From Verrucomicrobiales bacterium (GTDB lineage: Bacteria; Verrucomicrobiota; Verrucomicrobiia; Verrucomicrobiales; DEV007), in contig JANQVJ010000015.1 in the NCBI GenBank assembly GCA_030730365.1, positions 1 through 39,917 on the forward strand: a stretch of 39,917 nucleotides of DNA, written 5' to 3'. Made by a program: the position numbers and the translations under genes. The notes below the pieces were generated by a model, which ran no database searches, had not been told where the DNA came from, and worked only from the letters and a program-made list of their open reading frames with translations. Shown piece by piece: positions 1 through 39,917 of this stretch. Positions within the stretch are counted from its first letter, which is position 1. The number at the start of each line of letters is the position of its first letter.

Positions 1-51
1 TAAAATCCGCTGGTTATTGCAACCGTACGGGTTCGAGTCCCGTTGCCGGTA
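1..51 (+). tRNA. tRNA-Leu(UAA), 3' part only
   Basis: The window opens inside a tRNA. Bases 1-3 (TAA) fit the anticodon, followed by two loop bases and the 3' anticodon stem TCCGC (6-10). A long class II variable arm follows, with stem GGTT/AACC (12-15 and 21-24). The T arm is ACGGG/CCCGT (27-31 and 39-43) around TTCGAGT. The 3' acceptor strand is TGCCGGT (44-50) and the discriminator base is A51. The long variable arm and A discriminator fit Leu. CCA is not encoded, and six T residues follow at 52-57. The 5' half lies outside the window, so the anticodon is read from the loop register. Confidence 0.85.
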
Positions 52-176
52 TTTTTTGGATCGATTCATTGAATCGGGGTGTGTGGTTATCCCCGTACTT
101 TTTTCAGCTTCCCGATTTCGCGTTTCCCTTCATTGATCTAATGGCCCGGAGCGAATTTCTGTGTAAACTCACCCCC

Positions 177-527
177 ATGGCCTTCACCGACGACGAAATC
201 GCCGCGCACGTGACGCTCATCGAAAACGCTTTCTGGTCCCGCCGGAGACCCGATCCGTCCATGCGGGACCGCATTCGGGAAGGCCAGCGCCTCTCGGGTC
301 ACACGATCGAGCTCTTTTATGTGAGGCCCGCCTTCTGCCGGCCGGGTGAGATGAGCGAGGATCCCGTTGCCAAGCTCCAGTTCGTCCGAAGCCGTGACGT
401 CTGGAAAATCTTCTGGAAACGAGCCGACCTGAAATGGCACGGCTACCAGCCCTGTTCCGAAGTGTCCACCCTCGCCGAGGCACTCCGCGTCATCGACGAG
501 GACGATTACTGCTGCTTTTTCGGGTAA
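177..527 (+). CDS. DUF3024 family protein
   Basis: A 116-residue protein starting MAFTDDEI. It matches the DUF3024 pattern well: an early Arg/Pro-rich helix (FWSRRRPDPSMRD), a central strand region with 'IELFYVRP', then 'VAKLQFVRSRDVWKIFWKRA' and 'DLKWHGYQP', and the family-typical C-terminal 'DEDDYCCFFG'. The function of the family is unknown. There is no signal peptide or membrane segment, so it is probably cytoplasmic. An in-frame ATG at 141 would add 12 residues; 177 is preferred because family members start just before this point. No clear ribosome binding site precedes either start. It converges on the SET-domain gene across a 69-bp gap that holds two small hairpins. Confidence 0.85.
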   Translation: MAFTDDEIAAHVTLIENAFWSRRRPDPSMRDRIREGQRLSGHTIELFYVRPAFCRPGEMSEDPVAKLQFVRSRDVWKIFWKRADLKWHGYQPCSEVSTLAEALRVIDEDDYCCFFG

Positions 528-540
528 AGGAACGATTCCG

Positions 541-593
541 GCCGTTTCGGACGGCTTTGTAGGGTGGGATAGACGCTCCTGCCCAACCATCCC
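541..593. terminator. Hairpins between convergent genes
   Basis: Two small inverted repeats fill the gap between the convergent DUF3024 and SET genes. GCCGT (541-545) pairs with ACGGC (551-555) and is followed by TTT. GGGAT (566-570) pairs with ATCCC (589-593). Either could act as a terminator for one or both genes. Neither has a long T-tract, so this is a weak call. Confidence 0.35.
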
Positions 594-596
594 GCG

Positions 597-977
597 CTAA
601 AGAATGGGGAATAATTCGCCGTAGTTAAAAAAGATCTCATCGCCCGGGCGGATCGGGTTGACGCACTCAAAACGGGCGGATTTCCAGCGCGTCGAGACGA
701 TCAGAAACGCGTTCGGCTCGCTGCTGTGATTGATATATCGCGTGTAATTGGCACGGGGGCCTTCCCCGACGATGATATGATTCGTGCAGACCCACATGAT
801 GTAATTTGATCCCGCAAACGTGCTTTCCTCAAACAATTGGGCCTCGGTGATGACTTCACCGGTGTAGTAGCCGATCGTCTCCTCAAGCTCGATATCCACC
901 CGCGAAAACAGACCCATGCCCGCGCCTTTTATCGTGGATGGCCGTATTTCAAAATCGGCTTCAGTGTAGATGATCAT
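597..977 (-). CDS. Small SET-domain protein
   Basis: A 126-residue protein starting MIIYTEADFEIR. It is essentially a stand-alone SET domain. The N-terminal 'KGAGMGLFSR' matches the SET cofactor-binding turn, 'RYINHSSEPNAF' is the (R)xxNHS motif, and 'GDEIFFNYGE' is the terminal GDE-x4-Y motif. SET proteins are SAM-dependent protein lysine methyltransferases. No target can be named here, and no post-SET cysteines are visible. The start at 977 was chosen because the SET fold begins there; 13 more in-frame codons extend upstream without similarity. GGAG lies 4 bases before the ATG. A free-standing catalytic role is inferred from the intact motifs. Confidence 0.85.
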   Translation of the reverse strand: MIIYTEADFEIRPSTIKGAGMGLFSRVDIELEETIGYYTGEVITEAQLFEESTFAGSNYIMWVCTNHIIVGEGPRANYTRYINHSSEPNAFLIVSTRWKSARFECVNPIRPGDEIFFNYGELFPIL

Positions 978-1155
978 AGCACTCCGGAATCTTCCCGCTG
1001 CGCTCGTTGCGCGCAATCAGGCGGTAAGTTATCGGTCGCGCCCCGAAAGGCATGAGTAAACCCGAAGTTTAGCGCAGGCAGAGCTGCCCGGGGAATGAAT
1101 CGTTCGCTCGGGCCGAGCTCCGCTACCTTAACAAAATAGTCCGCGCACTAAGCAC

Positions 1156-2460
1156 TCACCCCAAATTGAGCGCCCCGCCCTCACAAAACTTGGCATTCCC
1201 GAAGGTCTGAATGCCGTGTCCCATGGACTGGGCGATGGAGAGCCAGAGGCGGTTGTGGGAGACGCCGCCGAAGTTGAGGGCGCGTCCGGCTTTGAGGCCG
1301 TGGGCTTTGCCGCCGAGGAGGACGAAAGGAATGTCGTCGAGGGTATGGCTGTTGCCTTTGCCGAGTTCGTTGAGCCAGACGACGAGGGTGTTGTCGAGCA
1401 TGCTGCCGTCGCCGCCGGGTTCGGGGGTCTCGGCGAGGCGTTTCGTGAGGTAGGCGAGCTCGCCGGCGAACCACTCGTTGATTTTGGTGAGGCTCTCGAC
1501 GGCTTCTTTGTTCTCGTCGGACTCGTGGGAGAGGGAGTGGTGGCCGTCTTTGATCCCGAGCCAGTTCATGCGCGCCTGTCCGACAGAGCGCATGAACTGC
1601 AGGGTCGCGACACGGGTCATGTCGTTGGCCATGGAGTTGACGAGCAGGTCGATCTGCATGCGGCTGAGGCGCGGGGTGTTGTCGTTGACGAGTTCGATGT
1701 CGGGATCGATCTCGGGAACGGGGTGGGTGAGATTGAGGTCTTCGTTTCCGCGCTGGAGCTCGGCCTCCATTTCGCGGACGAGGGTGAGGTGTTCTTCGAG
1801 TCGGACGCGGTCTTCGGCACCGAGCTTTTTCGAGACTTTGGCGAGGTCGTCGCGGACGCCGTCGATGATGGAGGTGAGGCTCTCTTTGTCCTTCATACGA
1901 CCGTAGAGCTTGCCGAGCATCTGTTCGGGATCGTCGACGGGGGCGATGGGCTGGTTGGGGCCGGCATAGGACATGCGGGTCCACGGATCGGCGCGATTGG
2001 GCACGGCGACGCCGAACTCGAGGGAGCCGAAGCGGGTGCGGGTCTCGTCGCGGCTCTGGAGGAAGTTTTTGATCTCCTGATCGATCGAGATACCGCTCGC
2101 CCATCCGGCGGGGGTGTCGGATCCGCCCTGGATGTTGCCGGGGAGCAGCTCGGTCCCGGTGAGGAGACAGCTCATCCCGCGCATGTGACGGTCGCCGTCG
2201 CCCTCGACCTTGTTGTGGACGCCGCGCAGGGTCACGAGATTGTCCTTGAAGGGTTCGAGCGGCTTGAGGATGCGTTTAAAATCGAGGGTCTCGCCCTCGG
2301 GCCAGAACTCCCAGGGGATCGTGCCGTTGGGGGAGAACATGATGATGAGGCGCTTGCCCTGTCGGCCCTCGGCGGCGTTCAGTCCGGGCAGACCGGAGAG
2401 GAAGGGGAGGGCGGCGGAGGAAACTCCGAGATGGCGGAGGAATTCACGGCGTGTTTTCAT
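1156..2460 (-). CDS. DUF1552 family exported protein
   Basis: A 434-residue protein. The N-terminus '[19 protein letters not shown]' has a twin-arginine-like motif and a short hydrophobic stretch, so export by Tat is likely. The body has DUF1552 features: '[20 protein letters not shown]', '[19 protein letters not shown]', '[18 protein letters not shown]' and '[20 protein letters not shown]'. These place it near the DUF1501/sulfatase-like exported proteins that are numerous in Planctomycetes and Verrucomicrobia. The biochemical role is not established. It lies 31 bp downstream of the DUF1592-type cytochrome gene on the same strand, the usual pairing for this family, so the two are probably co-transcribed and act together in the periplasm. 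Confidence 0.9.
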
Positions 2461-2491
2461 CGTTGGGTCGGGTGAGGCGTGGAAAAGGCGA

Positions 2492-4837
2492 TTATTTGGC
2501 GGCGAATTGTTCGCCGGCTGTCTCGTGGCTTACGGTGCCGAGGCTGATCTGTTTCAAAAGATCGGGAATTTGGTAGCCGCCTTTTTCAAAGGCCGCACGG
2601 AGTTTTCCCATCTCGTCGTTGCCGTAGGCGCGGACGGGCTGTTTGATGAAGTGGTGGAAAAGCTGCTCGATGAAGGTGCGGTGAGCCGACGGCGTATTGG
2701 CGGCGAACTCGGCGACGTCGCGGGCTCCGGCGAGGGGAATGACCTGTCCGCTCTCGGTGGTGAAGTCGCTCTTCGCGTCGACGGGCTTGTCCCGATCTTG
2801 TTCGCGCCAGCGGCCGATGCCGTCGTAGTGCTCGAGGCTGAAGCCGAGGGGATTGATGGTGACGTGGCAGCCCATGCAGTCGCCGGACTTGGTCATCGCA
2901 GTGACTTTTTGCCGCATCGTGAGGGTGGGATCAAAGGCAGCGTCTTTGAATTCGTTGGCCATGGGTGGAGATTTCAGCGGCATGCCGACGATGTTGCGGG
3001 TGAGGAAGACGCCGCGATGGATGGGAGAGGTGTTGTTGTGGTAGGCGAGGGAGGAAAGGAGGAAGGGGTGGGTGATGATGCCGGCACGTTTGCCGCCGTC
3101 GAGGGCGACGGGCTGGAAGTCACCCTTGACGCCCGCGCCGTAGACTTTGCCGAGACGCTCGTTGAGGGGGATCTCGGCGGAGAGGAGAAGCTCGCGGTAG
3201 CCTGCCTTTTTCCCCCAGGTCGCCTCGTCGAGGAAGAGGTGGAGGGAGGTGCGCAGGTCGGCGGCGACGGCCGGGTCGAAGGCGGGGTAGGCTCCGTCGT
3301 CTTTGGCCAGCTCTTCGGCCCGCTCGAGTTCGAGCCAGTGGTGGTAAAAACCGCGCATCTTCGCCTGGGTGCGCCAGTTCCAGACCGCTTCGTTGACGAT
3401 GCCGTCGAGTTTTTCGAGCTTGTCGAGTTCGCCCTTGTTGGCGAGGTCGAGGAGCCGTTCGTTCGGGACGGAGTCCCAGAGGTAGAGGGCGAGGCGCGAG
3501 GCGAGGGTCCAGCGGTCGGGCGTGCCCGGGCCGCCGGCATCGGGATAGAGAAAGCGCGGGGCGGAGAGGGTCTGGAGGACGAGCCGCTTGACCGCCTGCG
3601 CGGGAGTGAGGCCCTCTTTGAAATGCACCCTGACAAAACGCTCTTTCTCCTCGTCGGAGAGCGGGCGGCGGTAGGCCCGGGCGACGAAGGCGGCGGCGAA
3701 GTCGTTGATCTTCTGCTCGCGCTCGGGCTGGTCGGGTGTGGTTTTGGCGAGCTCGTCGAGGTGGCTGACGACGTAGTCCGAGGCGGCGACGGCCCCGGCG
3801 GTGACGGCGTCGAGCCAGGCGCGCGAGACCATCGTGCCGCGCTCGTAGCCGACGCTGCGGTCATCGGCGGGGAAGGGGACGTCGACGATGAGGGATTCGT
3901 GCGACCATTCTGGTGAGAGGCTGCGGACGGGAATGGTCTCGAGGACTCCGTGGGGTGTCTTCCACATCAGCTCGATGGAGGCGGCCTTTTCCTTCCAGGT
4001 GAAAAAGTCGAGACGGAGCGGGTAAGGGCGTCCGCCGATGAGGTAGAGGCTGCCGCTTTCCTCGCGGACTTCGTTGTTGGGGGCGACCCAGCCGTCGATG
4101 ACTTTTTTGCCGGCCTCTTCGCCGTGCTGGTGTTCGTTGACCCACAGGGTGACGCCGTTACGCGTCTTGATGACGAATTCGTAGAGGCCGGTCTCGGTGG
4201 GGAGAATGGTGCCGTCCCAGCGAATCGAAAAGCCGTCGGGGGAAAACTCTTTGGCCTCCTCGTGTTGGGGGATGCCCTCGCCGAAGTCGAAGCGGACGAA
4301 GTCGTCGACGCGCTCGAATTTATCGGGCTTTTTCTGCTCGGCGAAGTCCTTGCGCTCGTTGAAGCGCTCGCCCCCGAAGTAGCTGGCCTTGAGACCGCGG
4401 GTCTCGGCGATCCGGTTGTCGCCGCGGAAGCTGAGGACGAGGTCGGCGACGGAGTTGCGATACTGCGGAACAGTGAGTCGGGAGAGGTCGATGCGGGCGG
4501 GGGTGTTGCGGGCGCGTGCCTCGACGGAGTAAAAGGCGTCGTAGACGTAGGCGGCGACGGTTTTGGCTTCTTCGCCGACGCAGAGGTGCGCTTCGTCCTC
4601 GGGCATGGTGCGGTCGATGCGGTCGGCGAGGGACTCGAGGGTGCGGCTGCCCTCGAGCGGGTCATCGGCCTTGTCCTTGACCCCTTTGCCGTCGGGTCCG
4701 TGGCAGTCGAGGCATAGTTTCTGATAAATGGCCTTTCCAGGATGGTGCTCAAGGTCGGGCATGCCTTCGGCGAACGCGGCGGGGAGCGCGACGGCGAGGA
4801 GGGCTGGGATCACGAGGATGGAGGGGGCGCTTTTCAT
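2492..4837 (-). CDS. Secreted DUF1587/PA14/DUF1592/DUF1588/DUF1585 cytochrome c protein
   Basis: A 781-residue exported protein with a Sec signal peptide (about 1-23, ending AFA). A first haem c motif CLDCH lies at 42-46 in a planctomycete-type cytochrome domain. A DUF1587-like stretch (about 117-136) follows, then a PA14-like domain (about 148-300, '[17 protein letters not shown]'). Next come DUF1595-like ('[16 protein letters not shown]'), DUF1592 ('[19 protein letters not shown]') and DUF1588 ('[18 protein letters not shown]') segments, a second haem motif CMGCH at 654-658, and a C-terminal DUF1585 segment. Such proteins are thought to bind or oxidise carbohydrate-related substrates, PA14 being a glycan-binding fold. 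That role is inferred, not shown. It is the first gene of a unit with the DUF1552 protein. No Shine-Dalgarno sequence precedes the ATG. Confidence 0.9.
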
Positions 4838-5019
4838 GCCTGTAAAAGGAGTTTACGCCGGGAAATCGCCTTGGTCAGGGTACGTATTCTGGGGGGTGGC
4901 CCTACTCGATCGGGCGGAAAAATCGCGAGGGTTCTCTTTCGGCTCGTCAAGTCAGCGCTCCCCGCCTCCCGGATGCTCTTTTGACGGGACCGCTTTCGTG
5001 GACGAAGATCCGCGACATT

Positions 5020-6192
5020 ATGGCCGGTCTCGTTATCAAACCCCGCTCCCGCATTTTTCACGGCCACGACTGGATCTATTCCAGCGAGGTGCAGAAGATC
5101 TTCGGTGACCCCAAACCGGGCGACGTGATCACTCTGAAGGACTTCCGCGACCGTCCGCTCGGGTCGGCGATATACAATCCCGATTCGCAGATCGTGGCGC
5201 GCCGCATCTCGCGACGGAAGCAGGATCTCGACGCAGACTTTTTCGACCGTCGGCTGCGCCGGGCCCTCAATCTTCGTGAAACAATGGGTTTTACCGAGCC
5301 GGTCTACCGCCTCGTCTGGAGCGAGGCGGACGGGCTCCCGGGCATCGTCATCGACCGCTACGGCGAAGCCTTTACCCTGCAGACGCTGACGCTGGCGATG
5401 GATCAGCGCAAAGGAATGATCGTCGAGGCGATGCAGCGGCTCTTTGGAGCGGAGATCACGGTGATCGAGCGTAATGATTCTTCGATCCGCAAGGCCGAGG
5501 GCCTCGAGTCTGTCGTCGGGCTGCTCGCGGGGGCGTGGAATGGTCCGATCACGATCACGGTGAATGGTCTCATTCAGGAGGTGGACTTGCTCGAGGGGCA
5601 GAAGACGGGGATTTACCTCGATCAGCTCGATGCTTACGCGGCGGTCGCGGCGCTCTCGACGGGGAAGAATGTGCTCGACTGCTTCTGCAATCAGGGCGGT
5701 TTCGCTCTCCACGCGGCAAAGGCGGGTGCGGCCTCGGTTTTGGCGATCGACATCAGCGAGTCAGCGGTCGCGGCGACGCGGGTCAATGCGGAGCGCAACG
5801 GGCTCACGCTCGAGGCGCAGGAGGCGAACGTCTTTGATTTCCTCAAAGAAGCGGAGACGGCGGAACGGAAGTTCGACCTCATCATCCTCGATCCACCCTC
5901 GTTCACGAAGAGTCGCAAGGCCGTGAGCGGGGCGATGCGCGGCTACAAGGAGATCCACCTGCGTGCGCTCAAGCTGCTCACGCCCGACGGGATTCTCTCG
6001 ACCTACTGCTGTAGCCACCACGTGAGCGAGCAGGAGTTTTTCGACGTCATTGTTGATGCCTCGGTCGATGCGAAGCGCAACCTGCGGCTCATCGCGGCGC
6101 ACGGACAGCGACGCGATCATCCCGTCATCGTGACTTTGCCCGAGACGAAGTATCTGAAGGGGTTCACGCTTCAGTGTGTCGGTGGATTTTGA
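5020..6192 (+). CDS. rlmI: RlmI-like 23S rRNA m5C methyltransferase (PUA plus SAM methyltransferase)
   Basis: A 390-residue protein. The N-terminal PUA domain (about 1-75: 'KPRSRIFHGHDWIYSSEV', 'GDVITLKDFRDRPLGSAIYN') is followed by a small linking domain with 'EADGLPGIVIDRYG'. The SAM methyltransferase domain then shows 'VLDCFCNQGGFALHAAKAGA' (motif I), 'AIDISESAVAATRVNAERNG' and the catalytic-loop motif 'DLIILDPPSFTKSR', plus 'CCSHHVSEQEF' near the end. Members methylate C1962 of 23S rRNA in Escherichia coli. The ATG at 5020 is chosen because the family starts within a few residues of this point; a TTG at 4981 is possible but adds an unmatched leader. RlmI is the best subgroup, but related paralogues cannot be excluded by eye. 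Confidence 0.8.
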   Translation: MAGLVIKPRSRIFHGHDWIYSSEVQKIFGDPKPGDVITLKDFRDRPLGSAIYNPDSQIVARRISRRKQDLDADFFDRRLRRALNLRETMGFTEPVYRLVWSEADGLPGIVIDRYGEAFTLQTLTLAMDQRKGMIVEAMQRLFGAEITVIERNDSSIRKAEGLESVVGLLAGAWNGPITITVNGLIQEVDLLEGQKTGIYLDQLDAYAAVAALSTGKNVLDCFCNQGGFALHAAKAGAASVLAIDISESAVAATRVNAERNGLTLEAQEANVFDFLKEAETAERKFDLIILDPPSFTKSRKAVSGAMRGYKEIHLRALKLLTPDGILSTYCCSHHVSEQEFFDVIVDASVDAKRNLRLIAAHGQRRDHPVIVTLPETKYLKGFTLQCVGGF

Positions 6193-6205
6193 GGAGACGG
6201 GGAAT

Positions 6206-6282
6206 CGTAGTGGTGACGTCCTCGTCGTCACGTTCGATAGTCCCGGCGCCTGGGCGTTAGCGACGTGGACGTCACCACTGCG
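6206..6282. repeat. 77-bp palindromic intergenic element, copy 1
   Basis: Terminal inverted repeats of 16 bp, CGTAGTGGTGACGTCC at 6206-6221 and GGACGTCACCACTGCG at 6267-6282, differ at one base. Inside, CGTCG (6223-6227) pairs with CGACG (6261-6265), and a small GC hairpin sits near 6242-6254. A related element lies at 16175-16240. It begins 14 bp after the methyltransferase stop codon, so it could act as a terminator-like hairpin. The structure resembles REP/REPIN or small MITE-type elements. Confidence 0.75.
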
Positions 6283-6358
6283 GGAGTGACCGGTTGCGCA
6301 GTAGCAAAAAGGGTGGGCCATTCTTGGCTACCCCTATTCTCATCCCGCACCGCGACGC

Positions 6359-6549
6359 TTACTGCCCGGCTCCGAATTTGCCTTTCAGCTCGGGGCTGAG
6401 GGTTGACTTGTTGACCCACTCGGCAGCGGAACACGGATCGATGCTGCTCTGCGCCGTGAGCCGGCCGAGGCGCGTCGCGACTTTGGTGCCGCGCTCATTT
6501 GCGCCCTCGAAGCCCGCCGCCTGTCCACAGTAGAGGTGGCGCTGCTCCC
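6359..6549 (-). pseudogene. Truncated coding remnant of unknown identity
   Basis: The minus strand here reads about 63 codons with the strong G/C third-position bias of the real genes in this window. It ends in a proper stop at 6359-6361. The peptide contains 'HLYCGQAAGFEGANERGT' and 'AAEWVNKSTLSPELKGKF', which look like a true protein C-terminus. There is no ATG. Upstream the frame runs straight into the 33-bp tandem repeats. I do not recognise the family. The most economical reading is the 3' end of a gene whose 5' part was lost, but a small intact gene using a TTG start inside the repeats is not excluded. The gap around it (6283-6358) shows nothing else. Confidence 0.45.
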
Positions 6550-6615
6550 TTTCATTTCGAGAAAGAATGAGATAAAACAACGTTTCATTTCGAGAAAGAA
6601 TGAGATAAAACAACG
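6550..6615. repeat. Perfect 33-bp tandem duplication
   Basis: Two identical 33-bp units, 6550-6582 and 6583-6615, sit head to tail. Each contains TTTCATTTCGAGAAAG followed by AATGAGATAAAACAACG. Each unit also has an internal TCATT/AATGA inverted repeat. The block ends 13 bp before the ATG of the EF-hand gene, so it must fall in its promoter or leader. It is AT-rich against GC-rich surroundings. Confidence 0.9.
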
Positions 6616-6628
6616 CCTGCTACATATC

Positions 6629-7111
6629 ATGAAAAATCCCAGCTCCCCTGTTATTCCGCAAGTCGGAGTCGCCCTGCTCGCTTTCGCTGCAGTCGTCATG
6701 ACCTTCACCTCCGCCGCGATTCCGTTGCGGGCTGATGAGGAGGGAAAACCCCGCCCCGAAGCCGAAGGTAAAAAGGACAATCCCGGGCGCGATCGCGAGG
6801 GTGATGCCAACAAACCCAAAGAGGAAGAAGGCGCGAAGCGAAAAGAGGGCGAAGGAGACAAACCTGCCGCCGGAAAGAAGAACTCCCGCGAACAGGAGAT
6901 CTTCGACGCTTACGACAAAGACGCCGACGGCACCGTCACCGCTAAGGAAATGGAAGCGATGATGGAAGGAAAACAAAACTCCGCCGGACGCCGCGAGCTC
7001 CGCAAAGCCGTCGATCAGGCCGACAAAAATGCTGATGGGAAATTGAACCTCGAAGAGTTCGAGTTCTGGTATAAGACCGGTCGATTCGATCCCGACGCGG
7101 AGAACCGCTGA
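6629..7111 (+). CDS. Secreted EF-hand calcium-binding protein
   Basis: A 160-residue protein with a Sec-type signal region ('QVGVALLAFAAVVMTFTSAA', cleavage likely near residue 35). A highly charged low-complexity Lys/Glu-rich linker (about 36-85) follows, then two EF-hand loops: 'DKDADGTVTAKE' and 'DKNADGKLNLEE'. Both keep acidic or Asn residues at positions 1, 3 and 5 and Glu at 12, so both should bind Ca2+. Exported proteins with such EF-hand pairs are common in Verrucomicrobia and Planctomycetes; their role is not known. The ATG at 6629 is preferred because it gives the signal peptide. An upstream in-frame GTG would add residues encoded by the tandem repeat. No ribosome binding site is visible. 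Confidence 0.85.
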   Translation: MKNPSSPVIPQVGVALLAFAAVVMTFTSAAIPLRADEEGKPRPEAEGKKDNPGRDREGDANKPKEEEGAKRKEGEGDKPAAGKKNSREQEIFDAYDKDADGTVTAKEMEAMMEGKQNSAGRRELRKAVDQADKNADGKLNLEEFEFWYKTGRFDPDAENR

Positions 7112-7217
7112 GCGGTAAGGCCGGCCGCAGAAATTGCCAATCTTTCCCCGCGTTCGCAGGACCGACGCCGCTACGGGGATGGAGCGCGAACCTCTCTGTT
7201 CACGTTTTCGCCCGCGA

Positions 7218-8699
7218 TCACCGAACGCCCTCGACTTCGAGACCGATGGCGTAGAATCCGGTCCTTGCGGTCACGTAGAGAGTCTTCCCGACGAGAAGAC
7301 AATTCGCGGGGCCTTCGGGGACGGTGAGTCGCAGCACCTCTTTGCCCTCGGGCGAAAAGCCGATGACCTCGTCCTTCCAGGTCACGTAGAAGTTGCCGAG
7401 CTTGTCCATCGTCAGGCCATCGCTGCCGACCGCGGCGATCTCGCGTTTGTTGCTGAGCTTGCCGGGTTCGGCGACGTCGTAGGCGAAGATCTTCTCCGCA
7501 CCGGGGTCAGCGATGTAGAGGATGCGGCTGTCGGGGGACATGATGACTCCGTTCGGCTTCACAAGGTCGGCCGCGACCTGCGTGAGTTTGCCGCCGCGGT
7601 CGAGGTAATAGACCGCCTCGACATCGATCTCGCGGTCGTCACCACTGCCGTAACGGGGATCGGTGAGGTAAAAGCCGCCGGTGCCGTCGGGGACGAGATC
7701 ATTGGGACTGTTGAGTTTTTTCCCGTCAAATTTTTCAGCGATGACGGTAACCTTTCCATCGACATCGGTCCGCGTGACGCGGCGGGCGCCGCCTTCGCAG
7801 GCAATGAGAGCACCGGCCGGGGTGAAGAAAAGCCCGTTCGCCTTGCCGCTCTGCTCGCGGAAGACGGTCGTTTCTTTGCTCGCCGGATCGTAGACGTGGA
7901 TGCGCTCGTTCGGGATGTCCGAGAAATAGATTTTGCCATCGGGAGCGAGGGCGGGGCCTTCGGTGAACTTGAATCCTTCGGCGAGCTTGCGGAATTCGGC
8001 ACCTTCTTTGACGAGAGGACCCTCGTGGGTATAGGGCTTCGGATCGGGCGTGCGGTAGTCGGTCGACTCGCCGAGATCCTGAATCCTGACATTGCGATAG
8101 CGAACCTGGATGGCCTCTTCGCGGTTGCCGATGCCGTGGACCTGGAGGGCGATGAAGCCGGTCGCGGTCATGTCGTCGGTGAGGTTAGCGGCGGGGACTC
8201 CATTGACGAAAGTGCGGATGCGGTCACCGATGGCCTCGATCCGGTAGTGGTTCCAGTCGTTCTGCTTGAAGGCATAGCGGGCCGCCGGATTATCGGAGAG
8301 ATCGTTGAGCCAGCCGCGACGCCCTTCGTCGTAGATGCCACCGCTCCAGCCGCGGTCGGCGGGATCGATCTCAACCTGGTAACCGTGGACCTGGCCGTTT
8401 TTGTAATCAGGGAGACTGTTCGAGCGGATCTGGACGCCGCAATTCAAGGTGGGATCGACCTTGTATTCGACCTCGAGGATGAAGTTCGCGTAATTCCTGT
8501 CGGTGCAGAGAAAGGAGTTCGGCGTTTTCGGGACGGTCGTGCCGACGATGACACCGTCTTCGACGGAGTATTTGGCGACGCCGCCACGCTGGGTCCAGCC
8601 GTCGAGATTTTCCCCGTTAAAGAGATCGACCCATTGACCCGGTTCGTCGGAATGAGCGAGTAAAGGAATGGCGAGGAAGGCAAGGAAGAGTTTTTTCAT
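7218..8699 (-). CDS. Exported DUF1080 / SMP-30 gluconolactonase-like fusion protein
   Basis: A 493-residue protein with a short Sec signal peptide (MKKLFLAFLAIPLLAHS). The first half (about 20-205) is a DUF1080 domain (laminin-G-like, 3-keto-disaccharide hydrolase family): 'WVDLFNGENLDGWTQRGG', 'NFILEVEYKV', 'NDWNHYRIEAIGDRIRTFVN' and 'GFIALQVHG'. The second half (about 230-493) is an SMP-30/gluconolactonase six-bladed propeller: 'AEGFKFTEGPALAPDGKIYF', 'NSPNDLVPDGTGGFYLTDPR', 'PNGVIMSPDSRILYIADPG' and 'AVGSDGLTMDKLGNFYVTW'. The metal-site Glu, Asn and Asp positions appear present. The likely role is periplasmic hydrolysis of sugar lactones or oxidised disaccharides. The ATG at 8699 is chosen for its signal peptide; the reading frame stays open about 59 codons further upstream without similarity. 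Confidence 0.88.
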   Translation of the reverse strand: MKKLFLAFLAIPLLAHSDEPGQWVDLFNGENLDGWTQRGGVAKYSVEDGVIVGTTVPKTPNSFLCTDRNYANFILEVEYKVDPTLNCGVQIRSNSLPDYKNGQVHGYQVEIDPADRGWSGGIYDEGRRGWLNDLSDNPAARYAFKQNDWNHYRIEAIGDRIRTFVNGVPAANLTDDMTATGFIALQVHGIGNREEAIQVRYRNVRIQDLGESTDYRTPDPKPYTHEGPLVKEGAEFRKLAEGFKFTEGPALAPDGKIYFSDIPNERIHVYDPASKETTVFREQSGKANGLFFTPAGALIACEGGARRVTRTDVDGKVTVIAEKFDGKKLNSPNDLVPDGTGGFYLTDPRYGSGDDREIDVEAVYYLDRGGKLTQVAADLVKPNGVIMSPDSRILYIADPGAEKIFAYDVAEPGKLSNKREIAAVGSDGLTMDKLGNFYVTWKDEVIGFSPEGKEVLRLTVPEGPANCLLVGKTLYVTARTGFYAIGLEVEGVR

Positions 8700-8878
8700 C
8701 GTCGGTGGGAGCGAGGTTTCGAATTCGACAGAGTGGCGGGTTACCACGAATCGCGCTCCATGACAAGTGAATCCGCAGGCGGGATGCGGGATCACGCGGA
8801 GCGGGAGAGGGAGGGAAAAAAGAGACTTTGAAGAAAAATAGTTGAGGTTAAAACGTCTAGCCTGAGCGTCCATCACCT

Positions 8879-8897
8879 GTCAGGTCATCGACCTGAC
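8879..8897. promoter_or_regulatory. Perfect 7-bp inverted repeat upstream of the GH-GT2 gene
   Basis: GTCAGGT (8879-8885), spacer CATCG, ACCTGAC (8891-8897). The site is 37 bp upstream of the ATG of the glycosyltransferase fusion and about 180 bp from the divergent DUF1080/SMP-30 start. It has the size and symmetry of a dimeric repressor operator, or it could form a small RNA hairpin in the leader. No regulator gene lies nearby. Confidence 0.4.
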
Positions 8898-8934
8898 CCT
8901 GTTAACTCCTCCATCTCTGTCTGCCTTTTTCTCG

Positions 8935-11421
8935 ATGCCTTCCTCCGATTTTCCCGTTTCCGCGATTACCGACCCGCTCCGAGTGTCAGGCAAGTTTTTT
9001 CGGGCCGGCAGCGAGGTCGTGATGATACGGGCAGTCACCTTCGGTCCCTTTCCTGCGGGGGCCTTTCCCGACGAAGGTCGGGCGCAGCTCGGGCGCATCC
9101 GCGACCAGCTCGGGGCGAACGCGCTGCGACTCTACGAGATCCCGTCGCTCGAGTTCATGCACGCGTGTGCGGGGGCGGGTCTGCGGGTGTTCATCACGAT
9201 TCCCTGGTCCCAGCATGTCGACTTTTTGAGCGAGCGCAGTGCCCTCGCGGCGGCGGATCAGTTGCTGATCGAGACGGTCGAGCGTTTTCGCGGACACCCG
9301 GCCCTGGGGGGGTATTTTGTGGGGAACGAGATCGAGACGACGCTGGTGCGCTGGATGGGTGCCGCGCGGGTCGTTGCGCAGATCGAGCGACTTATCGATC
9401 TTGGTCACGCCAGTGATCCGGGCACGCTTTTCGCCTACGCGAACTATCCCAGCACGGAGTATCTGCTTCCGCAGAATCAGGATTTTGTAGCCTTCAATCT
9501 ATACCTCGAGGACAAAAACTCGCTCTCGTCCTATCTCGCCCGCCTGCAGAACCTCGCGGGGGACAAGCCGCTCTTTATCTCAGAGTTCGGCGCCGATGCC
9601 CGCACCCATGGGGAGCTGGGGCAGGCCGGCATACTCGAATGGTATCTCGAGTCGGGCGGTGCTGCTGGGGTGGCAGGCTCGACTATTTTTGCCTGGAGCG
9701 ATCTCTGGCAGCGCGGCGGGGCGACGGTGGAGGACTGGGAGTTCGGGCTGACGCGTCGTGATCATTCGACTCGCCCTGCGGTCGATGTGGTGCGCGAGGC
9801 GTGGGGGCAGTGGAATACCCCTGCTGATGGGATTATTCTAGCAGAGACGCCTCTGGTCACGGTCATTGTCTGTACTTACAAGGGCAGCGCAACGCTGGTG
9901 GAATGTCTCGATTCGCTGCTCGCACTGGAATATCCGTCGGTCGAACTCATTCTCGTGAATGACGGGGCCGATATCCGTGTGGAAGAGCTGGCGCGGGCCT
10001 ACGAAGCGATCCGCTACCTAGCAGTGGAGCACGGCGGCCTGAGTTCGGCTCGCAATGCGGGAGCGGCGGTGGCTCGCGGGGAGATCCTTGTGTATACGGA
10101 CGACGACTGTATCGCGGAGCCGGATTGGCTGAAGTGGATCGTGAAACTTTTTTCCGAAGACCCGATGATCGGGGCGGTAGGTGGTCCTAACATCCCGCCG
10201 CAGGCGGAAACCGCAACGCAGGCCCGGGTGGCGGCGGCACCGGGCGGGCCGGTCCATGTCCTTCTGAGCGATACTCGGGCGGAGCATCTTCCGGGGTGCA
10301 ACTTCGCGGTGCGCAAATCGGTCTTTGATGAAGTCGGGGGATTTAATCCGGTCTTCCGCTCGGCGGGGGACGATGTCGATTTTTGCTGGCGGGTTCTCGC
10401 AGCGGGCTATGAGCTGGGCTTTCACCCCGCGGCGTTTGTGTGGCATCATCGACGTTTTTCCTACGGGGCCTACTTTCGTCAACAGGTGGGCTACGGCCGG
10501 GCCGAGGCGCTGCTGATGCCTATCCATACAGAGCGTTTCCGCGGCGCGGGGGGTGCGATCTGGCAAGGGCAGGTCTATGCTTCGCGCGGGATGCGGGGCG
10601 GGTCGTTCGTCTACCACGGGCGCTATGGTCATGAGCCTTTTCAAATGATCTATCCGGGTGGGGAATCAGGTTTATCCGAGGTGGCGCTCCACGTCATTTG
10701 GTGGATCGGGATTACAGGCCTGGCGATCGGCGGAGTCTTTCTGCCCCCGCTGTTGGTCGTGGTCGCGCTGATGATTGCGATTTCACTGCGTGTGGCACTG
10801 GGGCGGGCGGGACGCGCCGTGATCGAGCCGGGGTTTGACTCGACGAGTTCCCGGCTCACCCTCGCGGGACTCATCCTCGTGCAGGGGATCTTGCGCAGCG
10901 GGGCGCGTCTCCTCGCGGGATGGAGGTGGGTGAACTGGGGGGAGAGCGCGCAGTTCGTGGGAGGTAAAGCGGTTGGTAAGATTGCCTCGGGCTGGTGGAA
11001 GCTGGGCGACGAAAAATCCTACTGGAGCAGTGAAGGCGTTGGTCGCGAAGAGTTCCTCGCCGCAATCCTGCATCATTTCACCGGGGCGGTCGATGATGCC
11101 ACGGGTAAGACGGACATCATTCTGAAAAAGGGCTTGTTCTGGAACTGGGCCGCAGTCACGGCGACTGAGTATCATGAGGGACGGGGACGACTGACAAGGC
11201 TGCGCCTCCTCGCGAGACCCGAGAGGGTCACCCGTCTCATCGTGCTGCCGCTCCTGACCCTGACGCCGATCGCAGTGATGTTGGGATTCGGGTTTAAGAG
11301 CGAGTTGCTGACGCTGGGGCTGCTCTACCTGACTGTTTCGATAGCGGCGAAGACCTTTATGTGGCTGCAGCGGCCGCAGTTTAATCGCATCGCCCAATCG
11401 GTCGGACTGAAGCCGCTCTAA
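8935..11421 (+). CDS. Glycoside hydrolase-like domain fused to a membrane family 2 glycosyltransferase
   Basis: An 828-residue protein. Residues about 1-295 look like a clan GH-A TIM barrel: 'GANALRLYEIPS', acid/base candidate Glu132 in 'GYFVGNEIE', nucleophile candidate Glu217 in 'KPLFISEFGA', and 'STIFAWSDLWQRGG'. Residues about 305-560 are a GT2 domain: 'PLVTVIVCTYKGS', 'LILVNDGAD', 'YTDDDCIAEPDW' (DxD-type), 'GCNFAVRKSVFDEVGGFN' and 'AGDDVDFCWRVLAAGYELGF'. Hydrophobic segments follow near 583-625 and 760-810, so the protein is probably in the inner membrane. GH-GT2 fusions such as the GH17-GT2 glucan synthases of Proteobacteria make and remodel beta-glucans. The analogy is structural only and the product is unknown. 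No Shine-Dalgarno sequence. Confidence 0.82.
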   Translation: MPSSDFPVSAITDPLRVSGKFFRAGSEVVMIRAVTFGPFPAGAFPDEGRAQLGRIRDQLGANALRLYEIPSLEFMHACAGAGLRVFITIPWSQHVDFLSERSALAAADQLLIETVERFRGHPALGGYFVGNEIETTLVRWMGAARVVAQIERLIDLGHASDPGTLFAYANYPSTEYLLPQNQDFVAFNLYLEDKNSLSSYLARLQNLAGDKPLFISEFGADARTHGELGQAGILEWYLESGGAAGVAGSTIFAWSDLWQRGGATVEDWEFGLTRRDHSTRPAVDVVREAWGQWNTPADGIILAETPLVTVIVCTYKGSATLVECLDSLLALEYPSVELILVNDGADIRVEELARAYEAIRYLAVEHGGLSSARNAGAAVARGEILVYTDDDCIAEPDWLKWIVKLFSEDPMIGAVGGPNIPPQAETATQARVAAAPGGPVHVLLSDTRAEHLPGCNFAVRKSVFDEVGGFNPVFRSAGDDVDFCWRVLAAGYELGFHPAAFVWHHRRFSYGAYFRQQVGYGRAEALLMPIHTERFRGAGGAIWQGQVYASRGMRGGSFVYHGRYGHEPFQMIYPGGESGLSEVALHVIWWIGITGLAIGGVFLPPLLVVVALMIAISLRVALGRAGRAVIEPGFDSTSSRLTLAGLILVQGILRSGARLLAGWRWVNWGESAQFVGGKAVGKIASGWWKLGDEKSYWSSEGVGREEFLAAILHHFTGAVDDATGKTDIILKKGLFWNWAAVTATEYHEGRGRLTRLRLLARPERVTRLIVLPLLTLTPIAVMLGFGFKSELLTLGLLYLTVSIAAKTFMWLQRPQFNRIAQSVGLKPL

Positions 11422-11432
11422 GATCGCGTGGC

Positions 11433-11864
11433 TTAACCTTTCATCCCCGCGAGCGCGAGCACGACCTGCCGTGTGTGCGGGGCGCGCCGGTGTTCGAAGA
11501 GGAAGACACCCTGCCAGGTGCCGAGCGCGAGTCGCCCGCGGACTACGGGAATGACTTCGCTGGTGCGGGTCAGGGCCATACGGAGGTGGCTGGGGCTGTC
11601 GTCGGGACCTTCGCAGGTGTGGACGAGAAAGGGGAGGGTCTCGGGAACGAGATGATCGAAAAAGGCGTGTAGGTCCGTCCGCGCCTCGGGATCGGCGTTT
11701 TCCATGATGACGAGACTCGCGCTGGTGTGTCGCACGAAAACAGTGAGTTGGCCGGTCTCGATTCCGCTCGCGGCGACGAAGTCGTGGAGGGCACCGGTGA
11801 TCTCGTAGGTGCCTTTTCCCCGGGTGGTGACGGAGATCTCTTTGCTAAGGGCTAGGTAGGACAT
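11433..11864 (-). CDS. YjbQ/UPF0047 family protein
   Basis: A 143-residue protein that matches the YjbQ (secondary thiamine-phosphate synthase-like) family almost end to end: 'VRHTSASLVIMENADPEA', 'RTDLHAFFDHLVP', 'HTCEGPDDSPSHLRMALT', then 'IPVVRGRLALGTWQGVFLFE' and 'HRR'. Members form trimers with conserved His/Glu clusters and have weak thiamine phosphate synthase activity; the true role is uncertain. The ATG at 11864 fits the family start. The gene lies 23 bp downstream of the PQQ-propeller gene on the same strand, so the two are probably co-transcribed. It converges on the glycosyltransferase fusion with an 11-bp gap. Confidence 0.9.
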   Translation of the reverse strand: MSYLALSKEISVTTRGKGTYEITGALHDFVAASGIETGQLTVFVRHTSASLVIMENADPEARTDLHAFFDHLVPETLPFLVHTCEGPDDSPSHLRMALTRTSEVIPVVRGRLALGTWQGVFLFEHRRAPHTRQVVLALAGMKG

Positions 11865-11887
11865 GATGAAAGAGGAAAGGGTGCTTC

Positions 11888-13480
11888 TCAAGGGGCTGGC
11901 GGCAGCCGGTAGCACGCTGCCTCGCGGTCATTTCTCACGAGCAAATAGGGGCCGACGAGGGCGGGGGTGTTCCAAGTCATCGAGCTGAGGGCGGCGAGGC
12001 GTCCCTCTTCGTGAAATTTTTCCGGACTGACGCGGCCGATGACGACGTCGCCCCGTTCGGTCTGGACGAGGAGCCTGTCTCCTAAAAGAAGATGCTGACC
12101 AAAACCGAATTTTTGATTCTTCCAGACTCGTTCCCCTGTCGCGAGATCGATGCACGCGAGACGGCCTTCGTCGAGACCGTAGGCGTGGTCACCGAGGATC
12201 GCGGGTGAGCTGAACTTGGTTTTCAGCCGCGTCGATTTCCATTGCTCTTCGACGGTGAAGGGGGTGTCGGGTCCGGCTTTCGTGATTCGCAGGAGGAGGC
12301 TGCCGACACCGTAGCTCGCGGTGACGAGGAGCCCGGTGGCGCCGTAGGCAATCGGCTGAGCGACTTTGGGAAATTTTCCCGGCCAGGGATGCCGCCAGAG
12401 TTCGTTGCCGGTGGCGAGGTCTATCCCGCTGACGTCGGTGGCATTGATGCTGACGATCTGAAGGACGCCTCCGTAGGTCATGAGTCGCGGAGAGCTGTAG
12501 CTCGCACCGCCTCCCTCGTAGGTCCAGACCGTCTCGCCACTGAGAGGATCGCAGGCGATGAGGGTGGGGCCGTGGGAGTCGGGCCCGGCAAAGACGATCC
12601 CGCGTCCGTCGGGAAGGACAAGGGGTGAGCTCGCCATGCCCCAGCGCTGGATCCCGCCACCGAGTTCTTGGATGAGATTCCGCGACCAGAAAAGTCGTCC
12701 GCTCTCGAGTTCGAGGCAGTTGATAATGCCTGTTGCGCCCATCGCGTAGACTTTTTCCCCGTGGATCGTGGGGGTGCCGCGGGGGCCGTCTCCGCCCATC
12801 GCGGCACCCGTGTTTTCGGCCCGCTCGAGGAGGAGCCGCACCTGCGAGTCGCGGTGCTGCCAGAGCTCGCTGCCCGTGAGAAGGTCGAGGCAGGTGATGT
12901 GCTCGTCGTCGCCGACCTGGTGCTGGGTCAAGGCGCGCCTGCCCGAAACGACGAAGCTGGACCAGCCGCGGCCGATCGGACGCCGCCAGAGCAGCTCGGG
13001 CGGATGGGCATCCCAATCCGATTGAAAGGGGAGATCCTCCCGCATCCCGTCGCGATCGGGGCCGAGGAAGTCGTGGAGTTCAGTGGCGATGGTATCTTCC
13101 CCGTTCGGTTCGGGGGCATTGCCCGGTGTTGGCGAAGTGGCGGTGATCGAAGCAGGCGGGGACGGCGGATTTTGCCAGACCCACGAAAAGCGCGGGAATG
13201 AAGAACCGCCGGCGGAGCCCTCGTAGCATAGCAATTGCGAGGCGAGAAAGCCGGTTGCGAGAATGATCGCGACGACGATCCCGAGACGGAGAGAGCGGGA
13301 TTTCACCGATCCGGTCCCGAAGATGAAATACCAGATCCCGAAGAGCCCCAGCCAGATGAGTATGACGGCGGGGAGGAACCAGTTCAGAAAAGTCATCTCT
13401 TGCAGGATGACCCAAAGAATGAGTGTCGGCCCGAAGAGGAGAATGAGGAAAAAAGCGGGGAGGCGAAGGCGTCGATTCAT
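11888..13480 (-). CDS. Membrane-anchored PQQ-like beta-propeller protein
   Basis: A 530-residue protein with three N-terminal hydrophobic segments (about 8-27, 33-54 and 66-84) and no cleavable signal. A linker rich in Pro, Ser and Thr follows, then a propeller of PQQ-type repeats: 'PELLWRRPIGRGWSSFVV', 'ITCLDLLTGSELWQHRDS', 'INCLELESGRLFWSRNL', 'LIACDPLSGETVWTYEGG', 'VSGIDLATGNELWRHPWP' and 'LACIDLATGERVWKNQKF'. The repeated A-x-D-x-x-T/S-G-x-x-x-W pattern is diagnostic of the fold. No quinoprotein dehydrogenase active-site signature is evident, so a scaffold or binding role is as likely as catalysis. It precedes the YjbQ gene and is divergent from the AI-2E transporter gene. Confidence 0.85.
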   Translation of the reverse strand: MNRRLRLPAFFLILLFGPTLILWVILQEMTFLNWFLPAVILIWLGLFGIWYFIFGTGSVKSRSLRLGIVVAIILATGFLASQLLCYEGSAGGSSFPRFSWVWQNPPSPPASITATSPTPGNAPEPNGEDTIATELHDFLGPDRDGMREDLPFQSDWDAHPPELLWRRPIGRGWSSFVVSGRRALTQHQVGDDEHITCLDLLTGSELWQHRDSQVRLLLERAENTGAAMGGDGPRGTPTIHGEKVYAMGATGIINCLELESGRLFWSRNLIQELGGGIQRWGMASSPLVLPDGRGIVFAGPDSHGPTLIACDPLSGETVWTYEGGGASYSSPRLMTYGGVLQIVSINATDVSGIDLATGNELWRHPWPGKFPKVAQPIAYGATGLLVTASYGVGSLLLRITKAGPDTPFTVEEQWKSTRLKTKFSSPAILGDHAYGLDEGRLACIDLATGERVWKNQKFGFGQHLLLGDRLLVQTERGDVVIGRVSPEKFHEEGRLAALSSMTWNTPALVGPYLLVRNDREAACYRLPPAP

Positions 13481-13589
13481 CGGGAATGGTGGCGCGGGAA
13501 ATCTATCACAGGATACATGGCTGCGCAGACTCTTGACGGTCGAAATATCCCTTGTTTCGGATGGCGGATACGGGATGTTCGCGACGTAA

Positions 13590-14861
13590 ATGTCTGAGAT
13601 GACTCAAAGCAGAAAACAATCAGGGAGCGGGCTGCGAATCCTGCTCTCGCTTGCCAGTGTGGTCGTGATCGTGATGGGACTGAAGGGCTCGGCCGCGCTT
13701 TTCATTCCGGTGATGTTGGGGCTCTTCCTTGCCTTGCTCTCTCTGCCCATCCTCAATTGGCTCGACGAACGTGGACTCCCTCGGCCGCTCGCGGTCGTGG
13801 CGACGGTGCTGATCGACTTGCTTTTTCTCTTTGTCATCCTCTTCCTGCTTTCGGGTGTGATCGGTGACTTGCAGAGTAAGAGTGCGGACTATGCGGAGCG
13901 CATGCGCAAGCAGGCGGCGCATTTTTCCACGACGATGGATCAGCAGATCGCTCGATTCGGGAGCTTTTGGACCCGAACCGGTGACGAGGTCCCCTCCCCG
14001 GTGGGGGGGACTCCCGATGTGAATGAGACCCCGGCCGGCGTGCCTCCCGCGGTCACCCTGGCGAGTGAGGCTGATCTCTCGACCGTGCTCGATACCTCTT
14101 TCCCGACTTTTCAGGAGCTTTTCGAGCGCTACTGGGACTCAAACCGGCTCGTCGCGATGATAGGGCAGTTCGACGTCGTCTCGCGCTTCACTTCGCTCGC
14201 CTCTCAGAGCATCTTTGCGCTTATTGTGATGATCTTCATTCTCTCCGAGTCGGGGCGCTACTCGCACAAGGTGCGTGATGTGCTGCGGGTGAAGGGGCCC
14301 GACCTCAGCCTTTTCCAGAACACCTCGCGCGATATTCAGAAATATCTCGCCATCAAAACGGTGGCGAGCGCTGTCACCGGGATCCTCGCTGCGATCTCCT
14401 GTATCATCTTCCGGGTCGACTTCCCTCTCCTTTGGGGACTCGTCGCTTTTCTGTTTAACTATGTCCCGGCGATTGGGTCGATCTTCGCGGCAGTGCCTCC
14501 GGTCGTCCTCGCGCTCATCATGCACGGGTTCTGGCCTGCTGCGGGTGTACTGACCTGTTACCTGGTGATCAATTTCACGATAGGCAACTTCCTTGAGCCG
14601 ATCTTTCTCGGTGATCGCTTCGGCATTTCCACGGTGATCGTGGTGCTCTCGGTCCTCTTCTGGGGCTTCATATGGGGACCAGTCGGGATGCTACTCGCCG
14701 TCCCGCTGACAATGCTGGTCAAGGTGATGCTCGACAACAACTCGGACCTGCGCTGGATCTCCGCCTTCATGGGCAAAGGCCATGCCGAGTCATTGGACGA
14801 GGTGGCGGGAGAGGCGGAAGTCGCGCCTCCGGTGAGGGTTGATGCCGCAGGGAATGGATGA
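13590..14861 (+). CDS. AI-2E family (PerM/TqsA-like) transporter
   Basis: A 423-residue polytopic membrane protein. Hydrophobic segments occur near 18-60 (two) and 70-95. A large soluble loop (about 95-195) is rich in charged residues. The conserved C-terminal membrane block then contains 'IQKYLAIKTVASAVTGILAA', 'FPLLWGLVAFLFNYVPAIGS', 'NFLEPIFLGDRFGISTVIVV' and 'GFIWGPVGMLLAVPLTMLVK'. These are AI-2E/UPF0118 family hallmarks. Substrates of members range from autoinducer-2 export to ion or drug transport, so the substrate is unknown. The first ATG at 13590 is used; a second ATG lies three codons in. It is divergent from the PQQ-propeller gene, with a 109-bp shared upstream region. Confidence 0.9.
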   Translation: MSEMTQSRKQSGSGLRILLSLASVVVIVMGLKGSAALFIPVMLGLFLALLSLPILNWLDERGLPRPLAVVATVLIDLLFLFVILFLLSGVIGDLQSKSADYAERMRKQAAHFSTTMDQQIARFGSFWTRTGDEVPSPVGGTPDVNETPAGVPPAVTLASEADLSTVLDTSFPTFQELFERYWDSNRLVAMIGQFDVVSRFTSLASQSIFALIVMIFILSESGRYSHKVRDVLRVKGPDLSLFQNTSRDIQKYLAIKTVASAVTGILAAISCIIFRVDFPLLWGLVAFLFNYVPAIGSIFAAVPPVVLALIMHGFWPAAGVLTCYLVINFTIGNFLEPIFLGDRFGISTVIVVLSVLFWGFIWGPVGMLLAVPLTMLVKVMLDNNSDLRWISAFMGKGHAESLDEVAGEAEVAPPVRVDAAGNG

Positions 14862-14919
14862 GGGAGAGCGTGGCCGCCCGCTCACTCACCTCTTGCCACT
14901 CTCCCTAGTTAATGGTGAT

Positions 14920-15077
14920 TTTAGCCCGAATTGAAACAGATCATCCCTGTTCTTGCTCTCATCTCGCTTTTGAAGCTGTTCCCGTCTCATTCGGGCTTCA
15001 AACCGCCGGGGCCGACTGCCAGATCGCTTCTCTGCGCCTTCACAATAAGTAGAACGGTGTGAGAAATTCGGGCTAAA
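14920..15077. repeat. Region bounded by a perfect 13-bp inverted repeat
   Basis: TTTAGCCCGAATT at 14920-14932 is matched exactly in inverted orientation by AATTCGGGCTAAA at 15065-15077. The 158-bp span lies between the AI-2E gene and the 3' end of the next minus-strand gene and has no convincing reading frame. The right end overlaps a second short palindrome, GGGCTAAAGCCC (15070-15081). The right arm with adjacent hairpins could terminate the minus-strand gene. A small non-autonomous mobile element is an alternative. Confidence 0.55.
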
Positions 15078-15101
15078 GCCCTTACTTCGGCGCTTTGATC
15101 C

Positions 15102-15524
15102 TTAGCGCGGCACGAGTTCACGCGGGATTCCGGGAACTTGCTGGAGGAGGATCGCATTCGCTTTTTCCCGGGCGGCTCCTTCACTGAGATTTTCGTTGGT
15201 GGAAAGTTCGACCGCAGGATCAGGGAAGACCATTTTCCAGGAGCCTCCTTCCAGTTTGAGGACTCCGCTGAGCGGCTCATACTGGGCCGATCCGTCGGGG
15301 CTCTGCGGGTTCACATTGACCCAGGCGTAGCCGTCTTTGACGAGGAGAGCATTGATGACAAAGATCGCCTCGATCTGGTGCTGTTGTATGACCCAATCCC
15401 GCATGCCGTCCATGATGGCCTTGCGCTCAGGCGTTCCGGGGGCAGGGGTGTGGACCTCTTCCGCTGAGCCTCGTAAGGCGAAGGTGGTGACAAGCAAAAG
15501 GAGTAGAAAAAATCGCGATTTCAT
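15102..15524 (-). CDS. Secreted protein of unknown function
   Basis: A 140-residue protein with a clear Sec signal peptide (MKSRFFLLLLLVTTFALRGSA). The mature part starts with 'HTPAPGTPERKAIMDGMRDW', a pattern shared by a family of small periplasmic proteins of unknown function, then 'IFVINALLVKDGYAWVNVNP' and 'GVLKLEGGSWKMVF'. No catalytic motif is visible, and there are no cysteines in the mature part. The stop codon overlaps a short GCGCT/AGCGC inverted repeat (15090-15094 and 15104-15108) that may form part of a terminator. The next gene upstream on this strand ends 86 bp after the start at 15524 and encodes another small secreted protein; both are oriented alike. Confidence 0.7.
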   Translation of the reverse strand: MKSRFFLLLLLVTTFALRGSAEEVHTPAPGTPERKAIMDGMRDWVIQQHQIEAIFVINALLVKDGYAWVNVNPQSPDGSAQYEPLSGVLKLEGGSWKMVFPDPAVELSTNENLSEGAAREKANAILLQQVPGIPRELVPR

Positions 15525-15609
15525 GGCGACGGCTAGACGTAGCGGAACTTTCCTGATTCAACACGGAGACACCGCATTTGTAAATCCTCGAATTGGACCC
15601 GGGACGCAA

Positions 15610-16113
15610 TCAATCGCGGCGATGGGTCATTTTACCGCTTGTCGTGATTTTACCTCCCGTATCCACGATCTCGACGCTGCCCTCCATCGACTTGCCATCT
15701 TCGGAGAGGGTGTTGACGATGGTCATGATCCCGCCTCCGCCGGTAAGCGGAATCTTCATCGTGACGGTGCGGGTCTCGGCGATGGCCTGAGCCTCGAAGC
15801 GAACGTCGAGGGCGGGCTCGGACATTTTCATCTGACCCTCAATGAGGTCGCCGTTGGCAAAAAATTCCCACGAGAACTCGTGCTCGGCCTGGTCGAAGAG
15901 CCTCTTCCCCGAGATAACGAAATTCCCCGTCTCGGTCAGTTCTGCGGTCCAGGTCTCTTTGACGGGGATCTTGTTTCCATCGGCGGAAGTTAGTTCGCCC
16001 TCTCCTGTCCATTTGCCCACGGCATTCTTAAAGGCCGGATTGTCGGCGATGGGATTAGCGAAGGCGGAGGTGCCGAAGAGAAAAAGCGCGAGGAAGGGGA
16101 GGGGGGATTTCAT
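15610..16113 (-). CDS. Secreted DUF1579-like protein
   Basis: A 167-residue protein with a signal peptide (about 1-19, 'PFLALFLFGTSAFA'). The mature part is beta-rich and lipocalin-like: 'AFKNAVGKWTGEGELTS', 'VKETWTAELTETGNFVISGK', 'HEFSWEFFANGD' and 'TVTMKIPLTGGGGIMTIVNT', ending 'GKITTSGKMTHRRD'. The pattern resembles proteins annotated DUF1579 or similar ('GxWxGEG' near the start). No function is established. The ATG at 16113 is chosen because it begins the signal peptide; upstream codons overlap intergenic repeat sequence. It starts 62 bp from palindromic element copy 2 and is divergent from purC. Confidence 0.65.
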   Translation of the reverse strand: MKSPLPFLALFLFGTSAFANPIADNPAFKNAVGKWTGEGELTSADGNKIPVKETWTAELTETGNFVISGKRLFDQAEHEFSWEFFANGDLIEGQMKMSEPALDVRFEAQAIAETRTVTMKIPLTGGGGIMTIVNTLSEDGKSMEGSVEIVDTGGKITTSGKMTHRRD

Positions 16114-16174
16114 GGACCCGAGTGTGAAGATTTGGGCGGGCGGTGTCAAGGTCGGGCGGCCGTCACGAAAAGCG

Positions 16175-16240
16175 GTAGTGGTGACGTCCAGGTCGCCACC
16201 GTATTCGGGCACGGGCGGTGAGCCGGGAGGTCACCACTAC
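16175..16240. repeat. 66-bp palindromic intergenic element, copy 2
   Basis: Terminal inverted repeats GTAGTGGTGACGTCC (16175-16189) and GGAGGTCACCACTAC (16226-16240) pair with one mismatch. CACCG/CGGTG pair inside. The left arm is identical over 15 bases to that of the element at 6206-6282, while the central sequences differ. It lies in the shared upstream region of the DUF1579-like gene and purC. Confidence 0.75.
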
Positions 16241-16534
16241 GAAATCGGTGGTGTTGGAAGCGATCGCCGAGGTCTCGGGGGGCCTGCCTGCGATCTGCGC
16301 TCGAACTTTTCATCCTCCCACTTCCCGTGCAAGCTCTCCGAATCACGGCACGCCGAGGCTCAGGTGACGGGGCAGAGCCGGATTCCACGTCAATCAGTCC
16401 TGCACGGAATGCCGGCATCTGTGGCCTCGGCGCCCAATCTTCGCTCGGGCCGCTCTCGGCTTCCAGTCTGTGCCCGATTCGTTTTACGACTGATCCCGAC
16501 GAGATCGCTCCCGGGCGGAACGAGGAAACTGGAA
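16241..16534. other. Leader and upstream region of the pur operon
   Basis: This region holds no supported gene. It should contain the promoter and 5' leader of purC. I looked for purine, ZTP and other riboswitch cores and recognised none. A GGCTC/GAGCC inverted repeat (16357-16361 and 16375-16379) is the only clear structure. An AGGA motif 8 bases before the purC ATG (about 16523-16526) is one of the few good ribosome binding sites in the window. Confidence 0.5.
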
Positions 16535-17887
16535 ATGCCCTTTCACCAGCAATCAATTGACAAGTCCATCGCCGTCGCTTTGATCCACGGGGTGAAGACC
16601 ATTTCCCCTGCCGATCTCCGCGAGCCGTTTTACGAAGGCTCGGTCCAGCGCCTCTTCGCTGTGCCGGGAGACGACTCTGTCATGGTCACGCAGACGACTT
16701 CGCGGGGTTCGGTCTTTGACGTGGGAGCGCTCTTTGAAATCGAGGGGAATGACGTCAATCGCGCTCTTTTTCGTCATGTTCTTTACAGCCGTATGGCCGA
16801 TCCGGCGGTGTGGCAGCGGGTTCGGCAGGCGATCACGGAGGCCCCCGAGCTGGACGAGGACTACCGCCGCGATCTGCTCACGGGCCTGCTCGAGAGCTGC
16901 TGCGAACGCGGCGCGCGCACCCATCACGAGGGCATGCTCGACGCTGTCACCGGTGAGGTGAGCCGCAGTGGGGTGCCGGCGAATCCGAGCGCCTGCAACG
17001 TCGTGCGGAAATACCAGATCCTGAAGCCGAGTCGCGCGAACTTCCTCGGGGCGCATCTTTTTGACTACTCGCAGTTCAGCCATGAGGACGGCTTTGTCGT
17101 CCCGCTCGAGTACATCGTGCGATTCGGAATCACGAGTGCGAGTTCGGTTTACCGCAAGTACACGGCGATGGACGCGGGGGCGCGGCGGGCCTTCGAGCAC
17201 GAGCTCGGCGTCTCGCGTCCGCTCGAGGCCTGGCAGTATCTGGAAAAGCCGGTCAGTGATTTCACGAGCAAGTTCGAACCCGAGGACCGCATGGTGAGCA
17301 AGCAGGAGGCCCTCGTCATGAGCGGTCTCAGCGGCACGCAGTTCGCCGACAGCGGCAAGCTCGCGGTGCTCGGCGCCTGGGCGGTGCGCCATCTCGTCGA
17401 GGAGATCGGGTTGCTGATGTGGGACATCAAATGGGAATTCGCGAAAGACGGCGACGAGCTCGTCTTTGTCGATACGATCGACACCGACTCGATCCGCGCG
17501 ACGATGTTCATCGACGTCGAGGGCGGCCGATTTGTGACGCATTACAACAAGCAGGCGATGCGCGACTACTTTGCCCTGCTCCACGACGATTGGATCTCGG
17601 ACATCAAGGAGGCCAAGGCCCTCGGGCAGAAGGCCGGCGTCGCCTTTACCGAAATCCTCAAGGCGGGCCAGGAAAAAGGTGAATATGCCGCCACTCCGGA
17701 GGTAGATCCCGTCTTCCTTGATCTGCAGGTGCGGAAAATGGCCGCGATCCGCGATTACATCACCGGACTGGCGGCCGCCGACGTCGTCCGCGGGGTCCTC
17801 GCGGAGGCGGGACGGGAGGAGATCGAATTTTACCGGGCGAGGGGCGTTCTGGAGGGATTACGGAAAATAAACGGGATCTCCTCGTGA
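16535..17887 (+). CDS. purC: Long-form SAICAR synthetase-like protein (PurC)
   Basis: A 450-residue protein, much longer than the usual 235-300. PurC features are in order: 'EPFYEGSVQRLFAVPGDD' (33-47, the N-terminal ATP-site strand), 'RGSVFDVGALFEIEG', then an insertion of roughly 80-100 residues (about 85-180). Next are 'VPLEYIVRFG' (189-198), 'SKFEPEDRMVS' (245-255), 'WDIKWEF' (296-302) and 'VDTIDTDSIR' (312-321). PurC joins CAIR and aspartate using ATP. At residue 36 Ser replaces the Lys of the usual EGK motif. It heads the pur cluster and has a good AGGA ribosome binding site. A divergent PurC is the best reading; a PurC-like paralogue with another job is possible. Confidence 0.75.
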   Translation: MPFHQQSIDKSIAVALIHGVKTISPADLREPFYEGSVQRLFAVPGDDSVMVTQTTSRGSVFDVGALFEIEGNDVNRALFRHVLYSRMADPAVWQRVRQAITEAPELDEDYRRDLLTGLLESCCERGARTHHEGMLDAVTGEVSRSGVPANPSACNVVRKYQILKPSRANFLGAHLFDYSQFSHEDGFVVPLEYIVRFGITSASSVYRKYTAMDAGARRAFEHELGVSRPLEAWQYLEKPVSDFTSKFEPEDRMVSKQEALVMSGLSGTQFADSGKLAVLGAWAVRHLVEEIGLLMWDIKWEFAKDGDELVFVDTIDTDSIRATMFIDVEGGRFVTHYNKQAMRDYFALLHDDWISDIKEAKALGQKAGVAFTEILKAGQEKGEYAATPEVDPVFLDLQVRKMAAIRDYITGLAAADVVRGVLAEAGREEIEFYRARGVLEGLRKINGISS

Positions 17888-17894
17888 TGTGCGG

Positions 17895-17922
17895 TTGACT
17901 CGACACGAATCCGGCCTAGGAA
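17895..17922 (+). promoter_or_regulatory. Possible sigma70-type promoter before purS
   Basis: TTGACT (17895-17900) and TAGGAA (17917-17922) are 16 bp apart in the 74-bp gap between purC and purS. This may allow purS-F to be transcribed separately from purC. The -10 match is weak. Confidence 0.3.
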
Positions 17923-17961
17923 AAGAAACAACCTCAGATCGGGAAAAACCCTGTTTTATCC

Positions 17962-18414
17962 ATGCGGGAGACCTACGAAATCAGTGACCGCTTCATCGGA
18001 GCCGGTGACGCCAACCACTTACTCTATGAACCACTTAGCAGTGGTCTGACCTTCCGTCGGACCCGCCGCTACGAGCTGGAATTCGAAGGTGAGCGCACCG
18101 CCATGGACGCCTTTGTCCGCAAGACGCTCTTCGACGAGATCAGTCACGACCTGCACGAGGGTGAAGAGCCGGGCCTGTCAGGTTTCACCTTTTTCCTCGA
18201 CTATGGAATGAAGCCGGGCGCTCTCGACCTCGAGAAAGAGGCCATCCTCCGGTATTACGCAGGGATCACGGAACCCGGTTTCACGCTCAAAAATCTCAAG
18301 ATTCGCCAGCGGATTTACCTTTTCGGCGGGAAAGTGGATGAATCGGACCGATTCGTTCGCGACATCTGCAACGCAGCCATTCACCAGTGGAACGTGACTC
18401 AAGCCAATGTCTGA
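17962..18414 (+). CDS. purS: Extended PurS-type FGAM synthase subunit
   Basis: A 150-residue protein. Residues about 73-146 align with a whole PurS of about 80 residues: 'FFLDYGMKPGALDLEKEAIL' matches the usual V-x-LK-x-x-VLDPQG opening, 'LKNLKIRQRIYLFGG' matches the RxGK strand, and 'VRDICNAAIHQWNV' matches the 'CEKLLAN-VIEDY' end. Residues about 29-70 ('RRTRRYELEFEGERTAMDAF' and 'VRKTLFDEISHDLHEG') resemble the C-terminal half of PurS again. PurS bridges PurL and PurQ in the complex that makes FGAM from FGAR and glutamine. The stop overlaps the purL start by 8 bp, which strongly supports the identity. No Shine-Dalgarno sequence. Confidence 0.78.
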   Translation: MRETYEISDRFIGAGDANHLLYEPLSSGLTFRRTRRYELEFEGERTAMDAFVRKTLFDEISHDLHEGEEPGLSGFTFFLDYGMKPGALDLEKEAILRYYAGITEPGFTLKNLKIRQRIYLFGGKVDESDRFVRDICNAAIHQWNVTQANV

Positions 18415-20845
18415 TTCTTCGACTCTCTCTATTCTCGACCAGATCGCCGAGGCCCCGGCGGATCACTACCGCGTTCTCAAGATCTCGGACCTCGACGGCG
18501 ATAGATTGCTCGAACTGAGCAAGTTCATGAAACTCTCGCTCTCGCGCGAGGACATGCTCGCGATCCAGGAGATCTACCGCGGCTGGGAGCGCGAACCCAC
18601 CGATGTCGAGCTCGAGGTCATCGCCCAGACCTGGAGCGAGCATTGCAAGCACCGCATCTTCGGCGCCACGATCACTCACGAGATCAACGGGGAGACCGAG
18701 ACGGTCGATTCGCTTTTCAAGACCTACATCCGCGACGTCTCGCAGCGCATTTTCGAGAAAAAGCCCGGATTTGTCCTCTCGGCCTTCCACGACAACGCGG
18801 GTTTCATCACCCTCGACGAAAATCTGGCGGTCTGTCTGAAGGCCGAGACGCACAACCACCCCAGCGCGATCGAGCCCTATGCCGGCGCTAACACCGGTCT
18901 CGGCGGGGTCATCCGCGACATCCTCGGAGCGGGCAAAGGCGCCAAGCCGATCGGCTCTCTTGATGTCTTCTGCTTCGGCGCGCCCGACACTTCGATGGAC
19001 CATATCAAGGCGACCGACGTCATCCATCCGCTCGGGGTGATGCGCGGTGTCGTCCGCGGCGTGCGTGACTACGGCAATCGCATGGGCATCCCCACGATCA
19101 GCGGGGCGATCCAGTTCGACGATTCCTACATTTACAATCCGCTTGTCTTCTGCGGCACGGCCGGAGTCATCCCGATCAAGGACATCGACAAAAAGGTCGA
19201 GCCGGGGATGAAAGTCATTTCCGTCGGCGGACGCACTGGCCGCGACGGTCTCCACGGGGCGACCTTTTCCTCCGCCGCGCTCGATACAGAGAGCCACGAG
19301 TCCGACCAGCAGGCTGTGCAGATTGGGAATCCGATCGAAGAGAAAAAAGCGGCCGACTTTGTCCTCGCGGCCCGTGACAAGGGTCTCATCGGATTCATCA
19401 CCGATTGCGGTGCGGGCGGATACTCGAGCGCGGCGGGCGAGATGCTCGAGGAATGCGGTGGGGTCATCGACCTCGATCAGGTGAAGCTGAAAGAGCCCGG
19501 CCTCGTCAGTTGGGAAGTCTTCATCAGTGAGAGCCAGGAGCGCATGGTCCTCGCGGTGAACGAGTCGGCCCTGCCCGAACTGCGCAAGCTCGCTGATCTC
19601 TACGAGACCGAACTGACCGAACTCGGCACCGCCGACGGTTCCGGCATTCTCAAGGTCACCCACCACGGCAATACCGTCTGTCAGCTCGATTGTTCCAAGC
19701 TCCACGATGCTCCCGTTCGCAAGCTCAAGGCCCGATGGGAAAAGAAAACCGGTCCAGTCGATGCGCCCATTCTCACCAAGCCGGGCGAGGAGTTGAAGGA
19801 TCTTTTCACCGACTTTGCGATTGTCTCGCGCGAGCCCATCATTCGCGAATACGATCACGAGGTCCAGGGCAACACCGTTCTCAAGCCGCTCGCGGGAGCC
19901 TCGGGCGACGCCCCGCAGGACGCCTCGGTCCTCCGCATCAGTGGCAGTAAGCGACTCATGTCCATGAGCGTCGCGATCCTGCCCGAGTGGGGCAAGACCG
20001 ACCCCTACGCGATGGGAGCGGCCTGCGTTGACGAGTGTGTTCGCCAGCTTGTCGCCTCGGGTGCAGATCCGGATCGTCTCGCCATCCTCGACAACTTCTG
20101 CATGGGTAATCCCGAGGCCGAGGAGGAACTCGGCGCCCTCGTCGAGACGGTCAAAGGCATCGCCGCCGCCGCCGAAGCCTACGGAGCGCCCTTCGTCTCC
20201 GGAAAGGATTCCTTCTACAACTACTTCGAGACCGAGGACGGCCCCGTCTCCATCCCCGTGACCATTCTCATCAGCGGCATGGGCATCATCGAGGACGCTG
20301 CCCATGTTACTGGGGCATCGCTCCGGCGCAGCGACAGTCTCCTCGCGATCATCGGCCACACCCAGTCCGCTCTCGGCGGATCGGTCTTCGCCCGTCGTCA
20401 CGAGATCGCCAATGCCGAAGTCCCCGCGACCTCCCTCGACGAGGCCTTCAAGTGTTATCGTCAGTATTACGAGGCGGTCAAAGAGGGCCTCATCCTCTCC
20501 GCTCACGACGTCAGTGAAGGCGGTCTCGCCGTCACTCTCGCCGAGGCGGCTTTCTCCGGAAAAGGCGGTCTCGAGATCGATCTCTGCTCGCTCCCGATGG
20601 ATGACGACGCCTCGAAGGCGGCGATGCTCTTCGGCGAGTCGCCCTCTCGGCTCGTCATCGAAGTCGCTCCGGAAAATCTCGAACGCGTCGCGAAACTTTT
20701 TGAAGGGCTTCCCTTCGCCGCGCTCGGACGAGCGACCTCCAGTCACACGAATCTCGTCGTGGAGTGGGGTAAAGAAACCCTCATCAACGAGTCCCTCACC
20801 GATCTCAAATCGTTATGGAAGAACGGCCTTGCGCAGTACTACTGA
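18407..20845 (+). CDS. purL: Phosphoribosylformylglycinamidine synthase, synthetase subunit PurL
   Basis: An 812-residue protein, somewhat longer than the small PurL of Bacillus (about 740) and far shorter than the single-chain enzyme (about 1300). The first 60 residues form an N-terminal extension. Clear signatures follow: 'AQTWSEHCKHRIFG', 'AVCLKAETHNHPSAIEPYAG', 'GANTGLGGVIRDILG', 'SVGGRTGRDGLHGATFSS' and, in the second repeat, 'NFCMGNPEAEEELG', 'PFVSGKDSFYNYF' and 'SAHDVSEGGLAVTLAEAAFS'. It performs ATP-dependent amidation of FGAR using ammonia supplied by PurQ. It overlaps purS by 8 bp and purQ by 31 bp, so translation is likely coupled across the three subunits. Confidence 0.97.
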   Translation: MSDSSTLSILDQIAEAPADHYRVLKISDLDGDRLLELSKFMKLSLSREDMLAIQEIYRGWEREPTDVELEVIAQTWSEHCKHRIFGATITHEINGETETVDSLFKTYIRDVSQRIFEKKPGFVLSAFHDNAGFITLDENLAVCLKAETHNHPSAIEPYAGANTGLGGVIRDILGAGKGAKPIGSLDVFCFGAPDTSMDHIKATDVIHPLGVMRGVVRGVRDYGNRMGIPTISGAIQFDDSYIYNPLVFCGTAGVIPIKDIDKKVEPGMKVISVGGRTGRDGLHGATFSSAALDTESHESDQQAVQIGNPIEEKKAADFVLAARDKGLIGFITDCGAGGYSSAAGEMLEECGGVIDLDQVKLKEPGLVSWEVFISESQERMVLAVNESALPELRKLADLYETELTELGTADGSGILKVTHHGNTVCQLDCSKLHDAPVRKLKARWEKKTGPVDAPILTKPGEELKDLFTDFAIVSREPIIREYDHEVQGNTVLKPLAGASGDAPQDASVLRISGSKRLMSMSVAILPEWGKTDPYAMGAACVDECVRQLVASGADPDRLAILDNFCMGNPEAEEELGALVETVKGIAAAAEAYGAPFVSGKDSFYNYFETEDGPVSIPVTILISGMGIIEDAAHVTGASLRRSDSLLAIIGHTQSALGGSVFARRHEIANAEVPATSLDEAFKCYRQYYEAVKEGLILSAHDVSEGGLAVTLAEAAFSGKGGLEIDLCSLPMDDDASKAAMLFGESPSRLVIEVAPENLERVAKLFEGLPFAALGRATSSHTNLVVEWGKETLINESLTDLKSLWKNGLAQYY

Positions 20846-21552
20846 AATTTCCCGGCACCAACTGTGACGCGGAAACGGCCCGCGCGCTGGAGGAAGTCGG
20901 CTTTGTCACGGAGACGCTGCCCGTTTCCGCGCTCGAGCCAGGGAAGCTCGTCGGGGTCAGTCTTGTTGTCCTGTCAGGGGGCTTCAGCTACGGCGACTAC
21001 GTCATGTCGGGTCGCATTGCCAGTCTCGTCACCGAGCAGAAGATCGGCAAGACCCTCGGTGATTTCCGCGACAACGGCGGCTACATCCTCGGGATCTGCA
21101 ACGGCTTTCAGATTCTCACCCAGCTCGATCTCCTGCCCTCAGGCAGTCTCGTCGAAAACGCGAGCGGTCGCTTCCAGTGCCAGTGGGTCACGTTGAAGAA
21201 CCTCGCTCCGACGAGTCCCTTCCTCACCCATCTCCCCGCGGAGTTCGAGTTCCCCATCGCCCACGCCGAGGGCCGTCTCGTCACCAAAGACGCTGCCGAG
21301 GCCGCCGAGTACCTTTCGAGCGGAGCGGCCGCGCTCACTTACCGCGACGAGGTCAACGGCAGCTTCGAGCGCATCGCCGGCCTGCAGGATGAGAGCGGAC
21401 GCGTCTTCGGTCTCATGCCGCATCCCGAGAGATTTCTTCACCGTCAGGATCACTACGACCCTGATTGGAAAAGCACCGGCGAAGACGAGTCCCGGGGCAG
21501 CGGATATTACTTCTTCCGCTCCCTCCATGAATCCATTACCAAGTCGAACTGA
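20815..21552 (+). CDS. purQ: FGAM synthase glutaminase subunit PurQ
   Basis: A 245-residue class I glutamine amidotransferase. It shows 'LKFPGTNCDAETARAL' at the start, 'VVLSGGFSYGDYVMSGRIAS', nucleophile Cys95 in 'GICNGFQIL', and catalytic His203 and Glu205 in 'GLMPHPERFLH'. 'SGRFQCQWVTLKN' is also typical. It releases ammonia from glutamine for PurL. The start at 20815 lies 31 bp inside purL and gives the expected N-terminus. The stop is followed directly by the purM ATG with no gap. All triad residues are present. Confidence 0.96.
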   Translation: MEERPCAVLLKFPGTNCDAETARALEEVGFVTETLPVSALEPGKLVGVSLVVLSGGFSYGDYVMSGRIASLVTEQKIGKTLGDFRDNGGYILGICNGFQILTQLDLLPSGSLVENASGRFQCQWVTLKNLAPTSPFLTHLPAEFEFPIAHAEGRLVTKDAAEAAEYLSSGAAALTYRDEVNGSFERIAGLQDESGRVFGLMPHPERFLHRQDHYDPDWKSTGEDESRGSGYYFFRSLHESITKSN

Positions 21553-22545
21553 ATGAGCAGCGAATTTACCTACAAGGCCGCAGGCGTGGACATCAAAGAG
21601 GCGGCTGCGCTCGTCGGCGACATCGGTGAACTGCGCCGCAGCACCGAGGGCAAGCGATCGCTCATGGGAGCCTTCGGGCTTTTCGCCGCGAGTTATGATC
21701 TCAGCGCTTACAAAAATCCCGTCATCATGACCGGATGCGACGGCGTCGGGACCAAGCTGGAGCTACTCCTCGAGCACGACCAGCTTGAAATCGCCGGCAA
21801 GGACCTCGTCGCGATGAACGTGAACGACATCCTCACGACCGGAGGCGACCCGCTCATGTTCCTCGACTACGTCGGGATCGGCCGCATCGATAAGGTGAAG
21901 ATCAAACGCCTCATCGCTGGCATGGCTGAGCACCTCGCGAGCTGCGACTGCATCCTCGCCGGCGGCGAGACCGCCGAGATGCCTGGCATCGTTCCCGACG
22001 GCATCATCGAGCTGAGCGGATTCTGTGTCGGCGCGGCCGAGAAATCAAATCTCATCGATCCGACCCGCATTGAGGTCGGCGACAAGCTCATCGGTTATCC
22101 CTCTGACGGGCTTCACGCGAACGGCTGGAGCCTTGTCCGCAAGATCCTCAAGGCTCACCCCGGTCTCATCGATGATGACGAGTGGGGTGAGTTCCTCGCT
22201 CCGACCCGTCTTTACCATGATGTCCTTGCTGGGCTGCGCGAGCACGCCATCGACATCAAGGCGATGGCCCACATCACCGGCGGCGGATTGCCCGAGAATC
22301 TTGAGCGACTCCTCGCCGAAAAGGGTGCCTCGATCACGATCCCTCGCTGGAACCTGGGAGCAATCCCGAAAGTGCTTGCCTTTGTCGATGACGCCGAGGC
22401 GATCAACACCTTCAACATGGGCTGGGGATGGGTCGCCATCGTTCCCGCCGCCCAGGCCGAAGCCGCCGCCGCCTTTCATCCCGGAGCCCTCGTCATCGGT
22501 GAGATCGATGCGTCCGGAACTGTCCGGGTTGAGATTGCCAATTGA
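21553..22545 (+). CDS. purM: AIR synthetase PurM
   Basis: A 330-residue protein with PurM signatures: 'YKAAGVDIKEAAALVGDI', 'NPVIMTGCDGVGTKLELL', 'DLVAMNVNDILTTGGDPLMF', 'CILAGGETAEMPGIVPDG', 'LIGYPSDGLHANGWSLVR' and 'HITGGGLPENLERLL'. It closes the imidazole ring, converting FGAM to AIR with ATP. The length is normal. It begins on the base after the purQ stop and ends 6 bp before purF, so the genes are surely co-transcribed. No Shine-Dalgarno sequence; translation may rely on coupling from purQ. Confidence 0.96.
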   Translation: MSSEFTYKAAGVDIKEAAALVGDIGELRRSTEGKRSLMGAFGLFAASYDLSAYKNPVIMTGCDGVGTKLELLLEHDQLEIAGKDLVAMNVNDILTTGGDPLMFLDYVGIGRIDKVKIKRLIAGMAEHLASCDCILAGGETAEMPGIVPDGIIELSGFCVGAAEKSNLIDPTRIEVGDKLIGYPSDGLHANGWSLVRKILKAHPGLIDDDEWGEFLAPTRLYHDVLAGLREHAIDIKAMAHITGGGLPENLERLLAEKGASITIPRWNLGAIPKVLAFVDDAEAINTFNMGWGWVAIVPAAQAEAAAAFHPGALVIGEIDASGTVRVEIAN

Positions 22546-22551
22546 TTTTAA

Positions 22552-24477
22552 ATGAGTGACCCCCTTCATCACGAGTGCGGCATAGCCTTCGTGAGGCTCA
22601 AGAAAGATCTGGCCTACTATCACGATCGCTACGGCACGTGTCTGTGGGGTTTCCAGCGTCTCTACCTGCTCATGGAAAAGCAGCACAATCGGGGTCAGGA
22701 CGGCGTCGGCGTGGGTTGCTGCAAGCTGGACATGCCCTTGGGGCAGCCCTACCTTTTCCGAGAGCGCAGCGCCGAGCGTGACTCTCTCATCCGCGTGATG
22801 GAGGATCAGCTCCGCAGTCTACGCAAGCTTGAACGCCGCGGGCGCCTTGATCCTGGGGATCCGGTCTCTTTCAAAAAGAACTTCGATTTCGGCGGTGAGG
22901 TCCTCATCGGACACCTCCGCTACGGCACCTCGGGTCAATTCGGGAGCGGCGGTTGCCATCCCTATGTCCGTCGTACGAACTACCCGACAAAGACCCTCAT
23001 GGTCGCGGGGAACTTCAACATGACGAACGCCCGCGATCTCAATCACCACCTCATTGATCGCGGTCAACATCCGGTTTTTGACACTGACACCCAGACTGTC
23101 CTCGAAGAGATCGGCTACCATCTCGACGAAGTCCACGACGCGATCTATCGGCGTGAACGCGACGCGGGAACGGACGGGCGTCTCATCCCCGGGATCATTT
23201 CCGAAGAGATCGACCTCGCCCGTATCATTGAAAAATGCGCGAAGATCTGGGACGGGGGTTACACCATCGCCGGCGTCGTCGGGAATGGAGACAGCTTCGT
23301 CCTGCGTGACCCGAACGGGATCCGGCCCTGCTTCTACTACGAAGATGACGACGTCATCGCCTTTGCGAGTGAGCGCGTCCCTCTGATGACGGTCTTCAAT
23401 GCCGATGTCGATGAGGTCAAAGAGTTGCCGCAGGGCAATGTCGCGGTCATGAAGCACTCGGGCGGGCTCGAGATCAAGCCTTACACGGAGCCCCGCGAGC
23501 GCACTCCCTGCTCCTTTGAGCGCATTTATTTCTCGCGCGGCAACGACCCCGATATCTACCGCGAGCGCATGCGCCTGGGGGCGAACCTCGTCCCGCAGAT
23601 CGTGAATCGGATTGAGAAAGACTTCGACAAGACAGTCTTCAGTTTCATCCCGAATACCGCCGAGATCGCCTACTATGGTCTCATGCACGGGCTCCGGATG
23701 CTGCGTCGTGATCAGGTCAAAGACCAGATCCTCGCCGCCGCCAAGGCGGGCGAACTCAACGAATCGACGATAGACAAGCTCATCCTCCAAAGCTGGCCGC
23801 GGGGGGAAAAGATTGCGCACAAGGACATCAAGTTGCGCACCTTCATCGCTCAGGAAAAAGGCCGTGATCAGATGGTCTCGCACATCTATGACGTGACCTA
23901 TGGCCAGATCGCTCCCGGCGAGACGCTCGTCGTCATCGATGACTCCATCGTCCGAGGCACGACCTTGAAAGATTCCATCATCAAGATTCTATCCCGCCTC
24001 GATCCGAGGAAGATCATCATCGCTTCGACCGCCCCGCAGATCCGCTACCCGGATTGCTACGGCATCGATATGTCCGAGCTCGGTAAGTTCATCGCTTTTA
24101 AAGCCGCCGTGAACCTGCTCGAACGCGCCGGGATGCACAATCGTCTAACCGACGTCTATTACCAGTGCCGCGAAGAGCTGAAGAAGCCCGTCGAGGAGAT
24201 GGGGAATCCGGTCAAAGCGATCTACGAGCCCTTCACCGAAGAGGAGATTTCCGCGGAGGTCAGCCGCATGGTCACACCCGAGAATATTCCTTGGAAAGGG
24301 GAAGTCGAAGTCATCTTTCAGACGGTCGCCGGACTCAGGGACGCAATTCCCAATCACAACGGAGACTGGTATTTCACCGGGAACTACCCGACTCCGGGTG
24401 GCTACAAGGTCGTTAATCAGGCCTTCGTCGGCTACATGGACAAGACCGGCGAACGACCCTACGATATTCTGCTCTGA
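22552..24477 (+). CDS. purF: Long-form amidophosphoribosyltransferase PurF
   Basis: A 641-residue protein, against about 470-510 for common PurF. Cys9 in 'HHECGIAFVRL' follows a short propeptide-like leader, as in the self-processed class of PurF, and would be the N-terminal nucleophile. Glutaminase-domain motifs include 'MEKQHNRGQDGVGVG', 'GHLRYGTSGQFG' and 'VAGNFNMTNARDLNHHLIDR'. The PRPP-binding loop is 'LVVIDDSIVRGTTLKDS'. The C-terminal region ('DWYFTGNYPTPGGYKVVNQA') and overall layout match the long PurF known from Bacteroidota. It makes phosphoribosylamine from PRPP and glutamine, the first committed purine step. It is last in the cluster; a GCGGCC-T-GGCCGC palindrome starts 10 bp after the stop. 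Confidence 0.93.
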   Translation: MSDPLHHECGIAFVRLKKDLAYYHDRYGTCLWGFQRLYLLMEKQHNRGQDGVGVGCCKLDMPLGQPYLFRERSAERDSLIRVMEDQLRSLRKLERRGRLDPGDPVSFKKNFDFGGEVLIGHLRYGTSGQFGSGGCHPYVRRTNYPTKTLMVAGNFNMTNARDLNHHLIDRGQHPVFDTDTQTVLEEIGYHLDEVHDAIYRRERDAGTDGRLIPGIISEEIDLARIIEKCAKIWDGGYTIAGVVGNGDSFVLRDPNGIRPCFYYEDDDVIAFASERVPLMTVFNADVDEVKELPQGNVAVMKHSGGLEIKPYTEPRERTPCSFERIYFSRGNDPDIYRERMRLGANLVPQIVNRIEKDFDKTVFSFIPNTAEIAYYGLMHGLRMLRRDQVKDQILAAAKAGELNESTIDKLILQSWPRGEKIAHKDIKLRTFIAQEKGRDQMVSHIYDVTYGQIAPGETLVVIDDSIVRGTTLKDSIIKILSRLDPRKIIIASTAPQIRYPDCYGIDMSELGKFIAFKAAVNLLERAGMHNRLTDVYYQCREELKKPVEEMGNPVKAIYEPFTEEEISAEVSRMVTPENIPWKGEVEVIFQTVAGLRDAIPNHNGDWYFTGNYPTPGGYKVVNQAFVGYMDKTGERPYDILL

Positions 24478-25160
24478 CCGAGAGTTGCGGCCTGGCCGCT
24501 GGAGTCCCGCCGCCTTCTCTAGACTTGCTGCTCAGGGCTGATCAGCGAGGGCGGCGACGTTCGTCACTTTCACTGGGCTGATTGATAACGGAGCGGGGAG
24601 CGTTGTAGCCCGGCTTCGGCTGATTCTGAGGACGTAGTGCCGCGGGGCGCAGTGGCGGCTGGTTTTGCGGGCGCTGCTGCGGACGATTGGTGTAGTCGGT
24701 CGACGGCCGGTTGATGAACTTGCCGCTAAAACTTTTGTCGAGCGGATCGGTGGATATGTGCCCTCCAACGGCAGCAGGATGGCATTTCTGCAGAGCACCG
24801 AATGCACGATCGAGGATGCGGATGCGATAGTTCGTCGCTGCGATGGAGCCATGGCGGCAGCAGAAGATTATGTCTGGGCTGGGTCGATTCACAACTGGAG
24901 CGACCAACAAAGGACTGAGAAGTCGGAGGTGTTCGTGGCACAGTTTTCACGGATCGACTCAGAAGCGTAGTCGGCGTTATTTAGATTGAGCTGGAATGAG
25001 GAACTCATCAGGAAGGGAGCCTTTGCTGGACGTTTCGCTCGACATTACTACCTGAATCCGATTCGGCCCCGGCACGATCCTCCTATTTCCCATCGCCGCG
25101 AGCCAGCCACCTTGTGAACTGCCGCACCTGAACCCGAAAGTAATTGTCCTTCACTCTTCC
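24478..25160. other. 683-bp region without a confident gene
   Basis: It lies between the end of purF and the end of the RND permease gene. A palindrome GCGGCC-T-GGCCGC is at 24487-24499 and may help end the pur transcript, though no T-tract follows. Coding-like stretches occur on the minus strand but in different frames, including a Met-initiated 39-codon frame from 25008 downwards and the frame listed separately at 24542-24910. The pattern suggests decayed coding sequence rather than a regulatory region. Confidence 0.45.
24542..24910 (-). pseudogene. Possible decayed or unidentified coding sequence
   Basis: A minus-strand frame of about 122 codons with no ATG; the first possible start is TTG. 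The C-terminal 45 residues are Pro/Gln/Asn/Arg-rich ('NRPQQRPQNQPPLRP'), a bias that rarely arises by chance and suggests real coding. The middle contains 'CCRHGSIAATNYRIR' and 'KCHPAAVGGHISTDP'. I do not recognise a family with any confidence. A competing plus-strand frame (24665-24970) has a poorer codon pattern. Confidence 0.22.
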
Positions 25161-28100
25161 TCAACCCGCCACAGTCTCCCCGAGCGCCTCATCCACTTTG
25201 CGACTCGTTGCCCCGGGTGTGCCGGATTTTTTCGAAATGATGCGGTAGGCGACGGGGATGACGAGGAGGGTGAAGATGGTCGCAGTGGCTACTCCGAAGA
25301 GAATGACGATGCCAACGACAAAGCGGGTCTCGGCTCCGGCTCCGCTGGTGAAGACGAGAGGGAGCGAGCCCATCACGGTGGTGAGTCCGGTCATGGCGAT
25401 GGGGCGGAAACGCAGGACCGAGGCCTCGATGACCGCCTCCTCGAAGGGCACCCCCTCGGAGCGTAGCTGGTTGATAAACTCGACGATGAGAATGCCGTTT
25501 TTCGCCGCGAGCCCCACGAGCATGATCATTCCGATCTGGCTGTAGATGCTCTGCGCCTGACCGGTGAGGTAGAGACCAAGGAGGGCTCCCGCAACCGCCA
25601 CGGGCACAGCAAGCATGATCGTGAAGGGGTGGACAAAACTCTCGAACTGCGCCGCGAGGACGAGATAGACCACGGCGAGAGCGAGGGCGAAGACAAAGAG
25701 GACCGAGCCGGTCGAGTCGCGCAGATTGAGCGACTCTCCCTTGTAGCCGACGATGGCGGACTCGGGCAGTTTTTCCCGGACGATGCGGTCGAGGTAGTCG
25801 AGGGCCTCACTCAGCGGATAGCCTTCGGCAAGGTTCGCCTCGATCGTGACCGAGCGGACACGGTTGTAGCGGTTCAGCGTGCCTGAGTCAGCGAACTCGC
25901 GAAGGCTCACGAGGTTCGAGAGGGGGATGAGCTGACCGCTCTTTTCGGAGCGGACAAAGAGATTCTGAAGATCGCCGGGGGAGCGTTTATCATCCCATGC
26001 CCCTTCGACGATGACGTCGTATTCCTCGCCTTTGTCCGTGAAGGTGGTCACTCGTCGCGAGCCGAGGAGAGTCTCGAGAGTGGTTCCGATCGTTTCGATG
26101 GAGACGCCGAGATCGGCCGCGCGGGTCCGGTCGATATTGACGCCGAGCTGTGGTTTACTTTCCTTGTAGTCGTAATCGACGCCGCTGAGGCCGGGATTTT
26201 TCCGTGCCTCTTCGAGGACAATGTCGCGCCACTGGGCGAGAGTCTCATACTCGGGCCCGCCGATGACAAACTGCACCTTTTTCTGAAGGCCGGTCGAGAG
26301 TCCTTGCCGCATGATCGCGAAATGCTGCATCCCCGTGAGATCGGCGAGCTTGCTCCGAACCTCCGCCATGACGACACCGGCAGGGCGGCGTCGCGACCAG
26401 TCGTCAAGGTTCACGATGGTGATGACTTGATTGTAATCGAGCGCGGCGCCGAAGCCCCGGGGCACACGCACGAGGAGGCGCTGGGCCTCACCTGACTCAG
26501 TCAGGTAGAGGAGGCGTTTTTCGATCTCGATCGCCATGTCGAGCGAGTAGCCGTAGCTCGCTCCCTCGGGCGCTTTGCTGATGATGAAAAAAGTGCCGCG
26601 ATCCTCCTGCGGGACGAACTCGGAGGGGATCGCCTTAAAGAGCCAGCCACAGGCGAAAAAGATCCCGACGACGACGAGCGCGGCGAGCCAGGCAAAGCGG
26701 ACGAGACGGTGCAGGATCGCGCGGTAGAGCGACTCGAGTTTGCTGAAGATCTTTTCCACGGTGCGGGTGAGCCAGTTCGCCCGGGCGACGTCGTCGCTGC
26801 GGAAGAGCTTCGAGGCGATCATGGGACACAGGGTCAGGGCGACGAAGCTCGAGAAACCGACAGCGACGGCGAGGGTCACGGCGAACTCCGTAAAGAGCTT
26901 ACCCGTTTCCCCCGGAAGGAAGGTGATGGGGAGAAAGACAGAGACAAGCACCACGGTTGTGGCGACCACCGCAAAAGCAACCTGGCGGCTCCCGAGGAAA
27001 GCGGCGGCGATGGTTTTTTCGCCTTTCTCGATGCGCCGGTAGATGTTCTCGAGGACGACGATGGCATCATCGACGACGAGACCGATCGCGAGGACGAGGG
27101 CGAGCAGGGTGAGGACGTTCACCGAAAAATCGAAGGCATAGAGAAGGATTGCCGTGCTGATGAGCGAGACCGGCACCGTCACGGCCGGCACGAGGGTGGC
27201 GCGGAGGCTTCCGAGGAAAAGATAGATAACGAGGACGACGAGTCCCACGGCGATGAGCAGGGTCGTCTTTACTTCTTTGAGACTTGCTTCGATAAAGGTC
27301 GAGGTATCGTAACTCTGCTCGAGCTTCATGTGAGCGGGCAACGACGAGCGGATCAACTCGGCCTCGGCCTTGGTGCCGCGCGCGACTTCGAGGGTGTTCG
27401 CCCGCGATTGCTTGATGATGCCGAGCCCGACCATGGGCACGCCGTTCCCGCGGAAGGTGAGACGGGGCTGGCTGCCGCCGAGCTCGACCCGCGCGACTTC
27501 ACCAAGGAGTACCTGGTAGCCGTCTTCGCCCTTTTTCAAAACAAGCGAACGGAAATCGTCGGCGCTGCGGAACTCGCGATCAAGGCGAACCGTGAACTGC
27601 CGGTCGAGCGACTGCACCGCCCCGGCGGGAAATTCGACATTTTGTTCAAGGAGGGCGTCCTCGACATCCTCGACCGTGAGTTGCCTCGCGGCGAGAGCTT
27701 CGCGGTCGAGCCAGATGCGCATGGCATAGCGCGAGGCACCACTGATGCTGACAAGGGCCACGCCCGGCAGGACGGAGAGCCGGTCGACGAGATAGCGGTC
27801 GGCGTAGTCGGCGAGCTCGAGCGGGGTCATCCCTTCGCCGGTGAGATTGAGCCACATCATGACTTCCGTGGCGGCATCTTGTTTCGTAATCTCGGGTGGA
27901 TTCGCCTCGTCGGGCAGAACGGAAAGGAGACGCGAGACCGCCTCGCGCAGGTCGTTCGAGGCGCTGTCGATGTCGCGCGAGATGAGGAATTCGACCGCGA
28001 CGGTGGAGACTTCGTCCACGCTCGTCGAGGAGATGCTTTTGATCGCCTCGACCGTGCTGATGCGGTCCTCGACGAGCTGGGTGATGCGCCTTTCCACGAC

Positions 28101-28271
28101 GGCGGCGGAGGCGCCCGGATAGGTCGTCTCGATCGTCACGACGGGCGGCTCGATGTCGGGATATTCCCTTACCTGCAGGCGCAGATAGGAGACCATGCCG
28201 AACGCGACGAGCAACAGGCTCATCACGATAGCGAGGACGGGTCGACGGATGGAAATGTCGGATAGAATCAT
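25161..28271 (-). CDS. RND efflux permease (AcrB/MexB-like, HAE1 type)
   Basis: A 1036-residue inner-membrane transporter, the normal length. The N-terminus 'MILSDISIRRPVLAIVMSLL' is the usual cytoplasmic lead into TM1, followed by 'VREYPDIEPPVVTIETTYPG'. A mid-protein TM block contains 'LALVLAIGLVVDDAIVVLEN' (the Asp pair of the proton relay) and 'FLPITFLPGETGKLFTEFA'. The second half has 'PSEFVPQEDRGTFF' and 'MIMLVGLAAKNGILIVEFIN'. Twelve TM helices and two large periplasmic loops are expected. It would export drugs or lipophilic compounds by proton antiport. The start at 28271 fits the family. It lies 28 bp downstream of the adaptor gene. No outer-membrane TolC-type gene is seen nearby. 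Confidence 0.96.
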   Translation of the reverse strand: MILSDISIRRPVLAIVMSLLLVAFGMVSYLRLQVREYPDIEPPVVTIETTYPGASAAVVERRITQLVEDRISTVEAIKSISSTSVDEVSTVAVEFLISRDIDSASNDLREAVSRLLSVLPDEANPPEITKQDAATEVMMWLNLTGEGMTPLELADYADRYLVDRLSVLPGVALVSISGASRYAMRIWLDREALAARQLTVEDVEDALLEQNVEFPAGAVQSLDRQFTVRLDREFRSADDFRSLVLKKGEDGYQVLLGEVARVELGGSQPRLTFRGNGVPMVGLGIIKQSRANTLEVARGTKAEAELIRSSLPAHMKLEQSYDTSTFIEASLKEVKTTLLIAVGLVVLVIYLFLGSLRATLVPAVTVPVSLISTAILLYAFDFSVNVLTLLALVLAIGLVVDDAIVVLENIYRRIEKGEKTIAAAFLGSRQVAFAVVATTVVLVSVFLPITFLPGETGKLFTEFAVTLAVAVGFSSFVALTLCPMIASKLFRSDDVARANWLTRTVEKIFSKLESLYRAILHRLVRFAWLAALVVVGIFFACGWLFKAIPSEFVPQEDRGTFFIISKAPEGASYGYSLDMAIEIEKRLLYLTESGEAQRLLVRVPRGFGAALDYNQVITIVNLDDWSRRRPAGVVMAEVRSKLADLTGMQHFAIMRQGLSTGLQKKVQFVIGGPEYETLAQWRDIVLEEARKNPGLSGVDYDYKESKPQLGVNIDRTRAADLGVSIETIGTTLETLLGSRRVTTFTDKGEEYDVIVEGAWDDKRSPGDLQNLFVRSEKSGQLIPLSNLVSLREFADSGTLNRYNRVRSVTIEANLAEGYPLSEALDYLDRIVREKLPESAIVGYKGESLNLRDSTGSVLFVFALALAVVYLVLAAQFESFVHPFTIMLAVPVAVAGALLGLYLTGQAQSIYSQIGMIMLVGLAAKNGILIVEFINQLRSEGVPFEEAVIEASVLRFRPIAMTGLTTVMGSLPLVFTSGAGAETRFVVGIVILFGVATATIFTLLVIPVAYRIISKKSGTPGATSRKVDEALGETVAG

Positions 28272-28299
28272 GGACCGAGGAGGGAGGCGAGGCCCTATT

Positions 28300-29394
28300 T
28301 CATCGGGACGGGGAAGTCGGGTCAAAAGGGGCTGATGGTGCTGCGTATTCTCCGACTATTTTCAACGCCGAGCCCTCGCGCAGGGAGAGGACTCCGTCGA
28401 CGACGATCTCATCACCGGCAGCAAGACCGGCGACGACTTCCACGTATCCGGGGATGCGGGAACCGATCGTGATCTCGACGAGCTTTGCGGTTTTCTCCGG
28501 GGTGATGAGGTAGACGGCCTGACGTTCGCCGAGCGGGACGAGAGCCCGCTCGGGAATGGTGGGGGAGGTGCGCTCGTTCCTTTGCAGTTCCACGGTCATG
28601 AGCATCCCTGGTTTTAGTCTTCCGTCAGGGTTCGGCAGTAATGCCCGCACCGGGACCGCACGGGTCAGCGGATCGACCCGCGTATCTATCGTCTCGATAC
28701 TGCCGCTGAAGTCATCGTCGGGGTAGGCTCTGGTGCGGGCGATCAGCGCGGTGCCTGTGGTGAGGCTGCCAAGGAGGACTTCAGGAACGGTGAAGTCGAG
28801 CTTCATCGTATCAACTTTGTCGAGAGTGGTGATTATCGCGCCGGGGGAGACGAGGGCTCCGGCACTGATGCGGCGCAGTCCGATGACGCCGTCGAAGGGC
28901 GCGGTGATGAGCCGGTCTTTGATCATCGCCTCGATTCGGCTGATGGCGCCTTCCGCCCGTACAGCCTGGGTCCGACGTTCCTCGAGAGTGACCTGGGCGA
29001 CGGCATTGGTGCGGACTAGTCCCTCAATCCGCTCAATCTCGCGCTGCTCTTCGGCTAGTTCGGCTTTGGCGATGTCCATGAGAGCCTTCTCTTCATCTGA
29101 CTCGAGCCGGGCGATAACGTCTCCCTCTTTCACCGTCTGACCGTCTTCGAAGTCGAGGCTCACGATCTTTTCCGTGACACTCGCCGAGATCTCGACCGAT
29201 TCCGTCGCGCGCAGGTTCCCGACCGAGAGGGTCATGTCGGTGAAGGAGCGTAGATCAACTTTTGCCGTCGAGACCTGAACGGGCGCTGACGGGGGTGCTC
29301 CGGCCCCGGCCACGGCGGGCGGTTCCCCTTCGCCGCAAGAGAAGAGCAGCAAGGGCGCCGCTGAGAGAATTAGTAAGGGGAATCGTTTTTGCAT
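28300..29394 (-). CDS. RND efflux periplasmic adaptor lipoprotein
   Basis: A 364-residue membrane fusion protein with a lipoprotein signal peptide. The lipobox 'LLFSC' gives lipidated Cys20. The layout is typical: 'LSVGNLRATESVEISASVTE' starts the first half-motif, 'DGQTVKEGDVIARLESDEEK' is the lipoyl-like domain, and a helical hairpin (about 105-150) follows. 'ITAPFDGVIGLRRISAGALV' is the second lipoyl half, then come beta-barrel and membrane-proximal domains ending 'AAGDEIVVDGVLSLREG'. It links the RND pump to an outer-membrane channel. It is the first gene of the two-gene efflux unit. Divergent from the ABC ATPase gene with a 131-bp gap. Confidence 0.95.
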   Translation of the reverse strand: MQKRFPLLILSAAPLLLFSCGEGEPPAVAGAGAPPSAPVQVSTAKVDLRSFTDMTLSVGNLRATESVEISASVTEKIVSLDFEDGQTVKEGDVIARLESDEEKALMDIAKAELAEEQREIERIEGLVRTNAVAQVTLEERRTQAVRAEGAISRIEAMIKDRLITAPFDGVIGLRRISAGALVSPGAIITTLDKVDTMKLDFTVPEVLLGSLTTGTALIARTRAYPDDDFSGSIETIDTRVDPLTRAVPVRALLPNPDGRLKPGMLMTVELQRNERTSPTIPERALVPLGERQAVYLITPEKTAKLVEITIGSRIPGYVEVVAGLAAGDEIVVDGVLSLREGSALKIVGEYAAPSAPFDPTSPSR

Positions 29395-29525
29395 GGTTGC
29401 TTGCTCGTTGGAGAAGGTGGGGCCTCACTCGCTCCGGCACGACCCGCATGATGACGGTAGAAAATCCGTTGCATCGACGCAGGGAAAAAGCTGGCCGGGG
29501 CGCGACTCTTTGGTAATCTCCCGGA

Positions 29526-31025
29526 ATGTTACAACTGCTGGAGGTTTCTGGAATCGGGAAGTCATTTCCCGGCGTGCGCGCTCTGCATGAGGTCAGCTTC
29601 GCCGTGGGCGAGGGCGAGGTCGTCGCCGTGCTCGGGGAAAACGGGGCAGGGAAAAGCACCCTCATGAAAATCCTCGCCGGCGTGCAGCGGCCCGATACGG
29701 GGACGATACGGATGGAGGGAAATGAAATCGCGATTCGCTCTGTCGAGGAAGGTCTCAGCCATGGCATCGCCCTCATTCATCAGGAACTCAACCTCGCGAC
29801 CAATCTCAGCATCGGCGCTAATCTCTTCCTCGGTCGCGAACCCACCCGCTTCGGATTGATCGACGAAAATGAGATAGCGTCCCGCTCGCGCCAGTTTCTC
29901 GATCGCGTCGGACTCGAACTCAGTCCTTCGACTCTCGTCGGCGATCTCCCGATCGGACGACAGCAACTCGTCGAGATCGCCAAGGCTCTCACGACCGACG
30001 CCCGTATCCTCATCATGGACGAGCCGACCTCGAGTCTCTCGCTCCAGGAGACGGAACGACTCTTCGAAGTCGTCAAAGACCTGCGCTCCAGCGGAGTCAG
30101 CATCATTTATATCTCCCATCGTCTCAGCGAAGTAATCGAACTCGCCGACCGGGTCGTGGTGCTACGCGACGGGGAAAACGCCGGCAACCTCGAGCGGGGC
30201 GGGATCACTCACGATGCCATGGTCAGCCTAATGGTGGGACGCGACCTTTCCCAGTTTTACGCCCACACCCCCGAGCCGCCCGGAGACGTCGTTCTGTCCG
30301 TCTCGGGCTTGCGGACGCCCGCGCATCCGGGGCATGAGATCAGCTTCGAATTGAGCGCCGGAGAGATCGTAGGCCTCGCCGGACTCGTCGGGGCAGGACG
30401 CACCGAGCTGCTCACGACCCTCTTCGGGATCACTCCCGCGTTGCAGGGGCGGATCACGGTGGCGTCAGTGGAAAAGCGAATCACCGATCCCCGTGCCGCG
30501 ATTGCCGCAGGGATTGCACTCGTGCCCGAAGATCGAAAGCAGCAGGGACTCATCATCGACATGGCTGTCTCCGATAACATGAGCCTCGCCTCCCTCGGGC
30601 GCGATCAGCACTCGGGCTTTCTCAACTTCGCGGCCGAGCGCCGCATCTCTGACGAGATGATCCGAAAAATGCGGATCAAAACTCCCTCGCCGCGGCAGGT
30701 CGTGCGTTTCCTCTCGGGCGGGAACCAGCAGAAAGTCGTCCTCGGCAAATGGCTCGCGATGAAGCCGTCCGTCCTCCTCCTTGACGAGCCGACCCGGGGC
30801 ATCGACATCGGGGCCAAGCAGGAGATCTATGCCCTCATGGAAGAGCTCTCCGGTGAAGGCGTCGCGATTCTTTTCGCCTCTAGCGAGATGGAGGAAGTCA
30901 TCGGTATGTCCGATCGCGTCCTTGTGATGCACGAAGGACGACTCGCCGGCGAACTCCCGCGAGCGGAACTCGGCGAAGAGTCCATTATGCGGCTCGCGAC
31001 CGGTCGCGGAGTGCATGCGGCGTGA
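29526..31025 (+). CDS. RbsA-type sugar ABC transporter ATP-binding protein
   Basis: A 499-residue protein with two fused nucleotide-binding domains, the RbsA/MglA layout. The first has Walker A 'GENGAGKST' (37-45), Q-loop '[20 protein letters not shown]', '[11 protein letters not shown]' as Walker B, and 'ISHRLSEV'. The second has the degenerate Walker A '[11 protein letters not shown]' typical of the family, the signature '[17 protein letters not shown]', and Walker B '[18 protein letters not shown]'. It would power uptake of a monosaccharide or nucleoside. No permease or binding-protein gene is in the window, so its partners are elsewhere or lost. The stop is followed at once by an arsM-like remnant in the same frame. 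Confidence 0.95.
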
Positions 31026-31233
31026 GGTTCGAGGTTTCTGAGTGCCTTCGAAGAAGCTGGTTTCCACGGCATTGAAATCCTCAAGCGGGGCATCGAGTCC
31101 TCGCAGACAGTCGAGGGGATCGAGTTCCGCGGCGTTAGTATTCAGGCATGGAAGGGAAACTAGGGGCATGGACTATCGCGCGACGACGGAGGCATCACCG
31201 TTTTGTGAGGAGGGCTCCGCACGTTGTTGCTGA
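31026..31233 (+). pseudogene. arsM: ArsM-like methyltransferase remnant (C-terminal fragment, internally deleted)
   Basis: Two adjoining frames encode pieces of the C-terminal part of one protein family. Frame 1 (31026-31163) reads 'RFLSAFEEAGFHGIEILKRG' and then 'QTVEGIEFRGVSIQAWKGN' before a TAG stop. These match ArsM-type methyltransferases, which have 'GFxGIEIL' and 'VEGIEFRSVTVxAxKGK' there. Frame 2 (about 31149-31233) reads 'GRETRGMDYRATTEASPF' and ends 'EEGSARCC', matching the far C-terminus with its terminal CC. About 80 residues between these points and the whole N-terminal catalytic half are missing. It is therefore a relic. It directly follows the ABC ATPase stop and lies just upstream of the arsenosugar-type glycosyltransferase fusion. 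Confidence 0.65.
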
Positions 31234-31315
31234 GATCCGCGACTCTCAGAGTGAAGTCGTCTGAATACGACTGGTCACTGAATCGGTTGTGAACTACTGC
31301 TGCTGACGATATCCC

Positions 31316-32647
31316 ATGCCCGCCGCCATCGTCATATTTACTCGTCTGCCCGAAGCGGGTAAGGCCAAAACGAGAATGATCCCCGCACTCGGTCCGGAGG
31401 GGGCGGCGGACCTCCAGCGGCGCATGACACGCCTCGTTGTGGCGAGGGTGTCGGCTTACTGTAGTGGGACGGGGGGGCGGCTCGTTGTCGCCTGTGAAGG
31501 CGGCAGTCCCGCGGCGATGCAGGAGTGGCTCGGTCCCGGTCCTCTCTATGTATCGCAGAGGGGAGTGACACTCGGGGACCGTCTCCTCCATGCAGCCCGG
31601 GCCGAGCTGGATCGCGGGGCGGAAAAGGTCATCCTCATTGGTGCTGATTGTCCCCGTCTATGCGCGGAGCATCTCCGCCGGGCCGAGTACGCGCTGGAGG
31701 ATACTGATCTCGTTTTCGGCCCTGCCGACGACGGAGGTTATTATCTGATGGGAATGAAGCGGGTCATTCCGTCGCTCTTTATCGACATCCCCTGGGGTAG
31801 TGGGACGGTTCTGGCGCGCTCTCTCGAGCGCGCGGGAGAGGCGGGACTATCGCCTTTCCTCATCGAGACGCTACCCGATGTGGATGATCCGGATGACCTC
31901 GCCGACGCAGTAGTGGCGCTGGAGGCTGCAGCAAAGGTTTCGGTCATCGTAGCGACTCTCAACGAGGCGAAGAATCTCGGACGGCTCCTTCCGCTGCTTC
32001 GCCGTGGCGGGATCAGTGAGATCATCGTCTCCGACGGCGGCAGCGGTGATGGGACCCTCGCGATCGCCTCGTCTCACGGAGCTCGCATCGTCTCGGCGGA
32101 CCGGGGGAGGGCTAGCCAGATGAACGCGGGGGCGTCGCTCGCCTCGGGAGAGTATCTCCTTTTTCTCCACGCCGACACCGATCCTCCCGAAGGATTCGCG
32201 AGCCTGATTCGCGAAGAGCTCGACAGGCCCGGCATCGTCGCGGGAGCGTTCGGATTTCACCTCCGTGAACCGGTTTGCTGTGCCGGGTTGATCGAGAGCC
32301 TCGTTTCTCTCCGGTGCCGGATCCTCCGTTTGCCATACGGGGATCAGGGGCTCTTCATGCGACGCGATCTTTTTTTGACTCTTGGCGGGTATCCGGAACA
32401 CCCCATCCTCGAAGATCTGATCCTGGTGCGCCGGCTCCGGAATCTCGGACGGGTAGTCATAACGCGGGAAAAAGCTCGAACATCCTCACGGCGGTGGCGC
32501 GAGGGCGGAGTTGTCGCGACATTCTTGCGGCATTCCGCCATTCTTCTCGCTTACCATGCCGGCGTCTCTCCCGAGCGAATCGCTGTTTCCATCATCTCTC
32601 GGGACAATAAATGTCGCGGCCGCGACATTTATTGTCCCGAGAGATAG
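31316..32647 (+). CDS. Fused TIGR04282-TIGR04283 arsenosugar-type glycosyltransferase
   Basis: A 443-residue two-domain protein. Residues 1-205 form a DUF2064/TIGR04282 nucleotidyl-glycosyltransferase-like domain ('AAIVIFTRLPEAGKAKTRMI', 'VILIGADCPRL', 'FGPADDGGYYLMGMKR'). Residues 208-430 form a GT2 domain of the TIGR04283 type ('VSVIVATLNEAKNLGRLLP', 'IIVSDGGSGDGTLAIA', 'RASQMNAGASLASGEYLLFL', 'HADTDPPEGF', 'LPYGDQGLFMRRDLFLTLGG'). Both families are tied to arsenosugar biosynthesis and radical-SAM selenodomain loci, usually as separate genes. The last 17 residues and the stop are encoded inside a 52-bp perfect palindrome, so the natural C-terminus may have been altered. The upstream ArsM relic supports the arsenosugar link. 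Confidence 0.88.
   Translation: MPAAIVIFTRLPEAGKAKTRMIPALGPEGAADLQRRMTRLVVARVSAYCSGTGGRLVVACEGGSPAAMQEWLGPGPLYVSQRGVTLGDRLLHAARAELDRGAEKVILIGADCPRLCAEHLRRAEYALEDTDLVFGPADDGGYYLMGMKRVIPSLFIDIPWGSGTVLARSLERAGEAGLSPFLIETLPDVDDPDDLADAVVALEAAAKVSVIVATLNEAKNLGRLLPLLRRGGISEIIVSDGGSGDGTLAIASSHGARIVSADRGRASQMNAGASLASGEYLLFLHADTDPPEGFASLIREELDRPGIVAGAFGFHLREPVCCAGLIESLVSLRCRILRLPYGDQGLFMRRDLFLTLGGYPEHPILEDLILVRRLRNLGRVVITREKARTSSRRWREGGVVATFLRHSAILLAYHAGVSPERIAVSIISRDNKCRGRDIYCPER
32594..32645. repeat. Perfect 52-bp palindrome
   Basis: Every base from 32594 to 32619 pairs with 32645 back to 32620. The arms are 26 bp with no loop; the centre is GTCGCGGCCGCGAC. It covers the last 17 codons of the glycosyltransferase fusion and ends in its stop codon, 53 bp before mnmA. 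It could act as a strong transcription terminator, although no T-tract follows, or be an inserted palindromic element. Confidence 0.95.
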
Positions 32648-32698
32648 TCTTCTTCTGATAACTACCTGAAAATTCTCTGTGAAGGAGTAGACTCGGCG

Positions 32699-33784
32699 AT
32701 GGCAAAGATCCTTGTCGGAATGTCCGGAGGCGTGGACTCCAGTGTCGCGGCGGCCCTGCTCCTCGAGCAGGGACATGAGGTCGTCGGCGCCTACATGAAA
32801 AACTGGACGAACGAGGAGGGGCTCCCCGGGGACTGCCCGTGGGAGCAGGACATCCGCGACGCGCGGGCGGTCTGTGACTACCTCGGAATCGAGTTCCGTA
32901 TCCTCACTCTCACCGAACAGTATCGCGATCGGGTTGTCGATTACCTGCTCGCCGGGTATCGCGAGGGGATCACCCCGAATCCGGATGTGATGTGCAATCG
33001 GGAGATGAAGTTCGGCATCTTCCGTGAATTCGCGGCGGCTCAGGGCTTTGAGGCGGTCGCGACGGGGCACTACGCGCAGATCGAGCGGCATCGCGACGGC
33101 TCGGTCGACATCCGGCGCGGTTTGCCGGGGAAAGACCAAAGTTACTTCCTCGCCCTTCTCCGGCAGGAGCAAATCCAGCCAGCCCTTTTTCCCATCGGCC
33201 ATCTGCCTAAGCCCGAAGTTCGCAAAGAAGCGGAGCGTTTCGGTATTCCTGTCGCGGCAAAGAAAGACAGCCAGGGGATCTGCTTTATCGGTGACATCCG
33301 CATGACTGACTTTCTCGCCCATTACATCGCGGATGCCCCGGGGAACATCGTCACTCTCGAAGGGAAAAAAGTCGGTGAGCACCGCGGTCTTCACCTCCAC
33401 ACTCTCGGTCAGCGCAAGGGTCTCGGGGTTCCCTCGAACACTTTCGGCAAGGCCTATGTTGTCGTCGCCAAGCGGGCTGCAACGAGGGAACTCGTCGTCG
33501 CTTTTGACGAGGCCGAAACCCCCGGTCTCTACGCGACTCGCTGCCGCGTCGGGAGTATCTCGGTGACGAACCGGCCCCTGACAGAGATTAAAAACCTTCT
33601 CATGCAGCCGCGCTATCGTTCGGCGGCGGTCCCTGTCGCAGCTGTCTTTCTTAATGAGGAAACCATCGAGCTCACCTGCGCAATTCCCCAGCGCGCCCTC
33701 ACGCCGGGGCAGATCTGCGGGTTCTACGAAGGTGAGCGACTCCTCGGCGGCGGGATCTTCGAGGAGATCTATTCGCCGTTGTAA
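32699..33784 (+). CDS. mnmA: tRNA 2-thiouridylase MnmA
   Basis: A 361-residue protein of normal length. The PP-loop ATP motif is 'VGMSGGVDSSVAAALLL' (6-22). Cys99 in 'TPNPDVMCNREMKFG' and Cys195 in 'DSQGICFIGD' are the two catalytic cysteines that carry the persulfide and activate transfer. 'ATGHYAQI', 'KDQSYFLALL' and 'HTLGQRKGLG' are further signatures. It thiolates U34 of tRNA Lys, Glu and Gln in the cytoplasm. A GGAG lies 11 bases before the ATG, a marginal ribosome binding site. It converges on the M23 peptidase gene with only 8 bp between the stops. Confidence 0.97.
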   Translation: MAKILVGMSGGVDSSVAAALLLEQGHEVVGAYMKNWTNEEGLPGDCPWEQDIRDARAVCDYLGIEFRILTLTEQYRDRVVDYLLAGYREGITPNPDVMCNREMKFGIFREFAAAQGFEAVATGHYAQIERHRDGSVDIRRGLPGKDQSYFLALLRQEQIQPALFPIGHLPKPEVRKEAERFGIPVAAKKDSQGICFIGDIRMTDFLAHYIADAPGNIVTLEGKKVGEHRGLHLHTLGQRKGLGVPSNTFGKAYVVVAKRAATRELVVAFDEAETPGLYATRCRVGSISVTNRPLTEIKNLLMQPRYRSAAVPVAAVFLNEETIELTCAIPQRALTPGQICGFYEGERLLGGGIFEEIYSPL

Positions 33785-33792
33785 ATGACGAC

Positions 33793-34830
33793 TCAGAACG
33801 AGTCCGAGATCAGCTGCATGTAGCGCGATCCCGAGGGACTCAGTGTCGCGCTGTCGCCGGTGCCGGTGAGTCGGTCCACGGTGAGGTCGGCGTGATTGCC
33901 CGTTGAGGGTTTTACAAAAGTGACAACGGGTTGCGAAAGAGTGCGGTCGCTCGGTCGGATTGCGACGGGTACACCCGTGGCGGCGAAGGAGATCTCCCAG
34001 CTCGTCGGATTTTGCACCGTATCCATGTCGCGAGCCAGGAAGGGGTAGCGCCGCAGGAAGGGGAGTTCGCCCGATTTCGGGATGAGCACTTTGTAGTGCA
34101 CCTCGGTCTGCGTCGCGAGATACTCGGGGATCGTGAGGCTCGGATTGGCGCGGTGGGCGATGAGAATCCCCGCGATATCCATCCCGACGAGGTTGAAGCC
34201 GTTGAAAATCCCGTGGCGATTGGTTGTCGTAAAATGGCGGTCATACCAGCGTTTGAACTGGTCGCTCAGGATCATGTTCAACTCGACGTGGACATGAGCT
34301 CTCTCCTTGTTGATGCCTGCTCCCGTATAGCCCATTCCCCCAATTTTGGCGCCAGCCTCGACCGTCTCACCAGCGGCGACATCTGAGGATTTGAGGTGGG
34401 CATAAAGGGAAAAGAAAGGGCCGTAGCCCCAGTCGTGATGCACGACAATGTAGCGGCCGTAGTTGCTCGCGCCGGGCGAGTCGCTCACGTAGACAACGGT
34501 CCCTTTCGAGATCGCGCGCACTTCATCGAGCGGCTCACCGGAGGCATCACGACGTAACGGGCGAATATCGATGCCCTCGTGCAGACGAGTCATGACGATC
34601 CCGGCGGACGTCCGTTTCTGATTGCGGGTGAAGCCGTAAGCCCCGCCGCTCCAAGGTTTCGAGACGACACCCTCAAAGTTGCGGTCCGTATACATGTAGA
34701 ACTGCGAGGGATCGCTTGAAAAGATCGCGTCGTTGTCCGTCGGAAGGACGAGTCCCATGGGCTCTCCTTCGAGAGAACTGCTAGCTAGAAAAACGAGCAG
34801 AATTAAAAATCGCGAGATCGGTAAGGCCAT
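33793..34830 (-). CDS. Exported M23-family metallopeptidase-like protein
   Basis: A 345-residue protein with a signal peptide ('RFLILLVFLASSSLEG'). The M23 (LytM/lysostaphin-type) domain occupies about 75-200: 'TRLHEGIDIRPLRRD' gives the HxxxD zinc pair, 'GTVVYVSDSPGASNYGRYIV', 'VHHDWGYGPFFSLYAHLKSS', and 'ERAHVHVELN' gives the HxH motif. A C-terminal domain of about 140 residues is of unknown type. Active members cut peptidoglycan cross-bridges; the metal ligands are present, so activity is likely. The ATG at 34830 is chosen for the signal peptide. It lies 71 bp downstream of another secreted-protein gene on the same strand. Confidence 0.85.
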   Translation of the reverse strand: MALPISRFLILLVFLASSSLEGEPMGLVLPTDNDAIFSSDPSQFYMYTDRNFEGVVSKPWSGGAYGFTRNQKRTSAGIVMTRLHEGIDIRPLRRDASGEPLDEVRAISKGTVVYVSDSPGASNYGRYIVVHHDWGYGPFFSLYAHLKSSDVAAGETVEAGAKIGGMGYTGAGINKERAHVHVELNMILSDQFKRWYDRHFTTTNRHGIFNGFNLVGMDIAGILIAHRANPSLTIPEYLATQTEVHYKVLIPKSGELPFLRRYPFLARDMDTVQNPTSWEISFAATGVPVAIRPSDRTLSQPVVTFVKPSTGNHADLTVDRLTGTGDSATLSPSGSRYMQLISDSF

Positions 34831-34901
34831 GTCAGGGAACGATGAAGAGGCGTCCCTTACTAAACACATCTTAACAAGTTTGCCAAGCGCAACCGGTAAT
34901 C

Positions 34902-35411
34902 TCAGTCCGGTTCTGCGAATTTTGGACCTGTTTTCGGCTTATAATCATCAACATGGGGGAAGCGCTTCCTGAACTCCTGAAGATGACGTTGCTGCAAGCC
35001 GCTCCAGATCACGACAACTCCGTCGTCGATCGGCTTATCGATGAGGACGGCTTGAAGCGGAGCGTCGGAGCATCGGAGTCCGAGTAACTTGCCCTGATTC
35101 GTCAGAGTGATCGCTTTCAGCTCGATCGTCGCGTGTTCTTTCATCCGGAAAGCGACTCCGAACGAGACGCCATCCGCCGCACTGAAGGGGTAGAACCAAG
35201 CGACATCATTGTCCGTGAAGGTGGGGATCTTACTGAAGAAATACTGCCGGTGCTCCTGCCCAAGTTTCACCGGTGTGATCATTTTCGGATTGTCCGTACT
35301 TTCCCCTTCAATGTGAAAGGTGACGAGATGAAGTTTGTACTGCTTTCCCATCCCGTGACACCACATCGCGGTGGCCAAGAGGAAAAGCACAATGAGGAGC
35401 CGGTGTCGCAT
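34902..35411 (-). CDS. Secreted protein of unknown function
   Basis: A 169-residue protein with a signal peptide ('RLLIVLFLLATAMWCHG', cleavage near residue 20). The mature part is predicted mostly beta: 'YKLHLVTFHIEGESTDNPKM', 'QYFFSKIPTFTDNDVAWFYP', 'VSFGVAFRMKEHATIELKAI' and 'DDGVVVIWSGLQQRHLQEFR'. There is one cysteine in the mature part and no recognised motif. I do not know the family. It is upstream of the M23 peptidase on the same strand, so a cell-envelope link is possible but only by position. Confidence 0.7.
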   Translation of the reverse strand: MRHRLLIVLFLLATAMWCHGMGKQYKLHLVTFHIEGESTDNPKMITPVKLGQEHRQYFFSKIPTFTDNDVAWFYPFSAADGVSFGVAFRMKEHATIELKAITLTNQGKLLGLRCSDAPLQAVLIDKPIDDGVVVIWSGLQQRHLQEFRKRFPHVDDYKPKTGPKFAEPD

Positions 35412-35500
35412 TTTGCTAAGTTAAAGGGGAAAAGGTCTCCGTGGCAAGTCGCGTGAGCAGCCATCCTGGAGAGAATCAGGAAAACGGATGCATTTTTTCG

Positions 35501-35529
35501 TTGTCCGATCCCGTAACATTCGCTAGATC
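35501..35529 (+). promoter_or_regulatory. Possible sigma70-type promoter of the TPR gene
   Basis: TTGTCC (35501-35506) and TAGATC (35524-35529) are spaced by 17 bp, about 90 bp upstream of the TPR gene start. A GCCGTG/CACGGC inverted repeat (35541-35546 and 35560-35565) lies just downstream, in the expected leader. Both -35 and -10 matches are partial. Confidence 0.3.
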
Positions 35530-35619
35530 ATCCCCCGTGCGCCGTGTTATGATTTGAATCACGGCGGTAGAGGAAAGCCTAAATTTTCACGTTTCATCTC
35601 ATCGGAGTCCAAGATTATC

Positions 35620-37041
35620 ATGTCGGAAGAAGTAAACACACCGGAAGTAAAAGACGACGTGCGGCAGCACCAACTCGCCGCCAATCTCGGAAAGCTCTAC
35701 CTCAAGGCCGAAAGCGCAATGGAGTTGCGTAACTGGAGCTATGCCGTGAGTCTCATCCAGGCCATCCTCGTGAAGGAGCCCGGCTTTCTGGACGGGCGCA
35801 AGCGACTCCGCATGGCGGCGGTGAAAGAGAACGAAGGCAAGCGCGGTGTCAAGATGGGCGGCGAAGCCCTCAAGGTCATGAAATTGCAGGGCCAAGTCAA
35901 AAAGGATCCGCTCGGCGTCATGGCCCAACTCGAGAAAGACGTCCTCGCCTCCGATCCATATAACGCCCAGGGCAATGAACTGCTCTACGAAGCTGCCTCT
36001 GCTGCCGGACTCTTTTCCACGGCGGGATTCGCCCTCGAGACCGTCATCAGCGGAGACCCCGAGAACCTGAAATTTTACCATAAATTGGGTGATTTCTACA
36101 TGGCTCGTGAGATTTTCGACAAGGCCTCCGAGATTTTCGGGAAGATCGTCGATAAAAACCGCACTGATCTCGAGGCGACGAAAAAATACAAGGACGCGAC
36201 CGCCCGCGGATCCATCGCCTCTCAGAAATGGGACAGCGAGGGAGATTGGCGGGATCTCCTTAAGGACAAGGATGCCTCCAAGGACCTCGAGAGCAAAGGC
36301 CGTGCTGCGATGACCCCGGAGATGCTCCAGACCCAGGCAGACGCCCTCTCCGCCGAGTATGCGCAGGATCAGAACAACCTCGAAGTGACGAAACGCCTCG
36401 CCAACACCTACGAGGAACTCGAGCAGTTCGAGACCGCTCTCTCGTTCTACGAGTGGGCCTTTCACCTCAGCAGCAACGACCCCGCTCTCGAGAAAAAGGT
36501 CGCCTCGATCCGGGAGACCGTTAATAAAAACCACCTCGAATCTCTCCAGCGCTTCGTTGATGAAAATCCCGAGCACCCTGACATCGAGCAGTATCGTCAG
36601 CAACTGATCGAAGCCGAGAAGTCGCAGATCGACATCCTCATCGGCGAGTCCCGCGAACGGGTCGATCGCAACCCGACCGATAATGAACTGCGTTACGAGC
36701 TCGGTTCCCGTCTTTTTCGCGCTACTCAGTATCGCGAGGCGATCCAGCACCTGCAGCAGGCCAAGCGCAGCCCGAATCTTCGCATCAAGGTCATGAGCCT
36801 GCTCGGGCAGTGTTACGAGCGAATGAACATGACTGACCTTGCCGCGAGCCAGTTCGAAGAGGCCATCACCGAGCTCCAAGTCATGGACGAAACGAAGAAG
36901 GAACTCCTCTATAATCTGGGCCTCCTCTACGAGAGACTTGAGAACATGCCGAAATATCTCGAGGCGCTCAAGCAAATCTACTCTGTTGATTACGTCTATC
37001 GCGACGTTGCTGAGCGGGTCGAACGCTCTTACGGTGGGTAA
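35620..37041 (+). CDS. Cytoplasmic TPR-repeat protein
   Basis: A 473-residue protein with no signal peptide or membrane segment. It is almost wholly helical, with TPR-like units: 'AMELRNWSYAVSLIQAILVK', 'KFYHKLGDFYMAREIFDKAS', 'KRLANTYEELEQFETALSFY', 'RYELGSRLFRATQYREAIQH', 'VMSLLGQCYERMNMTDLAAS' and 'ELLYNLGLLYERLENMPKYL'. The middle (about 205-255) is Lys/Asp-rich. TPRs mediate protein-protein contacts; no enzyme domain is present, and the partner is unknown. The ATG at 35620 starts the conserved part; upstream codons look like leader sequence. The downstream gap to clpB holds a GC hairpin (37182-37202). Confidence 0.85.
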   Translation: MSEEVNTPEVKDDVRQHQLAANLGKLYLKAESAMELRNWSYAVSLIQAILVKEPGFLDGRKRLRMAAVKENEGKRGVKMGGEALKVMKLQGQVKKDPLGVMAQLEKDVLASDPYNAQGNELLYEAASAAGLFSTAGFALETVISGDPENLKFYHKLGDFYMAREIFDKASEIFGKIVDKNRTDLEATKKYKDATARGSIASQKWDSEGDWRDLLKDKDASKDLESKGRAAMTPEMLQTQADALSAEYAQDQNNLEVTKRLANTYEELEQFETALSFYEWAFHLSSNDPALEKKVASIRETVNKNHLESLQRFVDENPEHPDIEQYRQQLIEAEKSQIDILIGESRERVDRNPTDNELRYELGSRLFRATQYREAIQHLQQAKRSPNLRIKVMSLLGQCYERMNMTDLAASQFEEAITELQVMDETKKELLYNLGLLYERLENMPKYLEALKQIYSVDYVYRDVAERVERSYGG

Positions 37042-37181
37042 CTGTATCGAGTGCGTCGACGTTGGACGTCTGAAAAAGATAGAGCGGCTCTCCCGGTCCG
37101 TTTCCTCTTTTGACGATGGAGGCGGGGTGTAGGCTCGACACCCTCTGTAGACGAAGAACCCGAATTTGCCGATTTGTCCCA

Positions 37182-37202
37182 CTCGCCCCGAAGTGGGGAG
37201 AG
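37182..37202. terminator. GC hairpin between convergent TPR and clpB genes
   Basis: CTC-G-CCCC (37182-37189) pairs with GGGG-A-GAG (37195-37202) around a 5-base loop, with one mismatch. It lies 11 bp from the clpB stop and between two convergent genes, the expected place for a shared terminator. No T-tract is present on either strand. Confidence 0.35.
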
Positions 37203-37213
37203 CGGAGGACTTT

Positions 37214-39811
37214 TCACTCTGACGATCCCGTTCCCTTCGCGAAGGTCAGGGTTCCGTCGATCACATCGATCAGAATCGTGTCCCCGCCCTTGAACCTGCC
37301 TTCCAGCAGATCAAGGCTGAGAGGATCGAGCAGGCGATGCTGAATGACCCGCTTCAACGGGCGTGCCCCGTAAGAGGGGTCATATCCCTCGGTGGCGAGT
37401 TTGTCCAACGCCGCCGGAGTCAGCTCCAGCTCCAGACCGAGATGGGCGAGGCGCCGCGTGACACGGGCGATCTGGATTTTTACGATCTCAGCCAGATCCG
37501 CCTGCGAGAGACGGTCAAAGATGATCGTTTCGTCGATACGGTTCAAAAACTCCGGACGAAAGTGGCTCCTGAGCGCCGTCGTGACGAGTGCTTCGCGCTG
37601 CTCGGGATTACTCTCCGTCATGATGTATTCCGAGCCGATGTTGCTCGTCATGATGATTACCGTATTTCTGAAATCCACCGTCCGTCCCTGGCCGTCGGTG
37701 ATGCGACCGTCGTCGAGCACTTGCAAAAGAACGTTGAAAACATCCGGATGCGCCTTTTCCACCTCGTCGAGGAGAACCACCGAGTAGGGCTTTCGCCTGA
37801 CCGTCTCAGAGAGCTGGCCGCCCTCCTCATACCCGACATATCCCGGAGGTGCTCCGATGAGACGCGAGACGGAGTGTTTCTCCATGTATTCGCTCATGTC
37901 GATGCGGACCATCGCATTCTCATCGTCGAAGAGAAACTCAGCGAGAGCGCGGGAGAGTTCCGTCTTTCCGACCCCGGTGGGGCCGAGAAAAAGAAAAGAC
38001 CCGATCGGACGATTCTCATCCTGCAAGCCGGCACGGGCCCGCCGCACCGCATTCGCCACCGCCACCACCGCCCTGCGCTGACCGATCACCCTGTCGCCGA
38101 GGCGTGTCTCCATGCTCACCAGCTTGGAGCGCTCGCCCTCCTGTAGACGTGAGACGGGAATGTGAGTCCACGAACTGACAACTTGCGCGATGTCCTCCTC
38201 AGTCACCTCTTCTTTGAGAAGACGTGTCGAGTGCTGCATCGTGTGGAGATGCTCCTGTGCCTCTTTCAAGGCCGCTTCTTTTCCCGGGAGCAGACCATAC
38301 TGGATCTCGCTTGCCCTCCCGAGGCTGCCCTCGCGCTGACTGCGTTCCAGTTCGTTCTTGAGCTGCTCGATCTCCTCCTGGACCGTATTGGCGTCATTGA
38401 TGACCGCTTTTTCATTCAGCCATTGAGCGCGGAGAGCATCCGATTTTTCCTTCAGGTCGGCCATTTCACGTTCCACCTTCCGGAGACGGTCAACGCTCCC
38501 TTCGTCCTTCTCTTTGACGAGAGCCTGTCGCTCCATCTCGAGCTGCATTCCCTGGCGCTCGAGTTGATCGATTTCCGTAGGGAGGCTGTCGAGTTCGATT
38601 TTCAGACGCGACGCGGCCTCGTCGATGAGATCCACCGCCTTATCCGGGAGGAATCGGTCGGCAATGTAGCGATCACTCAAATTGGCCGCCGCAATGATCG
38701 CAGAGTCTTTGATCCTGACCCCATGGTGGACCTCGTAGCGTTCCTTGATTCCGCGCAGGATCGTTATCGTGTCTTCGACCGAAGGTTCCTCGACCATGAC
38801 CGGTTGAAAACGGCGTTCAAGTGCCGCGTCTTTCTCGATGTATTTGCGGTATTCGTCCAGCGTCGTTGCGCCGATGGTGCGCAATTCCCCGCGCGCCAAC
38901 TGGGGCTTCAGCATGTTTGACGCGTCGACCGCGCCCTCGCTTGCCCCCGCGCCAACGATCGTGTGGAGCTCGTCGATGAAAAGAATTATTTTCCCCTCGC
39001 TCGACGTGACCTCTTTGAGAAAGGCTTTCAGTCGGTCTTCAAATTCGCCCCGGTACTTTGCGCCTGCGATCATTGATCCGATGTCCATCGCGATGAGCCT
39101 TTTGTTCTTAAGTGATTCAGGAACATCGCCACTCACAATTCGGCGGGCGAGACCTTCCGCGATCGCTGTTTTCCCGACCCCCGGCTCACCGATTAGCACC
39201 GGATTATTCTTCGTTCGCCGCGAAAGAATCTGCATGACACGTCGGATCTCCTCATCCCGGCCGATGATGGGGTCGATTTTTCCCTGGCGAGCTATCGCCG
39301 TGAGGTCTGTCCCGTATTTCTCCAGCGACTGATATTTTCCCTCCGGGTCTTGATCGGTGACCCGTTGGTTGCCGCGAACCGTCGCGATAGCCTTCGTAAT
39401 TGAGGCCTCGTCGATGCCCTGTTCCCTGAAGATCGCTTTTAGATCAGGTGAGCCTTCGCGGATCAGTGCAAGGAGAACATGTTCGACACTCGTAAATTCA
39501 TCCTGCATCCCCGCCCGAATTTTCTCCGCCGTATTCATCACCGCCCTCACCTCCTGGCTCATGTAAACCTGCTGGCCGGCGTTACCTTGAACGGAAGGGA
39601 GTTTCTCAAAGAGGCGGATTAACGATGTGTCGATTGTGGCAGAGTTTCCTCCCGCTTTCTCCAGAATAGGTCGAGTCGCCCCGTCTCCTTGAGCAAGGAG
39701 CGCGGCGATGAGGTGTGCTCCAGTTAGTTCGGAGTGATTCTTCGAAGCCGCCAACGATTGAGCCGCCTGAAGCGACTCCTGTAATTTATGGGTAAACTGA
39801 TTGGGGTTCAT
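37214..39811 (-). CDS. clpB: ATP-dependent disaggregase ClpB
   Basis: An 865-residue protein, the full length for ClpB. The N-terminal Clp-N repeats (about 1-145) are followed by AAA+ domain 1 with Walker A '[17 protein letters not shown]' and Walker B '[15 protein letters not shown]'. The long middle coiled coil (about 395-530: '[20 protein letters not shown]', '[20 protein letters not shown]') distinguishes ClpB from ClpA and ClpC. AAA+ domain 2 has '[20 protein letters not shown]' and '[20 protein letters not shown]', and a C-terminal D2-small domain ends the protein. It rescues aggregated proteins with DnaK. The ATG at 39811 fits the family; five extra codons upstream are possible. No Shine-Dalgarno sequence. 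Confidence 0.97.
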
Positions 39812-39879
39812 AGAATAAATCTGCACGCATTTCCTCCGAACCGCTACGCTTCAGCTGCTGGTGATTATGCGGATGTTGA

Positions 39880-39896
39880 ACTTTATTCAATAAAGT
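39880..39896. promoter_or_regulatory. AT-rich palindrome upstream of clpB
   Basis: ACTTTATT-C-AATAAAGT is a perfect 17-bp palindrome, 69 bp upstream of the clpB ATG. It overlaps a second inverted repeat, TTGAA/TTCAA (39876-39890). On the minus strand, TTGAAT followed 17 bases later by TAATCA could be a promoter running into clpB. No CIRCE sequence (TTAGCACTC-N9-GAGTGCTAA) was found. A dimeric repressor or activator site is plausible. Confidence 0.4.
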
Positions 39897-39917
39897 GTAA
39901 TCGTGGATTTTCTGCTC

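Follow-up and report, generated by a model that had tools for sequence, protein, structure and literature searches.

The window analyzed here, 39,917 nucleotides of contig C15 of a Verrucomicrobiales genome (G000), holds what are, judging from the sequence, the remains of an arsenosugar locus, in which arsM survives as a dead 3′ end directly before an intact fused glycosyltransferase. The interpretation we favor, at roughly even confidence, is that arsM has been lost while the later steps of arsenosugar synthesis persist, putatively acting on imported dimethylarsenic. The features concerned are:

29526..31025, + strand: sugar-type ABC transporter ATPase gene, with its stop codon directly before the relic
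31026..31160, + strand: ArsM relic piece 1, matching residues 267-309 of the 414-codon ArsM frame of a congener (G022) and ending in TAG (31158-31160)
31150..31160, + strand: putative internal-deletion junction, where pieces 1 and 2 overlap by a few bases of short shared sequence
31153..31233, + strand: ArsM relic piece 2, the Cys-rich C-terminal tail of ArsM, in a different frame from piece 1 and ending in TGA
31316..32647, + strand: intact fused TIGR04282-TIGR04283 glycosyltransferase, 443 aa, from NCBIfam profile matches
31328..31900, + strand: TIGR04282/DUF2064 domain (CofC-like), residues 5-195, 196 bits (cut-off 134)
31937..32584, + strand: TIGR04283/GT2 domain, residues 208-423, 222 bits (cut-off 182)
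32594..32645, no strand: 52-bp perfect palindrome that supplies the 17 C-terminal residues of the glycosyltransferase and, with its last base, the first base of the stop codon
32699..33784, + strand: mnmA (tRNA 2-thiouridine synthase), the downstream neighbor

The sequence-only reading had described two frame-shifted pieces matching the C-terminal parts of ArsM-like methyltransferases, with about 80 residues lost between them, and both points hold. Sequence comparison confirms positions 31026-31233 as the dead 3′ end of arsM. Piece 1 matches profile positions 241-280 of 356 in the NCBIfam ArsM model NF040538 (E 2.6e-4; 20.3 bits, far below the curated full-length cut-off of 500 bits), and the 63-residue ORF containing piece 2 gave no match in the NCBIfam profile search. 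Translated search with the G022 ArsM frame, run against the window alone with composition correction off, matched both pieces, at 31035-31196 (E 7e-15, 35/54 identical, with the alignment reading through the stop codon) and at 31099-31230 (E 6e-7, 18/44 identical); under default tblastn settings, piece 2 is found at E 1.4e-5. When the G022 ArsM protein was searched against the entire G000 assembly, the relic was recovered at E 5.8e-15 and 1.9e-4, and the next of the eight matches stood at 1.7e-3. Piece 2 reads RETRGMDYRATTEASPFCEEGSARCC (31153-31230) and its G022 counterpart RETKGQDYSATTDASTCCDGGSGSCC, with 11 of the first 15 residues identical.

What remains of ArsM, in the numbering of the 414-codon G022 frame (whose true start is possibly codon 26), is residues 267-309 in piece 1 and 389-414, the last 26 residues, in piece 2. 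Between them, 240 nt or 80 codons have been lost relative to G022: the end of piece 1 reads WKGN-stop against WKGK in ArsM, the start of piece 2 reads RETRG against RETKG, and these two points are 240 nt apart in G022. The few-base overlap of the pieces would fit a deletion between short similar sequences. Codons 1-266 are absent as well, and the stop codon of the ABC gene lies directly upstream. The gene has lost its 5′ two thirds, the part covered by methyltransferase domain models (in G022 ArsM, Pfam matches extend from about residue 57 to no further than 251 of 388), together with the frame-shifting internal segment of ∼80 codons; no full-length ArsM frame with the N-terminal, SAM-binding methyltransferase part is left. 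The ABC ATPase gene (29526-31025) has no permease among its annotated neighbors. The deletion that took most of arsM may also have taken ABC partner genes.

We rejected the idea that this region is a conserved, intact small gene. In relatives, ArsM holds both pieces in one frame: G022, G026, G012, G009, G006, G005 and G029 each have a single ArsM match of ∼380 residues spanning them, and a conserved small gene was seen in none of the seven.

The intact protein that follows does join the two glycosyltransferase types, with both domains above their NCBIfam cut-offs, and the arsenosugar family names earlier given to ArsM and the glycosyltransferases proved right. By sequence search, solved relatives of the first domain are 3cgx, a putative nucleotide-diphospho-sugar transferase (E 6.6e-40), and, more weakly, the phosphoglycerate guanylyltransferase 7p97 (E 3.9e-5), whereas the second domain matches GT2 enzymes. 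These relatives suggest that the first half performs nucleotidyl activation and the second the transfer. The predicted structure of the fused protein is poor (mean pLDDT 58, from three sequences). Domain order is the same in the fusion of G022 and opposite in that of G029. Among the best 80 of 585 ArsS loci, both domains (>60 bits) occur on one strand within 400 bases in 23, two of which form a single frame without a stop codon: L148, in the order of the window, and L218, in the opposite order. In this sample, then, the fusion is uncommon but not unique.

The 3′ end of the glycosyltransferase gene has been rewritten by the palindrome. Twelve copies of the 36-bp palindrome core, one of them with a single changed base, are present in G000; the 32 other genus genomes searched, several of them incomplete, contain none. 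Flanks outside the core differ among copies, and the palindrome extends by 8 bases in the window copy, by 7 in another and by 0-4 in the other ten; it looks like a species-specific mobile palindromic repeat. A search for lone end pairs, as expected of insertion-element ends, found none. One isolated 18-mer half-site, mismatched at a single base, lies in an open frame (L258; C36:85021-85038) and is probably a decayed copy. Because the TIGR04283 match stops before the palindrome (at position 218 of 221), the palindrome-derived tail may be harmless; it may also be the start of glycosyltransferase decay.

The genome assembly (3.86 Mb, 81 contigs, 93.53% complete) was searched for ArsM and ArsS, with a split outcome. 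An intact ArsS lies on another contig (C56:17269-18165; TIGR04167, 423.6 bits against a cut-off of 300), with its radical-SAM CxxxCxxC motif present as CNQTCTHC. The earlier suggestion that the fused enzyme may work with an ArsM encoded elsewhere found no support: neither the models NF040538 and NF008823 nor the ArsM protein of the congener turned up an intact copy in an assembly that is 93.5% complete. The best NF040538 match there has 20.9 bits and the best NF008823 match 59.5 bits (cut-off 263). The latter (C2:12002) appears, on reading its sequence, to be an ArsR-like regulator with a methyltransferase part, and another candidate, C5:117842, is a short generic methyltransferase. Such weak matches are generic, occurring at E 0.001 in 14 of 14 control genomes for NF008823 and in 12 of 14 for NF040538.

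ArsS is above cut-off in 12 of the 36 genomes searched, G000 included, and the other 11 all have an NF040538 match of >320 bits (our own threshold, since none of the 36 reaches the curated 500), leaving G000 alone without one. ArsM and at least part of ArsS share a contig in 10 of the 11; in G005, both genes are at contig ends. Sixteen further genomes, of no established completeness, were reached via ArsS loci. Fourteen have some NF040538 match at E 1e-5, the match in G430 being of only 32.7 bits, and G429 and G440 have none. ArsS without ArsM may recur, though incomplete assemblies could explain these cases.

Rates of change, small as the numbers are, suggest that constraint has been lifted from the relic but not from the later genes. 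At the 43 positions of piece 1, G022 and the copy on contig C73 of G007 each have 31 residues in common with the relic, and L145 and L146 each have 32; at the same positions, the G007 C73 copy, L145 and L146 each share 40 with G022. Of 11 positions that do not vary among the 21 other ArsM sequences compared (one of them, L148, itself truncated), the relic has changed three. The rate test is weak here, given the small number of changes, the single outgroup used for the glycosyltransferase and the 42 residues available for the relic. For piece 1 compared with G022, the three outgroups gave 8:1 (P = 0.04), 8:1 (P = 0.04) and 5:1 (P = 0.22). The glycosyltransferase, with L148 as outgroup, has 31 changes special to G000 versus 38 to G022 (P = 0.47). 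For ArsS, the three outgroups gave 13:15, 15:15 and 19:10 against G022 and 12:14, 17:14 and 17:12 against the G007 C73 copy, none of them significant. ArsS keeps 110 of 116 columns that are invariant in five other aligned rows, and the fused protein retains 147 of the 178 columns common to G022 and L148, against 147 of 189 for the G022 protein.

ArsS lies in a setting of selenium genes. On C56 (L090, 7414-11512), senB, senA, arsS and a fatty-acid-hydroxylase gene form a row on one strand, with four bases between senB and the inferred start of senA, 54 between senA and arsS, and nine between arsS and the fatty-acid-hydroxylase gene. The row is flanked by selD and selA on one side and by tRNA-Sec, a cysteine desulfurase gene and mnmH on the other, such that arsS and the fatty-acid-hydroxylase gene sit between senBA and tRNA-Sec. 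SenB and SenA, named selenosugar synthase and selenoneine synthase after NCBIfam, are best matches that fall just below both cut-offs (294.7 of 300 and 410 of 420 bits, respectively). Rows of the selenoneine type with senB-senA beside selD and selA are also present in other genomes of the genus, e.g. G423, G424, G004, G418 and G014, but compared with the other senB-senA loci examined, only G000 has arsS and the fatty-acid-hydroxylase gene between senA and tRNA-Sec. The distance from the SenA match to the start of tRNA-Sec is ∼20 bases in G013 and G019 and ∼790 bases in G418, where a possible 182-codon frame of no known family lies between (L133, 6358-7147); this gap suggests that the position after senA may also be open to other genes. 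No tRNA-Sec was found in the stretches around SenA for L130-L132.

From this arrangement, we infer a move of arsS to the spot behind senA. Base composition gave no sign of a foreign origin for the ArsS block, and a search for the direct repeat of an integration at the tRNA end found only repeats of 13-14 nt, none at the tRNA. The closest ArsS relatives by name, among the matches listed, come from uncultured genomes, mostly Verrucomicrobiales, Akkermansiaceae, Akkermansia and Pedosphaera. A plasmid search with ArsS returned 52 records (30 listed), 47 of them Burkholderia and all <60% identical.

To what extent senA-arsS adjacency occurs elsewhere was assessed at three levels. Within the genus, SenA is found at E 1e-40 in 10 of 33 genomes (in G020 with only 170 bits), and in the nine besides G000 there is no ArsS match in the stretch around SenA, the contig of G014 ending inside SenA. 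A genome-wide ArsS search of five of the nine (all but G416, G418, G423 and G424) placed only G004 above cut-off, on another contig. Across a phylum sample of 387 genomes, SenA occurs at E 1e-60 in four (none over the cut-off) and ArsS in 22; both are present in G000 and G197, on different contigs in the latter. Among the best 80 of the 585 ArsS loci, many of them truncated at contig ends, senA is beside arsS in none; a SenA-like stretch of >50 bits is found in four, none adjacent to arsS. The nearest such stretch, in L182, is EgtB by score (535 bits, versus 379 of 420 for the SenA model) and lies next to egtD. In this betaproteobacterial locus (6521-10915), the ergothioneine genes egtD-egtB and arsS fall in a stretch of under 5 kb, and egtB is separated from arsS by a divergent msrA-like gene. 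A widespread senA-arsS arrangement is thus unsupported. Since the row stands alone among the loci examined, chance relocation of arsS is the default explanation.

Set beside known arsenosugar biosynthesis loci (arsM, arsS, TIGR04282, TIGR04283), the window is alike in having arsM sequence directly before a TIGR04282/TIGR04283 protein, with ArsS in the genome; it differs in that arsM is dead and was not found elsewhere, and in that ArsS is on another contig beside senBA. A further comparison is the G022 locus (L024), from the same genus, where a fused glycosyltransferase of the same order (59% identical) and ArsS (78% identical) are on one 15-kb contig that, unlike the window, also carries arsM and genes for a PHO4-family transporter, an LMWPc-domain protein, a DUF547 protein and a pyridine-nucleotide oxidoreductase. 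Within the window, tblastn found neither ArsS nor any of seven other genes of the G022 locus. In L148 (JAJYHY010000008.1, 'bacterium isolate DBS2-1.bin101'), a fused gene with the same domain order and 43% identity stands between a PHO4-type gene and arsS, and a truncated arsM precedes the PHO4-type gene; unlike in G000, arsS is still adjacent. The L148 arsM remainder is open for 244 aa without the N-terminal third (6684-7397), and the truncation may be an assembly fault, as the contig name gives a coverage of only 1.66. A further ArsM-like match in that genome falls in a frame of 295 aa (64 and 56 bits). A passage in PMC12159101 describes a radical SAM enzyme that adenosylates arsenic in oxo-arsenosugar biosynthesis, and one in PMC8801600 names TIGR04282 an arsenosugar gene. 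In the open-licence literature, two papers were found that name TIGR04282 and none that names TIGR04283; titles and abstract openings there yielded no description of ArsS beside SenA or of the TIGR04282-TIGR04283 fusion, and nothing on selenoneine jointly with arsenosugar.

The earlier view that methylation was lost locally while glycosyl transfer persists is consistent with the ArsM relic and the intact glycosyltransferase, and has to be widened, as ArsS persists as well. In the pathway we propose, dimethylated arsenic would be taken up from the surroundings or from neighbors as starting material, and ArsS would add a 5′-deoxyadenosyl group to dimethylarsenite. Following the loss of adenine, activation of the arsenic-bearing ribose would fall to the CofC-like half of the fusion, and its transfer to an acceptor, for instance glycerol, to the GT2 half. 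We propose this sequence of final steps on the basis of the domain families and of arsenosugar chemistry.

The main rival, which we regard as possible but somewhat unlikely, is that the whole pathway is being lost and that ArsS and the glycosyltransferase are merely not yet broken. The loss of arsM, the scatter of the remaining genes over two contigs, the palindrome-derived tail and the absence from the window of the seven other G022-locus genes searched for are what such decay would leave behind. Yet both proteins are full length and not accelerated relative to G022, while piece 1 of the relic is accelerated, significantly so with two of three outgroups. It is also conceivable that an intact arsM lies in the unassembled 6-7% of the genome, in which case the relic would be a dead duplicate of a complete pathway. 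An assembly of 81 contigs at 93.53% completeness leaves room for this, and the two arsM copies of G007 show that duplicates occur; nevertheless, neither the two ArsM models nor the ArsM protein finds anything intact, and the other 11 ArsS genomes all show ArsM, even G009, G002 and G016, which are only 69-77% complete. We consider a hidden arsM unlikely.

That the relic is an assembly or binning artefact, a chimeric join of the ABC gene and arsM, seems very improbable. The start of the relic does lie only a few bases from the stop codon of the ABC gene, in a much-divided assembly (81 contigs), but a frame change, an in-frame stop and three altered residues among 11 invariant ones are not expected from one bad join, and G+C is similar in the relic and the window (0.574 versus 0.600). 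Other chemistry for ArsS, and perhaps for the glycosyltransferase, with ArsS acting on selenium or selenoneine serving as its reductant, is suggested by the single-strand senB-senA-arsS row beside selD, selA, tRNA-Sec and mnmH. We judge it improbable: the row was seen in this genome only, with no ArsS match in the stretches around SenA in the nine other SenA genomes of the genus (the G014 contig ending inside SenA, and SenA being weak in G020) and no senA beside arsS in the best 80 of 585 ArsS loci, and the arsenosugar model still recognizes ArsS, at 423 bits. A combined version, quite improbable in our view, is that ArsS joined the selenoneine operon. Selenoneine, a selenol, would there reduce imported pentavalent dimethylarsenic to the trivalent ArsS substrate, or ArsS would adenosylate a selenium compound, and ArsM loss would mark a switch from making to scavenging dimethylarsenic. 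If true, selenium and arsenic enzymes would here make up a metalloid-sugar operon.

On the reading we favor, loss of arsM with persistence of the later steps, the locus would be a natural example of arsenosugar synthesis that has lost its first step and retains intact later enzymes. It makes testable both the sharing of the pathway among bacteria by dimethylarsenic exchange and the real substrates of TIGR04282 and TIGR04283 enzymes. ArsS behind senBA, so far in one genome only, is a lead for a metabolic link between arsenic and selenium.
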